From positions 1,413,168 through 1,477,167 of the forward strand of contig NZ_CP009528.1 in assembly GCF_000970025.1 (NCBI RefSeq): a stretch of 64,000 bases of DNA, in the 5' to 3' direction. Origin of the DNA: Methanosarcina barkeri MS (GTDB lineage: Archaea > Halobacteriota > Methanosarcinia > Methanosarcinales > Methanosarcinaceae). This document shows, piece by piece, positions 1-64,000 of the stretch. The position numbers and the translations under genes are program-made. Position 1 is the stretch's first letter. Each line of letters starts with the position of its first letter. The notes under the pieces were generated by a model, which was not told the origin of the DNA, searched no databases, and saw only the letters and a list, made by a program, of their open reading frames with translations.

Positions 1-1
1 A

Positions 2-3000
2 CCAGAAGTTGCCGATCTCGACAATGATGGAGATTACGACTTACTTATAGGTGCAAGTAACGGTATTTCATATGCCTACGAGAACACTGCAGTTTCAGTT
101 GTAGCAAAGCCTGACCTCATCCTCACTGCGTTCACTCCAGAATCCAGCATTGCTGTGAATGCCCTCTGCACCATAGTTGCCACCGTTAACAATACCGGTA
201 CAGAGAATGTAGATACCTTTAACGCGACCCTTTCTGTAAATGGCACTGTCGTAGATACGCAGTCTGTATCAGGCATCGCATCAGGCAGCAGCGCTTTAGT
301 TAACTTCTCGTGGACACCGGAAGCAGCGGGTGACTATAACCTCACTGTAACTGCAGATCCAGAAAATAGGATCGCTGAATCGGACGAAACGAACAATGCG
401 TTTACAGTACTTGTCACAGCTTCTTCAGCGTCGACAACCCTGGTTGCGAACTTCTCTGCTGACGTAACGAAAGGTACGATTCCTCTCAGTGTAAATTTCA
501 CTGACCAGTCAACAGGTTCCCCAACATCCTGGTTCTGGGACTTTGGAGACGGTACCAACGCTACTGAGCAGAACGTTTCACACAAATATACATCAGCTGG
601 TAACTATACTGTGAATCTTACAGTTGCAGATGCAGAAGGAAGAGATTCCAAGGTAAAGACTAACTATATTACTGTTTCTGAGTCCTCAATACCTGTAGAA
701 CCAGCACCAATTGCCGCTTTTACTGCTGATGTAACAAGCGGTACTGCTTCTCTCACTGTCAACTTTACGGATCAGTCCACAGGTTCTCCAACTTCCTGGT
801 TATGGGACTTTGGGGACAATTCGACTGCTACCGAGCAGAACGTTTCACACACGTACACATCAGCCGGTAACTATACCGTTAACCTTACGGTTTCCAACGC
901 TGATGGAAGCGATTCTGAAGTAAAAACTGAGTACATTGTGGTAAGTGAATCACTTCCTGGAGCACCGGTTGCAGATTTTGCAGCAACACCTACTTCTGGC
1001 GATGCACCACTTACTGTTAACTTCACTGATGCTTCAACTGGCAATATTTCATCCTATGCATGGGACTTTGATAATGATGGAACTGTTGACAGTACTGAGC
1101 AGAATCCAGTCTATACGTATTCAACAATAGGTAACTATACTGTTAACCTTACTGTTGCCAATGTAGACGGTAACGATTCTGAAGTAAAAACTGATTACAT
1201 TGTAGTAAGTGAATCACTGCCTGGAGCACCGGTTGCAAACTTCACAGCCAATCGGACCAGTGGAACAGCTCCGCTTGACGTTCAGTTTACAGATGCATCA
1301 ACTGGAAATATCTCATCCTATGCATGGGACTTTGATAACGATGGCAATGTAGACAGTACTGAGCAGAACCCGATTCACACTTACACCGCAGCTTGGAACT
1401 ACACCGTCAATCTTACGGTCACAAATGAAGCCGGAAGCAACAGTACAGTAAAGACGGATTATATCACTGTAAGTTCAGCGAAAACTAACGATCTCACAAT
1501 CTCCGGAATCATAAACACTGTACCAAGCTCTGCAGTCTTTGCCAAGGAGGCAAACACTGTAAAGATAACCGATGTCAAGAACACCGGAACTGACACCCTT
1601 ACTAACATTTCGCTGGCTCTATATGCAAGCGACGTGTCCGATGGAACAGTTCCGGTAAACACGACAACAATTTCATCCCTTGCAGGCGGAGCTAAAACTA
1701 CTGTCTCTTTAATTGATCCCACAATCCGCAGCCTGGAAGGCGGCACCGTAACCTATACTGCAGTTGTCGACCCTGACAACCTTATTCCTGAAAATAACGA
1801 GGCAAACAACAATGCCAGTGTGGATAAGCCTGTCAAATACAATGGGTATAAAGGCAAACGCTATTGGGAAGGTGGAAGTGATATCACAACAAAAGAGACC
1901 TATGATCTCCAGGGTAACCTTCTGTACTCCACTCAACCTTCTTCTGCTTATAAGGGTGTAAAATGGACTGGCAGGACGGAAACCTGGACAGCAAGCGATC
2001 TTTTGATTCCGAGCGGTTCCACTGTGGAAAAAGCCTTGCTCTATGTGCCCTATAACTGGGATACCAACCCTGGCGGAGTGCCAAAATGGACTGCAACCTT
2101 CAACGGAAACACGCTTGCAAACGGTACCCTCTACACTGATAAGAGTAATTTCGGCAGTTATGCAAATTATACATATGGTCTCTACGTTTTCGATGTAACA
2201 GATCAGTTCGATACCGCTGGAAACAGTCTTATCATGGCACCTGACTCTGAAAACAGCAATGCTCTGTATCCAAGCACTCTAGTCGTGGTCTACCGCAATT
2301 CTAACGAAACTAGAAAACAGATCTTCATCAATGACGAATGCGACGAACTAGCTTATTCTCCTACTAGTTACGGAACTACGCTTGAAGAAGCGACAGCATA
2401 TGCTCCTTTCACAGACATGTCCGTTGAAACCGAGAAGGTCAGGAACGCTACGCTGTACAGTTTCGTAGGAAGTGCCGGTCCCAATGAAGGAAATCTGCTT
2501 TTCAATGGCAATACCGTTGCAAGCAATGCATGGCAGGGAGATTCAAGCTCCAGCAATGCACAAGTTTTTGACGTGAAAAATTACATTAATGAAACAGGAA
2601 ACGAGGCCGGAATCCAGGGCACAACAAGTGGAGGCATGGATGCACTCCAGCAGATCCTTGTTGTTGAATATCAGGAAGAACAAAAATCTGCACCAGTAGC
2701 TAACTTTACTACAAATGTAACAACCGGTAAAGCACCTCTTGACGTTCAGTTCATAGATGCATCAACTGGCAATATCTCGTCCTATGCATGGGACTTTGAT
2801 AACGATGGAACTGTTGACAGTACTGAGCAGAATCCGGTCCACATTTACACCGCAGCCGGTAATTACACCGTCAATCTTACGGTTTCCAATGCGGACGGTA
2901 GTGATTCTGAAGTAAAGACCGAGTACATTATCGTAAGTGAACCTCTTTCTGGCTCTCCGGTTGCAAACTTTACTGCAAATATGACAAGCGGTAAAGCACC

Positions 3001-4501
3001 ACTAACCGTCGAATTCACAGATATCTCGACTGGCTCACCGACGAGCTGGCAGTGGGATTTCAATAACGATGGAACTGTTGACAGCACCGAGCAGAACCCG
3101 ATCTACACTTATGCTGCAGCCGGTACCTACACTGTCAATCTCACCGTAACCGGACCGGATGGAAATGATTCTGAAGTAAAAACTGATTACATTATCGTAA
3201 GTGAACCTCTATCTGGCTCTCCGGTTGCAAACTTCACAGCCAATAGAACCAGTGGAAAGGCTCCGCTTGACGTCCAGTTTACAGATGCTTCAATTGGCAA
3301 CATCTCATCATATTCATGGGACTTTGATAATGATGGAAATGTAGACAGCACTGAACAGAACCCGATCTACACTTATACTGCAGCCGGTACCTACACTGTC
3401 AATCTCACTGTTTCCAACGCGGATGGAAATGATTCTGAGGTAAAAACTGGGTATATTAAGGTCTCCAGTCCGTCTTCAGCAAAACCAGTTGCAAACTTTT
3501 CTGCGAATCCAACATCAGGAAAAACACCATTAAATGTTAAATTTACTGATACAAGCACAGGCTCCCCAACTTCCTGGTTCTGGAACTTTGGAGACGGATC
3601 AAAGTCATACCGCCAGGACCCGATTCATAAGTATTCAAAAGCAGGAATATATACTGTTAACTTGACAGTAAAGAATGCTAAAGGCAGGAACACGGTAACA
3701 AAAACAAATTATATTAAAGTGATAACAAAACCGGTTGCAAACTTCACCAGTAGTGTTACATCAGGAAAAACACCATTAAATGTTAAATTTACTGATACAA
3801 GCACAGGAATACCTGCTAAATGGATATGGGACTTTGGAGACGGATCAAAGTCATTCCACCAGAATCCGATTCATAAGTATTCAAAGGCAGGAATATATAC
3901 GGTTAACTTGACTGTAAAGAATGCTAAAGGCAGGAACACGGTAACAAAAACAGAATATATAAAAGTGATAACAAAACCGGTTGCTAACTTCACCAGCAGT
4001 GTTACATCAGGAAAAGCGCCATTAAAAGTTACTTTTACTGACACAAGTACAGGAATCCCCGATAAATGGATATGGGACTTTGGAGACGGATCAAAGTCAT
4101 CCCACCAGAATCTGACTCATAAGTATTCAAAGGCAGGAACATATACTGTTAATTTGACAGTAAAGAATGCTAAAGGCAGGAACACGGTAACAAAAACAGA
4201 CTATATAAAAGTTGTAACAAAACCAGTTGCTGACTTCTCTGCAACTCCAACCTTTGGAAAAACACCATTAACGGTAGAATTTACTGACAACAGTACAGGA
4301 GTTCCTACGGCATGGAAATGGAGTTTTGGAGACGGAACAACTTCCAGAGAAAAGAACCCAGAACATCAGTATTTGCAGGGAGGAAGCTATAAGGTTACAC
4401 TTACAGTGGTCAACGTTGCAGGTAGCAGTACTGTAACGAAGAAAAACTACATAAAAGTGACAACAAATACAAGACCTGGTATATATTCTGAAAACAAATA
4501 A
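2..4501 (+). CDS. Giant PKD/CARDB/DUF3344 surface protein, 5' end outside window
   Basis: The frame is open to the left window edge, so the 5' end is missing; the GTG at 155 is only an internal codon. The first visible residues (DLDNDGDYDLLIG) match an FG-GAP/VCBS calcium-binding repeat. Then come a CARDB-like domain (about residues 40-135 of the visible part), four PKD domains, a second CARDB-like domain, a DUF3344-like region of about 280 residues, and seven more PKD domains. I count 11 PKD domains by their WDFGDG or WDFDNDG cores and YTVNLTV strands. Many N-x-S/T sequons suggest an N-glycosylated cell-envelope protein. No C-terminal membrane anchor or sorting signal is visible before the stop. 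PKD repeats in methanogens usually serve adhesion or sheath functions; the specific role here is unknown. Confidence 0.9.
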   Translation, partial: PEVADLDNDGDYDLLIGASNGISYAYENTAVSVVAKPDLILTAFTPESSIAVNALCTIVATVNNTGTENVDTFNATLSVNGTVVDTQSVSGIASGSSALVNFSWTPEAAGDYNLTVTADPENRIAESDETNNAFTVLVTASSASTTLVANFSADVTKGTIPLSVNFTDQSTGSPTSWFWDFGDGTNATEQNVSHKYTSAGNYTVNLTVADAEGRDSKVKTNYITVSESSIPVEPAPIAAFTADVTSGTASLTVNFTDQSTGSPTSWLWDFGDNSTATEQNVSHTYTSAGNYTVNLTVSNADGSDSEVKTEYIVVSESLPGAPVADFAATPTSGDAPLTVNFTDASTGNISSYAWDFDNDGTVDSTEQNPVYTYSTIGNYTVNLTVANVDGNDSEVKTDYIVVSESLPGAPVANFTANRTSGTAPLDVQFTDASTGNISSYAWDFDNDGNVDSTEQNPIHTYTAAWNYTVNLTVTNEAGSNSTVKTDYITVSSAKTNDLTISGIINTVPSSAVFAKEANTVKITDVKNTGTDTLTNISLALYASDVSDGTVPVNTTTISSLAGGAKTTVSLIDPTIRSLEGGTVTYTAVVDPDNLIPENNEANNNASVDKPVKYNGYKGKRYWEGGSDITTKETYDLQGNLLYSTQPSSAYKGVKWTGRTETWTASDLLIPSGSTVEKALLYVPYNWDTNPGGVPKWTATFNGNTLANGTLYTDKSNFGSYANYTYGLYVFDVTDQFDTAGNSLIMAPDSENSNALYPSTLVVVYRNSNETRKQIFINDECDELAYSPTSYGTTLEEATAYAPFTDMSVETEKVRNATLYSFVGSAGPNEGNLLFNGNTVASNAWQGDSSSSNAQVFDVKNYINETGNEAGIQGTTSGGMDALQQILVVEYQEEQKSAPVANFTTNVTTGKAPLDVQFIDASTGNISSYAWDFDNDGTVDSTEQNPVHIYTAAGNYTVNLTVSNADGSDSEVKTEYIIVSEPLSGSPVANFTANMTSGKAPLTVEFTDISTGSPTSWQWDFNNDGTVDSTEQNPIYTYAAAGTYTVNLTVTGPDGNDSEVKTDYIIVSEPLSGSPVANFTANRTSGKAPLDVQFTDASIGNISSYSWDFDNDGNVDSTEQNPIYTYTAAGTYTVNLTVSNADGNDSEVKTGYIKVSSPSSAKPVANFSANPTSGKTPLNVKFTDTSTGSPTSWFWNFGDGSKSYRQDPIHKYSKAGIYTVNLTVKNAKGRNTVTKTNYIKVITKPVANFTSSVTSGKTPLNVKFTDTSTGIPAKWIWDFGDGSKSFHQNPIHKYSKAGIYTVNLTVKNAKGRNTVTKTEYIKVITKPVANFTSSVTSGKAPLKVTFTDTSTGIPDKWIWDFGDGSKSSHQNLTHKYSKAGTYTVNLTVKNAKGRNTVTKTDYIKVVTKPVADFSATPTFGKTPLTVEFTDNSTGVPTAWKWSFGDGTTSREKNPEHQYLQGGSYKVTLTVVNVAGSSTVTKKNYIKVTTNTRPGIYSENK

Positions 4502-4527
4502 ACCTTAATTGGAAAATAGAAAAAAAT

Positions 4528-4584
4528 CGAGGCTAAAGGGTAGAAGTCATTGAGAAAAACTGGCAAAACAACCCTTTAGCCTCG
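4528..4584 (+). terminator. Inverted repeat after the PKD gene
   Basis: A perfect 13-bp inverted repeat (CGAGGCTAAAGGG at 4528-4540 and its complement at 4572-4584) with a 31-nt loop lies 27 bp after the stop codon. There is no strong T-run, so it may be a 3'-end stem or a processing site rather than a classic terminator. Confidence 0.45.
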
Positions 4585-4722
4585 TTGACCAGAGTTGAAA
4601 GCCAACCTTGGTTTGAAATTTTTTATAACTTACTACACAACTTTTGGCTTTGTAGAATTCTTACATTGTGGAGTTTCATAAAATAATTTAAATTAAGTGT
4701 TCCTTCTACTTTTTAAGACACT

Positions 4723-4872
4723 GGGTATATTAACGTCAGTAGTCTGTCCCAAGCAAAGCCAGTAGCTGCTTTTTCAGTATCTTTTACTTCAGAAATTGTG
4801 CCATTAACAGTTGCTTTTACTGGTAAAAGTTGGAATTTACTGATAAAATTTGAATTTACTGATAAAATTTGA
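4723..4872 (+). pseudogene. Relic of a PKD domain
   Basis: Translation in the frame starting at 4723 reads GYINVSS, then KPVAAFS, VPLTVAFTGKS and finally EFTDKI before a stop. This matches, in order, the linker and first half of a PKD domain in the upstream protein (GYIKVSS...AKPVANFS...PLNVKFTDTS). There is no start codon or second domain half. It is a leftover of a duplicated or truncated PKD gene whose 3' side has turned into the 19-bp tandem array that follows. Confidence 0.7.
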
Positions 4873-5022
4873 ATTTACTGATAAAATTTGAATTTACTGA
4901 TAAAATTTGAATTTACTGATAAAATTTGAATTTACTGATAAAATTTGAATTTACTGATAAAATTTGAATTTACTGATAAAATTTGAATTTACTGATATAA
5001 TTAGAATTTACGGACAAAATAG
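4833..5022. repeat. 19-bp minisatellite, about 10 units
   Basis: Eight essentially identical units of GAATTTACTGATAAAATTT start every 19 bp from 4833 to 4966, followed by two diverged units at 4985 and 5004. The unit resembles the codons for the FTDK strand of a PKD domain, and the array begins inside a PKD relic. Confidence 0.95.
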
Positions 5023-5080
5023 GAAACCTGTAAAAAAGAGTCTTAAGATTACGATTTGCAACACCTCATGGACACAACTA

Positions 5081-5124
5081 AAGATTGGAGGAAAGGAAAA
5101 CTCCTCCTCTCAAAATCCAATCTT
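5081..5124 (-). terminator. Hairpin downstream of the corrinoid-fold gene
   Basis: Outer arms AAGATTGGA (5081-5089) and TCCAATCTT (5116-5124) enclose a second stem (GGAGGA/TCCTCC). It sits 26 bp past the stop of the minus-strand gene ending at 5150 and probably marks the 3' end of that transcript. Confidence 0.5.
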
Positions 5125-5149
5125 CTTCAAATATTTAGTAGTCACAAAT

Positions 5150-5698
5150 TTATACGTTAAGGTTTTTAGTGGCACTTTTATTGGCTGAACAGGTTTTTGG
5201 AACATTTTTGTTACTTTTCAGTAGAGCCGATTTTGCTTTTGACACCGCGTCTTCCGATCCTGCAGTATAAATATCAGCTCCGATCTGGTCAGACCAGGCC
5301 TGAGTCACCAGCGACCCACCCACACCAGTTATGACCTTATCTCGGATCCCTGCAGCTTTGAGCTGCTCCTCAATCTGGATCTGGTGGATCATTGTAGTAC
5401 TCATAGAGGCGAAACTGAACACAAAATCGGCTTTCTTTTCTTTCGCATTTGCAGCAAAACTTTCAGCCGATACGCCGTTTCCAAGATCAATTACTTCAAA
5501 ACCTTCATCTTCAAGCGCAGTCGCAACACTATCCTTCCCAAAAGTGTGTGAATCCCCTTCAACAGTGCCGATTATGACAGTTCCAGAACTCTCATTCCCT
5601 TGTTTGCAAGAAGCTTCGGCCGAAACCGGAAAGACAAATTGAGCAACAACTATTACCAGGATTAACAGGACCAATAAATTGAAATTTTTCCCGTACAT
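5150..5698 (-). CDS. Exported protein with a corrinoid (B12)-binding fold
   Basis: This 182-residue protein has an N-terminal signal sequence (hydrophobic 7-25, cleavage likely near residue 27-30). The rest resembles the C-terminal Rossmann-like corrinoid-binding domain of methyltransferase corrinoid proteins such as MtaC/MtbC. The cobalt-ligand motif D-x-H-x-x-G is present as D49-S-H51-T-F-G54, followed by GFEVIDLG, an STTM segment near 100-103 and a G-rich loop (GVGG, 126-129). The usual N-terminal four-helix cap domain is absent; the signal peptide replaces it. Such corrinoid proteins normally act in the cytoplasm, so export is odd. A strong ribosome-binding site (GAGAGGAGAT) precedes the ATG. 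It lies 54 bp downstream of the NosD-like gene on the same strand and may share its transcript. It may bind or scavenge corrinoids outside the cell; this is inference. Confidence 0.8.
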   Translation of the reverse strand: MYGKNFNLLVLLILVIVVAQFVFPVSAEASCKQGNESSGTVIIGTVEGDSHTFGKDSVATALEDEGFEVIDLGNGVSAESFAANAKEKKADFVFSFASMSTTMIHQIQIEEQLKAAGIRDKVITGVGGSLVTQAWSDQIGADIYTAGSEDAVSKAKSALLKSNKNVPKTCSANKSATKNLNV

Positions 5699-5752
5699 AT
5701 TTTTATCTCCTCTCTTTATACAGGCTTTTTTCTCCTCTTTCTTTATCCAGAT

Positions 5753-7669
5753 TTACCTGCTTTTCTCGCACTTTTTTCCATCCTTATTTTCGGTTTTTTC
5801 TACAGGCTTCTCGAATACAAGGGGGAGATAGTCATAGTTCGTTTCCGTTACATTGTAAGGAAGGTCTGCAATCAGAGCTCCATCTTCATCCAAAGCTGTT
5901 TCTGAAAAACCATTTCCTTCAGGAGAAGCCCAGAAATTCCCGCCCAGGTAAGGTCCTCCGACGATATTTTCACCTTCAGTTTTTGAAATGTTCCAGGTAT
6001 TTGTCCCGTAGTCTTCGGCATTTTTACTGTTATTCAAATAGTTGTTGTAGATAATGTTGTAGCTCGAGGTTGTACCATCAGTCCAATTCAAGTTTAGAGA
6101 TATTCCCACATCATTATCTGAAATTTTATTCCTTGAAATAGTGTTATTGCCGCAGCCTTCCGTAAATAATCCATAGGAGCTGGCCGTAATATTGTTGTTG
6201 TTCAAAGTATTTTTCTCACTGACCCCGTACAGATAGATTCCTTCATAGGCCCCGGAAAGAGTATTTCCTTCAAGAGTATTGTTGCAGCTTGTATCCCCAA
6301 GGTCTATGCAGCACCAGCTACTCGAAGTAACTGTGTTTTCTTTGAGGATATTGTCTCTGCTGATATCACAGAGCCAGATGCCTGCCATATTGTTCGAAGC
6401 ATTGTTCTCCTTTACAAGGCAGTTCCTGCAGTTGCTTAAGATGAAGGCATCACCTTCATTCAAATTAGCATCATTACCCCTGAGAGTTACTACCGAACAG
6501 TTTCCAAGGTAAACTCCGTGTTCATTGTTTGAAATATTGTTTCCTTCAAGCAGTGAGTTTTGAGTATTGTACAGGTAAACTCCAAAACTGTTGTTTTTAA
6601 GAACCAGGTCTTTGAGAGTTATATTTTTACAGTTAATGCAGTAGACAACTCCTACATTTGAATCAGAGTCAAGAGTCTTATTCGAAACTCCTAAGAGATA
6701 GTATATCGATTTTCCATCTACGGTGTTGCTGGTATCTATTGTGTTATTCATCTCACCAGTGTAGTGATATGTATAGGCTCCGAAATTCCTGTTGTTGCAA
6801 GACATTGTGTTGTTTTTAAGTACGTTGGAGCTTGAGTCGAGATAAATCCCCCATATATTTGAGTTTGCAATATTTCCTTCCAGAGTGCTTCCATTCGAAT
6901 TTCCCAAGTATATGCCATACATCTCATTTGAGTTTGCGGTGTTGTTTCCGAGCAGGCTTTCTCCAGAACCGGTAAGGTAGATCCCGTAAAAGTTGTTTGA
7001 GGTTTCCGAGCCAATAACACGGCAGCCTGAAGAGTTTTCCATGTAAATGCCAATTGCGTCCTTAAATGCACAATTATTTTGAAAAGTATTGTTTTCGGAT
7101 GCATTCAAATAGAAACCGTAATGACGGTTAGAATCCGCTTTGTTGTTTTTTAGTAAGTTTTGTCTCGAACTTTCAAGCCAGATTCCATTGTCACTGCTAG
7201 ATAAGCAGTTATTTTCCAGAGAGTTCTTATGCGAACTTTTTAACATGATACTTCTCCAGTTTCCTGAAAAATAGTTGTTGCTGATGTTGCTTTCCGAAAC
7301 CCTGTCAAGATAAATCCCATATGCTGAATCTGCTCCTTTCAAAGTAAATCCACTGATATTTACGGAATTAGAAGTCACATGGAGTACAGGGAGCTCGGGG
7401 TCCAGAGCAGTGATGACGGTTTTATCAGGGCATGGATTCCTGGCAATTATATCAAGAGATTTATTTACAAGTACATTTTCACTATAACTCCCTTCCCTAA
7501 CGAGGATAACATCCCCTTCAACAGCGGCATTTATGGCTTCCTGAAGGCTTCCGTATTTTCCCGCACCTCCTCCTTCCTTCACGCAGAGAGTAGCTGCGGA
7601 CGCAGAGCTTGATATAAGGATTAACAGTACAAAAACGGCAGTTAATACGAGTATTGTTTTCCCTTTCAA
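5753..7669 (-). CDS. Exported NosD-like right-handed beta-helix protein
   Basis: This 638-residue protein has a signal peptide (about 1-26) and then about 20 short repeats with N-x-(I/S)-x-x-N patterns typical of the parallel beta-helix (CASH/NosD) fold. It is rich in N-glycosylation sequons. The last ~20 residues are charged and no membrane anchor is seen. The start codon is TTG at 7669; the preceding sequence offers only a weak ribosome-binding site. NosD-like proteins in Methanosarcina are numerous surface proteins, and the family name does not imply copper handling here. The gene lies directly upstream of the exported corrinoid-fold gene. Confidence 0.85.
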   Translation of the reverse strand: MKGKTILVLTAVFVLLILISSSASAATLCVKEGGGAGKYGSLQEAINAAVEGDVILVREGSYSENVLVNKSLDIIARNPCPDKTVITALDPELPVLHVTSNSVNISGFTLKGADSAYGIYLDRVSESNISNNYFSGNWRSIMLKSSHKNSLENNCLSSSDNGIWLESSRQNLLKNNKADSNRHYGFYLNASENNTFQNNCAFKDAIGIYMENSSGCRVIGSETSNNFYGIYLTGSGESLLGNNTANSNEMYGIYLGNSNGSTLEGNIANSNIWGIYLDSSSNVLKNNTMSCNNRNFGAYTYHYTGEMNNTIDTSNTVDGKSIYYLLGVSNKTLDSDSNVGVVYCINCKNITLKDLVLKNNSFGVYLYNTQNSLLEGNNISNNEHGVYLGNCSVVTLRGNDANLNEGDAFILSNCRNCLVKENNASNNMAGIWLCDISRDNILKENTVTSSSWCCIDLGDTSCNNTLEGNTLSGAYEGIYLYGVSEKNTLNNNNITASSYGLFTEGCGNNTISRNKISDNDVGISLNLNWTDGTTSSYNIIYNNYLNNSKNAEDYGTNTWNISKTEGENIVGGPYLGGNFWASPEGNGFSETALDEDGALIADLPYNVTETNYDYLPLVFEKPVEKTENKDGKKCEKSR

Positions 7670-7989
7670 TAGATATCATCTACCTATAGATGGATTCAGG
7701 TTAGTTTCCGCTCTTGATTTCTAAAAAGATCCAGGAGAGGCTTTCTACCCGGCACTTTATATGGTTTGAACAAACTCTGAAGATCAAGAAGTAAAAGTCT
7801 ATTTACCGAGCAATTCATCACAATCTGCACCCAGCTAATCCTAAAAAATGATATTTAATGGGACCACTAGCGGATTTAAAAAGGAATTTAAACACTATTA
7901 TTTAGATCTGATTATTTGGGTAACAAACGTTATCCTTTCCTGTAAGTTCCCTCTATTGACAAAGTTGCGCTGACGCATCCCGCAGCAAG
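7670..7989. other. Intergenic region, no gene seen
   Basis: About 320 bp between two minus-strand genes, with no convincing coding frame. It should contain the promoter of the beta-helix gene (right of 7669), but I could not single out a TATA box. Confidence 0.5.
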
Positions 7990-8601
7990 TTACGGGTTAT
8001 CTGGCTGAAATAAAGTAAGTAACTTTTCATCATAAATTTGATAGTCTTCAACTTTTACAACGCTCTTATTAAAAGAAGTAAATAACCCACGGACACGCCC
8101 TTCTGTTACAAGGTATATCAATAGATCTTCCGCATTCTCAAGTCCGCCTCCTTCAGTGCTAATGTTGTTGTAGTAGTTGCAGATAGGGTCATCAACAGAA
8201 CCGTTAGAATCATAAGCAAAATAAGAAGGTGTGTCTGAAGATTGAATTGCCATAAGTGAGGTTCCATTATCAGAAGCTGCTTTGAAATTTTCATCCATTG
8301 AAGCATATACAGATTTGTCAAGCATTTGGCAGAAGATTACATCCTGTGTCTCTAGGAATCCACTCTTTCCTGCTGCAAGCAGCTCGTCACTTGCACAATA
8401 TGTGGTGAAATTATATGCAGGGATATATGTGTATTCTATGAATTCATTGTACAAATTTTTCTGGCTGGCTAACTCTAGGGCATCACTTGGAGAAAATGCA
8501 ATATAAGTTACGTTTATCTTATTTTCTTCTGCCAGTACACCTGGTGAAAATACCAGGAAAAGCAATGCGATTAAGAACAAGAAGTAAGTCTTTTTATGCA
8601 T
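7990..8601 (-). CDS. Exported CobN-N-terminus-like protein, probably truncated
   Basis: I chose the ATG at 8601, which has a TGAGGAT ribosome-binding site, rather than the frame's first codon at 8643. This gives 203 residues with a clear signal peptide ending near VLA-EE. The body resembles the N-terminal part of CobN/magnesium-chelatase H subunits: YIAFSPSDALELASQ at the start, a GGGLENAEDLLIYL segment, and a QPDNP end that aligns with the IYHPD region where CobN continues for about 1000 more residues. Here translation stops at that point. Either it is a broken gene whose front part survives, or a free-standing exported domain. The nearby cobalt transporter genes fit a cobalt or corrinoid link. 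Family assignment rests on motif recognition only. Confidence 0.55.
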   Translation of the reverse strand: MHKKTYFLFLIALLFLVFSPGVLAEENKINVTYIAFSPSDALELASQKNLYNEFIEYTYIPAYNFTTYCASDELLAAGKSGFLETQDVIFCQMLDKSVYASMDENFKAASDNGTSLMAIQSSDTPSYFAYDSNGSVDDPICNYYNNISTEGGGLENAEDLLIYLVTEGRVRGLFTSFNKSVVKVEDYQIYDEKLLTLFQPDNP

Positions 8602-8740
8602 GTTATCCTCATCTAATATGTGCCACAAATCTTTGAGATTCACATATGAAAAATTATAGTTATTTCTCTTGTTTTCATCAGTCGATACGTTCCTGTGTTA
8701 GTATTAAAAGTAACACTGTAAATAATTCCAATAACATTTT

Positions 8741-8794
8741 TTGTGTCGTACGCATCCTATTCCCAGATTGTGTCGTACGTATCCTATTCCCAGA
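8741..8794. repeat. 27-bp tandem duplication
   Basis: Two adjacent units, 8741-8767 and 8768-8794, differ at one position (CGTACGC versus CGTACGT). Each contains the palindrome CGTACG, so a pair of regulator sites is possible, but simple slippage duplication is equally likely. Confidence 0.85.
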
Positions 8795-9671
8795 TAATGT
8801 ATCATAGATCATTGAGAACCCGGAAAGTAAAATAACCAGATGGCATGACCCATCAATTTCTTTTCCGTAAAATGTTAGATACCTTCTGAACTTACAGGAT
8901 AACAGCCGTTAAGTTTTAATAATGAAAATTGAAAGGTTTAGGTTCAAACTTGTCATTCAAACTCAGAACTTCCTAAAACTAATGAGCAGCCGATTCTGTA
9001 TCATAAACTTCAATATTCGGAGCATTGGTAGAAAAATATATAAAAAACGGTTTTTGGCTCACAATTATTACCTATTTAGGTAAAATAAGTATAGATCTAA
9101 CACATTTAACCAAAAATAGTTATAATTATGTTTAAAATTAAAGAAAAAATCGGTAATAAATTTGAGTTATAAAAATCGTACTTCAAACCGAAAATATGGA
9201 CAAATAAAGCACGTATTTGCCTTGGAACTTGTTTTCGAATCCAAATTAAAAGGTTCTTATTTTGGAATCTCTGTAAGTTCCACTAAAGCAATTTAGATTA
9301 AATAAAATGTGTTCAAACAATAAAAATAGCAGTTGAAATAATAGCATTTGAATTGAAAAATCAATAGTCTCAAACTTTTTACCGTTTCAAATATAAATTT
9401 ATACTATTTGACGTACTTGATTTTGTACTTCATGTGCATTTCCTGTACTCGGTAGAGCTAGATTGCATAAATCTAAAGAAGCAGAAATACTTTTCGAATC
9501 TATCTATTATCTATATTCAAGTTAGCTTGTTTTATTTTATATTTATGGTATTTTGAAAACATTCTTACCTTTAAATTAATTTTTTGAGCTCCTACGCCCT
9601 TGTTTTTATTCACCGCAACCTTTATGTACAAATTAACGCAATTTAACTTGTTTTACTCTCAATAATATTTA

Positions 9672-9682
9672 CTTTATATAAA
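9672..9682 (+). promoter_or_regulatory. Probable TATA box of cbiM
   Basis: CTTTATATAAA lies about 35-45 bp upstream of the cbiM ATG, a normal distance for an archaeal TATA box with a short leader. A GGTGAT ribosome-binding site precedes the ATG. Confidence 0.55.
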
Positions 9683-9716
9683 CTTTACTTTATTCCCTTA
9701 TTATCATGGTGATTCG

Positions 9717-10424
9717 ATGCACATAATGGAAGGGTATTTACCAGCTATTTGGTGTATAGTATGGTTTGTAGTATCAATACCAGTTGTAGCATATGGTGTT
9801 TACAAACTGAATAAGCTAGTGAAAGAAGAACGCGGAATTTTACCTGTACTTGCTGTTGCAGGTGCATTTATTTTCGTCCTTTCATCACTCAAAATGCCTT
9901 CAGTTACCGGAAGCTGTTCTCACCCAACAGGAACTGGTATAGGTGCAATCATATTTGGGCCTGCTATTACTGCAGTTCTCTCGACAATTGTACTTATCTA
10001 TCAGGCTCTTTTCCTGGCACATGGTGGCCTGACCACCCTTGGAGCAAATGTCTTCTCCATGGGCATCGTGGGTCCGATAGTGTCATACCTGATCTATAAG
10101 GCTGGGATGAAGGGCAAACTCAATTTCTATCTAGTTGTCTTTTTGGCTGCAACCCTTGGAGACTGGGCTACTTACATTGTGACTTCTACAGAACTTGCTC
10201 TGGCGTTTCCTGCAGGGAATATACTTACCTTTGGAGGGTTCTTCAGTTCATTCAGCAAATTTGTGGCAATTTTTGCAATTACTCAGATACCGTTGGCGAT
10301 TGTAGAAGGCGCTGTCAGTGCACTGCTTTTCAAGTATATCATACAAGCTAAAAGTGATTTATTAGTTGAAATGAAAGTTATTGGAGAACCACTTGTAAGA
10401 AAACTTAGGGGGCTCTCTGCATGA
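9717..10424 (+). CDS. cbiM: Cobalt/nickel ECF transporter, substrate-specific subunit CbiM
   Basis: This 235-residue membrane protein begins MHIMEGYLP. The CbiM/NikM family uses this N-terminal Met-His segment to coordinate the Co or Ni ion. Several hydrophobic helices follow, with the conserved [18 protein letters not shown] segment near residues 56-73. CbiM is the membrane component that determines metal specificity in the ECF importer with CbiN, CbiQ and the ATPase CbiO. The start at 9717 is fixed by the need for His2 and by a GGTGAT ribosome-binding site. It overlaps cbiN by 4 bp (ATGA), so the two are co-translated. Co versus Ni cannot be decided from sequence alone. Confidence 0.95.
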
Positions 10425-10756
10425 GTAGAAAATTAGAACTTATAGTACTTGCCATCCTCCTGATTTTCGTAGCTCAGTTTATTTATGTCTCTTCGACCAC
10501 AGATGCCGAATATGGTGGAGCTGACGACAAACCTGAAGGTGTTATTGAGGAAATTACCGGTGGGACTTACAAACCTATTGCAGAACCTATATGGGAACCT
10601 CCAAGTGGTGAAATTGAAAGTCTTTTATTTGCTTTACAGGCAGCTATCGGTGCATCGATCATTGGATATTTCCTTGGATATTACAGGGCCAAAAGCAACT
10701 ATGAAAAAAAACTCGGGTTCAAAACCGAAAGTAAAACTGAAAAACAATCGCTATAA
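10421..10756 (+). CDS. cbiN: Cobalt transporter accessory subunit CbiN
   Basis: This 111-residue protein has two transmembrane helices (about 5-24 and 68-88) separated by an extracytoplasmic loop, the standard CbiN topology. The family assists metal loading of CbiM. It starts within the cbiM stop codon. The tail after residue 90 is charged and lysine-rich. Confidence 0.92.
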
Positions 10757-10789
10757 AAACATCCTCTGTACATTTTTTTCTTTGCCATG

Positions 10790-10823
10790 TTTCCTTTCCC
10801 TCCTTTTAGGAAGGAAAGTTTTT
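10790..10823 (+). terminator. Terminator-like hairpin after cbiN
   Basis: TTTCCTTTCC (10790-10799) can pair with AGGAAGGAAA (10808-10817), and a T-rich run follows. It supports cbiMN being a separate transcript from cbiQO. Confidence 0.5.
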
Positions 10824-11995
10824 CTCTTCTAGTTTTTAATTTTTAGTTAATGATTTGAGTTCTTGAAAGCCACAAGCAAAAGAATTCCTATTTTTCTCAA
10901 ATTCGGGAGATTTACTCTTTTGGCATGAAAGTCGTTTCAAGTACTTTCATATTTTTGTGCCTGTAATTCGAAGATTTTCATACTCGTTTTTTCGGAATTG
11001 ATCAATAATTTCCGGGCACAAACCAAACATTTTTGCTCTAGTCCAATTTTTTAAAGTATTTTATCAACTTTGGCAAAACCCCGTATATAATTAATTGTCT
11101 CAAGTGGATTGTGATTATCTGCAACTCCACAGCTCAATAAGTTTTTTGTTTCCAAATGATACAGCTGTCTTTGTAATTTTGAGCTTTCCTATGGAATATT
11201 TGCATATAGTTTTTCAAACAGATTTCTGAAACTCTTTTTCCCCAGTCCTTATTTCTGCAAAAATTGATTATATATAAAAGTTTTTGTTTAGGGGAATAGG
11301 AATGAAACATTTATGTATATTTCACAGGAAAACACAAATTTAATTGTTTTCTCTGTTTTTTCATTTATTTACTACTTCGCATGTACATGTTTTTCAAATA
11401 TAATTATACTTCTTAGTAATTCATTATTACTTGTTTTCATCAAATATATTATTTTATAAATTCCTCATAAATTTGTATTATATTGTGAAAATTTATGATA
11501 ATAAAATTTTAATATTTATTAAAAATTCGAATTTTTCGCTGCACTAAAAGATTGAAGCATTATATGAGTTCGTCAGTCCATACGAAAAATCAGTATCACG
11601 ATCTATTGTTAATACACAGAAATATCCCATATCTAATTTCCAGTAATAAATATCTAATTTTTTTGCTTCTTTCAGGAAGATTAGCTATAAACTGCTCATG
11701 ATGGAAAGCTTCTTTATATAATATTTCTCCAGAAAAACGTATGAAACCCTGCATAAAAAATTATTTTCTAAAGATAAATACCTATTTATAAAACTGCTTC
11801 CAAGTGTCCTTGTTGAGTTTATACCGTTGATCATTGAACTTATATCGTTGATCAAAATTTGCTCTTTGAATCTTGTTCTTTCAGTAACCAATCTAGCTTC
11901 TTATCGTGAAAGAACAATTCTGGAAATCCTTAATGATCATGAACAAAATGGGTTTCAAGATAGGTTCAATAATTAAACTAATCAAGAGGTCAGTT
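10824..11995. other. Long AT-rich intergenic region, no gene seen
   Basis: About 1.2 kb of low-complexity AT-rich sequence. The frame of the following exporter gene is open back to a GTG at 11906, but codon usage and the ribosome-binding site favour 11996. No repeat family seen elsewhere in the window was recognised here. Confidence 0.45.
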
Positions 11996-13138
11996 ATGTC
12001 TGAAAAAAATTCTAATTCTTATCCCAATGGAAAGGGAAGCGGTTCCAAACAGCTCCATGAGAATACCCGTAAAAAAGGATTTTTCAATTTTCTCTCCAGT
12101 TTTCACGTTCATTCTCATGACCACTCCCACAATCATTCCCATACACACTCTCACAAGCACAGCCATACTCATGGAACTGTTGATCCTTCCATACTTGCTA
12201 CTAGCAAAGGGCTCTGGGCTGTCAAATGGTCGTTTATCGGGCTGATGGTTACAGCTCTTCTGCAGATTTTCATCGTTTATATGTCAGGTAGTGTTGCCCT
12301 TCTTGCCGACACCATCCACAACTTCGGGGATGCATCTACTGCAATTCCTCTTGCAATAGCTTTTTCCCTGGCCAGAAGAAAACCAAGCAAACGCTTCTCC
12401 TACGGATATGGTAGAGTAGAAGATCTTGCAGGCGTGATCATCGTTTTCCTTATCCTTTTCAGTGCAATTGTAGCAGGATATGAATCTGTAACTCGTTTCT
12501 TTAGCCCGCAACCGATAGAGCATTTGCAGGCTGTGGTTGTTGCAGGGATTATAGGCTGCGTTGGAAACGAGTTAGTAGCCCAGTTTCGGATGAAAGTCGG
12601 AAAAGAAATAGGGAGTGCAGCTCTTATTGCTGACGGCTACCATGCTCGGGTAGATGGCTTTACCAGCCTTGCAGTCCTTATCGGAGCTGCAGGAATTTGG
12701 CTAGGATACCCGATGATTGATCCTCTCATTGGTATGCTAATCACAGTAACAATCCTGAAAATAGTCTTTGACACAAGTAAACTCGTGTTTACTCGCCTTC
12801 TTGACGGCGTTGAACCTGAAGTCATTGATAACGTAAAAATTATTGCTGAGAGCGTTGAAGGTGTTTGTGAAGTTACGGATCTTAGAGTCCGCTGGATCGG
12901 ACATCAGCTCCATGCGGAGATTAATGCTTCCGTTGAGCCTTCCCTTTCGGTTGAAGAGGGACATGAAATTGCTAACGCGATAAGAGAAAAGCTTCTGGAG
13001 AACTTTTTCTATCTATCTGGAACAACCATCCATGTAGATCCACTTACAGCCTCAGGGGAAAGCTGTCATTGCGGACATAAAAATTTGGAAAAGATACGTG
13101 GGAAACAAAAGAATATTTTAGTTGCTTATTCCCAATAA
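11996..13138 (+). CDS. His-rich cation diffusion facilitator (metal exporter)
   Basis: I chose the ATG at 11996 because GAGGT lies 5 bp upstream; this gives 380 residues. Residues about 40-65 are an alternating His segment (HSHDHSHNHSHTHSH) that probably binds metal. The CDF membrane domain follows, with ALLADTIHNFGDA (the D-x-x-H-N-x-x-D type site) in an early helix and the equivalent ALIADGYHARVDG (HxxxD site) later, then the C-terminal cytoplasmic CDF domain. The family exchanges divalent cations for protons; His-rich members export Zn, Co or Ni. Its position between cbiMN and cbiQO suggests balancing cobalt or nickel import, but that is inference. Two Cys and a His near the C-terminus (SCHCGH) could add a metal site. 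Confidence 0.9.
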   Translation: MSEKNSNSYPNGKGSGSKQLHENTRKKGFFNFLSSFHVHSHDHSHNHSHTHSHKHSHTHGTVDPSILATSKGLWAVKWSFIGLMVTALLQIFIVYMSGSVALLADTIHNFGDASTAIPLAIAFSLARRKPSKRFSYGYGRVEDLAGVIIVFLILFSAIVAGYESVTRFFSPQPIEHLQAVVVAGIIGCVGNELVAQFRMKVGKEIGSAALIADGYHARVDGFTSLAVLIGAAGIWLGYPMIDPLIGMLITVTILKIVFDTSKLVFTRLLDGVEPEVIDNVKIIAESVEGVCEVTDLRVRWIGHQLHAEINASVEPSLSVEEGHEIANAIREKLLENFFYLSGTTIHVDPLTASGESCHCGHKNLEKIRGKQKNILVAYSQ

Positions 13139-13259
13139 GATCACAAAAGATTCAGGTTTAGGTAATAAGGTTTCTTGCCCACCATAACCATTATATAATA
13201 ACCATCATATAGAACAAAACTCAACTCAACTTGATTTTATTTTACTTGAGGATTCCCTG

Positions 13260-14042
13260 ATGACCAATATCCTTGACGATTATGCCCTAATGAGCCCCCT
13301 CAGGCATCGAAACAACTGGTTGAAATTGGCGATAGTATTATTCGGCTTAATTGCAGGAGTTTCAGCCACGTCCCCAATTCCTCCTATTTTTATGGCATTA
13401 TGCATGAGCTTTGCAACAGTGGCTCTTGGCAAGGCCCCTCTTAAAACATATTTTAAGCTCTTGCTGGCTCCTTTGGGCTTTGCTATTGCAGGTATTCTTA
13501 TTATTGCCTTCTTTTCCGGATCGGGACCTGAATTGTTGTCATTCAAATTCCTCGGCTATCCTCTCTCTGTAAGAACAGATGGATTTGAGCTTGCCATGCT
13601 GGTACTTGCAAGATCAATAAGTGGGATGTGCTGTCTTTATTTCCTCGCACTGACAACCCCCATGATCGAACTTTTTGCCGTACTCAAAGCTGCCAGGCTT
13701 CCGGAATCTCTTATCGAACTTTCAATGCTTATCTACAGGTACATTTTTGTTTTCCTGGACATGGCTCTTTGCATAAGGTATGCCCAGACTGTAAGACTCG
13801 GGTACTCAAACTTCAGGCGTTCTATAAATTCTATTGGAATGCTTGCAAGCACCCTTTTCATCCGTTCCTGGGAGCAGGGAGACAAACTCTTTCTGGCAAT
13901 GAATTCCAGGTGCTATGACGGAAAAATGACTCTTTTTGAGGTTAAGAGGCCTGTAAAGGCGACAGAATTACTTTTAACTTCTGCCTACTTTATTTTAACT
14001 CTTGCACTGTTTTATTTTACAAAAAACATATCCATTGTTTGA
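13260..14042 (+). CDS. cbiQ: Cobalt/nickel ECF transporter membrane subunit CbiQ
   Basis: This 260-residue protein has about five to six transmembrane helices. It carries the T-component coupling motifs: AARLPESLIELSMLIYRYIF and a second A-R-S/G-type helix near MNSRCYDG. CbiQ links the ATPase to CbiM. A GAGGA ribosome-binding site lies 7 bp before the ATG, and a TATA-like ATTATATAATAA at 13190-13201 suggests its own promoter. The gap to cbiO is 11 bp. Confidence 0.93.
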   Translation: MTNILDDYALMSPLRHRNNWLKLAIVLFGLIAGVSATSPIPPIFMALCMSFATVALGKAPLKTYFKLLLAPLGFAIAGILIIAFFSGSGPELLSFKFLGYPLSVRTDGFELAMLVLARSISGMCCLYFLALTTPMIELFAVLKAARLPESLIELSMLIYRYIFVFLDMALCIRYAQTVRLGYSNFRRSINSIGMLASTLFIRSWEQGDKLFLAMNSRCYDGKMTLFEVKRPVKATELLLTSAYFILTLALFYFTKNISIV

Positions 14043-14053
14043 GGTAACAGATC

Positions 14054-15415
14054 ATGATCATTCTTGAGACCAGGGGCCTTAAATATAGATACCCTGACGG
14101 AACTGTAGCTATTCAGGACCTGAATATCGAAATCAAAAAAGGAAAAAAGGTAGCCTTTGTAGGTCAAAACGGCTCCGGAAAGTCCACGCTTTTTCTTTTA
14201 CTTAACGGGACCTTAAAACCAGCTGAAGGTGAGGTCCTTTTCCATGGAACTCCTTTTAAATACGATTCAAAATCCCTCAGGGAAATCCGAAAATCCATAG
14301 GAATTGTTTTTCAGAATTCCGATGACCAGATCTTTGCCCCTACAGTGTACCAGGATGTAGCTTTCGGGCCGGCAAATCTGGGTTATTCAAAAGAAAGGGT
14401 TGATACCTGTGTACAGCAAGCCCTTGAACAGGTGGGACTCTCTCGTCTAAAAGATAAGCCACCCCATCACCTAAGTGGAGGACAGAAAAAACGAGTTGCA
14501 ATTGCCGGGATTATGGCAATGGAGCCTGAAGTGATTATCCTTGACGAACCGCTCTCGAATCTTGACCCTGTAGGAGCGGATGAAATCATGGATTTGCTTA
14601 ACGAATTTAACCAGTTTGGGAGCACTATTATTATCTCTACTCATGATGTGGATTTAGCATACCGCTGGTCTGATTACGTGTTCCTGCTGTCAAACAGCAA
14701 AATTATAGGACAGGGTACTCCGGCAGAAGTTTTCAAAGACTCTGACCTCCTTAAAAAAACTGGGCTCAGGCAGCCCACTACCCTTGAGATCTATCATGAA
14801 ATCGAAAGAAGAGGGCTTGCATCGGGAGGAAATTCCCCAAAAACCATCCCTGAACTTGTCAATACCCTAAAACCTATTGACCTGATATGGGTTGATGTCC
14901 CTCCGGGAGTCAAAGAAGGAGATAGCCTGAACTTAGGGATCATGTACGGACAGTATGCAACTCAGTCTCCTTACGAGGCTGTTAATGCTACTGTGTTGCA
15001 TATCCATCCAGATGGAAGGGCTATTGTTGAGTTAAAGCGTAAAGGGATCAAAGCTGGTGGAGTCCTGATTTATGATACTGATAACTATTCCCTTCCAGAA
15101 GTAAAACAAATCCTTAAGGAAGGAGAAATCATCTTTGTCGGGGCAATGGGTAAAAAAAGTAAAATCCTTGCTGAGCAGGACGGAATCAGGTTGGATATTT
15201 CCTCTGGTGTTATAGACAAAACTATCCTGGCGGCACTTTGCGGAAAACGTTGCCTTATCCTTACGGCTGGCGGGATGGTTGACCACGCCCTTAAGAGAAT
15301 AAAGGAGTATGTGGAGACAAGCGGGATAGAGTTTACTATTGGAGTGGTTAACAGGAAAGAAGATCATCAGTGGATCGGAGAAACTGGGGACAGCCCTGAA
15401 ACGCTTAAGGTGTGA
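14054..15415 (+). CDS. cbiO: Cobalt/nickel ECF transporter ATPase CbiO with C-terminal extension
   Basis: Residues 1 to about 235 form a complete ABC ATPase: Walker [10 protein letters not shown] (37-45), Q-loop FQNSDDQIF, signature LSGGQKKR, Walker [13 protein letters not shown] and switch His in STHDVD. The family is normally 250-290 residues; this one has 453. The extra C-terminal part (about 270-453) has predicted alternating strands and helices and conserved-looking pieces such as [11 protein letters not shown] and [20 protein letters not shown] do not recognise its fold. It could regulate the ATPase or sense the metal or its cofactor. A GAGGT ribosome-binding site fixes the ATG. Confidence 0.93.
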
Positions 15416-15633
15416 TTAAAAATAGAACTTGTAGTTGGGATCCAAACAAAGTAGAATAAACGTTCCTATTAATTTACTGGTCGTTCTCTATTGTCTGGTT
15501 GATATTATTCTCAAATGCTCATAAAGTAGTTTCCAGATCCTTTTTGTTCCAAACCACAATACAACTGGAGCTGACTTTCGCTCCTTGCACAAAAACTCAA
15601 TTATTTGTTATACGAATATTTAATCATGGCAGT

Positions 15634-15731
15634 ATCAACCATATAATATCAACCATATAATATCAACCATATAATATCAACCATATAATATCAGCCATAT
15701 AATATCAGCCATATAATATCAACCATATAAT
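15634..15731. repeat. 14-bp minisatellite, 7 units
   Basis: ATCAACCATATAAT is repeated seven times without gaps; units 5 and 6 carry AGCC instead of AACC. The array lies between cbiO and the convergent small gene at 15793. Confidence 0.95.
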
Positions 15732-15792
15732 ACTGGATGACCAATAAAAAAGAAGTACAGAAAAATAAAAAGTCTTAAAATTCTGTATATAT

Positions 15793-15972
15793 TTACTGAG
15801 GCCACATGGCGATTATTTTATCTATAGCTACATGGGTATACTTTCCGTCGTTTTTGAGAGTGAGGACATTATCGGCACAGGCTTCTATGGTTCCCTTGAA
15901 AACATCTGGCCCACCGCAGTAAACGTCTACAGCCTTGTTAAGGTAATGTTCTACTATAAAGCATTGATACAT
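15793..15972 (-). CDS. Small Sm-like or beta-barrel protein, 59 residues
   Basis: A 59-residue frame with a perfect GGAGG ribosome-binding site (15980-15984) 7 bp before the ATG. The protein starts MYQCFIVEHYLN and contains FKGTIEACADNVLTLKN followed by HVAIDKIIAMWPQ at the C-terminus. The pattern of a short beta strand, G-x-(I/V)-E, a turn and paired strands recalls the five-stranded Sm/LSm-like barrel of small archaeal proteins. Partner and RNA-binding function are not shown by the sequence. Coding character (codon use, ribosome-binding site) is strong. Confidence 0.75.
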   Translation of the reverse strand: MYQCFIVEHYLNKAVDVYCGGPDVFKGTIEACADNVLTLKNDGKYTHVAIDKIIAMWPQ

Positions 15973-16377
15973 TTTGTTTCCTCCATTTTCTTGTTAGTAT
16001 CTGCTATAATTGTTTGATAATACATTGGCTAATATGCATTATCTATTTACTAGTTGCGCATTTATATGTAATAAATGTATTTAAAAATTAAATTTGATTT
16101 TTAAAGATGCAAAGCCGTTGATCCTTGAAATTAAGTTAGTTTTTTTCTCTAATAAATATTCATTATAAGATTCCCACTTTACCAGGATAATTATATGACA
16201 TTTTTCATCAGATTTACTTGCTTTAAAAGTGTGCAAAAGATAGGTTTATCTGGATATTATTATCCTCATTGTAGAAAACCAATCTAAAATGATATTTTTC
16301 AATTAGCTGGGACCGATTACCGAGATCTACCTATTGCTTTTGTGTCTACTTGCATTGACGTATACTGTGTATGATGA

Positions 16378-16491
16378 GCTCTTGTTTAGTGATTTATCTC
16401 TTGTTTAGTGATTTAGCTCTTGTTTAATGATTTAGTTCTTGTTTGATGATTTAGCTCTTGTTTAATGATTTAGCTTTTGTTTAATGATTTT
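16378..16491. repeat. 19-bp minisatellite, 6 units
   Basis: Six units of GCTCTTGTTTAATGATTTA (with 1-3 changes each) at exact 19-bp spacing from 16378. This is the same period as the arrays at 4833 and 29741, but the sequence is unrelated. Confidence 0.92.
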
Positions 16492-16512
16492 GATCAAGTG
16501 TCTATTACCTTT

Positions 16513-16710
16513 AAAGCTCAAACTTGTTATCAGTTTTGTTAAATTTATATAAAGAGACTTAGATAATAAGGGATTGAAAGTAAATGTATTGGCCAGTTTA
16601 ACTACCTATGACCACTGAGAAAAGTTCCAGAACTTTTTATCAAACATCAAAAAAACATTGAAACAGAACATAACCAAAGCTAGAGCCTCTACATGAGGTT
16701 CAAAATCTCC
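16513..16710 (+). ncRNA. Candidate small RNA locus, copy A
   Basis: This segment shares its first ~40 bp (AAAGCTCAAACTTGTTATCA followed by a TTTATATAAA box) and its last ~60 bp (ATTGAAACAGAACATAA through a CCTC...GAGG hairpin) with 19355-19618. The middle parts differ. The TATA-like box in the conserved head suggests a promoter that drives a short structured transcript; no coding frame is shared. It could instead be a short repeated element. Confidence 0.35.
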
Positions 16711-16868
16711 TCATATTCCTCCATTTTTATCCGGAAGATGGTTAGCCGTCATTTCAAGGAAGTTCGAATTTCCTTCCTGAAAGCATAGGTTTAATCCAAT
16801 AATGTAAAAGAAAAATTTTTGTTTTCGTTCAATTTAGCTATCTGGTATCAATTTAGACCTGGAGTTCT

Positions 16869-17237
16869 ATGGCAAAAGTCGAAAAGGTATTACTACTGCT
16901 TAAAAATATGGTGTACGAAAGCACCAGCCCTAAGGAAACTCTCAAGTTTGCGAAATACTATAGGAATAAGGGGCTCGACGTGCTGGTTATTCTGTGGGGA
17001 CCTATGGGAGTGTTGCTTGCAAAAAAAGATAAAAACCGAGGATCACCAAAATATGATTCTACTGTTCAGGAATGCATCGACATGGGAGTAGAGTTTAAAT
17101 GCTGCCAGCTTGCCTCTGATATGATTGGGCTTAAGAAAGAAGAATTAATCCCTGGAATCGAATTTATCTGTTCAAAAGAGGTGGCTGAACTCTTTTTAAT
17201 ATACACAGACGAAAACCAGCTAATTATTACCTTATAA
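16869..17237 (+). CDS. DsrE-family protein
   Basis: This 122-residue protein starts MAKVEKVLLLLKNMVYES and shows the DsrE/DsrF-like alternating alpha/beta pattern, with GLDVLVILWGPMGVLLAKK and a central Cys-Cys pair (FKCCQLASDMIGL) where family members carry a sulfur-accepting cysteine. DsrE-type proteins transfer sulfur in tRNA thiolation or sulfur metabolism, and methanogens encode several uncharacterised paralogues. GGAG about 8 bp upstream supports the ATG. It stands alone: candidate RNA copy A is upstream and an IS relic downstream. Confidence 0.8.
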   Translation: MAKVEKVLLLLKNMVYESTSPKETLKFAKYYRNKGLDVLVILWGPMGVLLAKKDKNRGSPKYDSTVQECIDMGVEFKCCQLASDMIGLKKEELIPGIEFICSKEVAELFLIYTDENQLIITL

Positions 17238-17565
17238 GCCTTAGATTCTCAAAAAAGCTGCGGAATGCCTTTAAGTCACTTCATGAACCAGACAATAAAT
17301 TCTTGACTAGTGGTTTTAATTATGAAGGTATTGTCAATTTTTTCCTACCATATCTATTTTTTGTCAGTTTGTTAGGATTTCGGGTATAAATTATTACCCC
17401 TTTCTTGAGGGATATATAGTGTGCGAGATATGAGACATAATGCTTTTTTTTATAAAAATGAAAGAGGGTTTTGAACGCCATGTCTGAATCAAAATCATCA
17501 TCAAGTGACGGCACTGTATTAATATTTCCCTGTGAAGGTGCCACAAATCTGGGACAGCTTCATAC

Positions 17566-18698
17566 GTCATCGGTTAAGCATTAAATCCCCTCTCTTGTAT
17601 GTGTTTTTTTCTATTAGTAATCTAAATATCTCTGTATCTATGTCTCCTCGTCCCCCACCTACTCTTGAAGACTCTCTTCGAAAAATGTTTTCCCAAAGAG
17701 TGGTTAAGGCAAACTGCCAAAGAAACTGGTCTTATAGTACGTGAACGTAAAATTGACCCTGTCATTATCTTTTGGATTTTAACTCTCAGTTTTGGTGTCC
17801 GCTTGCAGCGTACACTTGCCAGTTTAAAACGAGAATATGAAACTGAGTCACAAAAAACCATAAGTGATAGCAGCTGGTACTATCGTTTTACTCCAGAATT
17901 CTGCTTGTTGATCTTGGTTTTTACAAAACTCAGATGTTTGCAAGGGTTGAGGAAAATGGAGGATATTTTGTTTAAAGAATAAGGAAAAATATGGATCCTA
18001 TTCTTGTTTCTGTTGAAGTGGGACTTTCTAAGACAAAAAGCAAGGAGTTCGCTGGAAAAACTGTTAGTGAATGCATTAAACAACTTTCTGGGAAAGATCT
18101 TGATGCAGTTGTAAAAATAGAATTCAAAAGAAGAGAGCATAAAGGCAAGCAAAAACAGGATGAGATGATTGTACGTCTTGTTGCAGTCTATAATGACGAG
18201 GATGAAAAGTACCATATTTATATCACAAATATTCAGAAAGATATTTTGAATGCAAAAGACATTGCAAACTTATATGGAGCAAGATGGGACATAGAACTGT
18301 TGTTTAAGGAATTGAAAAGCAAATACTCGCTGGACGTTCTTGAAACAAAGAATGTGCAGGTAATTGAAGCTCTAATCTGGACAGCAATATTGACACTAAT
18401 CGTTAGCAGAAGAATCTATTCTCTTGTAAGAAAATCAACAACTCATCCTGAAAAAATGGCTAGATATACACAGTTACGTTGGAGTACAATATTTGCAGAG
18501 AATGCATCAGATTTGTTAACAGTAATTCTGCATAGATGTGGAATTCAAAGTTGAAACGATAATGAGCGTATATGAAAGTCAAGCATTAGATCCTCATGTA
18601 AACAGAGAAGGGTTTAGAGATGAATGGTTTGAGTAATAAATGAAAAATTGGATTCAAAAAAAGTAACAGAAGACGGAAATAAATCCTTAACCGATGAC
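17566..18698 (+). mobile_element. Degenerate IS4-type insertion sequence
   Basis: Terminal inverted repeats GTCATCGGTTAA (17566-17577) and TTAACCGATGAC (18687-18698) bound a transposase pseudogene. At about 1.13 kb it is shorter than an intact element because an internal piece of the transposase is missing. The left end of a second copy survives at 27271-27410. Confidence 0.85.
17640..18636 (+). pseudogene. IS4-type transposase, four lesions
   Basis: The reading frame begins MSPRPPPTLEDSLRKMF at 17640, shifts in a T/C run near 17690 (compare the relic at 27390, which keeps the FPEEW frame), and continues to WYYRFTPE. It then jumps near 17895 to LLVDLGFYKTQMFARVEENG, so the segment with the first catalytic Asp is lost. 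A TAA stops the frame at 17973, and a further frameshift near 18545 precedes the natural end (NREGFRDEWFE). The Y-(2)-R-(3)-E-(6)-K signature of IS4 transposases is intact in YGARWDIELLFKELK. The element cannot transpose by itself. Confidence 0.85.
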
Positions 18699-18882
18699 CA
18701 ATGGAGTCTTTTATTTATTTCTGCTATTTTTTTCATTTCCAGTATATATTAACTTATTCACTTTTACTTGTTTTAATATTTACTGTTTTTATAGGTAAGG
18801 TCCTATGAATACGAAATCTATATATATCTAAAAGTTATTTCATATATGGGCAAATCAGATTTACTTGATTTATCCTTTAAGG

Positions 18883-18970
18883 TTCCATTTTGTATCCTCC
18901 TTAAATCTGTAGTCTTCCAGGAGTAATTTTCCATTTTATATCTCCTTAAACCTGCAGTCTTCAGGGAATG
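18883..18970. repeat. Imperfect tandem duplication of about 45 bp
   Basis: TTCCATTTTGTATCCTCC... (18883-18923) recurs as TTCCATTTTATATCTCC... (18929-18970), each followed by a TAAA-(T/C)CTG-AGTCTTC core. The rest of 18699-19354 shows no gene. Confidence 0.7.
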
Positions 18971-19354
18971 ATTTGCCTGTAAACCTCCTATATTTTTTCT
19001 TTTTTATTATTTATAGTCAATTAATAGAAGCAGTTCGCATATTATTAGTTAGTTGATGTTGTTTCCAAAACACTTTTAGTGGTGCATCATGCCTTTTGTG
19101 CAATTTAATAAGGTTAATAGCAAGCTTGATGCACGAAACATAAAAAATTTCTAGCACTGGATAATAAGTCATGAAAACACCAACCGCATAATGATGGACG
19201 ATCTAACATTCAGGCCTTCATTTATTTCCCAGTGTAACTCTTCTGAGTGCAGGTATTTTCAGAGAAAAACAGTCTTGACTGATTTGCCAAGGACCAATAA
19301 GACCGGATAAGTGGGGTTGGTAAAAAATACCTATAATGTGTTTATTTTACCCAT

Positions 19355-19618
19355 AAAGCTCAAACTTATTATCATTTTTGTTATATTTATATAAAACAAC
19401 TTCTATAAGTAGTGCTTGGAAGTAAAGATGTCAAACAATTTGACAGAGCATTACTTCCGCCTTGAAAACTAATGCGAAGGTATTGAAAAATCAGTATCAA
19501 CTACATAAGCCAGAGGCTTCACCAAAAAAACATTCTAAAAATTTGCCTCAAAGATTAAAAAACTATTGAAACTGAATATAAACAAATTAGGGTTCCTTCA
19601 TTGGGGCCCCAAATCCCC
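19355..19618 (+). ncRNA. Candidate small RNA locus, copy B
   Basis: The head (AAAGCTCAAACTTATTATCA plus TTTATATAAAA) and tail (ATTGAAACTGAATATAAAC, then a GGGGCCCC-centred hairpin) match copy A at 16513. The conserved TATA-like box and the structured tail suggest a transcribed RNA, but no expression evidence is available. Copy 1 of the short repeat at 19620 follows directly. Confidence 0.35.
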
Positions 19619-19619
19619 A

Positions 19620-19740
19620 GTTGTGTTGCAAAAATTTTCTTCTCGTACTTTAAGGCTATAATTGATACTTTTATGTACCATTCTAGGTGATTAGATTTGT
19701 TAACTTTCAGGATTTTTGTAACAAAACCTGTACTTTCATG
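19620..19740. mobile_element. Short repeat (MITE-like), copy 1
   Basis: It starts GTTGTGTTGCAAAAATTTTC and matches copy 2 at 20070 over the first ~75 bp and the last ~15 bp, with an internal deletion relative to it. It lies 81 bp upstream of the cdhD fragment. Confidence 0.65.
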
Positions 19741-19821
19741 TCGAATAGTAAAATCTGTATTTATACTTTATTTATATAGTCACTTATCAAACGAAAAACT
19801 TACGGATAAAGTGAGGTTTAC

Positions 19822-20037
19822 ATGACAAAGAAAATTAAGTTATCAGAAGTAAAAGACATAGTCAAAGACGCACAAATACTATCTCTTGAAGGGGTAAATA
19901 TAGAAGGAGACACCGAGTTTGATTTTGGTGGACTCGGAAGCAGCTTTGATCCGATGCTTGCTGCTGCTATCGGACAGGAGTGTGCAATACTTGCACAGCA
20001 GTTATCAAGACTTAATAGCGGGTTCAAACGAGCATGA
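19822..20037 (+). pseudogene. 5' fragment of ACDS delta subunit gene cdhD
   Basis: This 71-residue frame has a GTGAGGT ribosome-binding site 5 bp before its ATG. The first ~62 residues (MTKKIKLSE, LEGVNIEGDTEFDFGGLG, FDPMLAAAIGQE, AILAQQLSRL) follow the N-terminus of CdhD, the corrinoid/Fe-S subunit of acetyl-CoA decarbonylase/synthase, as I remember it. The similarity then ends and an unrelated tail (NSGFKRA) leads to a stop; CdhD itself is over 400 residues. The fragment is substituted but has no internal stop, so a small peptide may still be made. Two copies of a short repeat bracket it. Confidence 0.65.
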
Positions 20038-20069
20038 AATTCTTGCAAAATAGGCACAAACAAATGAAA

Positions 20070-20222
20070 GGGTTGTGTTGCAAAAATTTTCTTCTCGCAC
20101 TTTAAAGTTATAATTAATACCTTTATGTACCATTTTTCTAGATGATAAGAGTGGTTAACTTTTCTAATTGCAAAGTTACTCACTAATTTTGTAAAATAAC
20201 CAGATTTTTTGCAGCAGAACCC
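20070..20222. mobile_element. Short inverted-repeat element (MITE-like), copy 2
   Basis: 153 bp bounded by GGGTTGTGTTGCAAAAA (left) and TTTTTTGCAGCAGAACCC (right), which are near-perfect inverted repeats. No transposase is encoded. The ends resemble insertion-sequence termini of the GGTTCTGTTGCAAA type. A deleted relative sits at 19620. Confidence 0.75.
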
Positions 20223-20599
20223 AGTTTTTCATGTTTTTTTACACGTGTCAGAACGTCGTCTTTGACTTTAGGTGCAAAAGAGATTTTAATTTCAATGGCT
20301 CAAAAACGGATAATCCCTTATTTTTATATTTATGTTATCTCGAAGCGGCAGTGTGCCTAATCTTCTGTAAGTACAACAAAAAATTACAAAGTAGAAAATT
20401 CCATGTCGAAAGAACAAAATTACACACAGTATATAAAAAATTGGCATAGGATTTACAGCAAATTCGCGACGATGCCCTTCAAGCACCGGGCTCTCGAATA
20501 GGAAAAGGGCCTCCTGGACATCCGTGTTAATTGCAGCATTCAGAGGATCAAAAACCTTATTCAGCCTTTCCAGCAACCTGTTGAATTATAAAGTTATGA

Positions 20600-20746
20600 T
20601 CAGCTACTCTTGTCACAACTCAACAGATGCTTCTTTTTTCCCCCTCGCTCATCTTCAGGATGTATCGGATCTACATGAGCAGCCTCTTCCTCTTCTTCCT
20701 TCTTCTCTTCTTTCTCTTCTTCTACCATTTTCTTATCTTCTACCAT
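20600..20746 (-). CDS. Small Glu/Lys-rich peptide, 48 residues, doubtful
   Basis: An ATG with a GGGAGTGA ribosome-binding site opens a 48-codon frame: a run of E and K (residues 3-21), then AAHVDPIHPEDERGGKKKH. On the same strand immediately downstream, another frame (20450-20590) reads like a real protein piece (LLERLNKVFDPLNAAINTD) without a start codon. Together they may be the remains of one larger gene with frameshifts. I do not recognise the family. Confidence 0.3.
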   Translation of the reverse strand: MVEDKKMVEEEKEEKKEEEEEAAHVDPIHPEDERGGKKKHLLSCDKSS

Positions 20747-21008
20747 AGAGTTTCACTCCCCATATAAAAATTATTCAAGCGAACATCATGCGGTGTCGGT
20801 TAAGATTTGGAGACTCACTCCTGGATGTGTTATTATTCATTGAATTATATAATACTCAATAAAAGGATAATAATTCTTATGCAAACCCCTAATAAGATGA
20901 CAAAAAATCGACACGGTGGAAATTGACACGGCGGAAAAAGGTTATTCTCCAATAGAGGAAAAAATGTAGCTTTTCAAAAGCTACCTAAATAGATACTATA
21001 AATTTAGG

Positions 21009-21037
21009 CCTCTTAAAAAACTAATCATTTTTCAAGG
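21009..21037. repeat. Dispersed 29-bp palindrome, copy 1
   Basis: CTTAAAAAACTAATCATTTT followed by TCAAGGG forms an imperfect palindrome and recurs almost identically at 28831-28860. Here it precedes a transposase relic, so it may be an IS end. Confidence 0.7.
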
Positions 21038-21054
21038 GTCTATAATTGGAACTT

Positions 21055-21775
21055 CTCACTTAACACTTGACGTAATAGACATCAATAGTTTGGACAAGAA
21101 TTATTCTCTTTTAATCGAATCTTTATTCAAAAGACTTAAAACGATAGGTGTAAAACAGGAACAACATACCTCGATAAAGAATTTTTTAACACTGATGTGA
21201 TTTCAAAGTTGGATGAACTTAAAGTCAATTTTGTGATAGCAGCTAAATCGACTCAGGTTATCAATAGATAACTTAAAAATCATCAAAGAGAGTATGGAAA
21301 TACTTTGACTATTTTTGAATATTATTTTCAGAACGGAGGACCTTCTTTCAATGTTGTGGCAACATATAATGATAAAAAGAAAAAGTATCTTCTGTTTGCT
21401 GCAAACAAAAAAGCAAAATCAATTGAGAAATTTGAAAAGATGATTCCTGAAGAATATAGAAAACGATGGAATATAGAAACTGGATATAGAGTGAAAAACG
21501 AGTTCAAGATACGATCATGTACAAGGTCTCCAGTAGCAAGAGTATTGTTCTTTATTATTCAATGTATAATGTACAATGTGCTAAATATGCTAAAGTCAGT
21601 TCTAGAAATTACAGCTTATGAGCTAAAATCATTAATAAATGAAGATATAAACAAAGTTATAAGATATGGACTAAAATCGCTGAATTTTATTCCTGTTAGT
21701 GTGTTACTGGATTGTTTGAAATGGGTCAATGAAGAAAGAAATCAAGTGCTACGCATTCGATTAACTGTAATATAA
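21055..21775 (+). pseudogene. DDE transposase relic (IS4 superfamily, ISH3-like)
   Basis: The 3' part (21305-21775) is an open frame with the catalytic-Glu region PEEYRKRWNIETGYRVKNEF. In the same frame upstream, TYLDKEFFNTDVISKL carries the second catalytic Asp, but a TAA at 21269 interrupts, and a frameshift near 21150 separates the N-terminal part (TLDVIDINSLDKNYSLLIE). The first Asp region is not found. No inverted repeats were identified with confidence. Confidence 0.75.
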
Positions 21776-22236
21776 CTTATCTCAAATTAAAGTTTAAGAA
21801 CCTGATAGCGTATGCTATAAAATTACTCAATGTGATCTGATTTTTTGAAAAATGTAAGTGAAAGTTATAGCTTAAAAATTTTAAAATCTGATCAATAATA
21901 TAATCCACTTTGAAAATCAGTAGATAAAAAGTAAGATCAATTGGTTTTTATCATTCGGAAGTCAGTCTGATCGGAACTACTGGGAATACAACAACAAAAA
22001 TAACACTTTTCTCATATATTGTATTATCAAATTGAATGAAATTGATTTATTTATTATGTCATGAAATTTTGTATATATGTTAACCCATTTTAAACGCATT
22101 ACGTATTATTTAACGTTTGAAAAACCCCAACCAATAAAAAAGTTCAAAATTACATGTTTACCTGCCAAACATCGGACAATCACTTACAGCTGGACTAATA
22201 GCTTTAATATATTTTAAAAGCAACAATATCCAGCAG
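21776..22236. other. Intergenic region with the cbiA/cfbB promoter
   Basis: No gene is seen. TTTAATATATTTT at 22203-22215, about 22-34 bp upstream of the next ATG, looks like a TATA box; with no Shine-Dalgarno sequence before that ATG, a very short or leaderless mRNA is likely. Confidence 0.45.
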
Positions 22237-23556
22237 ATGACTAAAGGAATACTTATCGCAGGAACGCATAGTGGAGTTGGAAAAACTACAATTTCAGTGG
22301 GCATCATGGCTGCCCTTAAGCAAAGGCAGTTAAAAGTCCAGCCTTATAAAGTAGGGCCTGACTACATTGATACTTCCCATCATACTGCAATCTGCGGGCT
22401 CCCGTCAAGGAATCTGGACACATACATAATGGGTATAGATGGGGTCAGGCAGACTGTAGCCAGAACATCTGCAGATGCGGATATCATGGTAGTAGAAGGT
22501 GTAATGGGACTTTTTGATGGAGTCGATTCTACGGAAATTGCAAGCTCAGCACAGGTTGCAAAAATTCTGGACTTACCAGTGATTCTGGTAATAGATGTTA
22601 ATGGCATGTCCAGAAGTACGGCTGCTCTCCTTAAAGGGTACTCGGAGTTCGATCCTGAAGTAAAGGTTTCAGGCGTAATTCTGAATCAGGTTGGAAGTCC
22701 ACGCCACGCGGAACTTGTAAAAAATTCACTTTCGGATGAAATCCCTGTTGTAGGCGAGATTCCACGAAGGAAAGATATCGAAGTTCCTTCCAGGCATCTT
22801 GGTCTGTATATGGCTCACGAAAATGATTACAATATAGAAGAGATGGCATCATTTATTGAGGAGAATGTTGACCTTGACGCAATTCTTGAACTTGCCGAAC
22901 CCTGTTTAATTCCGGAGATTTCTTACATGAAGAAGCCGGAGACAGATGTCAGGATAGGAATCGCCATGGACCCTGCATTCTGTTTTTATTACCAGGATAT
23001 GTTCGATGCCTTCAAGTACCATGGAGCTGAAGTTGAATTCTTTAGCCCGATGGCAGGAGAAATGCCGGACATAGATGGAGTATATCTTGGAGGCGGATAT
23101 CCTGAACTCTATGCAGAATCCCTTGAAAACTCAAAGACTACACGCAAGCTTAAAGACCTTGCAGCTGATGGCCTGCCTATATATGCAGAATGCGGCGGTC
23201 TACTCTACCTCTGCAGAACCTATGAAGTAGATGGCAGAGTCTATAAAATGGCAGATGTCGTGCCTGGAAATACACTCATGACGCACCAGCTTAACGCTCT
23301 GGACTATACCGAAGCGCACCCTCTAGACAGAAATTTTTGTTCTCATAACATAAAAGGTCATGAGTTCCATTTTTCTATTACGGAATGTGACCGTGATGCA
23401 AGATTTGAATACAAAATGCTTCGAGGAAAAGGTATACAGGACGGTTTTGACGGGCTTATTGAGCACAATACTCTCGCAGGGTATATGCACTCTCATCCTG
23501 CAACTTTCCCGGCAGGAAAATTCGTACAGAAGTGCAGAGAGTATAAAAGAAGATAA
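22237..23556 (+). CDS. Cobyrinate or Ni-sirohydrochlorin a,c-diamide synthase (CbiA/CfbB)
   Basis: This 439-residue enzyme has an N-terminal dethiobiotin-synthetase-like ATPase with P-loop GTHSGVGKTT (9-18) and a KVGPDYIDT segment, and a C-terminal class I glutamine amidotransferase domain with the nucleophile in YAECGGLLYL. The family amidates the a and c side chains using glutamine and ATP. Methanogens use such enzymes both for cobalamin (CbiA) and for coenzyme F430 (CfbB, Ni-sirohydrochlorin). The sequence alone does not tell me which; no other cfb gene is adjacent. Full length, no lesions. It lies amid IS debris but keeps normal codon use. Confidence 0.9.
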   Translation: MTKGILIAGTHSGVGKTTISVGIMAALKQRQLKVQPYKVGPDYIDTSHHTAICGLPSRNLDTYIMGIDGVRQTVARTSADADIMVVEGVMGLFDGVDSTEIASSAQVAKILDLPVILVIDVNGMSRSTAALLKGYSEFDPEVKVSGVILNQVGSPRHAELVKNSLSDEIPVVGEIPRRKDIEVPSRHLGLYMAHENDYNIEEMASFIEENVDLDAILELAEPCLIPEISYMKKPETDVRIGIAMDPAFCFYYQDMFDAFKYHGAEVEFFSPMAGEMPDIDGVYLGGGYPELYAESLENSKTTRKLKDLAADGLPIYAECGGLLYLCRTYEVDGRVYKMADVVPGNTLMTHQLNALDYTEAHPLDRNFCSHNIKGHEFHFSITECDRDARFEYKMLRGKGIQDGFDGLIEHNTLAGYMHSHPATFPAGKFVQKCREYKRR

Positions 23557-23649
23557 TATTTAGAGGCTGTAAAATTTAAATCGTTCATATTAAGGCCTAT
23601 CCGAAATAATTACATCGTGAATGTAGAGTTAAGAATATCCTGTCCTTTA

Positions 23650-23765
23650 CCAGCTGTCCGACAATTCAATTTCAGGGCAAAAACATGTGATAAATAAGGT
23701 AGATAAAGCCTTTAATCGAAAAAAAAGCTTTGATTATTACCAACAGTAATTGTAGAACATCTTGT
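23650..23765. mobile_element. Diverged MITE-like element related to 37964 and 40672
   Basis: It begins CAGCTGTCCGACAATT and ends with CAACAGTAATTGTAGAACAT, echoing the AGGCTGTCC...CAATTATT ends of the elements near 38.0 and 40.7 kb. The following CGATCGCCTGCAATTTGATT also matches the flank of the 40.7 kb copy (GCCGCCCGCAATTTGATT). It is the most decayed of the three copies. Confidence 0.5.
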
Positions 23766-24305
23766 TTAGTGTGTGGCGATCGCCTGCAATTTGATTTTTA
23801 TTTCTGTAATTTTTATTTTGACTTTGTCACATTTCCTTTTCACGTCAAACGTAAAGTATAATTTTTTTCTTTATAAATATAGTTCTATGAAATAAATAAC
23901 ATCTGACAAATAACAGCTGACTTTATCAAGTCAAAAATATTCAAAATAGGGGAATCAATTGGAAAAACATGTAGTAACAGCTTCAAATAAGAGGTAATTT
24001 GACAATGTATAATTATTTGCCCGGACTAATAAAGCAACATCTCTCTCTTTATGGCTCAGAATGTTTTTGCAGGATCAAAGCTTATAGATAAATTTAAATT
24101 TTACAGGAAGAGTCCCACATTTTTTATCTGTTCTCATAAATAATAAATATAATGGATTTTATTTGTATTAATTGTATGAGTTAATCTGATAATGAATTTT
24201 AAATAATGCTTGTCTTTATGCTAATGAATCAATCTGAAACAAAATGTTTAAGGCAAACCGAGCAAAATAAATATATTATTGAAGTTACAACTTATTGAGT
24301 ATATT

Positions 24306-24755
24306 ATGTCAGTTGAAAACCAAAATGAGACTGTTTGCCCAAATCCTGAATGCAAATATTATCTCAGGATAGAAGGGAAAGCTATTATAAAGCGAGGAAA
24401 GTATAAAACCGGACACCAGCGATACTATTGTAAACATTGCGGAAAATTTTTTATGGATACAAAAGGCACCGCTGTTTACCGCAAGCATCTATCCGCAGAT
24501 GAGATAAGACTGATATATCGGTTATTCCTTGAAAAAAACGGAATACGAAGTATTGAGCGAATAACAGGACATCATAGGGATACAATAAGCCATTTGATAA
24601 AAGACACGGTAAAGAACCAGAAAACGGAAGAATACCTTGTCAAGCAAATCGGGCTTACAGCCGGTGAATGTGAAAAATTATGGGGACTTCTGGAAAAAAA
24701 GAGAGAAACTTCCCGAAAGAAATCCTGATAAAGCAGGTGTATGCTTATTTTCCTG
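24306..24755 (+). pseudogene. IS1-like transposase N-terminal fragment
   Basis: From the ATG at 24306 the protein has a zinc-ribbon-like head (CPNPECKYY...YYCKHCGKFF) and a helix-turn-helix segment (IRSIERITGHHRDTIS), the InsA-like half of IS1-family transposases. A frameshift near 24700 separates KLWGLLEKKRE from LPERNPDKAGVC, and the catalytic half is absent. Confidence 0.75.
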
Positions 24756-25361
24756 AATATGGGTAGGTTGACCGTAGTATTTGAAAGTATATAGCCTTGC
24801 AAAAAAGAAATATCTTTGAAAATAAAGAAATATAAAATACTATGAGATAAAAAATACTATCCATATGGGCAATTATACTTTGAAATATATTGTGAAAGAT
24901 GACTATTAATGAAAGATGACTATTTTAGATAAAGATATCATTTGAAAACATTATTTGAAGATATCATCTGGATACATTTATCTAATTATAATAAGCGAGT
25001 TTGTACTTAAGCAAGTCCTTTTTAAACTCCCTCACTTATTGCAAATATTTAAATCTTTCTGTGTATAATTCCTGGCTCTATTTTTCTGGTTTTAAATTCA
25101 GAGTTTTTGAGAAACAAATTCAGTGCAGATTTGTAAGCTGCGTTGTAATCTTCCTAAATATTTACAAGGTTTCATAAGTATTTTATAGGGGGACATGTAA
25201 TGAGATTATACACATTATAAAAAATGTTCATCCAATTTATTTATTAAAAAGTATAGATTTACGAATCAAGAGTCTTATACTGCTAGTTTGCAGGAGATTG
25301 GAGACCCTGAGTGCATCGGTTATAAATGCATAATTCTCACTAGAAGAAGGGAGTCAGAAAC
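24756..25361. other. AT-rich intergenic region
   Basis: No gene or repeat family is recognised, apart from short duplications (GAAAGATGACTATT occurs twice at 24893-24925). It should hold the promoter of the secreted protein at 25362. Confidence 0.4.
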
Positions 25362-26711
25362 ATGAGGAAAAGTACAGCATTGAAGGCAGCATCTCAGTTT
25401 TTTAGTTTATTGCTTTGCCTGATATTATTACCGGCTGCGTTTGCTCAGCCAGAAGAGCTTAATGGAACAGCTACCTACGAAAATGGAACTTACGAAAGTA
25501 ATATAGTTTCTGGATTGGAAGAAATTTACGGAAATTACACCGTACACGATATAAATCCATCCTACTATTCGGTATATCTCATGCCGGGAGAGAATGAAAC
25601 CTTCAACGTCAGTTTCAGGAACGAAGGGAACGAAAACCTCGATATAGCCCCGAAAGTTGTAGCTCCATCTGACGATTATTATTATGATGTTGTAAACGAA
25701 AGCTGGATTACGATTTTACCTGAAAATGTAACGGTAAGTCCTGGAGTCGAGCAGAACTTTACCATTGAGGTAAGTGTTCCCGAGGATACTGAAACTGGAG
25801 ATTATGAGGCCCAGATAGCCTTCACAAATGATACTTATCCAGAAGAATACGATACTCCTGTATATATTCAGGAATCCGCTGAAGGATCTGATGATTCTCT
25901 ATCTGCTGAAGGATATAGTGATCCTATGTATGTCAATGCAATGTACCTTTGTGTCTCAGTGCCTGTCCGTCCAAAGCTTGAGCTTCAGACAAGCTATATT
26001 TCTGACACTATTGAGCCTGGAAAGGAATATGTATACGCTGTAAAAATTAAAAACGTTGCAGGGAAAGATGTTACTATTGATCCGAAGGTAACGAAATACG
26101 AAGTATATGACTATTCATTTGAAGAACTGGCTTTTAGTGATGATACAATAGAGATCTCTGCACCTTCAACCATAAAAGCCGGTGAAATCGCTAATATGAC
26201 CATCAGGGTTCCAGTCCCGGAGAATGCAAGCGGAAGTTATGATGCCTATATCGAAATGAACGCTGATGGGAAAGAGAATGATGGGTCCGTCCCGCAAATA
26301 AGTCTGAGCTTTACGGTTGATAAACAGCCTACAACCCCTTACGTAAGAACCTTTAATACCACAACTACCGACCCGATAATGCTTGAAGTTTCTGCTGAAA
26401 CTTCTGGCCAGGATGACTCTGTGCGTATTTCTCCTGAAATAGAAAAGCCAAGTTTTGAAATAAACCTGAAATGCAATTCTAGCCCTGTTAATCTAACCCT
26501 TGTGAAAACCTCTGAGAGTGGTGCCGTATACTCTCAAGGATATATCTTCCCAGTGTGGGCGACGGAAGATAGTTCAAGCTATCAGAGTGACAGCAGGGAA
26601 TATACCGAAACATATAGAGCAGTTGGAGCAATTGGAACCTGGGAACTTACAATTCTCCCGAAAAACACAAACAGTTTCGACTACTCAATAACTGTCGGGG
26701 AATCCAAATAA
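25362..26711 (+). CDS. Secreted glycoprotein with NEW3/CARDB-like beta-sandwich domains
   Basis: This 449-residue protein has a signal peptide ending FAQ-PE and many N-x-S/T sequons. Two segments (about 65-140 and 205-310) show the pattern of extracellular Ig-like domains: MPGENETFNVSFRNEGNENL and EPGKEYVYAVKIKNVAGKDV, each ending with a V-P-E-(D/N)-(T/A) turn as in the NEW3 family. There is no C-terminal anchor and no enzyme motif. A GGGAG ribosome-binding site precedes the ATG. It is probably a cell-surface protein; the function is unknown. Confidence 0.75.
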   Translation: MRKSTALKAASQFFSLLLCLILLPAAFAQPEELNGTATYENGTYESNIVSGLEEIYGNYTVHDINPSYYSVYLMPGENETFNVSFRNEGNENLDIAPKVVAPSDDYYYDVVNESWITILPENVTVSPGVEQNFTIEVSVPEDTETGDYEAQIAFTNDTYPEEYDTPVYIQESAEGSDDSLSAEGYSDPMYVNAMYLCVSVPVRPKLELQTSYISDTIEPGKEYVYAVKIKNVAGKDVTIDPKVTKYEVYDYSFEELAFSDDTIEISAPSTIKAGEIANMTIRVPVPENASGSYDAYIEMNADGKENDGSVPQISLSFTVDKQPTTPYVRTFNTTTTDPIMLEVSAETSGQDDSVRISPEIEKPSFEINLKCNSSPVNLTLVKTSESGAVYSQGYIFPVWATEDSSSYQSDSREYTETYRAVGAIGTWELTILPKNTNSFDYSITVGESK

Positions 26712-26812
26712 AAATCCAAATAAAAAACTGAAAATGAGGTTTAAAATAAAAAAATTAAGAGAAGATGACAGAACTGGTTTTGCAAGGACTGGTTTTGTAT
26801 CCTCTTCAAATT

Positions 26813-26838
26813 GAGTGGAAATCTCTCAATTTCCACTC
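26813..26838 (+). terminator. Terminator-like hairpin
   Basis: GAGTGGAAAT (26813-26822) and ATTTCCACTC (26829-26838) form a perfect 10-bp stem with a 6-nt loop, followed shortly by a T-run. It lies about 100 bp after the secreted-protein gene. Confidence 0.65.
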
Positions 26839-26883
26839 ACTAAGCTTTTTTGTTCTCAAAAGACGTTTTTTGTTCTCATTTAT

Positions 26884-27205
26884 AGGAAAATCAGCCAACT
26901 GTCATGATGATATGCAATTTGCTGGAATTGAAGTGCATCATCACTCAAAAGTGCAGTAACCACAGGTATGTCTGTACGTTGATGATAGACTGCAATTGTA
27001 CAGGCTTCAATAACTTTCTTCTTAGTATTTTTTCCACCACGCAAAAAATACAATCCAGTTTCCAGTGCATTTCCTCGTCACTGAATATTTTGTTTTTTAA
27101 AGAAGAAAGCTTTTCCAGCCAGCTTTTAAAAACATTAAATATTTTCATCAGAGCAAATGCTTTAGTATTAAAGCAGTACATTTTTTCTTTTCTACATAAA
27201 AGCAT
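26884..27205 (-). pseudogene. Transposase C-terminal relic
   Basis: Read on the minus strand, MYCFNTKAFALMKIFNVFKS and MHWKLDCIFCVVEKILR are followed, after a frameshift near 27017, by KVIEACTIAVYHQRTDIPVV and TALLSDDALQFQQIAYHHDS. The DIPVVTALLSDDA segment recalls transposases that carry a catalytic Asp pair followed by a His-rich helix. Both ends are missing. I cannot name the family. Confidence 0.45.
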
Positions 27206-27270
27206 ATCTAAAATGGTTTCCTAATTCTTTTTGGCAACTATAAAATAAGCAGTATAATAAGGATTCATGC

Positions 27271-27410
27271 GTCATCGGTTAGGCATTAAATTCCATCTCT
27301 TGTATATGCTTTTATACTAATATTCTATAAAATCTTTGAACCTATGTTTCCTTGTTCCCCACCTACTCTTTAAGGCTCTTTTTGGGAAATGTTTCCCGAA
27401 GAATGGTTAA
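27271..27410 (+). mobile_element. Left-end relic of the IS4-type element
   Basis: GTCATCGGTTAGGCATTAAA and the following ~120 bp match the left end of the element at 17566, including the start of its transposase (a CCCCACCTACTCTT stretch and MFPEEWL). The rest of the element is gone. Confidence 0.8.
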
Positions 27411-27487
27411 TAACTTCCTCATGGAACAGTAATTGTAGACACAGTACTATAGCGACTTTCTCCAGAAGCCATAGCGGTTTCAATATT

Positions 27488-27831
27488 TACCATCAGAAAC
27501 GCAACAAGAGTACACCATTTCTAAGTGTACTCTTGTTGTCATTTATTTTCACCCCGTGATTTAACTCCAGATACAGAATTAAGTAAACCTTATATTTTTT
27601 CAAAGTTGACTTAATTAAGCCGCTGGACATTTGGAGTTCAAATTAGTTTTTCAGAGAGGTTTGAACTCCACAATTTAATACTAACGCACTCTATATAAAA
27701 TACAAAGTTTTTAGCCAAATCATTAAACTATCAAATCAGATGTTTAATCTCTGATTTTATTTTTCAGTGATAGTGCTTAATATAACAAATATTTTAGTGA
27801 AAATATTTTTGTGTTTTGAATATAAGTTATA
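27488..27831. ncRNA. Structured intergenic element, copy 1
   Basis: This ~340-bp element recurs at 28125-28450 with roughly 80 percent identity by eye. It has a near-terminal hairpin with a perfect 14-bp stem (CAACAAGAGTACAC/GTGTACTCTTGTTG), a second stem TGGAGTTCAAA/TTTGAACTCCA and a third long-range stem near 27692/27778. No open frame is shared by the copies. A TATA-like CTATATAAAAT lies inside the third stem. Whether it is an RNA gene, a regulatory DNA element or a non-autonomous mobile element is undecided; strand is unknown. Confidence 0.45.
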
Positions 27832-28124
27832 CTATGAAGTAAAAGGTGTGCTATGTTAGATAATTTGGATTTTTTACTTACAAAGCAGTTCCTCAAAAAA
27901 TAACGTAAATGGGCAAAGTTGCAGGAATAAAAATCATATTTCATTTTGGGTAGTTTTTAAAATATAAATCGTGGAGAGCTATAGGTTCAAGTAAAAGACG
28001 GGGTTAAAATACATTTATTTATCTGAGTCTGTTTTTTAATGTTTTATCCTGAAGTAAGCCCATTATTTAAAGAATATCAAATAGGTTTTTTCAATTTCAT
28101 CCCGATAAACAGGATTTTGATACA

Positions 28125-28450
28125 TACCATCAGAAATGCAACAAGAGTACACCAATGAGTGTTCTCTTGTTGTTCTTTCTTTTCACCCCGAGATTTAACT
28201 CCAGAGACTGGATTAAGTAAACCATCACTTTTTCCAAAGTTAACTTAATTAAGCCACTGGACATTTGGAATTCAAATTGGTTTTTTGGAGATATTTGAAC
28301 TCCATAATTTAATACTAAGGTATTCTATATAAAATACAAAGTTTTTAGCCAAATCATCAAACGGTTAAATCAAATGTGTAATTTCTGATTTTATTTTTCG
28401 GTAGAATACCTAATATGACAAATCGTTTAGTATCTTGGATATAAGTTATA
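28125..28450. ncRNA. Structured intergenic element, copy 2
   Basis: Second copy of the element at 27488, in the same orientation with starts 637 bp apart. The first hairpin persists (CAACAAGAGTACAC with GTGTTCTCTTGTTG, one mismatch), as does the second (TGGAATTCAAAT/ATTTGAACTCCA). The third stem is a perfect 9-10 bp pairing here (AGGTATTCTA/TAGAATACCT), although its sequence differs from copy 1. The ATAAAATACAAAGTTTTTAG segment between the arms is unchanged. Confidence 0.45.
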
Positions 28451-29176
28451 TAGGGTCCTTCCAAATCAGTACTAAAACTAAGGGTATACAATGCTTATTT
28501 TGGATAATAGGTATGCATTTAGAATTTTTCCAATTAAGGTACACTCTAAAAATCAATTTTTTAGATAAATAATCTATAATAGTCTTTTAAATCAAGAAGA
28601 GAGCGAGATAAATACTTTATTCTATTACAATTTCTGTTTATTTAGAAATAAGGCATCTGATATCATTTTCATTCATACAAAATTTAATGTTAAAAGTAAG
28701 GAAAAATTAACGTTTAATTTACCAATTAAAGTACTTAATTCCTTTAAATAGTAAATAAATTCTTTAATGAATGTACCTTAGCGGGGAGAGGACTGACACT
28801 ACACTTAATTGGGCAAATAAGGTTTAATATCCCTTAAAAAACTAATCATTTTTCAAGGGGTTTAAAGTTATACCATGTGTGAATTTTGAGCTTTTTCGTG
28901 TCCTTTTCAAATTCAATGGAGAATTTTCCAACTCGAAAAATGTACAACAATTTAATCATACAGTTATAAAGTTGAGTACAACGCTTGAGGTTGTTTCTCA
29001 AACTTAATTAAATTTTTAAATTTTCAGTAAATACGTGAAATTTACTTTTACCTATACAATTTGAAGAGGATACAACGATACATATAAACACTGAATCATT
29101 TTTCCATTAAAGTTTAGTATGAGAAATTATGTTTTGGTCATATGTAAACCTCACAAATGCACACAATAATAGATCA
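28451..29176. other. AT-rich intergenic region with IS-like debris
   Basis: No gene is seen. It contains the palindrome at 28831-28860 that recurs at 21009, and TTAAGGTACACT near 28536, which is inverted as AATGTACCTTA near 28770; these could be ends of a small decayed element. Confidence 0.4.
28831..28860. repeat. Dispersed 29-bp palindrome, copy 2
   Basis: CCCTTAAAAAACTAATCATT then TTTCAAGGG(G); same sequence as 21009-21037. The arms CCCTT-AAAAA and TTTTT-AAGGG pair. Confidence 0.7.
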
Positions 29177-29401
29177 TCATATTAATAGACTCAGTACCAA
29201 AATCCAGTGATAAATGTAAAATTCAAAATCATTAAATTTTGTAATTGGCCACAATCCCTGTGATATAACTCAGAGGTTGAAGCCTTAAGACGTCGAATAT
29301 TGATTTTGATGAAAAACGGATTTTTCTTGTTAATTCAGATTTTCAATCAAGAAATGCAAAAATCACTAGATTTTGGAACAGAGCCTATTAATATCGTCAT
29401 C
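29177..29401. mobile_element. MITE-like inverted-repeat element, about 225 bp
   Basis: The left end ATATTAATAGACTCAGTACC and the right end (complement ATATTAATAGGCTCTGTTCC) are inverted copies over about 45 bp with a few mismatches, continuing through AAAATC(C/T)AGTGAT. No coding sequence lies inside. It is typical of a non-autonomous derivative of an IS. Confidence 0.65.
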
Positions 29402-29740
29402 AACAAAAATTACCGAAAATGAAATGTCGACCTGCCGAATCCAGGTTCTGTGATTTTGATTACATTTACATTTTTTTTGAGATTTTTTTTGAGATCTCTA
29501 TAGATCCCTGAGTATTCTTTGGGTTATTTAGATGGACTTACGATTCTGAATAAAAGTTCAGTGAAAAATAATTTTTTTGGCAAGAACTGTATTTTGAATG
29601 GGTTGACTTTGTTTTGGGAGTTTTTATCTAATTAATATCTCTTTTTTAAAATGTTCATTTAATAAAGTTTATTTTGTTTGAGTACATTTCGTAACACTCT
29701 TATATTTTTAGATAATAACAACTACGTGTTGCTAGTGTCT

Positions 29741-29835
29741 TTATTCATATTGCAGGTGATTATTCATATTGCAGGTGATTATTCATATTGCAGGTGATTA
29801 TTCATATTGCAGGTGATTATTCATATTGCAGGTGA
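29741..29835. repeat. 19-bp minisatellite, 5 units
   Basis: TTATTCATATTGCAGGTGA is repeated five times without change, ending 36 bp before the start codon of the substrate-binding protein gene. Each unit contains GGTGA, which resembles a ribosome-binding sequence. Copy-number change could alter the leader of the transporter operon. Confidence 0.95.
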
Positions 29836-29871
29836 TTAGGTAGGTTAATTCACAAAATAAGGTGTTCTGTG

Positions 29872-31545
29872 ATGGAGAAAAAAAAGTTATTATTTTCTAT
29901 TTTCTTGACAGCACTGATTTTAATAACGGCGGGCTGTGCTAATAAGGACAATACTCAGGCCGGAGCATCGGCTGAAAACGCTTCTGATCAGACAGGGGCA
30001 TTGGTTGAGAACCCTTCCGACGGATCAAAGTATGTGGATGTTGTAAATCTAAGCGGAGGAGATTGTGGCTATCCACAGCCGTTTACAATATATCCGAGGG
30101 GTCCTGGGTCATCAAAAGTTGGAATGATCTTTGACAGCCTGTTCGAAAGGGATGAAAAAGGTATAATTCCCTGGTTGGCTGAAAGCTGGGATGTCAATTC
30201 AAATGGAACAGAATATACAGTTTATCTCCGTGACGGTGTCAACTGGAGCGATGGAGTGCCTTTTACGGCAAATGATGTTAAATTTACTTTCGATTACGAG
30301 CAGAAAAATGTGCCCATATCAGGTGGAATTGAGTCCGGTATTATAGATAATGTTCAGGTTGTGAATTCCAGTACCGTCAAGTTCGTACTCACTCAGCCTG
30401 CTTCTCCATTCATTTATAAGCTCACGAGTTTTAAAATCATACCTGAGCATATATACAAAAATGTCTCCGATCCTACCAGTTTCCTTGATCCGGAAGCAGT
30501 CATTGGCACTGGCCCGTTCATTCTTGATGAGTACAACAAAGAGCATGGAACATATCGGTTTGTAGCAAATGAGAATTTCTGGGGACCGGAGCTTGCCGTT
30601 AAAGCCGTCGAATTTATTCCGGTCAGCGACTCATTGATAGCTTTTGAACAGGGACAAATAGATTTCACAAGTATATCGCCTGATACTCTTGACCGGTTCA
30701 AATCAGATTCTGATATAAGAATAGTCCAGCAGCCGGCTTTCTGGGGTTACCAGTTTTATTTCAATATGAAAAAATGTCCTGAACTAAATAACAGTAGAAT
30801 AAGGCAGGCCTTTGCTTACGCCATTGATCGCGATGAACTGGTGGAAAAGATCGCAAGAGGTGCAGGCAAAGCCGGTAAAATGGGCATACTCCCTGAAGAC
30901 CATATTTGGTATAACTCTGACCAGCCAAAATATGATTACAATCCGGATAAGGCTCGAGCATTGCTTGAAGAAGCCGGATGGACTGACACAGATGGGGATG
31001 GAATACTTGATAAAAACGGGGAAAAACTGTCATATGTATTATCTCTTGGCAGTAACGAAGTCCGTATCGGCGAACTTATAAAAGAGAGACTGAGTGAGGT
31101 GGGAATTGACGTTCAGGTGAAAGCCCTTGAGAGTAAATCCCGTGATGCCAATCTAAAGAGCGGAGACTTTGAACTTGCGATCAGCGGCTTTGGCGGCTGG
31201 GGGCAGGATGCGGATTATCTCCGTACAAGGTACTGTGACACAGGTGCACAGTCAGGAAGTGTATCATCTGGCGCAGCAATATTTGGTTACCACAATGATA
31301 CCCTGAATGATCTTGGCACTCAGGAATTGCAGGAATTGAACGATAGTAAACGGAAAGAAATAGTATACAATATGCAGATCGTACTTGCTAATGATGTACC
31401 CGCAATACCGCTCTATTATACTACATCATATGATGTATGGCGCATTTCAAAATATGACGGCTGGATGAATAGATACGATCACCATGCAAGAACACACAGT
31501 ATTCTTTCGTATTTAGAGAGGGATGGAATTGCAACAAAAAGATAA
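29872..31545 (+). CDS. Nickel/oligopeptide ABC transporter substrate-binding lipoprotein (NikA-like)
   Basis: From the ATG at 29872 (GGTG 8 bp upstream) the protein has 557 residues. A lipobox (ITAGC, Cys22) follows a hydrophobic signal, so it is lipid-anchored outside the membrane. The body is a family 5 solute-binding protein: [23 protein letters not shown], then F-T-A-N-D-V-K-F-T, and a late segment with [15 protein letters not shown]. This family binds peptides, nickel chelates or metallophores; the ligand cannot be read from the sequence. It heads an operon with permease and ATPase genes and two methyltransferases. The next gene overlaps its 3' end by 23 bp. Confidence 0.9.
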
Positions 31546-32383
31546 CATTGATAACCTGATCGACTGCTGGAAAAAAACTACAACTAGTGTGATGCTCCAG
31601 GATGAGGGCAGGATGGCAGCGTTCTGGAACAAACGTTCTGGGGACTATGCGAATAACATTGAAAAAGATAACAGAAAGAAGAGAACCGATGAGATTCTCG
31701 ACCTCCTTGAAGAGGCCGGATTTAATCCGGAAGGTTCCAGAGTCCTGGATATCGGGTGCGGGCCCGGTACTCTCACTCTCCCTCTTTCAAAGCTTGGAGC
31801 AGAGGTGACAGCACTTGATATCTCATCAGGAATGCTTGACAGACTGAAAGATTCTGTAAAAACAGAGTCTCTTCCGGTAGATATCGTTGAATGCTCCTGG
31901 TGGACCGCAGACATAGATGAGCTTGGGTTCCGGAATGAATTTGACCTGGTAATTGCATCCATGACCCCGGGAGTAAAGGATATCGAAAGTTTTGACAAAA
32001 TGATGGAGTGCTCGAAAAATCTCTGTTATTACAGTAACTTTCTGAGAAGAGAAGAGGACAGGGCATATCGTGACATCAGGAGTTCGATACTCGGTGAAAA
32101 ATCCGAAAATAACATGAACGGCATAATTTATCCATTCATGTATCTTTACCTCTCAGGCTACAAGCCATCGCTTCGGATCAACCATTCCGAATGGAAGGAT
32201 GAACTAAACTGGAAAGAAACGGCAGAACAGACAATAGGGTTCATTGGAAGGGACCGGGATTTTGATGACGAAACAAAGCAGAAAATAAAGGATTATTATC
32301 AAAATGCCTCCCCAGATGGAATCTACCATTCTGAGTCTGATGTATATACCGGTATGATGGTTTGGGAAGTTAAAGGCAGATGA
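31523..32383 (+). CDS. Class I SAM-dependent methyltransferase in the transporter operon
   Basis: This 286-residue protein carries motif [16 protein letters not shown] (about 74-88) and an acidic motif II region ([12 protein letters not shown]), so it binds S-adenosylmethionine. The N-terminal ~50 residues are helical and contain [14 protein letters not shown], typical of small-molecule methyltransferases. The substrate is unknown. It starts inside the end of the binding-protein gene with a GAGAGG ribosome-binding site, so translation is coupled. A methyltransferase between the binding protein and permease genes suggests it modifies the imported ligand or helps to make it. Confidence 0.85.
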
Positions 32384-32411
32384 TCGGATAGTAAAGGGAA
32401 AAGATGATTGG

Positions 32412-33395
32412 ATGGTAAATGACAGGAATTCGTTTATTTTCAGGTTGTTATCAACACTTTTTATAATTCTTGTCATTAATTTTTTTCTACCGAGGATGAT
32501 GCCTGGAGATCCATTCTCAACAACTTCCGCAGATGAAGTTGGGGAAGACATTATTGTAATGACAGAGGAGCAGCACCTTTATTACATAAATTATTACGGA
32601 CTTGACAGGCCATTGCCTGAACAATTTTTAGCATATATGAAAAACCTGATGACTGGCAATCTTGGAAGGAGTATTTATTATAAAATGCCGGTCAGCGACG
32701 TAATACTGCTCCATCTTCCCTGGACTATATTGATTGTCATGAGTGCTACAGTAATCAGTACAATCTCCGGTGTGGTTCTTGGAACAATTTCTGCAAAGAA
32801 CCGGAAGAAGGAGAGTGATAGAATTATGATGACGGGTATGATTGCCTTTGCAGAAATTCCTTCCTTTCTGCTTGGTCTGATCCTTCTTCTGATTTTTAGT
32901 GTATATCTCAGGCTTTTTCCACTTGCAGGTGCTGTTATCCCCTTCGCAAACTATAATGGTCCTGCAGAACAGATACTGGATATATCGTACCATGCCTTTC
33001 TGCCTGTTCTGACTCTCTCACTTTCACAACTGACCGGCGTGTACTTGCTCACCAGAAACACACTGATTACTGTAACCACAAAGGATTATATCAGGACTGC
33101 CAGAGCCAAAGGTCTGGGTGAAAAAAACGTTTGGATCCGGCATGCACTCCGAAATGCACTGCTCCCGGTAGTGACAAGAACAGGTTTTACGATCGGCATA
33201 ATGATGGGGGGTGTTGTACTGGTTGAGAATGTTTTTTCCTATCCAGGCATAGGGATGACACTCAGAAGTGCTGTAGTCGGCCGGGATTATCCGCTTATTC
33301 AGGGTATTCTCCTAGTAATTGCAATTTCCATACTTATCTGCAACCTTCTGGTTGACAAAATATACGGGAAACTTGATCCGAGGGTTGTGATATAA
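32412..33395 (+). CDS. Nickel/oligopeptide ABC transporter permease (NikB/DppB-like)
   Basis: This 327-residue permease has about six transmembrane helices, the N-terminal MMPGDPF segment and the EAA-loop-like motif DYIRTARAKGLGEKNVWIRHALRNALLP that contacts the ATPase. It pairs with the NikC-like permease downstream. It begins 28 bp after the methyltransferase. The next gene's frame opens just before its stop codon. Confidence 0.92.
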   Translation: MVNDRNSFIFRLLSTLFIILVINFFLPRMMPGDPFSTTSADEVGEDIIVMTEEQHLYYINYYGLDRPLPEQFLAYMKNLMTGNLGRSIYYKMPVSDVILLHLPWTILIVMSATVISTISGVVLGTISAKNRKKESDRIMMTGMIAFAEIPSFLLGLILLLIFSVYLRLFPLAGAVIPFANYNGPAEQILDISYHAFLPVLTLSLSQLTGVYLLTRNTLITVTTKDYIRTARAKGLGEKNVWIRHALRNALLPVVTRTGFTIGIMMGGVVLVENVFSYPGIGMTLRSAVVGRDYPLIQGILLVIAISILICNLLVDKIYGKLDPRVVI

Positions 33396-34366
33396 TAAAG
33401 GATACTGATGCTTCTGGAAACGCCGGAATACTCTCTTTTATTCAGGCTTTAAATATTAATAAAATTAACAAAATTGGTAGAGTTAACGGAATTGACAGAA
33501 TTAACAGAACTGTCAGCAGCATAGCTAAACCATTCTCCAGGTTCAGTACTGAAGGTAAAATTGGTATCCTTGGAATTCTCTGCATCATTTTAATGGCAGT
33601 TTTTGCTCCTGTGATAACAATTTATCCTCCTCAGAAGATTACAGGCGATTCACTTGAACCTCCTGGTCCCGGACACATACTTGGAACCGATGAACTCGGT
33701 CTGGATATCTGGTCACAGATATGTTACGGTGCAAGAATGAGCCTTACAATAGGGCTTGCCGTAGCCGTTATAGCAGGTTTTGGGGGAGGAGCTCTTGGAA
33801 TACTGGCAGGATATATTGGAGGGCATGTTGATCAGGGCTTGATGAGAGTAATTGATGTGACAATGGCTCTTCCAAGCTTTCCTCTTCTGATTGTAATATC
33901 TGCTTTTCTTGGTCCAAGCATTCTTAACGTAATTCTTATACTTGTTATTTTCAGCTGGGCCAAACCTGCACGTATTGCACGTTCCCAGACATTGTCACTA
34001 AAGAATAACAACTATATTATTGCCGCCAGGAACTACGGCGCAAAGCCATTTTACCTGCTCCGGAGGCATATATTTCCTGAAGTTCTGCCTGTCCTGTTTG
34101 TGCTTGTCATCGGGATATCCTCACACGCAATCATAGCCGAAGCAGGACTTGCCTTCCTGGGCCTTGGAGATCCTACTTCCAAGAGCTGGGGGATGATGCT
34201 TAATCATGCAACCAGTTTCCGTTCGATATATTTTACACCTTACTGGAAATGGTGGTTATTGCCTCCGTTGTTTATGCTCATTTTCCTCCTGCTCTGTCTT
34301 GCATTCATAAGCAGGGATATGGAAAGGATACTTGATCCGATATTAAAGATAAAAAAAGGCTTATGA
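33392..34366 (+). CDS. Nickel/oligopeptide ABC transporter permease (NikC/DppC-like), start problem
   Basis: The conserved part starts before the first ATG (33593): the first transmembrane helix (GKIGILGILCII) and a cytoplasmic N-tail read open upstream to about 33377, but no ATG, GTG or TTG occurs in that frame. An ATA or ATT start near 33392-33395, or a frameshift, is needed for a full-length protein. A good ATG with AAAGGA upstream (33408) opens a different frame that ends after 14 codons. The rest is normal: LGTDELGLDIWSQICYGARM, five further helices, and the EAA loop AARNYGAKPFYLLRRHIFPE. The start I give is an estimate. Confidence 0.8.
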   Translation: MIKDTDASGNAGILSFIQALNINKINKIGRVNGIDRINRTVSSIAKPFSRFSTEGKIGILGILCIILMAVFAPVITIYPPQKITGDSLEPPGPGHILGTDELGLDIWSQICYGARMSLTIGLAVAVIAGFGGGALGILAGYIGGHVDQGLMRVIDVTMALPSFPLLIVISAFLGPSILNVILILVIFSWAKPARIARSQTLSLKNNNYIIAARNYGAKPFYLLRRHIFPEVLPVLFVLVIGISSHAIIAEAGLAFLGLGDPTSKSWGMMLNHATSFRSIYFTPYWKWWLLPPLFMLIFLLLCLAFISRDMERILDPILKIKKGL

Positions 34367-34581
34367 TCATGAGTCTGCTTAAAACCAATGATTTTAAATG
34401 CCACTATCTGACCAACATTTCCAGGCTTAAGGGAAGCGAGTTTAAACACCTGGAAATCGGAATGCAGATGATTTTCCAGAATCCGAAATCTTCCCTCAAC
34501 CCCAGGATGAAAATATACGGTTTCATTGCCGAACTTTTAAGGCTACATAGGCTCTGCGAAAGGGATGAAGAAAAAGCATGA
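34363..34581 (+). pseudogene. Chimeric remnant of the transporter ATPase genes
   Basis: The first 17 residues (MSLLKTNDFKCHYLTN) match the start of the ATPase encoded at 36146 (MNLLKINDLKCHYLTD). The frame then jumps to a piece resembling the Q-loop of an OppF/NikE-type ATPase (MQMIFQNPKSSLNPRM). Walker A, signature and Walker B are missing. A deletion that fused the start of a nikD copy to the middle of a nikE copy explains it. It overlaps the permease stop by 4 bp as an active operon gene would. Confidence 0.75.
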
Positions 34582-34674
34582 CATGGAAGTCGTAGATTAG
34601 ATGAGCGATGGGGTGTGGTTATGGAAGAGGGAAAATTATTGATTTCAGATGACTTATCATGGTTTCTATGATTT

Positions 34675-34868
34675 TCAATTTATTTCCAATTAACTTCCAA
34701 TTTATTTCCAATTTATTTCCAATTAACTTCCAATTTATTTCCAATTTATTTCCAATTAATTTCCAATTTATTTCCAATTAATTTCCAATTAATTTCCAAT
34801 TAATTTCCAATTTATTTCCAATTTATTTCCAATTAATTTCCAATTAACTTCCAATTTATTTCCAATTG
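34675..34868. repeat. 12-bp minisatellite, about 16 units
   Basis: Units of TTTATTTCCAAT and TTAATTTCCAAT (some with ACTTCC) alternate for about 190 bp, ending 36 bp before the O-methyltransferase ATG. The array separates the ATPase remnant from that gene. Confidence 0.95.
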
Positions 34869-34903
34869 GTTTACGAAAAAAAAAGCGTAAAAGGAGATTG
34901 AAC

Positions 34904-36088
34904 ATGAAAGTAAAGAACGAGCTAATGGACACTCCGGCTGTGGGTGTAGACCGTTTCGTCAAGACCATGGAAAACTCGACCAGGGGACTGAAAGAGTACA
35001 GGTTGATCTTTACAGCTCTTGAACTTGAGGTGTTTGAAGCTCTGAAAACCCCCTTTCAGGCAGGTGAACTTGCCGAAAAAATAGGGCTCGATCCGGTGTT
35101 AACTCCCCATTTCTGCGAAGCTCTTGTCAGTCTCGGGCTTTTGGACAGGTTTGAGGAGATCGTTGAGGAAGAGATGACGGAAAAAGAGGGAGAAGAAAAA
35201 GAGGGAGAAGAAAAAGAGGGAGAAGAAAAAGAGGGAGAAGAAAAAGAGGGAGAAGAAAAAGTTGAAAAAAGCACGTTTTTGCCCAGGTATGTGAATTCGG
35301 AACTTACCGCTACATATCTCCTTAAAGAAAGTCAGTTTTCCCAGCAGCAATACCTTTCCGAAATGTCCAGGAACGCTGTACTCTGGGCCCGTTTGCCCGA
35401 GCTTATGAAGAATGGGCCTGTAGTTGTCGATAAAGGTCCCTTTTTCTGGGAGATTATCAGTTGCATGGCTGAAAACACCCGCTGTGGACTGCTCCAGGAA
35501 ACCGTCAGGACGGTTATGGAAAACGTTGATTTAGGAAAGGTTCGAAAACTTCTGGACATGGGAGGAGGGCACGGGCTCTATTCTATTGCTTTTGCTAAAA
35601 TGAACGAGCAGCTAAAAGCTTTTGTATTTGACCTTCCCCAGGTAACCATAAAGACGAAGCAATACATTGAAAAATACGGGGCTTCCAATGTGAACGTAAT
35701 TCCCGGTGATTTCTTTAAAGATGAACTCGGAACCGGGTACGACCTTATATTCTCATCCTTTAACCCTGGTGGCAAGGCTCCCGAACTTATTCCTAAAATT
35801 GCTTCAGCCCTGAACGATGGTGGGGTTTTCGTAACTCTGCAGGTCCCGGATGAAAATACGAAATCAGACCCTCTCTTCAGCCTGGACTGGAACCTTTGGA
35901 CCTTTGAAGACACAAAGAAAGGTAGTACAGGATACTGCTTCGAAAATAGCGTGCCCTTCAATGAATATATCGGGATGCTGGGAGACTACGGACTTGAAGT
36001 CTTCAGGACCCTGGACATGAAAGAGGGGTCAAGAATGGTTTTTGCAAAAAAAGCAGGAGTGAACTCAGGGGCGGATGAACAGGAGTAA
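34904..36088 (+). CDS. O-methyltransferase-like protein with an internal KEGEE repeat
   Basis: From the ATG at 34904 (GGAG 11 bp upstream) the protein has 394 residues. The N-terminal winged-helix dimerisation domain (FEALKTPFQAGELAEKIGL) and the catalytic domain with motif I LLDMGGGHGLYS (about 216-227) and FVFDLPQV fit the acetylserotonin/hydroxyneurosporene O-methyltransferase type. Between them (about 92-120) lies a pentapeptide KEGEE repeat, encoded by five 15-bp units; it looks like a recent insertion in a surface loop. The methyl acceptor is unknown. It lies between the transporter permease and ATPase genes, so a link with that importer is likely. Confidence 0.85.
   Translation: MKVKNELMDTPAVGVDRFVKTMENSTRGLKEYRLIFTALELEVFEALKTPFQAGELAEKIGLDPVLTPHFCEALVSLGLLDRFEEIVEEEMTEKEGEEKEGEEKEGEEKEGEEKEGEEKVEKSTFLPRYVNSELTATYLLKESQFSQQQYLSEMSRNAVLWARLPELMKNGPVVVDKGPFFWEIISCMAENTRCGLLQETVRTVMENVDLGKVRKLLDMGGGHGLYSIAFAKMNEQLKAFVFDLPQVTIKTKQYIEKYGASNVNVIPGDFFKDELGTGYDLIFSSFNPGGKAPELIPKIASALNDGGVFVTLQVPDENTKSDPLFSLDWNLWTFEDTKKGSTGYCFENSVPFNEYIGMLGDYGLEVFRTLDMKEGSRMVFAKKAGVNSGADEQE
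35180..35254 (+). repeat. 15-bp coding repeat, 5 units
   Basis: GAAAAAGAGGGAGAA is repeated five times within the methyltransferase gene. The 15-bp unit keeps the reading frame, so copy-number changes only alter loop length. Confidence 0.95.
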
Positions 36089-36145
36089 GAGCCTGATATT
36101 GAGTGGATTATTGAGAGGGAAAAAAGTCAGGGACGAAAAAGGGTT

Positions 36146-37873
36146 ATGATTATGAATCTGCTTAAAATCAATGATCTTAAATGCCACTATCTAACTGACG
36201 TTGATACCATTAAGGCTGTTGATGGTATTTCTTTTGAGATTAAAGAAGGAGAAATTCTGGGTATTGTTGGAGAATCCGGCAGTGGTAAGACCACCGTTGC
36301 CCTCGTGATTATGGGGCTATTACCGGAAAATACAGCTATTTCCGGGGAAATTCTTTACAGGGATGAGCTAATCTCATCTTTGCCTGAACCTGAAATGAAC
36401 AAATTCAGATGGAAGGATATTGCAATAGTTTTTCAGAATAGCCTTGAGGTGCTGAACCCTGTTATGAAAGTGGGCATTCAGGCAATGGAACCGATGATAA
36501 AGCACCTTGATATCAGCCCTGAGAAAGCACAGAGTAAATGTGCGGATCTGTTCAGGACGGTTGGCCTTGATCCTAAATGGATGGATTCATATCCGCATCA
36601 GCTATCCGGAGGTATGAGGCAGAGGGTTCTTCTGGCGATGGCTCTTTCATGCGACCCGAAATTGCTGATTCTCGATGAAGTTACTTCTTCCCTTGATGCA
36701 TTTACCCGTAAGGAAATCAGAGACCTTCTTGTCGACCTTCAGAAGAATAACAGGTATACGATGTTAATGATCTCTCATGATATCACTTTTGTATCTTCTG
36801 TGGCATCCAGGATTGCTGTTATGTATTCAGGAAGGGTTGTTGAAACCGGGCCTGTAAGGGATATTCTTGTATCTCCCCGTCATCCTTATACAAGGGGCCT
36901 TGTCCACTCGACCCCGGATATTTTTGTTTATAAAGATTTATGGGGAATTCCCGGCGATGCACCTGCAGGGGACGGATTTAAGGGCTGTCCTTTCAGCCCG
37001 AGATGTACACAAAAAATCGATATCTGCAGTAAAGTTTCCCCGGTTCTGACGCCGATAGGAGATGGAAGGGAAATTGCATGCCATAGAGGAGGTATAGCAG
37101 ACGTTCTGGTGGCTAAAAACCTGCGTTTCAGATATCGTCTACCTAATAAAGAATATCTTCAGGCAGTTGATAATGTTAATCTGGAAGTGAGGGAAGGAGA
37201 GGTTCTTGCAATTGTCGGCCAGACTGGTTCGGGAAAGTCAACACTTGCACATATCCTTGCAAATGTAATTAGGCCCGAGTGTGGAGAGGTATTGTTTATG
37301 GGCAGGAATGTTGTCGGGGAAAGCTATGGAAGCAGGTTCAATGGCATTCAAATAGTATTCCAGGACCCATTCAATTCAACCAGCAACAGGTTTACTGTGC
37401 TTGATGCAATCAAGGAGCCTCTTTATATCAATAATATCGGGTCCAATGGAGATAGACTGCAAATGGTTAAAAGTGCCCTTGAACTTGTTCGTCTTCCCAG
37501 TACTGACAATTTCCTCAGCAAATATTGCGGTGAACTCAGCGGCGGGCAGAGGCAGAGAGTTGCACTTGCAAGAGCAATGGTTATGGAACCAAAACTTCTT
37601 ATTGCCGATGAGATAACGTCGGCTCTGGATGTTTCAACCTCTGCAAATATATTGCGTCTGCTAAAGGGCCTTCAGAACAGGAGAGGGTTTGCAATGATAT
37701 ATATTTCACATGATCTTTCCCTGACACTGAAGATTGCTGACAGGATAGCCGTTATGAATTCCGGAAAGATTGTCGAGATGGGGAATTCCCACGACGTTAT
37801 GCTCTCACCTTCTGATGAGTACACAAAAAGACTTGTGGGTTCAAGAATCGGACTGTGCTGTCATACTCATTAA
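36146..37873 (+). CDS. Fused ABC transporter ATPase (NikD-NikE/OppDF-like)
   Basis: This 575-residue protein has two complete ATPase domains. Domain 1: Walker A GESGSGKTT (42-50), signature LSGGMRQRV, Walker B LLILDEVTSSLD, then the oligopeptide-transporter tail with a four-Cys-like region (CPFSPRC...CSKV...CHRG) that may bind an Fe-S cluster or metal. Domain 2: Walker A GQTGSGKST (about 358), signature LSGGQRQRV, Walker B LLIADEITSALD. In most bacteria these are two genes. It powers the NikB/NikC-like permease. The domain boundary is near residue 325. Confidence 0.9.
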   Translation: MIMNLLKINDLKCHYLTDVDTIKAVDGISFEIKEGEILGIVGESGSGKTTVALVIMGLLPENTAISGEILYRDELISSLPEPEMNKFRWKDIAIVFQNSLEVLNPVMKVGIQAMEPMIKHLDISPEKAQSKCADLFRTVGLDPKWMDSYPHQLSGGMRQRVLLAMALSCDPKLLILDEVTSSLDAFTRKEIRDLLVDLQKNNRYTMLMISHDITFVSSVASRIAVMYSGRVVETGPVRDILVSPRHPYTRGLVHSTPDIFVYKDLWGIPGDAPAGDGFKGCPFSPRCTQKIDICSKVSPVLTPIGDGREIACHRGGIADVLVAKNLRFRYRLPNKEYLQAVDNVNLEVREGEVLAIVGQTGSGKSTLAHILANVIRPECGEVLFMGRNVVGESYGSRFNGIQIVFQDPFNSTSNRFTVLDAIKEPLYINNIGSNGDRLQMVKSALELVRLPSTDNFLSKYCGELSGGQRQRVALARAMVMEPKLLIADEITSALDVSTSANILRLLKGLQNRRGFAMIYISHDLSLTLKIADRIAVMNSGKIVEMGNSHDVMLSPSDEYTKRLVGSRIGLCCHTH

Positions 37874-37963
37874 GAATCATGATCTTTATTCGTATTTACA
37901 ATTCGTAAATCGGTACAGTTTATTACATTGGGAGCACAGAGTGTCACGAATACCTCGTTCTTT

Positions 37964-38080
37964 ACAGGCTGTTCAGCAATTATTGGTAGTAATAAAAAGT
38001 GCTAAAAAAAACAAATAAGATCTTTAAATCAAAAAAGAAGGGGTTCTTTTATTACTGAAGGTAATTGTCGGACAGCTTGT
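37964..38080. mobile_element. MITE-like element, copy 2 of family
   Basis: 117 bp with terminal inverted repeats of about 35 bp: ACAGGCTGTTCAGCAATTAT on the left and, complemented from the right end, ACAAGCTGTCCGACAATTAC. It encodes nothing. It is about 200 bp upstream of the PKD gene, and a close relative in inverted orientation lies just downstream of that gene at 40672. Confidence 0.8.
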
Positions 38081-38277
38081 AAGATAGCGTCGTAAAAGTT
38101 CAAGATTACCTATAACTTGGTCAATTTTCACGGCATAATTATTAAATTATTTATTCTGTTATAAATTTGTAGAATTGAAGCTCGATGGCTATACATGATT
38201 GATTAGAAACTCCAGATCTTTACGACTCTCTCATCACTATATCCAAAATTTAATATATCCTTTAACACAGTTAAGAT

Positions 38278-40461
38278 ATGAAGTCCTTACCAATCTTTTT
38301 AATACTCATTTTCTTTCTCACGTCTACTGCTTCTGCAACAGTTACTGTATTCCCAACCCCTCTTGGTGCAGGAAATCCTCCAGCAACAGCCCGGGTAAAC
38401 TGCTCCTGCGGGAATAGTTATATTGATTATACAGCGGTAGCAGTTTCAAGTGATCCACGAACAGTACAATTTAAGGATCTCTCAAAAGGTAATGAGACAT
38501 ATGTCAGATGGAACTTTGGAGATGGAACCTCTCTCGAAGGCACAAATATTACTCCATCACTAAAAAATCCGGTACATACGTTTTCAAAGAATGGCTATTA
38601 TATTAGTTGTATGACCACCAGGAATAGTTGTTGTGGTCAGAAGTTATGGGTTCATATGACTATTATTATTACTGACGAAAACACGACAGTGCCTTTTAAA
38701 GCTCCAATTGCTACTTTTTCGGCAGCTCCAACTTCAGGAGAAGCTCCACTAAAGGTTCAGTTTACTGACAAAAGTACACCATTTCCATATACTGATAAGA
38801 ATACAGGAATTTCAACTTCATGGAAATGGAGTTTTGGAGATAGCACATATTCAACAGTTCAATATCCTGCACACACTTACAGTAAAGCAGGGAACTATAC
38901 TGTCAGCTTAACAGTAAAAAATGCTATGGGTAGTGACACTAAAACAATAAAGAACTATATTGTTGCAAACGAGTTGAAAGCTCCAGTTGCTGCTTTTTCG
39001 GCATCCCAAACTTCAGGGAAAGCACCTTTAACTGTAAAATTTACTGACAAGAGCGCAGGATCACCAGCTTCATGGAAATGGAGCTTTGGAGACGGTTCAA
39101 GTTCATTCGCTCAGAATCCAACGCATAAGTATTCAAAAGCAGGAAAATATACCGTTAGCTTAACAGTCAAGAATGCTAGAGGCAGTAATACAGTAACAAA
39201 AACATACTATATAACAGTGATAGATAAACCTACTGCTGCATTCTCTGCGTCTCCAACTTCAGGAAAAACACCTTTAACTGTAAAATTTACTGACAAGAGC
39301 ACAGGAATTCCGACGAAATGGCAATGGAGTTTTGGAGACGGTTCAAGTTCATTCGCTCAGAATCCGGTTCACAAGTATTCAAAAGCAGGAAAATATACCG
39401 TTAGCTTAACAGTAAAGAACGCTAAAGGCAGTGACACTAAAACAATAAAGAACTATATTGTTGCAAACGAGTTGAAAGCTCCAGTTGCTGCTTTTTCAGC
39501 ATCCCAAACTTCAGGAAAAACACCTTTAACTGTAAAATTTACTGACAAGAGCACAGGAATTCCGACGAAATGGCAATGGAGTTTTGGAGATGGGTCAAGG
39601 TCATTCTCTCAGAATCCAACGCATAAGTATTCAAAAGCAGGGAAATATACCGTTAGCTTAACAGTAAAGAATGCTAGAGGCAGTAACACGGTAACAAAAA
39701 CAGACTCTATAACAGTGATAGATAAACCCACTGCTGCATTCTCTGCGTCTCCGACTTCAGGAAAAACACCTTTAACTGTAAAATTTACTGACAAGAGTAC
39801 AGGAATTCCGACGAAATGGCAATGGAGCTTTGGAGACGGTTCAAGTTCATTCGTTCAGAATCCAACACATAAGTATTCAAAAGCAGGAAAATATACCGTT
39901 AGCTTAACAGCAAAGAATGCTAGAGGCAGTAATACAGTAACAAAAAAATACTATATAACAGTGATAGATAAACCCACTGCTGTATTCTCTGCGTCTCCGA
40001 CTTCAGGAAAAACACCTTTAACTGTAAAATTTACTGACAAGAGCACAGGAATTCCGACGAAATGGCAATGGAGTTTTGGAGATGGGTCAAGGTCATTCTC
40101 TCAGAATCCAACGCATAAGTATTCAAAAGCAGGAAAATATACCGTTAGCTTAACAGTAAAGAATGCTAGAGGCATTAACACGGTAACAAAAACAGACTCT
40201 ATAACAGTGATAGATAAACCCACTGCTGCATTCTCTGCGTCTCCGACTTCAGGAAAAACACCTTTAACTGTAAAATTTACTGACAAGAGCACAGGAATTC
40301 CGACGAAATGGCAATGGAGTTTTGGAGACGGTTCAAGTTCATTCTCTCAGAATCCGGTTCACAAGTATTCAAAAGCAGGAAAATATACCGTTAGCTTAAC
40401 AGTAAAGAACGCTAAAGGCAGTGACACTAAAACTATGTCTGAGTATATCGTAGTATCCTAA
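38278..40461 (+). CDS. Secreted protein with eight PKD domains
   Basis: This 727-residue protein has a signal peptide (MKSLPIFLILIFFLTSTASA) followed by a short Cys-containing segment (NCSCGNSY) and eight PKD domains. The first is divergent and Cys-rich (NSCCGQ). Domains 3-8 are nearly identical to one another, even at the DNA level, and alternate between two types of linker (TVIDKPT and VANELKAP). No membrane anchor follows the last domain. A TATA-like TTTAATATATCC lies 20-30 bp upstream and no ribosome-binding site is evident, so the mRNA may be leaderless. It is probably a cell-surface or matrix protein. Confidence 0.9.
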   Translation: MKSLPIFLILIFFLTSTASATVTVFPTPLGAGNPPATARVNCSCGNSYIDYTAVAVSSDPRTVQFKDLSKGNETYVRWNFGDGTSLEGTNITPSLKNPVHTFSKNGYYISCMTTRNSCCGQKLWVHMTIIITDENTTVPFKAPIATFSAAPTSGEAPLKVQFTDKSTPFPYTDKNTGISTSWKWSFGDSTYSTVQYPAHTYSKAGNYTVSLTVKNAMGSDTKTIKNYIVANELKAPVAAFSASQTSGKAPLTVKFTDKSAGSPASWKWSFGDGSSSFAQNPTHKYSKAGKYTVSLTVKNARGSNTVTKTYYITVIDKPTAAFSASPTSGKTPLTVKFTDKSTGIPTKWQWSFGDGSSSFAQNPVHKYSKAGKYTVSLTVKNAKGSDTKTIKNYIVANELKAPVAAFSASQTSGKTPLTVKFTDKSTGIPTKWQWSFGDGSRSFSQNPTHKYSKAGKYTVSLTVKNARGSNTVTKTDSITVIDKPTAAFSASPTSGKTPLTVKFTDKSTGIPTKWQWSFGDGSSSFVQNPTHKYSKAGKYTVSLTAKNARGSNTVTKKYYITVIDKPTAVFSASPTSGKTPLTVKFTDKSTGIPTKWQWSFGDGSRSFSQNPTHKYSKAGKYTVSLTVKNARGINTVTKTDSITVIDKPTAAFSASPTSGKTPLTVKFTDKSTGIPTKWQWSFGDGSSSFSQNPVHKYSKAGKYTVSLTVKNAKGSDTKTMSEYIVVS

Positions 40462-40490
40462 AAATTAATACCTTAAGTTGAAAAACAATA

Positions 40491-40608
40491 TAGGACTTAC
40501 GAGGTTGAACTAAGAAATCAATAGCATGAAACCCTCAACTGTCTACACCTTTAACCTATTGGCAAAGTTAATTGTGCTTGATTTTGTACTTTGAGTGCGT
40601 AAGTCCTA
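40491..40608. mobile_element. Second type of MITE-like element
   Basis: 118 bp bounded by TAGGACTTACG and its complement CG(T)AAGTCCTA, with extended partial pairing inward (AAATCAA). No coding sequence. It lies 30 bp after the PKD gene. Confidence 0.7.
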
Positions 40609-40671
40609 CAATAAAACGGAGACTTTTTTATTGCATCGGGATCTTGAAGGGTCACGAGTAACCTATTCGTC

Positions 40672-40792
40672 ACAGGCTGTCCGGGAATTGTCTCCAGTAA
40701 TAAAATAATTCCTTCTTTTTTGATTCAAAGGTCTTATTTGCTTTCTTTTTAGCACTTTTTTATTACTAACAATAATTGCTGGACAGCCTGTT
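40672..40792. mobile_element. MITE-like element, copy 3 of family
   Basis: 121 bp with ends ACAGGCTGTCCGGGAATT and, complemented, AACAGGCTGTCCAGCAATTA. Its complement matches 37964-38080 throughout, including AAAAGTGCTAAAAA and TCAAAAAAGAAGG in the middle, so the two copies flank the PKD gene in inverted orientation. Confidence 0.8.
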
Positions 40793-40916
40793 TAGGTTGG
40801 GGTGGCCGCCCGCAATTTGATTTTTAGGCTAGAAGTGGTTTTGTCAGCAGTATTCATTCAATTAACTCCCCTCTATTGCGGGAGTTACAGCATGTAACTA
40901 TTTTTCAGATAAGCTC

Positions 40917-41576
40917 TCATTTAGCAACGCGTCCTAATATGTAGCTTACAGAGAGGAAGACGGCAATAGCAAGAATAGCGTAAATGGCAAAAAGCAAAAG
41001 TGAACCGTACTTACTCAGGATAGGATTTGTGTTATTTATCTGCTCGTTTGTCGGATACATAATGTCCTGCTTGTCATTGCTGTGATCCAAACCCAGAGCA
41101 TGCCCCAATTCATGTTTTGCAATGGCGAGCATTGCAGTATCACTATATGGGACCCATTTTCCCCATTGAGAAAATCCAACTCCAAGCGTTATGTCTACGC
41201 GTATAAATCGCCCATTGACAATATATGGAATGGCATCACCTGCAACTCTAGGAGGAACACCCTGTTCTTTCTGAAGGTCTTCGACCCATCTTATTCTGAT
41301 ATCAGCTTTTTCGGAATCCACAATTTTAAAAACAGGGGTGTAATCCAGTTTTCCATTTCCTCCTTCTGCCCAGTAATTCAGAGCTTTTTGTACCTGTGTG
41401 TAATAGGTAGGACTATAATGTGGAGGAACACTTTTGTTATCTATATATACGGTGATAGGAGAATGATCCCAGGGATGATCTACAATTCTTGGATAATTAA
41501 ACTCCGAAGCTGCCGGAGCAATGGGCAAAATAAGTACCGTCAACAACAGTAAAAAGAGTAATCTTATTCCATGCAT
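40917..41576 (-). CDS. Membrane-anchored matrixin-like zinc metalloprotease
   Basis: This 219-residue protein has a signal peptide (1 to about 24), an extracellular catalytic domain with the zinc site H155-E-x-x-H159-x-x-G-x-x-H165 (HELGHALGLDH) and a Met-turn (IMYPT, Met173), and a C-terminal transmembrane helix (about 192-215). This is the metzincin arrangement of family M10. The domain (about 150 residues) is short but complete. It could process the surface or PKD proteins; this is inference from location. Its 3' end faces a MITE. Confidence 0.88.
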   Translation of the reverse strand: MHGIRLLFLLLLTVLILPIAPAASEFNYPRIVDHPWDHSPITVYIDNKSVPPHYSPTYYTQVQKALNYWAEGGNGKLDYTPVFKIVDSEKADIRIRWVEDLQKEQGVPPRVAGDAIPYIVNGRFIRVDITLGVGFSQWGKWVPYSDTAMLAIAKHELGHALGLDHSNDKQDIMYPTNEQINNTNPILSKYGSLLLFAIYAILAIAVFLSVSYILGRVAK

Positions 41577-41726
41577 ACTGTTTCGGGTAATATGAATCTG
41601 CCTCCATATTATTATTAAATGATCCTTATTAATATGATCCTGAGAATTAATAAGATATTATCAACAAAACGCAATTAAAAGCAATTGCTGATCTACACAG
41701 GAACTAAGAGCAATCTGCAAAGAAGA

Positions 41727-41889
41727 AAAGTGAGACTATTGATCTGACTTTATTCTCTCTTTTTGCTTGCTAACCAATTTAAAAGTGAGACAATTGATCT
41801 GACTTCAGTCTCTCTTTTTGTTTGTTAACCAATTTAAAAGTGAGACATTAATCTGACTTCAGTCTCTCTTTTTGTTTGTTAACCAATTT
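41727..41889. repeat. 54-bp tandem repeat, 3 units, reaching into a gene end
   Basis: Units at 41727-41780, 41781-41835 and 41836-41889 (AAAAGTGAGAC...CTCTCTTTTTG...TAACCAATTT). The third unit contains the last codons and stop of the neighbouring minus-strand gene, so that gene's 3' end and its GAGAC/GTCTC hairpin with adjacent T-run have been triplicated. Confidence 0.9.
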
Positions 41890-42419
41890 GATTCGCTGTT
41901 CACAGAGGTCACTTCGCCTATGGTTTTCGTTTGTTCCCCTTCACTACTCCCTTTGCTAATATGTGAACGTACTTTCATGAAGTAAGCCAGGGCTGCAATG
42001 GGCAGGGCATAGCCTATTCCATATACTGCCAAATCTGTCTCTTGCGGTTCAAAGATAACGCTCAAGAAATTAACTCCCAGTACGACAATAGTAAGCCCCA
42101 CGAGGTTTAATTCTAGCTCTTCGATATTGTTTACTTTTACCCATTCTGGTAAAGGTAGCGGCTGTATAAACAACTGGTATAGCCCGAAAGATGTAAGGAA
42201 AAGCACCGTACCGACTAAAAAGAGGTGTACAGTCTCCACAATTTCAACAATGATACTCTTCTCTGGACCTTCTTCTGATATTCCGTTAATGAGTTCTCCA
42301 ATGAAATGAATAATATCTATGCCGCCTTTAACAAATAAGACGCAGGCAGCAATCGCCAGCCCTATCACTGGAATCAACACAAAAAAACGCATTCCTGCAA
42401 TGAATTTTACAACTTTCAT
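41859..42419 (-). CDS. YqhA/UPF0114-like membrane protein
   Basis: This 186-residue protein has four predicted transmembrane helices (about 10-35, 60-85, 108-125, 135-150) and the family's RFFVLIPVIGLA start. UPF0114 proteins are found in bacteria and some archaea; no function is established. A good ribosome-binding site (AGGAG) precedes the ATG. The C-terminal ~30 residues are hydrophilic and the last nine lie in a tandem repeat. Confidence 0.8.
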   Translation of the reverse strand: MKVVKFIAGMRFFVLIPVIGLAIAACVLFVKGGIDIIHFIGELINGISEEGPEKSIIVEIVETVHLFLVGTVLFLTSFGLYQLFIQPLPLPEWVKVNNIEELELNLVGLTIVVLGVNFLSVIFEPQETDLAVYGIGYALPIAALAYFMKVRSHISKGSSEGEQTKTIGEVTSVNSESNWLTNKKRD

Positions 42420-42484
42420 TGGCAGACTCCTGTTTTAAGGAATTTAATAAAAAAGTCTAACCTATCCTTCTTCAATGTAACTTC

Positions 42485-43012
42485 TCAATCATGGGCCATC
42501 TGGTCGAGAGCAGCTGCTATCGCCAGGATAAGTGCACTGTCCTGTCCGGGCTCAATCTCCACACCATAAGTATCTCTTATCCGGAACCATCTTTTTGAGA
42601 CCTCTGCGACTTTTTCCCTCCCGGCTTCAATCTTATACTCATGGTCTAAAATATTACCCCGGACATCCATCTCAGGTCCATCTACGACTTCAACTTTCCA
42701 GCGGTCGCGAAGAGGTGAGATCAGAGCTTTTTTGATCGTTGCAACTGTTTTTCCATCCGCATCCTGGACGCCCATCGTATCCTTTATCCTGAGAAGTTTC
42801 TCCTGGAGTTTGTATACCTCATTACCCTGCTCATCCTTGATAATCAGGGTATCACGCAGGCGGAGAGCTTTGCCGTCCACATAGAATTCCCTTTTTCCAG
42901 TTTCGTTTTCTATCCGGTAGTCGTCTCCTATAGAAACAAGTTTTTCATGCATTTTGTAGCGTTGTATGCTTTCTTCTCCACGGCCCTTGAGACCGCCCAT
43001 GATTCGTCTCAT
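42485..43012 (-). CDS. LURP-one-related (Tubby-like) protein
   Basis: I prefer the ATG at 43012 (GGAGTGAT upstream), giving 175 residues. From about residue 20 it shows repeated beta-hairpin units with the family's rhythm: KLVSIGDDYRIENETG, KALRLRDTLIIKDEQG, KLLRIKDTMGVQDADG, VSKRWFRIRDTYGVEI. LURP-one proteins form a 12-stranded barrel around a helix; the C-terminal ILAIAAALDQMAHD fits that helix. Function is unknown, perhaps membrane or lipid related. Confidence 0.85.
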   Translation of the reverse strand: MRRIMGGLKGRGEESIQRYKMHEKLVSIGDDYRIENETGKREFYVDGKALRLRDTLIIKDEQGNEVYKLQEKLLRIKDTMGVQDADGKTVATIKKALISPLRDRWKVEVVDGPEMDVRGNILDHEYKIEAGREKVAEVSKRWFRIRDTYGVEIEPGQDSALILAIAAALDQMAHD

Positions 43013-43015
43013 CAA

Positions 43016-43380
43016 TAATCACTCCTTTTGTTTACTACATTTACGTACCTTTGAAGGCAGCTTATTTATTCTGTTATTAAATTAGGGAAGATTATACTGT
43101 TAGCTTACCGGCCCCAACAACCTGTGACACTGGGCCTTGTTTCCAATTATAGTCTAAGCTATGGCTCTCTTCAGGCTGCCCAGAAATTTTCCCCCACATA
43201 AATAAATGAATAAATATGCAGTACTAAATATGTATTATTTTATAATTTTAAAATTTATAATATAAATGAACTTCGTTTTACAAACTGCAGTTAAGCTGCC
43301 AGCTATTGATTTCTTATATTCCCATTTTTTATTACATCCTCATTTCCCGCAGATTTCTATTTCAGATAAAGCTTTAACCT
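43016..43380. other. Intergenic region, nothing recognised
   Basis: About 360 bp between the LURP-one-like gene and the broken sulfatase. AT-rich in its middle, with no frame or repeat seen. Confidence 0.45.
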
Positions 43381-44953
43381 TCAGGTGCTTCCGATTCCCT
43401 GCAAAAGCTTATCCATTATCTGATCAACTGTAAAGCTTGCCGCTTTCTGGCGTGGAGGAAATTCTTTGAATGTCTCCAGAAAATCTGCCACAACACCCTG
43501 GGATGGCACCAGCAGGAACGCGTGGTCCAGTAACCAGTCATAGTAGGTGTTTGAGGTCTGATCCGCCCTCTCATAAGGGTCTGTACGCAGGTTGAATATT
43601 TTCGGTATTCGCAGCGGGACAAAAGGTTCAGCCCATACCTGTAATGTACCGGTAGCGCGCTGCTCCATAAAGACCATTTTCCAGTTGTCATACCTGGAGC
43701 TACCAGGATACCTGTAATGTACCGGTAGCGCGCTGCTCCATAAAGACCATTTTCCAGTTGTCATACCTGGAGCTACCAGGTCTCCATCGTCAGAGAAGTA
43801 AAAGAACCCGATACGTGGAGATTTTTCCTCTTTCCCGGTCAGGTAAGGAAGCAGGTTATAGCCATCAAGATGCACTTTGAAAGTTTTGTCCTCTGCCTTG
43901 TAGCCTTTTTTGAGCTTTTCCTTGATATCCGGCTCTCCGGCTGCTGCAAGCAAAGTGGGCAGCCAGTCAAGATGGCTCACAATCTCGTTAGAAACCATGC
44001 CTGCCGGAATCTTGCCAGGCCAGCGCATTACTTCAGGCACGCGGAAAGCTCCCTCTCAGCAGGAATTTATCTCATTGCGGAATGGGGTCAGGCTGCATCG
44101 GGCCAGGTATTCATATTGGGTCCATTGTCTGTGCTGTAGACAACGATAGTGTCTTCTGCAATGCCCAAGTTCGTCCGGCAAATTCAAAATTACTCCCACC
44201 TGCCAGTCATGTTCAATCATGCGGTCATGGTATTCCGATTGCCAGCGCCCGGACTGCCCCTTAATCCTCTGGAATATGTACCCTGAATGCATCCAGGGTG
44301 TATTTAACCAGACAAAAAACGGTTTTCCAGCCGCATGCTTGCGTTTGATAAAATCAATGGCCGCATCCAGAAATTCCAGATCTACGGTTTCCATGCGTTT
44401 TCTGGTCAGCGGGCCGGTGTCCTCGATGCGACCGTCGGCATAGCTGTGGATTACACCCCTTGGGCCATAGTTTTTCCGGAAATTGGGATAATCTTTCTCA
44501 GAGGGATAGTCAGGTTTTTCCGGTTCCTCTTCAGCATTCAGGTGGTAGAGATTGCCATAAAATTCATCGAAACCATGGTTAGTGGGCAGATATTCGTCCA
44601 GGTCTCCAAAATGGTTCTTTCCAAACTGTCCTGTGGCATAACCCAGCGGTTTCAGCAGTTCGGCGATTGTAGGGTCTTCGGGATGAATTCCCTCTCTGGC
44701 TCCTGGTATTCCCACCTTGCTCAATCCTGTACAATACGCTCTGTCCTGTGATGAAAGCTGCTATCCCAGCAGTACAGCTCTGTTTCCAGTAAGAGTCTGT
44801 AAATCTGATACCTTCGTTTGCTATCCTGTCAATGTTTGGTGTTCTATATCTCATCAGCCCATCGCTGTAGCAGCTAAGGTTGGTGATTCCGATGTCATCT
44901 CTCCAGATGACCAGTATATTTGGTTTCTTTTCTTCCATTCTTATTCCCTCCAA
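43381..44953 (-). pseudogene. Broken arylsulfatase
   Basis: Three minus-strand frames together make one sulfatase of about 520 residues: an N-terminal piece ([20 protein letters not shown], metal-binding Asp pair), a middle piece ([20 protein letters not shown], then FFVWLNTPWMH) and a C-terminal piece (MRWPGKIPAGMVSNEIVSHL, FNLRTDPYE). Frameshifts lie near 44710, 44180 and 44050. The formylglycine site reads C60-T-A-G-I instead of C-x-(A/P)-x-R, so the conserved Arg is lost too. A 73-bp tandem duplication (43635-43780) disturbs the C-terminal part. It lies downstream of the maturase gene and was probably once its second substrate. Confidence 0.88.
43635..43780. repeat. 73-bp tandem duplication inside the broken sulfatase
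   Basis: 43635-43707 and 43708-43780 are identical apart from a base or two. Because 73 is not a multiple of three, the same DNA is read in two frames (MTTGKWSLWSS, then RYDNWKMVFMEQR); only the second reading matches sulfatases. Confidence 0.95.
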
Positions 44954-45103
44954 ATAGAATGGTTTATGGCTCGGTCGTTTATGGCTCGGTCGGCAATTTA
45001 AAGCAACCTTCCGAAATTTGATAGATAAAGTTAATTTTTTTCTTCGCTATACCCCGTTTATCTCACAATCGCATAATTTATCCATACTGCGGAACCCTTT
45101 GCT

Positions 45104-46420
45104 TTACCTAATTCTCGTTTCTCCTTTCGCGTTAGTTTTCCTTAGACCATGACAACGTTTAAACTTTCGGCCGCTGCCACAGGGACAGGGATCATTGCGC
45201 CCTGCCCGGGAGAAAGCATCTTCCAGAGCCATAATTCTCATAACTTCCGAAACCGGATAACCCCTGCGAATTAAGCCGGTCAGAATCTGTATCGGAAAGT
45301 CGATATGTCGGAAGAAAGCTTTCCAGCCCTCGCATAGGTAGTTCAGTCCGGTTTCTCCGGCAGGAGTGGTAAGGAAGCGGTTTTTAGGGCATTCTCCCTG
45401 GCAGGCAAAAAGTACCTCACATTCCCGGCATACCTGTGGGAGATTGTCGCGTTTGTTCTGTCCGAACCTGTACTGCTTTTCCAAAGCAGCAAGCTCAGAA
45501 ATCTCTTTTTCCATAATATTGCCAAGCAGGTAGTCCGGTTCCACAAAATGGTCGCATGAGTAAAGATCGCCATTGTGCTCCAGAGCAAGCCCAGTACCGC
45601 ACGTTTCCTCAAAAACGCACATTCCTGAAGGCATACCTAGCCATTTGCGTGCAGAAGCTTCAAAAGTTTGCACGAATACCTTTCCCACATCGTTTCTTAC
45701 CCACTCGTCAAAAATGCGGCTCAAGAAACTGCCAAACTGCTCTGGCTGCACAGAACGGTCCGAAACTGTGTCTCCTCTCTGATAAAGAGTATGCCCCTTT
45801 TCATTGATTCGCTCTACAACCGGAATAAACTGCATCCAGTCTGTCCCTACTTCATCCCGAAGGAAGTGGTAGACTTCAAGTGGATAATCGGCATTGGCTC
45901 TATTTACTGTGGTCAGGACATTGTATTCAACGCCGTGTTTTTGCAGCAATCGAAGCCCCTTCATGACCTGGTCGAAAGTTCCATTCCCTTTTTTGCCCAC
46001 CCTATAGGTGTCGTGCAATTCACGAGGACCGTCGATGCTGATCCCTATAAGAAAATTGTTTTCCTTAAAAAACCGGCACCATTCGTCATCCAGCAGCGTG
46101 CCGTTTGTCTGCATCGTGTTTTCGAAAGTCAGGCCAGGCTTTCTGTATTTTTCCTGCAGTTCTATTGCACGCCGATAAAATTCAACTCCCATAAGCGTGG
46201 GTTCCCCTCCCTGCCAGGCGACGGTTACCTGCGAGCTTTGGTGAGCTGTGATGAGTTGCCGGATGTAGTTTTCCAGAACTTCATCTGACATGCGGAACTT
46301 GCTGCCTGGGTAGAGTGCTTCTTTAGTCAGGAAGAAGCAGTAGGAGCAGGCAAGGTTGCAAATTGCTCCTGTTGGCTTTGCCAGCACATGAATTCTGGGA
46401 GGCAGATAGTTTTGTGTCAT
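45104..46420 (-). CDS. Anaerobic sulfatase-maturating radical SAM enzyme (anSME)
   Basis: This 438-residue enzyme has the radical SAM motif C21-x3-C25-x2-C28 (CNLACSYC) followed by WQGGEPTLMG, and a Cys-rich SPASM region (CGTGLALEHNGDLYSCDHF, then CRECEVLFACQGECPKNR) that binds two further Fe-S clusters. It converts the active-site Cys or Ser of sulfatases to formylglycine without oxygen. The last ~25 residues form a SEC-C-type zinc motif (DPCPCGSGRKFKRCHG), which is extra to the core family. It lies 151 bp downstream of a Cys-type sulfatase gene on the same strand, its likely substrate. Confidence 0.93.
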   Translation of the reverse strand: MTQNYLPPRIHVLAKPTGAICNLACSYCFFLTKEALYPGSKFRMSDEVLENYIRQLITAHQSSQVTVAWQGGEPTLMGVEFYRRAIELQEKYRKPGLTFENTMQTNGTLLDDEWCRFFKENNFLIGISIDGPRELHDTYRVGKKGNGTFDQVMKGLRLLQKHGVEYNVLTTVNRANADYPLEVYHFLRDEVGTDWMQFIPVVERINEKGHTLYQRGDTVSDRSVQPEQFGSFLSRIFDEWVRNDVGKVFVQTFEASARKWLGMPSGMCVFEETCGTGLALEHNGDLYSCDHFVEPDYLLGNIMEKEISELAALEKQYRFGQNKRDNLPQVCRECEVLFACQGECPKNRFLTTPAGETGLNYLCEGWKAFFRHIDFPIQILTGLIRRGYPVSEVMRIMALEDAFSRAGRNDPCPCGSGRKFKRCHGLRKTNAKGETRIR

Positions 46421-46571
46421 TCAGTATTTTCCTCCCTGCGTCGGAATAACTAGATATAACGTACAGCGCGTTACCGGCAAAAACGTTCTAGAACCTGTGG
46501 GCCTTGATGATAATAATTCTCCCTCTTTCTAAATAACTGGGAGTCCCCTGGTTCCTGGGATGTATTTCCGT

Positions 46572-48926
46572 TTATTGCCTTGCCATGACCATGCGTGTTT
46601 CAGCTTCCTTGTCCTCGATTAGTTTGCCACTCACGTCCACATTTACGCTGTAGATCTTGCCTGTGAACTCAAAAGGAGGCTCGTAATCAGGTGTAACTGG
46701 TGCTCCATGAGCTGAGCCACAGGTAATCCCACTGGTTAGCCCGAGTACAAGCGGAGTCGTTACAGGGACCTCAGACTGGCCGACTAATTTCCCGTCTATA
46801 TAGAGCTGAGCCTTTCCAGGTGTCCCCTTACCATTGGTAACATCTGGCTTACCGGTCACCTCAAACTCGAAGCGAAGTTGATGCCGTCCTTCTGGAACAT
46901 TTTCTCCGGATTCTACATGATAAAGAGCCTTGGCTACATAGTTATGTACCCAGTGCAGCTTTCCACCTTTAATATAAAACGAATAGCCGGCATCGATACC
47001 ACCATGGGCAAGCAGGATGCCTTCAGCACCCTCTGGTGGAATCTCTACATCGGCAGTGATGCTGTGTGCACGGTTAAGAACATTGACAGCTGCGTTTGCG
47101 GGAACTGGCTGAGTTCCGGGATAATAAACGTAGTTAATCCGATCGGCTGCAATCTGTGGCCGTTCATCAGCAAGGCGCAGCACTCCTCGGGCATCGATAG
47201 GCAGCACATTATATTTTCCTGCCTCTGCATACCAGGTAGTAATCATCTCGATTAACTTCGGCCGGTTTTCTGCAGCTACATTTTCGTTCTCTGTCCAATC
47301 CTTTTGAACATTGTAAAGTTCCCAGCCTTTTGCATCCAGCTCGGTCAACTTTTCTGCAGTAATCGGTTCACCAAAGGGTTTTCCTGCTTCAGTAAATGAA
47401 GGACCAGGCCATGGGCATACGGCACGCCAGCCATCATGATACAGGGAGCGGTGGCCCATCATCTCGAAATACTGGGTGTGGTGCCTGGTAGGTGCACTGG
47501 CATTGTCGAGAGTATACGCAAAACTTACGCCTTCAATAGGCGATTGGGTTACACCTTTGATAGCAGTCGGAGGTTCGATTCCCAGGCAGTCCAGAACTGT
47601 GGGTACCATATCGATAACGTGTGCATACTGATTTCGGACTTCGCCTCTTGCCTTTATTCTTCTGGGCCAGTGGACTATGAAGGGGTCGCTGACACCGCCA
47701 CGGTATGTTTCACGTTTCCAGCGGCGGAAGGGCGTGTTTCCAGCAAAGGTCCAGCCCCAGGCATAGTGGTTGAAGGTCTCCGGGCCCCCTAGCTTATCCA
47801 GCAATGAGAGGTTCTCCTCTAGCGACTCAGGCACGTTGTTGAAAAATAAATTCTCGTTGACCGATCCCGCAGAGCCGCCTTCGGAGCTGGCACCATTGTC
47901 GGAAATCACCATGATTAAGGTATTTTCAAATTCACCAGTGTCTTTCAGAAACTGCAGCAACCTGCCGATGTGGTAATCGGTGTGCTCCAGAAATCCGGCA
48001 AAGACTTCCATCATGCGGGCATAAAGCTTCTTTTCTTCCGGAGAGCATTTTTCCCAGGGCTTGACATCCGGGTCATGGCGAGATAGTTTTGCATCTTTTG
48101 GAACGATGTCCAGTTCTTTCTGCCGTGCGAATGTTTTCCCCCTGTAAGCCTCCCAACCGTCATCGAATTTCCCTTTGTATTTGTCTGCCCATTCCTTAGG
48201 AACATGATGAGGAGCATGCATGGCTCCTGTGCAGAAATACATGAAAAAAGGCTTGTTTGGAGCTACCTGTTTGGCATCGGCAATGAACTGAATAGCTTTG
48301 TCCGTCAGGTCCTCATTCAAGGTGTAACCTTCTTCGGGAGTCCCGGGTGGGTTTACAGAATGATTATCACAGGTCAGCTCAGGGTAATACTGGTGAGTTT
48401 CACCTCCCAAAAAGCCATAAAAGCACTCAAAACCTCTTCCTAAAGGCCAGCGGTCATAAGGTCCGGCTGCCGAGATCTGGTCTGCAGGCGTCAGATGCCA
48501 TTTGCCTATAGCATAAGTATTGTATCCATGCTCGAGAAGGATCTCCGACAAAAAGCCATTTTCAAAAGGTATATAGCCGTTGTAGCCGGGATGGCCTGTT
48601 GAACCCTCTGTAATACAGGCCATGTTGTTTGAATGGTGATTTCTGCCGGTCAATATGCATGAACGGCTAGGAGAGCAAAGCGCAGTCGTATGCATATTAC
48701 TGTAAATGAGGCCTCCCGCAGCCAGGCTGTCCAGGTTTGGTGTCTGGATAGGGCTGCCATAACACCCAAGTTGTCCAAAGCCTGTGTCGTCCAGCACAAT
48801 GAAAAGTACATTTGGAGCCCCCTCTTTGGCGCGCAGTGGTTCCGGCCAGGCTGGTTCAGACTTGTCAAACGTGCGCCCGATTACGCCTGGAAAAGTGGTT
48901 CCTGATTTGTATTCTTTTAGTGGCAT
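46572..48926 (-). CDS. Arylsulfatase with intact Cys-type active site
   Basis: I chose the ATG at 48926 because GGGGGA lies just upstream; an in-frame ATG at 48953 has no ribosome-binding site. The protein has 784 residues. The formylglycine motif C-S-P-S-R-S is at about residues 84-89, with metal ligands in LDDTGFGQLGCYG and DNGASSEGG. The C-terminal ~150 residues resemble a concanavalin-like beta domain (VHNYVAKALYHVESGENVPE, AQLYIDGKLVG). No signal peptide is visible, so it is probably cytoplasmic, like other large sulfatases of this type. The substrate (sulfate ester) is unknown. Maturation by the adjacent anSME is expected. Confidence 0.93.
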   Translation of the reverse strand: MPLKEYKSGTTFPGVIGRTFDKSEPAWPEPLRAKEGAPNVLFIVLDDTGFGQLGCYGSPIQTPNLDSLAAGGLIYSNMHTTALCSPSRSCILTGRNHHSNNMACITEGSTGHPGYNGYIPFENGFLSEILLEHGYNTYAIGKWHLTPADQISAAGPYDRWPLGRGFECFYGFLGGETHQYYPELTCDNHSVNPPGTPEEGYTLNEDLTDKAIQFIADAKQVAPNKPFFMYFCTGAMHAPHHVPKEWADKYKGKFDDGWEAYRGKTFARQKELDIVPKDAKLSRHDPDVKPWEKCSPEEKKLYARMMEVFAGFLEHTDYHIGRLLQFLKDTGEFENTLIMVISDNGASSEGGSAGSVNENLFFNNVPESLEENLSLLDKLGGPETFNHYAWGWTFAGNTPFRRWKRETYRGGVSDPFIVHWPRRIKARGEVRNQYAHVIDMVPTVLDCLGIEPPTAIKGVTQSPIEGVSFAYTLDNASAPTRHHTQYFEMMGHRSLYHDGWRAVCPWPGPSFTEAGKPFGEPITAEKLTELDAKGWELYNVQKDWTENENVAAENRPKLIEMITTWYAEAGKYNVLPIDARGVLRLADERPQIAADRINYVYYPGTQPVPANAAVNVLNRAHSITADVEIPPEGAEGILLAHGGIDAGYSFYIKGGKLHWVHNYVAKALYHVESGENVPEGRHQLRFEFEVTGKPDVTNGKGTPGKAQLYIDGKLVGQSEVPVTTPLVLGLTSGITCGSAHGAPVTPDYEPPFEFTGKIYSVNVDVSGKLIEDKEAETRMVMARQ

Positions 48927-49113
48927 TTGTCCCCCTATCATATTAAAATTCATAAAAAATTTATATAATTAAGGGTGTGAAGAGGAACTGAATTTACCCT
49001 GCACCCCACTCGTTTTCTTCTTGAATTTTTGTTCTTGACTTATTTTTGTTTTCGACTTAAACTAAATTACGGAAAAACTAATTTTCTCAGAGAGGCGCTT
49101 TTTCGATCAAATT

Positions 49114-49620
49114 TTAGCGTGCTGGAGCTGCTTCTTCTTCAACAAATGTCTCATGCAGCTTTTTCTCTTCTTCTGCGGACAGATTGGTAGCAATGACTTC
49201 AAACTTGAATTGTTTCATGGCATCTGCGACTCTATCTTCTACAGCATCACTGGTCATCAAAAAGAGAGCTGAAGTGCCTTCAGTCACTTTGCTGCGCACT
49301 GACTTTATGAAATCATCACTGATACCCACATGAGACATGGAACCTGCAAGTGCGCCCATTGCTGCCCCAACAACAATACCAAGTATAGGAACAAAGAAAA
49401 TCAGGCCAAAAAGCATACCCCAAAAAGCTCCACTCAATGCGCCCACACCTGCTAAATTGTGCAGTTGCTCTGTTTTTGGCTTCTTTTTCCCTTCAGGCCA
49501 GGTAACTATGGCTGCGTCATGCAGGTTGATTAATTGTCTCTTGCTTAAGTCCTCAACCACGTGAAGCGCTTTTTGGGCGCTGTCGGCGGTATCAAACTCC
49601 AGAACTGTTAAAGTTGCCAT
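49114..49620 (-). CDS. DUF1269-type membrane protein
   Basis: This 168-residue protein starts MATLTVLEFDTADSAQKAL and has a Gly-rich hydrophobic hairpin at about 60-98 (GALSGAFWGMLFGLIFFVPI) between two ferredoxin-like halves, the layout of DUF1269. Function is not known; members are often stress associated in bacteria. A GAGGT ribosome-binding site precedes the ATG. It faces the same way as the sulfatase cluster but is separated by about 190 bp. Confidence 0.85.
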   Translation of the reverse strand: MATLTVLEFDTADSAQKALHVVEDLSKRQLINLHDAAIVTWPEGKKKPKTEQLHNLAGVGALSGAFWGMLFGLIFFVPILGIVVGAAMGALAGSMSHVGISDDFIKSVRSKVTEGTSALFLMTSDAVEDRVADAMKQFKFEVIATNLSAEEEKKLHETFVEEEAAPAR

Positions 49621-50832
49621 TACTCAAACCTCTTTTATGTTGCATACTTCGTTGATTATTGTGCTTTCGTGTCAGTTCACCAATCGAGATGAGACCATAA
49701 TCTCCACTAGCTTTTTGTAAATCTTGAAAAACCTGGGTTAATCATGTCTTCTTCTCTAGGTTACTCATTTTCTGCTGTCTTAACAACAGCAGCACAGTAG
49801 CCAGGAAAAAACCCTACTTAAATTCCTCAAGCCATTTTTGTCCGAGGTCAGGGAATAGCCAATTTATTACAGGAAAGCCCATTGTGTGATTCAGTATGAT
49901 TTTTCACACAATGTGATCTTACGTCTCTTCCATACTCTGATATTATACTCTGATATTATACTCTGATATTATACTCTGATATTATACTCTGATGTCATAT
50001 TCTGATATATTTCTACAGACTCCGCTGTCCAGATCTAGGTGAATCAATTTAAATTATCTTTTTTTGAATTATAGGTTTCAACCCGGATGCTGAGAATCCA
50101 TCAGAATCCATCAAATGAGGTCTCATTAAGAAAATCGCTTTCCGGTATCTATCATTACTTTTACTGTTGTAATCCCCCAACTAAACCTTCGAGATTTTCC
50201 CCCAAGCTCATCGTTTAATAATTCATTTTATATAATTATTTTTTTATACATATTACCTTATGCGTATTGATTTATTTTACCAAGTATAACGAAATAAATT
50301 GCTATTCAAAAAAGCTGATTCTACATTTACTAAGGATGCCAACAAAGCCTGTGAATTAGATTCTTCCACCCATTCGCTAGCAAGTTTTACTTCATGAAAC
50401 CATTCGTTAGTAGGTTTTACTTCATGGACTAAAATTCGTTGTAAGTCAAACCATAATATTGATTTATTATTTTGCTCGTAAGTTTTTATCTTCTGTTCTA
50501 AAGCCCAATTATAGACAAATATTCTAAAGTCCAATTATAAACAAATATACAAGCTCCAAAATAAATGTTTATAAGTCTTTTTTGACCTTTTTTAGGATAG
50601 ATTCGGTATTTATAGGCTTTTCACATCTATAACAATAGGCTTTAAATAAATAATTTTTTTAAAGGTTATTTTTTGAAGTTGACGGCTTTCATCTACTACC
50701 TGCCACCTTCCGGTTCTTACCGAAAGTTGCCGAGGAAGTGAACTTCTCGCCTTAGAGCTAAAATGTGAACGTGAACGGTGTGTTGACTTAAAACTCAGTC
50801 CTTTCATTGGACATTTCCAGGGCTCTTTATAG
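49621..50832. other. Intergenic region with repeats, no clear gene
   Basis: It contains a 13-bp array (49933-50010) and, near 50370-50430, two copies of a ~26-bp direct repeat (CATTCGCTAGCAAGTTTTAC and CATTCGTTAGTAGGTTTTAC). An 85-codon minus-strand frame at 50277-50534 includes these repeats; I do not recognise it and it lacks a good start. The part near 50660-50810 looks like degraded coding sequence of unknown origin. Confidence 0.4.
49933..50010. repeat. 13-bp minisatellite, 6 units
   Basis: TACTCTGATATTA is repeated four times exactly and twice with changes (TACTCTGATGTCA and TATTCTGATATAT). Confidence 0.92.
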
Positions 50833-51771
50833 TTAAATTACTCCAAGCTGCATTAGCCGGGCAACGGATATCAGTATGATTCCTGTTGTCAGCCTTATTT
50901 CCACTCTCCATCTTTCCCTGAATTCGGTGACTTTATTCGGGCTGAGTCCGAAAGCAAGGAGGAGGCCAAGAACTATTACTGGAAGCAGAAGTCCTATATG
51001 GTAAATACCAATATATAACGTTCCTCTGGCAATATCGGTTTTTGTTGCCAGGATGCTCAGGAGTGAGAGAAAGATTGCTCCTACGCAAGGAGCCTTGACC
51101 AGAGAAAACATGCTTCCTGATAGGAAGGACAGCGACACAAGGCTGTTCTGGTCCATTTTGCCCATAAAGTTTTTTAAGGGCTTGGGAGTCCTGAAAGTAG
51201 TTCTCGCATGTTTTTTCAGCCAGTAGCCATCAAAAATATGCCAGAAGCCGAGCAGGGCAATGATAAGGATTGAAGCTCCTATAAAACTTTCCTGGATATC
51301 AGGCAGGAAATTAACAACGCTGAGGATGCCTATTCCGGCAAGCATATACATGGCAAAGATTCCTGCCGAAAAACCAAGTGTAATTTTGAGCATATCCTTT
51401 CTTCTTCCATGCTTGGCAAGTGTAACTGAAGCAAGAAAAGCCATTACCGCAAGGAGGCAGGGGTTAAAACCCGCAAGAATGCCTGCTGCCAGAAGTAAGA
51501 AGGGGCTGATTTTTTCAAAGTGCTTGTTTTTTCCGTCTCGAGTCTCTGTCATGGGGAGCGCGAGATTCTCGGCAAGAAGTGTAGAAGGTATCTGAGTTTC
51601 CGTCAGAAAAAACCCTGCTGTGCTTAGATATATTTCATAAAAACCGCCCGTCACCTGTCCTCCAGATACCGTGGCTGAAGCGATGGATACAGGGGTCAGT
51701 AACAAAAAAATGCAGACCAGCGCAAAAATTCCTTTGTGTACAAACAACTTAGGCACATTTTTCTTGTTCAT
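50833..51771 (-). CDS. CcdA/DsbD-like thiol-redox transmembrane protein
   Basis: I prefer the internal ATG at 51771 (protein starts MNKKNVPKLF, about 312 residues) over the first codon at 51828, because a signal-peptide-like helix follows directly (FALVCIFLLLTPVSIASA). The core has six transmembrane helices and the two conserved cysteines of the CcdA family, in GFNPCLLAVMAFLA and KAPCVGAIFL. Such proteins pass electrons across the membrane to extracellular thiol-disulfide proteins, e.g. for cytochrome c maturation. The ~80-residue N-terminal extracytoplasmic part before the first core helix is unusual and unassigned. Confidence 0.85.
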   Translation of the reverse strand: MNKKNVPKLFVHKGIFALVCIFLLLTPVSIASATVSGGQVTGGFYEIYLSTAGFFLTETQIPSTLLAENLALPMTETRDGKNKHFEKISPFLLLAAGILAGFNPCLLAVMAFLASVTLAKHGRRKDMLKITLGFSAGIFAMYMLAGIGILSVVNFLPDIQESFIGASILIIALLGFWHIFDGYWLKKHARTTFRTPKPLKNFMGKMDQNSLVSLSFLSGSMFSLVKAPCVGAIFLSLLSILATKTDIARGTLYIGIYHIGLLLPVIVLGLLLAFGLSPNKVTEFRERWRVEIRLTTGIILISVARLMQLGVI

Positions 51772-51828
51772 ATCTTTTTCCAGAACTATTTTATAACATG
51801 ATTTTAAACATCCGGGACCAAGACACAT

Positions 51829-52510
51829 AATCTCTACTGAAATTCAGATTTTTACTCGTTTTAATTTTCTTATTGAAAGAGAGAGTCTGTATCCAGATTG
51901 AGTTTTCTTTCGTTAATTTTTTCTTTTATAGTAAAAAAATTATTTATTGATAACAATTATTTCTTTTGATTTTACTAATTAGTGCGATACTTTATGTGAT
52001 ACTTTTAGCCTTAATTTGTGGATATATATTAATTTTATTGTGAAGCTGATTCCGTAAATTAAAAATTACTTTTCAGAATTCCGTACCTTCTCTTTTTTGC
52101 TGCAATTACTGAATTAGCACTTATTTCCTCTCTGATAACTAAATAAAGTTTTTCTGGGCCATATTCTTCATCAATAATATAAAATAATGCTTTTCCTTTC
52201 TACTTAATTTGTTTTAATAACCAAGTGCACGTTTTATATTTAATTTATATTTATATTTAATACTTTTACTTTTTTGTGGCAAAAAGAGGAAGAAACGTTT
52301 AATTTAAAACCGTTTTTATAAAATATTCAATTTAGGAGTCCCACTTATCATGAAATTTTATATACAGTAAACACAATATTCAATTTTGTATAATGATTCG
52401 TTAAGCATCCTGATGTTTGTATATATCAGCATTTTTACAATATAAATTTAGTAATTTTTGAAAATATTTCTATCATTTCGTAGAAATATAAGTTTGCAGA
52501 GATGATTTAA
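51829..52510. other. AT-rich intergenic region between divergent genes
   Basis: No gene or repeat family recognised in about 680 bp. Promoters for both neighbours should lie here. Confidence 0.45.
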
Positions 52511-52978
52511 TTGGCTAGTAGTGCAAGGAAAAAGTTTATCATTATAGGATTTCTTCTAATGACTGTTTTACTTATCTACATCTCTCTTCCCATAATTATT
52601 CCTTTTATTTTCACAGGATCAACAGCACCGTTTTTTGTAATACATAACGATGATAGAAAAAGTCATGAAGCAGCAGTTGAAGTGTTTGATCAAAATAACA
52701 AATCAGTGATAAACGAAACATATAGCCTTGAACCTAAAAGTGATTTCTCACAATCTCGTCCTTTAAGTTTAAAGTTATCCTGGGAAAAAAAAGAGTATAT
52801 ATTTAAGGTAACTATGGATAAAAAAATTACAAATATGACTAAAGTGGAAATTCCAAATCGTCGTACTTCTGTATACATACGTTTATACTACAAAAACCAC
52901 GGAGATATTCCTCACATGGACTATGAATCCCCTAAGATAATTCCTATTTTCATTCAAACTGTAGAACGGATGTGCTAA
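52511..52978 (+). CDS. Membrane-anchored protein of unknown function
   Basis: A 155-residue frame starting at TTG (52511), with a single N-terminal transmembrane helix (about 8-32, FIIIGFLLMTVLLIYISLPI) and a hydrophilic extracellular part containing SVINETYSLEPKSDF and RTSVYIRLYYKNHG. The beta-rich pattern recalls small Methanosarcina surface proteins, but I cannot place it in a family. An ATG at 52559 would cut the helix, so the TTG start is preferred. Confidence 0.6.
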   Translation: MASSARKKFIIIGFLLMTVLLIYISLPIIIPFIFTGSTAPFFVIHNDDRKSHEAAVEVFDQNNKSVINETYSLEPKSDFSQSRPLSLKLSWEKKEYIFKVTMDKKITNMTKVEIPNRRTSVYIRLYYKNHGDIPHMDYESPKIIPIFIQTVERMC

Positions 52979-53061
52979 GAAACTATTAAAAAATGTAGAT
53001 ATCAGTTGAAAGAAAATTTTGATAAAAACCTATAACCCGATGGTATTATCGAAACAATGGT

Positions 53062-53178
53062 TCAAGTAATAAAGTCAAGTAATAAAGTCAAGTAATAAAG
53101 TCAAGTAATAAAGTCAAGTAATAAAGTCAAGTAATAAAGTCAAGTAATAAAGTCAAGTAATAAAGTCAAGTAATAAAG
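53062..53178. repeat. 13-bp minisatellite, 9 units
   Basis: TCAAGTAATAAAG is repeated nine times exactly. It lies in the gap (52979-53390) between convergent genes, which otherwise holds only A-rich sequence with short repeats such as AATAAAAATCCAATAAAAAT. Confidence 0.95.
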
Positions 53179-53390
53179 GATTGATATAGAGATTGATATA
53201 TAACTACATAAATAAAAATCTAATAAAAATAGAAATCCAATAAAAATAAAAGTCCAATAATAATTCAATAGAAGTAAAAATCCGAGAAAAAGTGTTTAAT
53301 CTACAAATCTCTGAAGATTTTTCAGAGTATTTTCTCCGGAATTTTAAACTATTTCTCAGAATATTTTATTAGAGTAGTATCTCTGAATTA

Positions 53391-54503
53391 TCAGAGTACT
53401 TTTTCCATGATGCTCAAGGCTTTTTCGATATCCTTCATTGAAGCCGCATAGGAAATTCTGATATGTCCGTCTCCTTCGCTTCCAAAGGCTGTGCCGGGAG
53501 TAACAACAACACCGTTTGAGATAAATTTCGAGGCAACCTCTGCGGAATTCTGGACTTTTGGGAAAGCGTAGAAAGCACCTTTCGGAAGGGCACATTCCAT
53601 TCCTAGATCATTCAGCCCTTTTACAAGCACGTCCCTGCGCTTTCTGAACTCTTCTCGCATGGCCTTGATAGAGTCTTTGGGTCCTGTCACTGCTGCATAA
53701 GCAGCTTTCTGAGCGATTGAGTTGGCGCAAGCCTGGAAGTACTGGTGCACCTTAAGCATCTGGCCTATGTAGTCTTTTCTGGCTGCCACGTACCCTAGTC
53801 TCCATCCGGTCATGGCATAGCTCTTTGAGGTCGCATTTACGGTAATCACATTGTCCGAATAGCTGGCAGGGCTTACGTGTTCCCCTTCGTAAACGAAGTA
53901 CTCATAGACCTCGTCGGAAACAATGGTTATATTGTGGTCATCTGCGATCTCAGCCAGGGCTTTTATATCTGCCCTGCTTGCGACTGTACCTGTGGGATTT
54001 GAAGGAGAATTAAGAACGATGACTCGGGTTTTCGGAGTGATTTTCTCAAGCACGGCCTCAGGCTTCATAGTAAGGTCTTCGGCAAGGGGAACACCTACGG
54101 CTTTACCACTAAGGATTTCGGTCAGTGCATTGTAAGAAACGAAGCCAGGGTTTGAGATAAGGACCTCATCCCCATGGTTTAAAAGGGCTGCAAGGGCAAT
54201 TGTAAGAGCTTCCGATGCTCCAGAAGTTACAATTATTTCCTCAGGGGAAACCGAGAACCCATTCTCTTCCTGGAACTTGGAACTCAGGGCCTCTCTTAAC
54301 TCCGGAATTCCCGGACCGACCGTATAACCCGTAAAGCCTTCGTTTATAGCTTCTATTGCCGCGGCCTTAATATGCTCCGGGGTGTCAAAATCAGGCTGTC
54401 CCAGCCCAAGGTTGATAGCGTCCGAGCCCGCAGCTTCAAAAATCTTCCTGATTCCTGAGGTATCTATTCGGGCTACGTTCTCTGAAAACTTTATTTCCTT
54501 CAA
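53391..54503 (-). CDS. Class I aminotransferase (aspartate/aromatic type)
   Basis: This 370-residue protein is complete: NLGLGQPDFDTPEHI at the N-terminus, SPSNPTGTV (Asn binding PLP), the PLP Lys in NATSKSYAMTGWRLGY and the C-terminal carboxylate-binding Arg in GHIRISYA. This fold type I family moves amino groups between amino acids and 2-oxoacids; the amino acid cannot be read with certainty, with aspartate, aromatic or alanine possible. The start is TTG at 54503 with GGAGAA upstream. Confidence 0.93.
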   Translation of the reverse strand: MKEIKFSENVARIDTSGIRKIFEAAGSDAINLGLGQPDFDTPEHIKAAAIEAINEGFTGYTVGPGIPELREALSSKFQEENGFSVSPEEIIVTSGASEALTIALAALLNHGDEVLISNPGFVSYNALTEILSGKAVGVPLAEDLTMKPEAVLEKITPKTRVIVLNSPSNPTGTVASRADIKALAEIADDHNITIVSDEVYEYFVYEGEHVSPASYSDNVITVNATSKSYAMTGWRLGYVAARKDYIGQMLKVHQYFQACANSIAQKAAYAAVTGPKDSIKAMREEFRKRRDVLVKGLNDLGMECALPKGAFYAFPKVQNSAEVASKFISNGVVVTPGTAFGSEGDGHIRISYAASMKDIEKALSIMEKVL

Positions 54504-54575
54504 ATTAGGTTCTCCTGTATCCCTATAAATTAATTATTTTTATGTACCTTCTGCTTTCTGGCGATTAAGGCTCTC

Positions 54576-55190
54576 TCATTCGATATTCGTATGTCTCGAC
54601 TTCAGTTCGACTTCAGAGGCGCCTGTAAGCGTAATAAGCTGAGAGATTATCGAGTCAAGGAAAATAAGCGATGTAATTTCAAAAGATGTACCCAGTGGAG
54701 GCATGGTTTTGTAACCTCCCCGTATGTTTCTTTCAAGGTAGCCATATGTATCAGAGTCATTTTTAGTCTTGCTTGGAAGAATCATAGTAACATCCGAGAT
54801 TCTACCGAGTGTGGATTCTTTTTTAGAGGTAACCGTTATGAGGGTTGAGCCAATATCTTTCACTATTTTTCCGAGATCAGCTATAGAGTGGGTTTCTCCT
54901 GACCCTGAAATGGCAATCACTACATCCTCCGGCCGGACAGCAGGAGTTGTGGTTTCGCCAACCACATACACACTGAATCCGAGGTGCATAAGCCTCATTG
55001 CAAAAGCTTTGGCAACAAGCCCGGATCTTCCGGCCCCCATCAGAAAGATTCTTTTGCTTTCCAGAATTTTCTGGATCATCAATTTTATGTTTTTTCTGTC
55101 AAGTTTATCAATTATCTCACTGAGGTTTACTGAAATCATTTTCATTGATAATAGTACATCTTCGCAGTCGTTTACCTGAACTTTTTCCAT
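54576..55190 (-). CDS. SIS-domain protein, 6-phospho-3-hexuloisomerase-like
   Basis: This 204-residue SIS protein has FLMGAGRSGLVAKAFAMRLM (phosphosugar-binding loop) and ISGSGETHSI, both typical of 6-phospho-3-hexuloisomerase (PHI). In methanogens PHI works with hexulose-6-phosphate synthase in ribulose-5-phosphate formation. There is an insertion around 144-160 (SDTYGYLERNIRGG) compared with the usual 180-190 residues. It lies 72 bp upstream of the aminotransferase gene, with a GGAGA ribosome-binding site. Confidence 0.85.
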   Translation of the reverse strand: MEKVQVNDCEDVLLSMKMISVNLSEIIDKLDRKNIKLMIQKILESKRIFLMGAGRSGLVAKAFAMRLMHLGFSVYVVGETTTPAVRPEDVVIAISGSGETHSIADLGKIVKDIGSTLITVTSKKESTLGRISDVTMILPSKTKNDSDTYGYLERNIRGGYKTMPPLGTSFEITSLIFLDSIISQLITLTGASEVELKSRHTNIE

Positions 55191-55452
55191 ATGAGTTCTC
55201 CGAAAAACATTGAGTTAAGTGCCTGGTTAAATGCTTAATTCTATAATAATTAATTGATTAAATTTTATTTACCTGCTTATGTCAATGATATTTATCTGTC
55301 TATGTTAATAATAATAATATTTACCTCTATGTTATATGAAAAATGCTCCTGAAATACCTTTACCAAAACCCTTTTTCAAATTTACAGTCGGATCTCAGGG
55401 TAAAGTTCGGAAGCCTTCTGTTAACTTTGCCGTAATATCAGCAGTTCAGGTT

Positions 55453-55965
55453 TTACCTGCTTGTTTGCGACTCAGTTTTATAATTAATAGCTTTCAGTTC
55501 CCAGTTCTCAATATTATTTTTAAATTCGTAATAGAGCCTCTGGATATCACAGTCATTCCCATTCCAATAAAAGTCTTTACGCGTTTCTCCTTTTTGGAGC
55601 TCTTCAAGTATAAATTTTGATAGGTGGAAAAGGGCTTTTTTATTGGAAAAAGGAATACTATAATTTACGCGATAACCACCAGATGTTTTTCCATAGGACA
55701 CGAGTGTGTACCCTTTACTCTCATATTCCGTAATCTCATCAAAACTGCAGACAATTTCAAACTCATGGACTGTAGACTGGTCAACTTTTGAAATTCCGAT
55801 TAGTACCTGCGCTATAATATAATCAGGAACTTTCCGTCCAAACCATACGGCGATTTTCCCGTAAGTACAGACTAAGTTGACGTCATTCCTGCCCATCTCA
55901 AAGGAGCCTAGAGACTGGGGAGGGTAGATTATAACTTCCGAGTCTTGGGTCTTCTGGGCACACAT
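55453..55965 (-). CDS. Conserved hypothetical protein in the Era-like GTPase operon
   Basis: About 170 residues from the ATG at 55965 (a GTG at 55974 is also in frame). No transmembrane helix; mixed alpha/beta with many aromatic residues (GKIAVWFGRKVPDYIIAQVL, YESKGYTLVSYGKTSGGYRV). I do not recognise the family. It lies within 15 bp of the DUF2073 gene, so it probably shares the operon with that gene and the GTPase. Confidence 0.7.
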   Translation of the reverse strand: MCAQKTQDSEVIIYPPQSLGSFEMGRNDVNLVCTYGKIAVWFGRKVPDYIIAQVLIGISKVDQSTVHEFEIVCSFDEITEYESKGYTLVSYGKTSGGYRVNYSIPFSNKKALFHLSKFILEELQKGETRKDFYWNGNDCDIQRLYYEFKNNIENWELKAINYKTESQTSR

Positions 55966-55979
55966 TGCTTCCACTTCGT

Positions 55980-56348
55980 TTACTTACTTGCAGAGACAAG
56001 TGCACTTATGAGATTCCGATCTTTCTTAAGGGTTTTGAGCTGGTTTGCAGGCCCTATTACCGTAAGTCTCTTACTGCTCTGTCTTTTGAAAATTTTACCA
56101 AGAAATGAACCGTCCGTATTTGCAGGATAACTTTGCATCTCTATGCCCGAAAAAACATCAGGCTGGATCGCTGACATTGTCATTTCTATAAGCTTTGCTT
56201 CCTCCATTGGGTTCAGGCCCTTTTCAAGCACTAGAATTTTACCTTTTCGTACCTCATCGATTATGTATCTGACTTTTTCCATTGAAGCCATCTGAGAGAT
56301 TCTGGCTTCGGATATCAAATCAAGCTGAATTCCCTGCATGTAAATCAC
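55980..56348 (-). CDS. DUF2073 protein
   Basis: This 122-residue protein contains MQGIQLDLISEARISQMASM and KILVLEKGLNPMEEAKLIE, hallmarks of the archaeal DUF2073 family, which is usually found next to an Era-like GTPase. Its ATG overlaps the GTPase stop codon by 4 bp (ATGA), so translation is coupled. Function is unknown. Confidence 0.88.
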   Translation of the reverse strand: MIYMQGIQLDLISEARISQMASMEKVRYIIDEVRKGKILVLEKGLNPMEEAKLIEMTMSAIQPDVFSGIEMQSYPANTDGSFLGKIFKRQSSKRLTVIGPANQLKTLKKDRNLISALVSASK

Positions 56349-56986
56349 CCGAACTGTTTTGCCAGAGCTTCATAAAACGAGTCCATTCCCACTCCTTCAA
56401 GGGCAGAAACCGGCACCATAGGATGCTGGGGGAAGGCTTCCTTTATGACAGACGGGTCGGCATCAGGAAGGTCTACCTTGTTTGCTACTATAAGAAGTGG
56501 AAGGTTTCTTGCTTCCATATTCCCTATTACTGTTACGTTGACCTGGGTATAGGGATTTTCAGTGGAATCCATAACAAGTATGACGCCGTCGAGGTCATCC
56601 AACCATTTGACAGCTTCGATTACGCCTTCTGTTGCTTCTTTAGATCGTTTTTTGGATTCGGAATCACTCATTCCCTGCTCCATAAAGTCGTGGAAATCGA
56701 TTTTTGTGGCAAGCCCGGGCGTGTCTACAATATCGAGGCTGATTGTGTGTCCATTGGTCTCAATATTTATTGCGTTCCTTCTCTTGGCATGCCGGGTTTC
56801 GTGAGCAATATGAGAAACCGAACCCATTGTTTCTTCAGCTCCGACCCAATCCTTAAGGATCCGATTGCTGAGGGTCGTCTTACCGGCATTGGGGGGGCCG
56901 TAGATTCCTATGCATGCTCCTTTTTTCTTGAACAGTTTATTGAACATTTTTGAAAAGCTTACCTTAAATCGTTCTAACATATTCAT
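56345..56986 (-). CDS. Era-like GTPase
   Basis: This 213-residue small GTPase has G1 GPPNAGKTTL (30-39), G3 VDTPGLA, G4 VANKVDLPD and a G5-like VSALEG near the C-terminus. The first ~22 residues are basic. In archaea this type co-occurs with DUF2073 and is suspected to act in ribosome or membrane processes, without firm evidence. GGAGGGA precedes the ATG. Confidence 0.9.
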   Translation of the reverse strand: MNMLERFKVSFSKMFNKLFKKKGACIGIYGPPNAGKTTLSNRILKDWVGAEETMGSVSHIAHETRHAKRRNAINIETNGHTISLDIVDTPGLATKIDFHDFMEQGMSDSESKKRSKEATEGVIEAVKWLDDLDGVILVMDSTENPYTQVNVTVIGNMEARNLPLLIVANKVDLPDADPSVIKEAFPQHPMVPVSALEGVGMDSFYEALAKQFG

Positions 56987-57734
56987 AGCTTCCCTCCTTT
57001 GGGAAAAGCATAGTACCTAAGGATTTCTCGGATTGCTTTCCTTTACGGATTGATATTTAAATTTTTAATCTATTGATCCATGCACTTAAGTAACTTCTAT
57101 TTATCGTACTGAGGGGATTGGGGAAAATTATAGATGTTTTTCCTTTCCAGTATATTTGAGACTAAATAGGAAGTTTAAGGTTCTTTCTACGGTAGAATAG
57201 AAAGTGCCTCCATGGAAATAACACCAGAATATAAATAAATTGCTTTCTATCGCCTGATTCCCTCACCACATTAATAAAAAAGCTTTTTATTCAGAGATAA
57301 AAAGCTTGTTATCCAGAAGACTTTGAGCTCTCAAGAACTCTTTTTGTTAGTACTAAATTTTTATATGTGCACTGATGTTCTGCACTTTCCTTTATATTTT
57401 TTCCTATTTTTATTCATTCAATCTTAAAAATATAAATCGTTTTTATTAGAATATCTTCTGATATCCTTCCTAACATAATTCTTTTTATAATCTTTACAGC
57501 TCAATTTTCCTCCAGATATTTCAAGATATCTTTTGGGAGCTCTAAAACATTTTTATAAATTTTAATATATTTGTTGAGCAACTCAGAGCATTAAAAGCTA
57601 ACTTATTATCTCGATTTAAGGCCTTAGTTATATATTTAACTTTTTTATTACTTTTGAGAACTTTTACCTGAAAATACCTATTATTTACTTTTTCAGATTG
57701 AAGAAAACTTATGTTTTCTCCGATAGAGTTTTGC
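56987..57734. other. Intergenic region with one strong hairpin
   Basis: No gene is seen in about 750 AT-rich bp. A perfect 11-bp stem AAGCTTTTTAT/ATAAAAAGCTT at 57280-57307 with a 6-nt loop is the only structure noted. Confidence 0.45.
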
Positions 57735-58733
57735 TCATCTGTCTCGAATTGCCATGTTTATAGCAATTTCGGCTATATTGGAACTAAGGTCTCCTATTCT
57801 GGATAAACTGTCTACGACTGTCCCGAGTGAAATCATAATCTCATTGGATTTCAATTTCAGAATAGATTCATGCAGTTCTTCTACCCATGCGCGCATGTTG
57901 TCAACATTATCTATTACTTGATTTGCAAGAGAAATATTTGTTTCAAATAGTGCCTCAACTGACTGTTTTACCAGTTCCGTATAAGCAGCATTGAGTTTAT
58001 CGATCTCTTCCATTACCTTATCATTAACAGGCTCTTGCAGCTTTAAGGCGGTGTTTGCTATTTTCTGTGCGTGGTCGGCTATCCTTTCTAGCGGGCTTGC
58101 CGCCATTCTGAACTCGTGGTATTCCTCTATACTTGTTTCTGTGTTGCTAGGCATTCCTCCTTCACAGAGAATGGAGCGAAACTGCTTGGAGATCAGGAGA
58201 TATAACCTGTCAACCTCATCATCTCTATGACTTACATCAAGTGCAAGGTCGTGATCAATGGTTTTAAAGGCTCTTACCGCGTCCTTTTGCATGGACACTG
58301 CAATAAGGAACATCCTCTGTACGCCTTTTTTGATAGGAAGTTCATTCGGGTTAAGGAGGTCCTGGATAACTACACAGTTTGAGTTTTCTTCAGTAATTTC
58401 ATGACCTATGAGTTTGTAGCATACCCTCCGAATTGTTTGCTTCTGTTCGACGAGTATCCTTTCCGAAAAAAGCTCGATCATGTCATATCCGTGGAGATAT
58501 GCAGCAATAATGTCTCGTTCAAGTGCTTTTGCTCCACAACCTGTAACATCAATTCTTTTCGTTTTGATTGAACGTCCTTCAATAACGGGGTTTATCAGTA
58601 GTTTTCCATCAGGCTGGGCCTGAATGGAAACCCTCGTGCCTGTTTTGATTCCCACTTTTTCAGCCCATTGTTTAGGAAGGGAAATAATGTAAGTAGATCC
58701 ACCTGTCTGCTGTACTTTCCTGGTCTCGATAAT
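57735..58733 (-). CDS. PhoU-like regulator with N-terminal AbrB/SpoVT domain, non-ATG start
   Basis: The conserved part begins at IIETRKVQQTGGSTYIISLP (a swapped-hairpin AbrB domain), upstream of the first usable GTG at 58655. In that frame no ATG, GTG or TTG occurs upstream; an ATT at 58733 or ATC at 58736 is the likely start, behind GGGGA. From about residue 115 the protein has two PhoU-type helical repeats with metal-binding-type motifs (HDLALDVSHRDDEVDRLYLL, EFRMAASPLERIADHAQKIA). About 332 residues in all. AbrB-PhoU fusions in archaea are presumed phosphate-linked regulators. It stands alone with no phosphate transporter nearby. Confidence 0.85.
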   Translation of the reverse strand: MIETRKVQQTGGSTYIISLPKQWAEKVGIKTGTRVSIQAQPDGKLLINPVIEGRSIKTKRIDVTGCGAKALERDIIAAYLHGYDMIELFSERILVEQKQTIRRVCYKLIGHEITEENSNCVVIQDLLNPNELPIKKGVQRMFLIAVSMQKDAVRAFKTIDHDLALDVSHRDDEVDRLYLLISKQFRSILCEGGMPSNTETSIEEYHEFRMAASPLERIADHAQKIANTALKLQEPVNDKVMEEIDKLNAAYTELVKQSVEALFETNISLANQVIDNVDNMRAWVEELHESILKLKSNEIMISLGTVVDSLSRIGDLSSNIAEIAINMAIRDR

Positions 58734-58972
58734 GATTCCCCGTTTTTGATTAAATCTGCTAGATCTTAAATTAGAACTGTTTATTCCTGATTCAGATAGC
58801 GTTCTCTGATAGTACTTAGAAGTATTTTTTTATATACGTGATTCAATTTTACTATTTATATTTGTGGATGTACGCTTTTTTTATGAATATGTTGCAGAGC
58901 TCTGCGTTTCAGGAGACCTGGATTCTGTGAAAGAACGCAGTAAAAAATATTAAAGAACAGCGCATTCTGAGC

Positions 58973-59839
58973 ATGATGATACTCGAAGGTCACGCCTGCG
59001 CGTCGGGAGCAGGAACCATTATCGCGGCATTTGCAACCTGGAAAGGTGCGGCATTTGGAACTGGCTTAAAAACATATTCAGAAGTGGAACTCTCGGATCG
59101 CGAGAGAAAAGTCCAAGGATCAATTGAGGGAATGCCTGAAGCAGACACTTTTCTTATTGAAAGGTGTGTTGAACTTGTGCTCGAATACTTCGAGATTAAA
59201 CTTGGGGGCAAGGTAAAAACAAGCAGCAATATTCCTCTTGCAGGTGGGCTTAAGAGCAGCAGTGCAGCTGCCAATGCAACTGTACTGGCAACCTTAAACG
59301 CTATTGGAGAATCAATGCCTCCTCTTGATGCTGTGAAACTTGGGGTAAAAGCTGCAAGAGAAGCAAAAGTAACCATAACAGGGTCTTTTGATGACGCTTG
59401 TGCTTCTTTTTTCGGCGGAGTTGTGATCACTGATAACCGGGAATTGAAACTGATTAAAAGAGAAGAATACAATTCAAAAGTCCTTATTTTTGCGCCGAAC
59501 AGAAAAGTGTTCAGTTCACAAACAAATGTTAAACGTTCAGAACTCATTGCTCCGTATATAGATATGGCATATGAACTTGCACTCGCAGGAGAGTATGAAA
59601 AAGCAATGACTTTAAACGGTTTCCTCTACTGCAGCGCTCTTGGCTTTGATACCGAGTGCATTCTTCGAGCCCTGGAATGTGGAGTAAAAGGGGTAAGTCT
59701 GTCCGGGTCAGGCCCGGCGTATGTTGCGCTTGTCAAAGAAAAACAGATCGAAGAGCTCCGGTCGGCCTGGGAAAGCTGTGGGATCGAAGGCAGGGTTATA
59801 GAAACCTCTATAAATAACAGAGACGCAATGTCTTTGTGA
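58973..59839 (+). CDS. aroK: Archaeal shikimate kinase (GHMP family)
   Basis: This 288-residue GHMP kinase has the ATP-binding motif PLAGGLKSSSAAANA (about 84-98), GSFDDACASFFGG and the C-terminal SLSGSGPAYVAL. The archaeal enzyme replaces the unrelated bacterial AroK and phosphorylates shikimate in aromatic amino-acid synthesis. ATG codons at 58973 and 58976 are both possible. A chorismate mutase gene follows 350 bp downstream. Confidence 0.93.
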   Translation: MMILEGHACASGAGTIIAAFATWKGAAFGTGLKTYSEVELSDRERKVQGSIEGMPEADTFLIERCVELVLEYFEIKLGGKVKTSSNIPLAGGLKSSSAAANATVLATLNAIGESMPPLDAVKLGVKAAREAKVTITGSFDDACASFFGGVVITDNRELKLIKREEYNSKVLIFAPNRKVFSSQTNVKRSELIAPYIDMAYELALAGEYEKAMTLNGFLYCSALGFDTECILRALECGVKGVSLSGSGPAYVALVKEKQIEELRSAWESCGIEGRVIETSINNRDAMSL

Positions 59840-59841
59840 AC

Positions 59842-60010
59842 TGCCACTAAGCTAAAAACTTAGCGGCTTCTTAATTCATAGATGGCCATCGGCATCTCCA
59901 AAGGCTTTAATTCCGGCTGGACCGTTCGCACTGAGTCTTGCTCTTTCGCTCGTTTCGGCTTTACGTAGTTACAAGCTAGAGTCGAAGGTTTTTCTACTAC
60001 CTGCTGGGCC
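59842..60010 (-). mobile_element. Possible 3'-end remnant of an IS200/IS605-type element
   Basis: On the minus strand a frame (KPSTLACNYVKPKRAKEQDS and MPMAIYELRSR) ends at a stop codon, followed by a hairpin GCCGCTAAG...CTTAGTGGC (complement of 59844-59868). This resembles the tail of a tnpB gene with its right-end hairpin. The rest of tnpB and any tnpA are absent. Identification is weak. Confidence 0.35.
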
Positions 60011-60190
60011 TGATGATAGACTCATGGAAAAAGGTTGCCTAGTTTTCGCATACCTTAATCTAATTAAATTATCCGATGGTCTATATGAAGTTAAAGAATA
60101 CTGAAAAGAATAGGGAGAAGTTGACGCTTATATCCCCTGGGGTAAAGACACAGGGGTTTTACGCTTCTTCATATAAAACGAGGGGTTCAT

Positions 60191-60478
60191 TTGAGCGAAC
60201 TTGAAGATGTCCGCAGAGAAATCGAAGAAATTGATAGGGAAATTCTTGCCCTCATTGATAGAAGAGTAAATCTGGCTGAAAGAGTACTTGAATCAAAAAG
60301 AATAAATGGAACTTCGATAAATGACCAGAAGCAAAACGAGGTTGTAATTAACAGAGCTTTAAATGCCGCAACCGAGCTCAACCTTGATCTTGGGTCTATA
60401 AAGACTATTTTTGAGACTCTTATCAGGATGAGTATCGAACGTCAAAACGAGTTAAGCGGCAAAGGAAGCCTGCCCTGA
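60191..60478 (+). CDS. Chorismate mutase (AroQ class)
   Basis: This 95-residue all-helical protein has the AroQ pattern: [21 protein letters not shown]27 and K39 type positions ([14 protein letters not shown]) and the C-terminal [13 protein letters not shown]. It converts chorismate to prephenate. The start is TTG at 60191 with GAGGGG 6 bp upstream. It lies upstream of purE with a 20-bp gap and downstream of shikimate kinase. Confidence 0.92.
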
Positions 60479-60498
60479 CTTCTCAGGAGAAACTAAAA

Positions 60499-60900
60499 AT
60501 GGTTGATATCTCAGTAATTATGGGTTCCGAATCCGATAGGCCTATCGCCAACCGTGCGGTATCCGTGCTTGAAAAGAGCAAATACACTTACGAAGTAATG
60601 GTTATCTCTGCTCACAGGAACCCTGAAGAACTTGAAAGCTATATCTCAAGTACCGACGCAAAAGTCTTTATTACAATTGCAGGTTTATCTGCAGCCCTTC
60701 CCGGGGTTGTAGCTTCCAGAACAAAAAGACCTGTAGTTGGAGTCCCAGTAAGCGCAAAGCTTGGTGGACTCGATGCCCTGCTCTCGATTGCCCAGATGCC
60801 CCCGGGAGTGCCTGTCGGAAGCGTAGGGATCGATAATGGAGCAAACGGTGCACATCTTGCTCTGAGAATTCTGGATTTGATTGACACTGTGAAGCCTTAA
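60499..60900 (+). CDS. purE: N5-carboxyaminoimidazole ribonucleotide mutase PurE
   Basis: This 133-residue enzyme has [12 protein letters not shown] (phosphate loop), the catalytic [10 protein letters not shown] and the [12 protein letters not shown] and [14 protein letters not shown] segments. It works in purine synthesis at the AIR carboxylation step. Length is slightly short but complete. It is probably co-transcribed with the chorismate mutase. Confidence 0.94.
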
Positions 60901-61157
60901 AGAGCCTGTTAAAAATTTCAATTCCTGGCTTGATACAGTAATAATCGATTTACTAAAAATCAACTAATAAATTGAATCGGAAGTAAACTCAGTCGGCTAT
61001 TTACAAAATTCAGTCGACTCACTCCGAAGACTCTTTTTTAAAAAATCTCTTATTTTCCCTATGTTTAACCCCTGTTAAGTTCATTCAAAATGGATGTTAA
61101 ATCAATTCCCTGTCATTGCTTGAAAGTCTTACTTATCCAAAATACCTCAAAAGATTT

Positions 61158-64000
61158 TCATGCAGTAATTTGTTGCGAACATGGGGGCACTAATGCTGTT
61201 GCCGTGATCTGCTCCAACGTATCTATTAATTCATCAATTTGAGTTGAGGTGAAAAGCCCATCTGGACCCTGTGGCGTAAGGTCGGTAAATGGCGACTCGT
61301 AAAGTAATGCAGCATCCATTGCTCCGTGTTCTGTGAGATGATCAATAATCAAGTTTATGAATTCTATCTGGTTTGCAGTCAGGGTCTTACCTTTCAGAAA
61401 TGTGGTCAACGACTGTTTTGCAGCTTCTCTATCAAGCCCAATGAGTGAGCGCACGAAGAGGCCGAGTCCATGCGACATCTCTTTGGCACGGGCAATTTCT
61501 TCCGGGCCTCCCAGCCCGCTTTCTGAAAGTATCCGCTCCAGCTCATCAAGATCAGTTACAGTCAATGGAATATTCATCCGAAGCTTATGGATAACCGTGT
61601 TGTCCTGATGTTCCAGAAGGAAAGCACGGGTTTTGGCGCGAAACTTTTCAAAATCTCCGGCTTCAGCAAAGCCCGGTAATTCCACGTCGGTTTCGCTGCC
61701 TATTTCGTCTTCGAAGTCAGTGTAAAGCGGTTTTCTGTGGTGTTTTTCTATCAGTTTTACCAGGTTACGTAGATGCCTTCTAAGTGTTTCCAGCATGGGA
61801 GTCGTTACATTCTCCCACCATTCATCGGTCTGCACATCCAGAATTAGAGCCATCTGGTCACGTACCATTGGGATGGCTGATTTTTCTTCAAGGAGACCGG
61901 CAATTTCTCTGACCTGATTGCTCAGGCGCTCAAAAGCAGGCTCGGCACGCAGTAAAGCCAGTTGCAGGTTCAGGACCAAGAGATCAAAACGTTTTGCTTC
62001 CTCGGCTTCCGGTTGTAATTCCGAGGGAAGGCCCGCGACCTCATGGGAAATCTCGGAGAGGTCTTCGCTGGAAAGTTTTATCCAGGCTTCGGGTTTTGAG
62101 TATTTCTCGACCAACCGTCTCCTTGGACGCACTACGAAGTTATCCAGGTTCATTGAGGCAATTTCATTTTGTAGCGTTTCGGCAACCGAGAAGCGGACTT
62201 CGGCTTCAGTTTTTGGTTCACCGTATATTTCCGAGGCCTCGGCACCGGTTGCACAATCGCTGTCAGATTCAAGTTTTCGGTCAAGCTCTGAGAGTAATTC
62301 AAGACGTGATTTGAACAGGCGCGTACCAAGCGAATCTCCAAGTGAACCGTCAGTGGTTTCAGGGTTCTGGCTGAAAAACTCCAGGTTCTGGCAATAATCA
62401 AAAAGATAAAAGAACTGTTTATCTTTTCCGGGTTCGAAAAGGTCAGGACACAGACGAGTACCACGTCCTACCATCTGCCAGAACTTTGTCCTGGAACGCA
62501 CCAGTTTGAAGAACACCAGATTCACGACCTCCGGTACATCGATCCCCGTGTCAAGCATGTCCACTGAGATGGCAATATGCGGGGCTTTTTCTTTTACCGA
62601 GAAATTGTCTATCAGGCTCTGGGCGTATTCGGTCTTAAAAGTTATAACACGGGCAAACTCGCCTTTAAAATTCGGATAATTGGCATTGAAACGCTCGGCA
62701 ATATACTCAGCATGAGCCTGATTTTTTGCAAAGAGGATAGTTTTGCCCAGGCGGTCACCACCAGCGACTTTCAGGCCCCGTTCCATCAGGTGAGCCAGCA
62801 CTTTATCTACGGTGTCTTTGTTAAACAGCCACTTGTTGACGGCTTCGGCTTCCACCCTTTCAGGGATTTCTTCGTCTTCGTCTCCCCAATCCAGAGATTC
62901 CCACTGTTCTTTATCCTCGTCTGAGAGGTCGTCGTAATTGATCCCCTGGCGCTGGAACTTCAGTGGCACTGAAACCGCTTTTGGAGGAACCAGGAAACCG
63001 TCTTTTACAGCTTCTTCGAGCTGGTAGGCATCGGTTGGAACACCGGGTTCAAGGTCAAAGAGGCTGTAGGTATTTCGTTCAATTTCATTTTTGGGCGTTG
63101 CTGTAAGGCCCACAAGAAAAGAGTCAAAGTAGTTGAAAATCGCTTTGTACTTCTTGAAAACCGAACGGTGCGCTTCATCAATAATTACAAGGTCGAAATG
63201 CCCGGATCCAAAGCGGCGCTGTCCGTTGTTCATTTCTTCTATCTGCTTCATCATTGTCGGATAAGTTGAAACGAATACTCTCCCGTCGGTGTCCTTTTCC
63301 GTTACAAGGTTCACAGGTGCGGAGTCTGGAAGGTGCCTTTTGAAGGCATTTACTGCCTGGTTGACCAGAGCTACCCTGTCAGCCAGGAAAAGCACGCGTT
63401 TGACCCAGTTGCAGCGCATGAGAAGGTCGCAGAGTGCAATGACTGTACGGGTCTTACCAGCGCCTGTTGCCATTACTACCAGAGCTTTTCTGTCGTTGTC
63501 ATGTTCAAAGGATTCTCCTATGCGCCGGATGGCACGAGTCTGATAGTAGCGGTCTGCAATTTTTGAGTTAATTTTAGCTTCGGAAAGAGACCTGCGGCTG
63601 CTGCGCCGCTGGATAAGGAGTTCAAGTTCGGATTTTTTGTAGAAACCCTGTACCTGTCTTGGAGGATACCTGGAATCGTCCCAGATCCAGTTTTCGTATC
63701 CGTTTGAATAGAAGATCACCGGCCTCTGCCCGAATTGTTTTTCCAGGCAGTCGGCATAGAGTTTTGCCTGCTGCTGGCCGACCTGCGGGTCTCTGGTAGT
63801 GCGCTTTGCTTCAACGAGGGCAAGGGGCTTTCCGTCGTCTCCCCAGAGCACATAGTCTACAAAACCGACCCCGCTTTCGTTTGGCATGCCTGAGACTTCA
63901 AATTCCCTGTCCTGGTCTTTGTCAAGGGCCCAGCCGGCTTCTTTAAGCAGGAGGTCAATGAAGTAGTCGCGAGTCTCAGCTTCGGAATAATCGTGTGTGT
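61158..64000 (-). CDS. hsdR: Type I restriction enzyme R subunit (HsdR), 5' end outside window
   Basis: The frame is open through the right window edge; residues before the ATG at 63887 (DYSEAETRDYFIDLLLKEAG, then FEVSGMPNE) belong to the protein. Order of domains, numbered from that ATG: nuclease PD-(D/E)xK (D11 in GFVDYVL, E27-x-K29 in LVEAKRT), helicase motif I ATGAGKTRT (140-148), DEAH box (IIDEAHRS, about 235), motif VI (QMVGRGTRLC), and the C-terminal coiled-coil EcoEI-type domain. The protein cuts DNA and translocates it in a complex with HsdM and HsdS, whose genes must lie outside, to the right, if present. No lesion is seen. Confidence 0.95.
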   Translation of the reverse strand, partial: THDYSEAETRDYFIDLLLKEAGWALDKDQDREFEVSGMPNESGVGFVDYVLWGDDGKPLALVEAKRTTRDPQVGQQQAKLYADCLEKQFGQRPVIFYSNGYENWIWDDSRYPPRQVQGFYKKSELELLIQRRSSRRSLSEAKINSKIADRYYQTRAIRRIGESFEHDNDRKALVVMATGAGKTRTVIALCDLLMRCNWVKRVLFLADRVALVNQAVNAFKRHLPDSAPVNLVTEKDTDGRVFVSTYPTMMKQIEEMNNGQRRFGSGHFDLVIIDEAHRSVFKKYKAIFNYFDSFLVGLTATPKNEIERNTYSLFDLEPGVPTDAYQLEEAVKDGFLVPPKAVSVPLKFQRQGINYDDLSDEDKEQWESLDWGDEDEEIPERVEAEAVNKWLFNKDTVDKVLAHLMERGLKVAGGDRLGKTILFAKNQAHAEYIAERFNANYPNFKGEFARVITFKTEYAQSLIDNFSVKEKAPHIAISVDMLDTGIDVPEVVNLVFFKLVRSRTKFWQMVGRGTRLCPDLFEPGKDKQFFYLFDYCQNLEFFSQNPETTDGSLGDSLGTRLFKSRLELLSELDRKLESDSDCATGAEASEIYGEPKTEAEVRFSVAETLQNEIASMNLDNFVVRPRRRLVEKYSKPEAWIKLSSEDLSEISHEVAGLPSELQPEAEEAKRFDLLVLNLQLALLRAEPAFERLSNQVREIAGLLEEKSAIPMVRDQMALILDVQTDEWWENVTTPMLETLRRHLRNLVKLIEKHHRKPLYTDFEDEIGSETDVELPGFAEAGDFEKFRAKTRAFLLEHQDNTVIHKLRMNIPLTVTDLDELERILSESGLGGPEEIARAKEMSHGLGLFVRSLIGLDREAAKQSLTTFLKGKTLTANQIEFINLIIDHLTEHGAMDAALLYESPFTDLTPQGPDGLFTSTQIDELIDTLEQITATALVPPCSQQITA

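Follow-up and report, generated by a model that had tools for sequence, protein, structure and literature searches.

Duplicated repeats in Methanosarcina barkeri as probable gene-less copies of an sRNA162-type leader and antisense RNA module

The genome of Methanosarcina barkeri MS contains two neighboring copies of a structured repeat of about 330 bp, which raises the question of what the repeat encodes and on which strand. In methanogens, as far as we are aware, cis-regulatory RNAs are few, and sRNA162 has so far been an isolated example, with a second target that has gone unexplained. We analyzed a window of 64,000 nucleotides around the repeat; the genome to which it belongs, referred to here as G000, is from the genus Methanosarcina and is 4.57 Mb in size. 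An initial annotation of the window had described a duplicated element with three stems, the third of them maintained by compensatory base changes, and had favored a functional structure over plain decay. Judging from sequence comparisons, we propose that the repeats are gene-less copies of a regulatory module consisting of a minus-strand promoter and leader with an overlapping plus-strand promoter for an sRNA162-type antisense RNA, a reading to which we assign a probability of roughly 0.75.

The duplication is as had been described: copy 1 (27488–27831) and copy 2 (28125–28450) lie in the same orientation and are 85% identical over 311 bp. A third near-full copy is present in the same genome at G000 C2:1489419–1489754. 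At the DNA level, relatives occur in 20 of the 31 Methanosarcina genomes, M. barkeri MS included, and in none of 29 genomes from outside the genus. The first two stems hold up as well. Stem 1 is a 14-bp hairpin, perfect in copy 1 (27502–27515/27525–27538) and with 13 of 14 pairs in copy 2 (28139–28152/28159–28172), and stem 2, the GGAGTTCAAA hairpin, is paired at 11 of 11 positions in copy 1 and at 10 of 11 in copy 2. A search of the window against Rfam gave no match at the gathering threshold and only implausible microRNA and snoRNA matches at E ≤ 10, and the element had no match in a plasmid collection.

The genes beside most of the related loci lie on the strand opposite to that on which the element had been read, and many of them begin directly after it. 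On this strand, each copy consists of a TATA box and a structured 5′ leader of ~140 nt that ends in a Shine–Dalgarno sequence, and the order of parts is constant: TATA box, P1, P2–P4, Shine–Dalgarno sequence, start codon, and signal-peptide coding sequence. The TATA box of the leader promoter, TTTATATA, is invariant in all ten full copies; by its sequence it is the internal TATA-like box previously marked as a possible promoter, here assigned to the minus strand. P1 is a hairpin with the arms TGGAGTTCAAA and TTTGAACTCCA, P2–P4 is a long imperfect hairpin closed by CCCGGAGGCA and TGCCTCGGG, and the Shine–Dalgarno sequence that follows the fold is GAGGTA or GGGGTG. Consensus folds of the mixed alignments A2 and A3 showed almost no structure because hairpin arms were misaligned, and the fold was resolved with the subset A4 and the held-out alignment A6. 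The covariance model R1, which describes the leader strand, was trained on 14 copies, including both in the window. The leader features of the window are as follows.

27692–27699, minus strand: leader promoter TATA box TTTATATA of copy 1, from the sequence, invariant in ten full copies
27531–27672, minus strand: structured leader RNA of copy 1 (P1 ~27670–27632, P2–P4 ~27626–27567); R1 153.5 bits as a training member, RNAfold z −3.8
27550–27555, minus strand: Shine–Dalgarno-like GGGGTG of copy 1, from the sequence and alignment A4
27540–27542, minus strand: ATG of the decayed secreted-protein gene of copy 1, whose frame stops after 20 codons; from the sequence and the intact relative L029
27502–27538, minus strand: 14-bp hairpin of copy 1 just past the start codon (stem 1 above), typical of a gene-less subgroup
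28326–28333, minus strand: leader promoter TATA box TTTATATA of copy 2, from the sequence
28165–28306, minus strand: structured leader RNA of copy 2; R1 147.2 bits as a training member, RNAfold z −3.6
28184–28189, minus strand: Shine–Dalgarno-like GGGGTG of copy 2, with the following start codon lost (AAGAAC); from the sequence and alignment
28139–28172, minus strand: hairpin of copy 2 past the lost start codon

For the P2–P4 domain, folding is more favorable on the leader strand in 23 of 24 copies (mean −25.3 vs. −18.5 kcal/mol), and for P1 it is more favorable on the other, sRNA strand in 20 of 24, as expected if P1 forms in both RNAs but P2 in the leader alone; because the sequences are related, these counts are not independent trials. 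An upstream SL3-like inverted repeat, CCAAATCATCAAAC with GTTTGATACTTTGG, is 63–81% paired and has no preference for the sRNA strand. It therefore looks more like a DNA operator, and we set it aside as evidence for an RNA. A conserved inverted repeat, GTTTGATGATNTGGC, is located just upstream of the BRE/TATA region and persists at some loci that have no leader (L024, L025, and L006); it forms the SL3 arms at sRNA162 loci and may be a transcription-factor operator.

R1 identifies 27 copies in G000 and matches 28 of the 31 Methanosarcina genomes, where as many as 32 copies occur per genome. At the level of the family, matches were obtained in 31 of 61 genomes and in 10 of the 14 genera sampled. 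A class-wide draw of 31 genomes from other families gave none, and two weak matches were found in one genome from another family of the same order. In 40 held-out leaders, 90% of the pairs are kept. The number of double-change cells in these leaders is 76, compared with 21.4 ± 3.6 in shuffled alignments, and the covariation score is 0.298, compared with 0.188 ± 0.007; neither value was reached in any of 500 shuffles, in tests that are inflated by kinship among the copies and on an alignment (A6) that was fitted to R1 and so favors structure, the excess nonetheless being large. Real covariation, for which the initial annotation had proposed to test further copies, resides in P1 and P2–P4 on the minus strand, so that the leader is a structured RNA with covarying pairs, present in multiple copies in the family of Methanosarcina. 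Its strand, searched against Rfam for the window and the related loci tested, matched no family, apart from implausible sub-threshold matches, and a search of the literature outside subscription papers found no paper on it.

In most members matched by R1, the leader is followed by a Shine–Dalgarno sequence, a start codon, and a signal-peptide gene; in the window copies these genes have decayed or disappeared. At least 39 of 58 leaders share the position of a start codon that opens a frame of at least 50 amino acids, and the first downstream frame encodes a hydrophobic N-terminal stretch in 46 of the 58. The leaders are located directly before signal-peptide genes, the products of which include C39-like peptidases, a reprolysin-like metallopeptidase, and a protein with a weak phospholipase-C-like match. 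At four loci of G000 (L114, L119, L121, and L124) the leader-driven genes look frameshifted within the signal-peptide region, so that this genome appears to hold many broken members of the family.

Several matches connect the leader with a published module. The sRNA162 of M. mazei has a length of 191 nt and overlaps the leader of MM2442 by 65 nt, and its first 65 nt bind that leader in vitro; the accessible text of the study reports two copies in M. mazei and one each in M. barkeri and M. acetivorans, and allows for transcriptional interference or promoter occlusion as the antisense mechanism (Jager et al. 2012, PMC3510493). In G000 we found three sRNA162 matches above the cut-off, and all five Rfam sRNA162 matches in this genome lie opposite R1 matches. 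R1 matches the antisense strand of 14 of 15 sRNA162 loci, none of which was in the training set, with E values from 2e-6 to 7e-19; one of the 14 (L057) is displaced by ~80 nt, and the fifteenth (L059), which is cut by a contig end, has a weak match (E 0.04). In the opposite direction, the Rfam model RF02792 matches locus L014 over its full length in the window-plus sense with 52.6 bits (E 5e-7), which is below its curated cut-off of 78 bits. RF02792 has no match in the window at the gathering threshold or at E ≤ 10, and R1 matches the minus strand of both window copies. Among intact genes, L029 is the closest to the decayed sequence in the window, and a gene from its family is driven by the leader of L044, an sRNA162 locus above the cut-off. 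Judged by these matches in both directions and by the shared geometry, the element is a paralogue of the published module.

As at sRNA162 and the MM2442 5′ untranslated region in the accessible text of PMC3510493, the antisense RNA would start inside the leader of a divergent gene. That text describes one locus and its duplicate, whereas the module here is multi-copy across the family of Methanosarcina. Its members mostly fall below the RF02792 cut-off on the sRNA strand and, in contrast to sRNA162/MM2442, the window copies have neither a gene nor an RF02792 match. The leader fold and the pairing of P2 with the Shine–Dalgarno sequence do not appear in the account given in the accessible parts of PMC3510493, which also report no ribosome binding site at the predicted MM2442 start. 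The end of the leader carries, at sRNA162 loci including L035 and L039, a TTG codon with the Shine–Dalgarno sequence GAGGTG, which suggests that starts of MM2442-type genes have been annotated too far downstream.

A TATA box on the antisense strand, CAAGCCTTAAATATT, is present in the P4 loop and 3′ strand of 32 of the 40 held-out leaders, compared with 1.7 expected from shuffling. It precedes the position that corresponds to the 5′ end of sRNA162 by ~26–29 nt, and other offsets gave 0 or 1. A TATA-like box is present in copy 1, and the site is degenerate in copy 2. Transcript starts are inferred from TATA positions and the published RACE data from M. mazei. The corresponding features are as follows.

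27590–27597, plus strand: antisense sRNA162-type TATA-like box TTATATTT of copy 1, from the sequence; its position fits the conserved antisense TATA box
27619–27810, plus strand: predicted sRNA162-type antisense RNA of copy 1, start inferred and length by analogy to 190 nt; RF02792 geometry in L014, with no RF02792 match in the window
28222–28233, plus strand: degenerate antisense TATA site CATCACTTTTTC of copy 2, from the sequence and alignment A1

P2 has in its 3′ arm (GCCTC) a complement to the Shine–Dalgarno sequence (GAGGT), and the two vary together: CCTTC occurs with GAAGG in L112, ACTCCTAG with CTAGGAGT in L092, and CCTCTT with AAGAGG at sRNA162-type loci. The pairing energy of matched arms and Shine–Dalgarno sequences averages −9.17 kcal/mol, compared with −7.20 ± 0.30 for permuted combinations (0 of 2000), a difference inflated by relatedness. 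In the window copies this pairing is weak (−4.7 and −6.5), which speaks against the proposed reading, as do their lack of an RF02792 match and the antisense mechanisms allowed for in PMC3510493. The antisense TATA box and the paired variation suggest a switch in which closed P2 (GAGGC with GCCTC) would leave the Shine–Dalgarno sequence free. The antisense RNA would begin opposite the 5′ arm of P2, its 5′ end being complementary to P1 and to that arm. By pairing with both it could open P2, and the 3′ arm thus released could then pair with the Shine–Dalgarno sequence and turn translation off. That such an antisense-driven exchange controls translation is a tentative proposal, for which we put the chances at nearly even.

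The scheme resembles translational riboswitches and attenuators in having mutually exclusive helices, one of which masks the Shine–Dalgarno sequence; the proposed trigger is, however, an antisense RNA encoded within the leader rather than a ligand. In bacteria, cis-antisense control of leaders is familiar from plasmid copy control and type I toxin–antitoxin systems. There too an antisense RNA over a structured 5′ leader alters access to the ribosome binding site, but the module described here is chromosomal, occurs many times per genome, and precedes diverse archaeal secreted-protein genes.

What remains of the module in the window is uneven. Copy 1 keeps the promoter, the fold, the Shine–Dalgarno sequence, the ATG, and the antisense TATA-like box, and could by its sequence make both RNAs; its reading frame, however, ends after 20 codons, beyond which the sequence has decayed. 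In copy 2, AAGAAC stands in place of the start codon, and the antisense TATA box is gone. Between the copies, only the last 17 codons of a neighboring gene are left.

28063–28116, minus strand: final 17 codons NPVYRDEIEKTYLIFFK and stop of a gene otherwise lost, found by tblastn with full-length relatives

An intact gene related to this remnant, elsewhere in the genome, encodes winged-HTH domains. Because the secreted-protein genes are gone from the window, no such protein is controlled there now, and decay is also part of the story. The preference for a functional RNA structure over plain decay stands for the family, for reasons other than those first given and mainly on the other strand. The truncated frame of copy 1, the missing start codon and antisense TATA box of copy 2, and the reduction of the neighboring gene to 17 codons are what would be expected of plain relics, that is, functionless 5′ ends of lost secreted-protein genes. 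We consider this a substantial possibility, if somewhat short of an even one; against it, the leader block is better conserved than its flanks across six genomes and the promoter TATA box is invariant in ten copies.

The conservation just mentioned has a further possible explanation. The hairpin past the start codon defines a subgroup of at least 11 copies in six genomes, both window copies among them, and is absent from intact genes. The block of promoter, leader, and hairpin (27734–27495) is 86–90% identical across species, with flanks falling to 30–70%, and two copies retain the hairpin despite having lost the start codon. The gene-less subgroup could on these grounds be a stand-alone RNA, such as a decoy that captures sRNA162-type antisense RNAs by pairing and thereby spares the leaders of active genes. 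The same pattern would arise, however, from gene conversion among the copies or from a recent duplication that is decaying slowly, and the pairs and promoters of copy 2 are degrading, so that we regard a stand-alone role as unlikely; a stand-alone or decoy role is no more likely than plain relics with gene conversion. The most comprehensive version, in which one repeated RNA device (a leader with an internal antisense RNA, in which P2 is exchanged for a helix masking the Shine–Dalgarno sequence) would govern a set of secreted-protein genes and the gene-less copies would act in trans as decoys for the antisense RNAs, is a speculation with long odds against it. The leader by itself, covarying, found up to 32 times per genome, carrying its own antisense promoter, and preceding secreted peptidases and other exported proteins, would turn sRNA162 into one member of a regulon-wide device, and it gives a directly testable model of a switch.

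The region is also bracketed by a perfect 19-bp inverted repeat, TTGTATCCTCTTCAAATTG (26795–26813 and 29057–29075), a motif that occurs 37 times in the genome with up to two mismatches and that looks like a small palindromic (MITE-like) repeat family. The bracketing and the copy number could suggest a mobile element or its ends. Several other inverted pairs of the motif are only ~40–320 bp apart, however, and the third leader copy has no such motif attached, the nearest occurrence being 1.6 kb distant; leader copies stand in a fixed relation to start codons and not to inverted repeats or a transposase. We rejected this reading, which is highly improbable, because the terminal inverted repeats are not tied to the repeated unit.

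The third stem, on which the case for function had originally been built, reads letter for letter as described, with C–G pairs in copy 1 and T–A pairs in copy 2 at two positions; all nine pairs form in copy 2 and seven of nine, counting one G–U, in copy 1, for which six had been claimed. The maintained pairing does not extend further. In an alignment of ten full copies, the eight others have 3–5 of the nine pairs, paired cells amount to 57.8% compared with 57.2% in shuffles, and the covariation score is 0.091 compared with 0.087 ± 0.010; across 25 copies the paired share is 45%. The eight further copies rule out stem 3 as a covarying helix, an outcome that the initial annotation had itself named as refuting, and chance is the best account of the compensation between copies 1 and 2. 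The stem spans the leader promoter, with its 5′ arm overlying the TATA box of the minus strand and the flank of that box, and the 3′ arm is within a less conserved segment (27774–27735, 66% identity, compared with 86–90% in the adjoining block). A plus-strand element of three stems, the third kept by compensatory changes, retains almost no probability on this evidence, even though P1 folds slightly better on the plus strand and copies 1 and 2, compared alone, do show the two exchanged pairs.

Beyond copy 2, the sequence from 28451 to 28884 has matches of 82% and 71% in the vicinity of leader copies of two related genomes, which suggests that a conserved or decayed unit takes up more of the intergenic region. 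Further along, a 40-nt inverted repeat (29172–29211/29362–29401) has arms that are 83% complementary and 150 nt apart, and the segment 29168–29387 has an 81% match to a place in a related genome. According to translations of the open reading frames, positions 29869–37873 appear to encode a solute-binding protein, two permeases, and a double ATPase of the dipeptide/nickel transporter type, with two genes for SAM-dependent methyltransferases interspersed among them.
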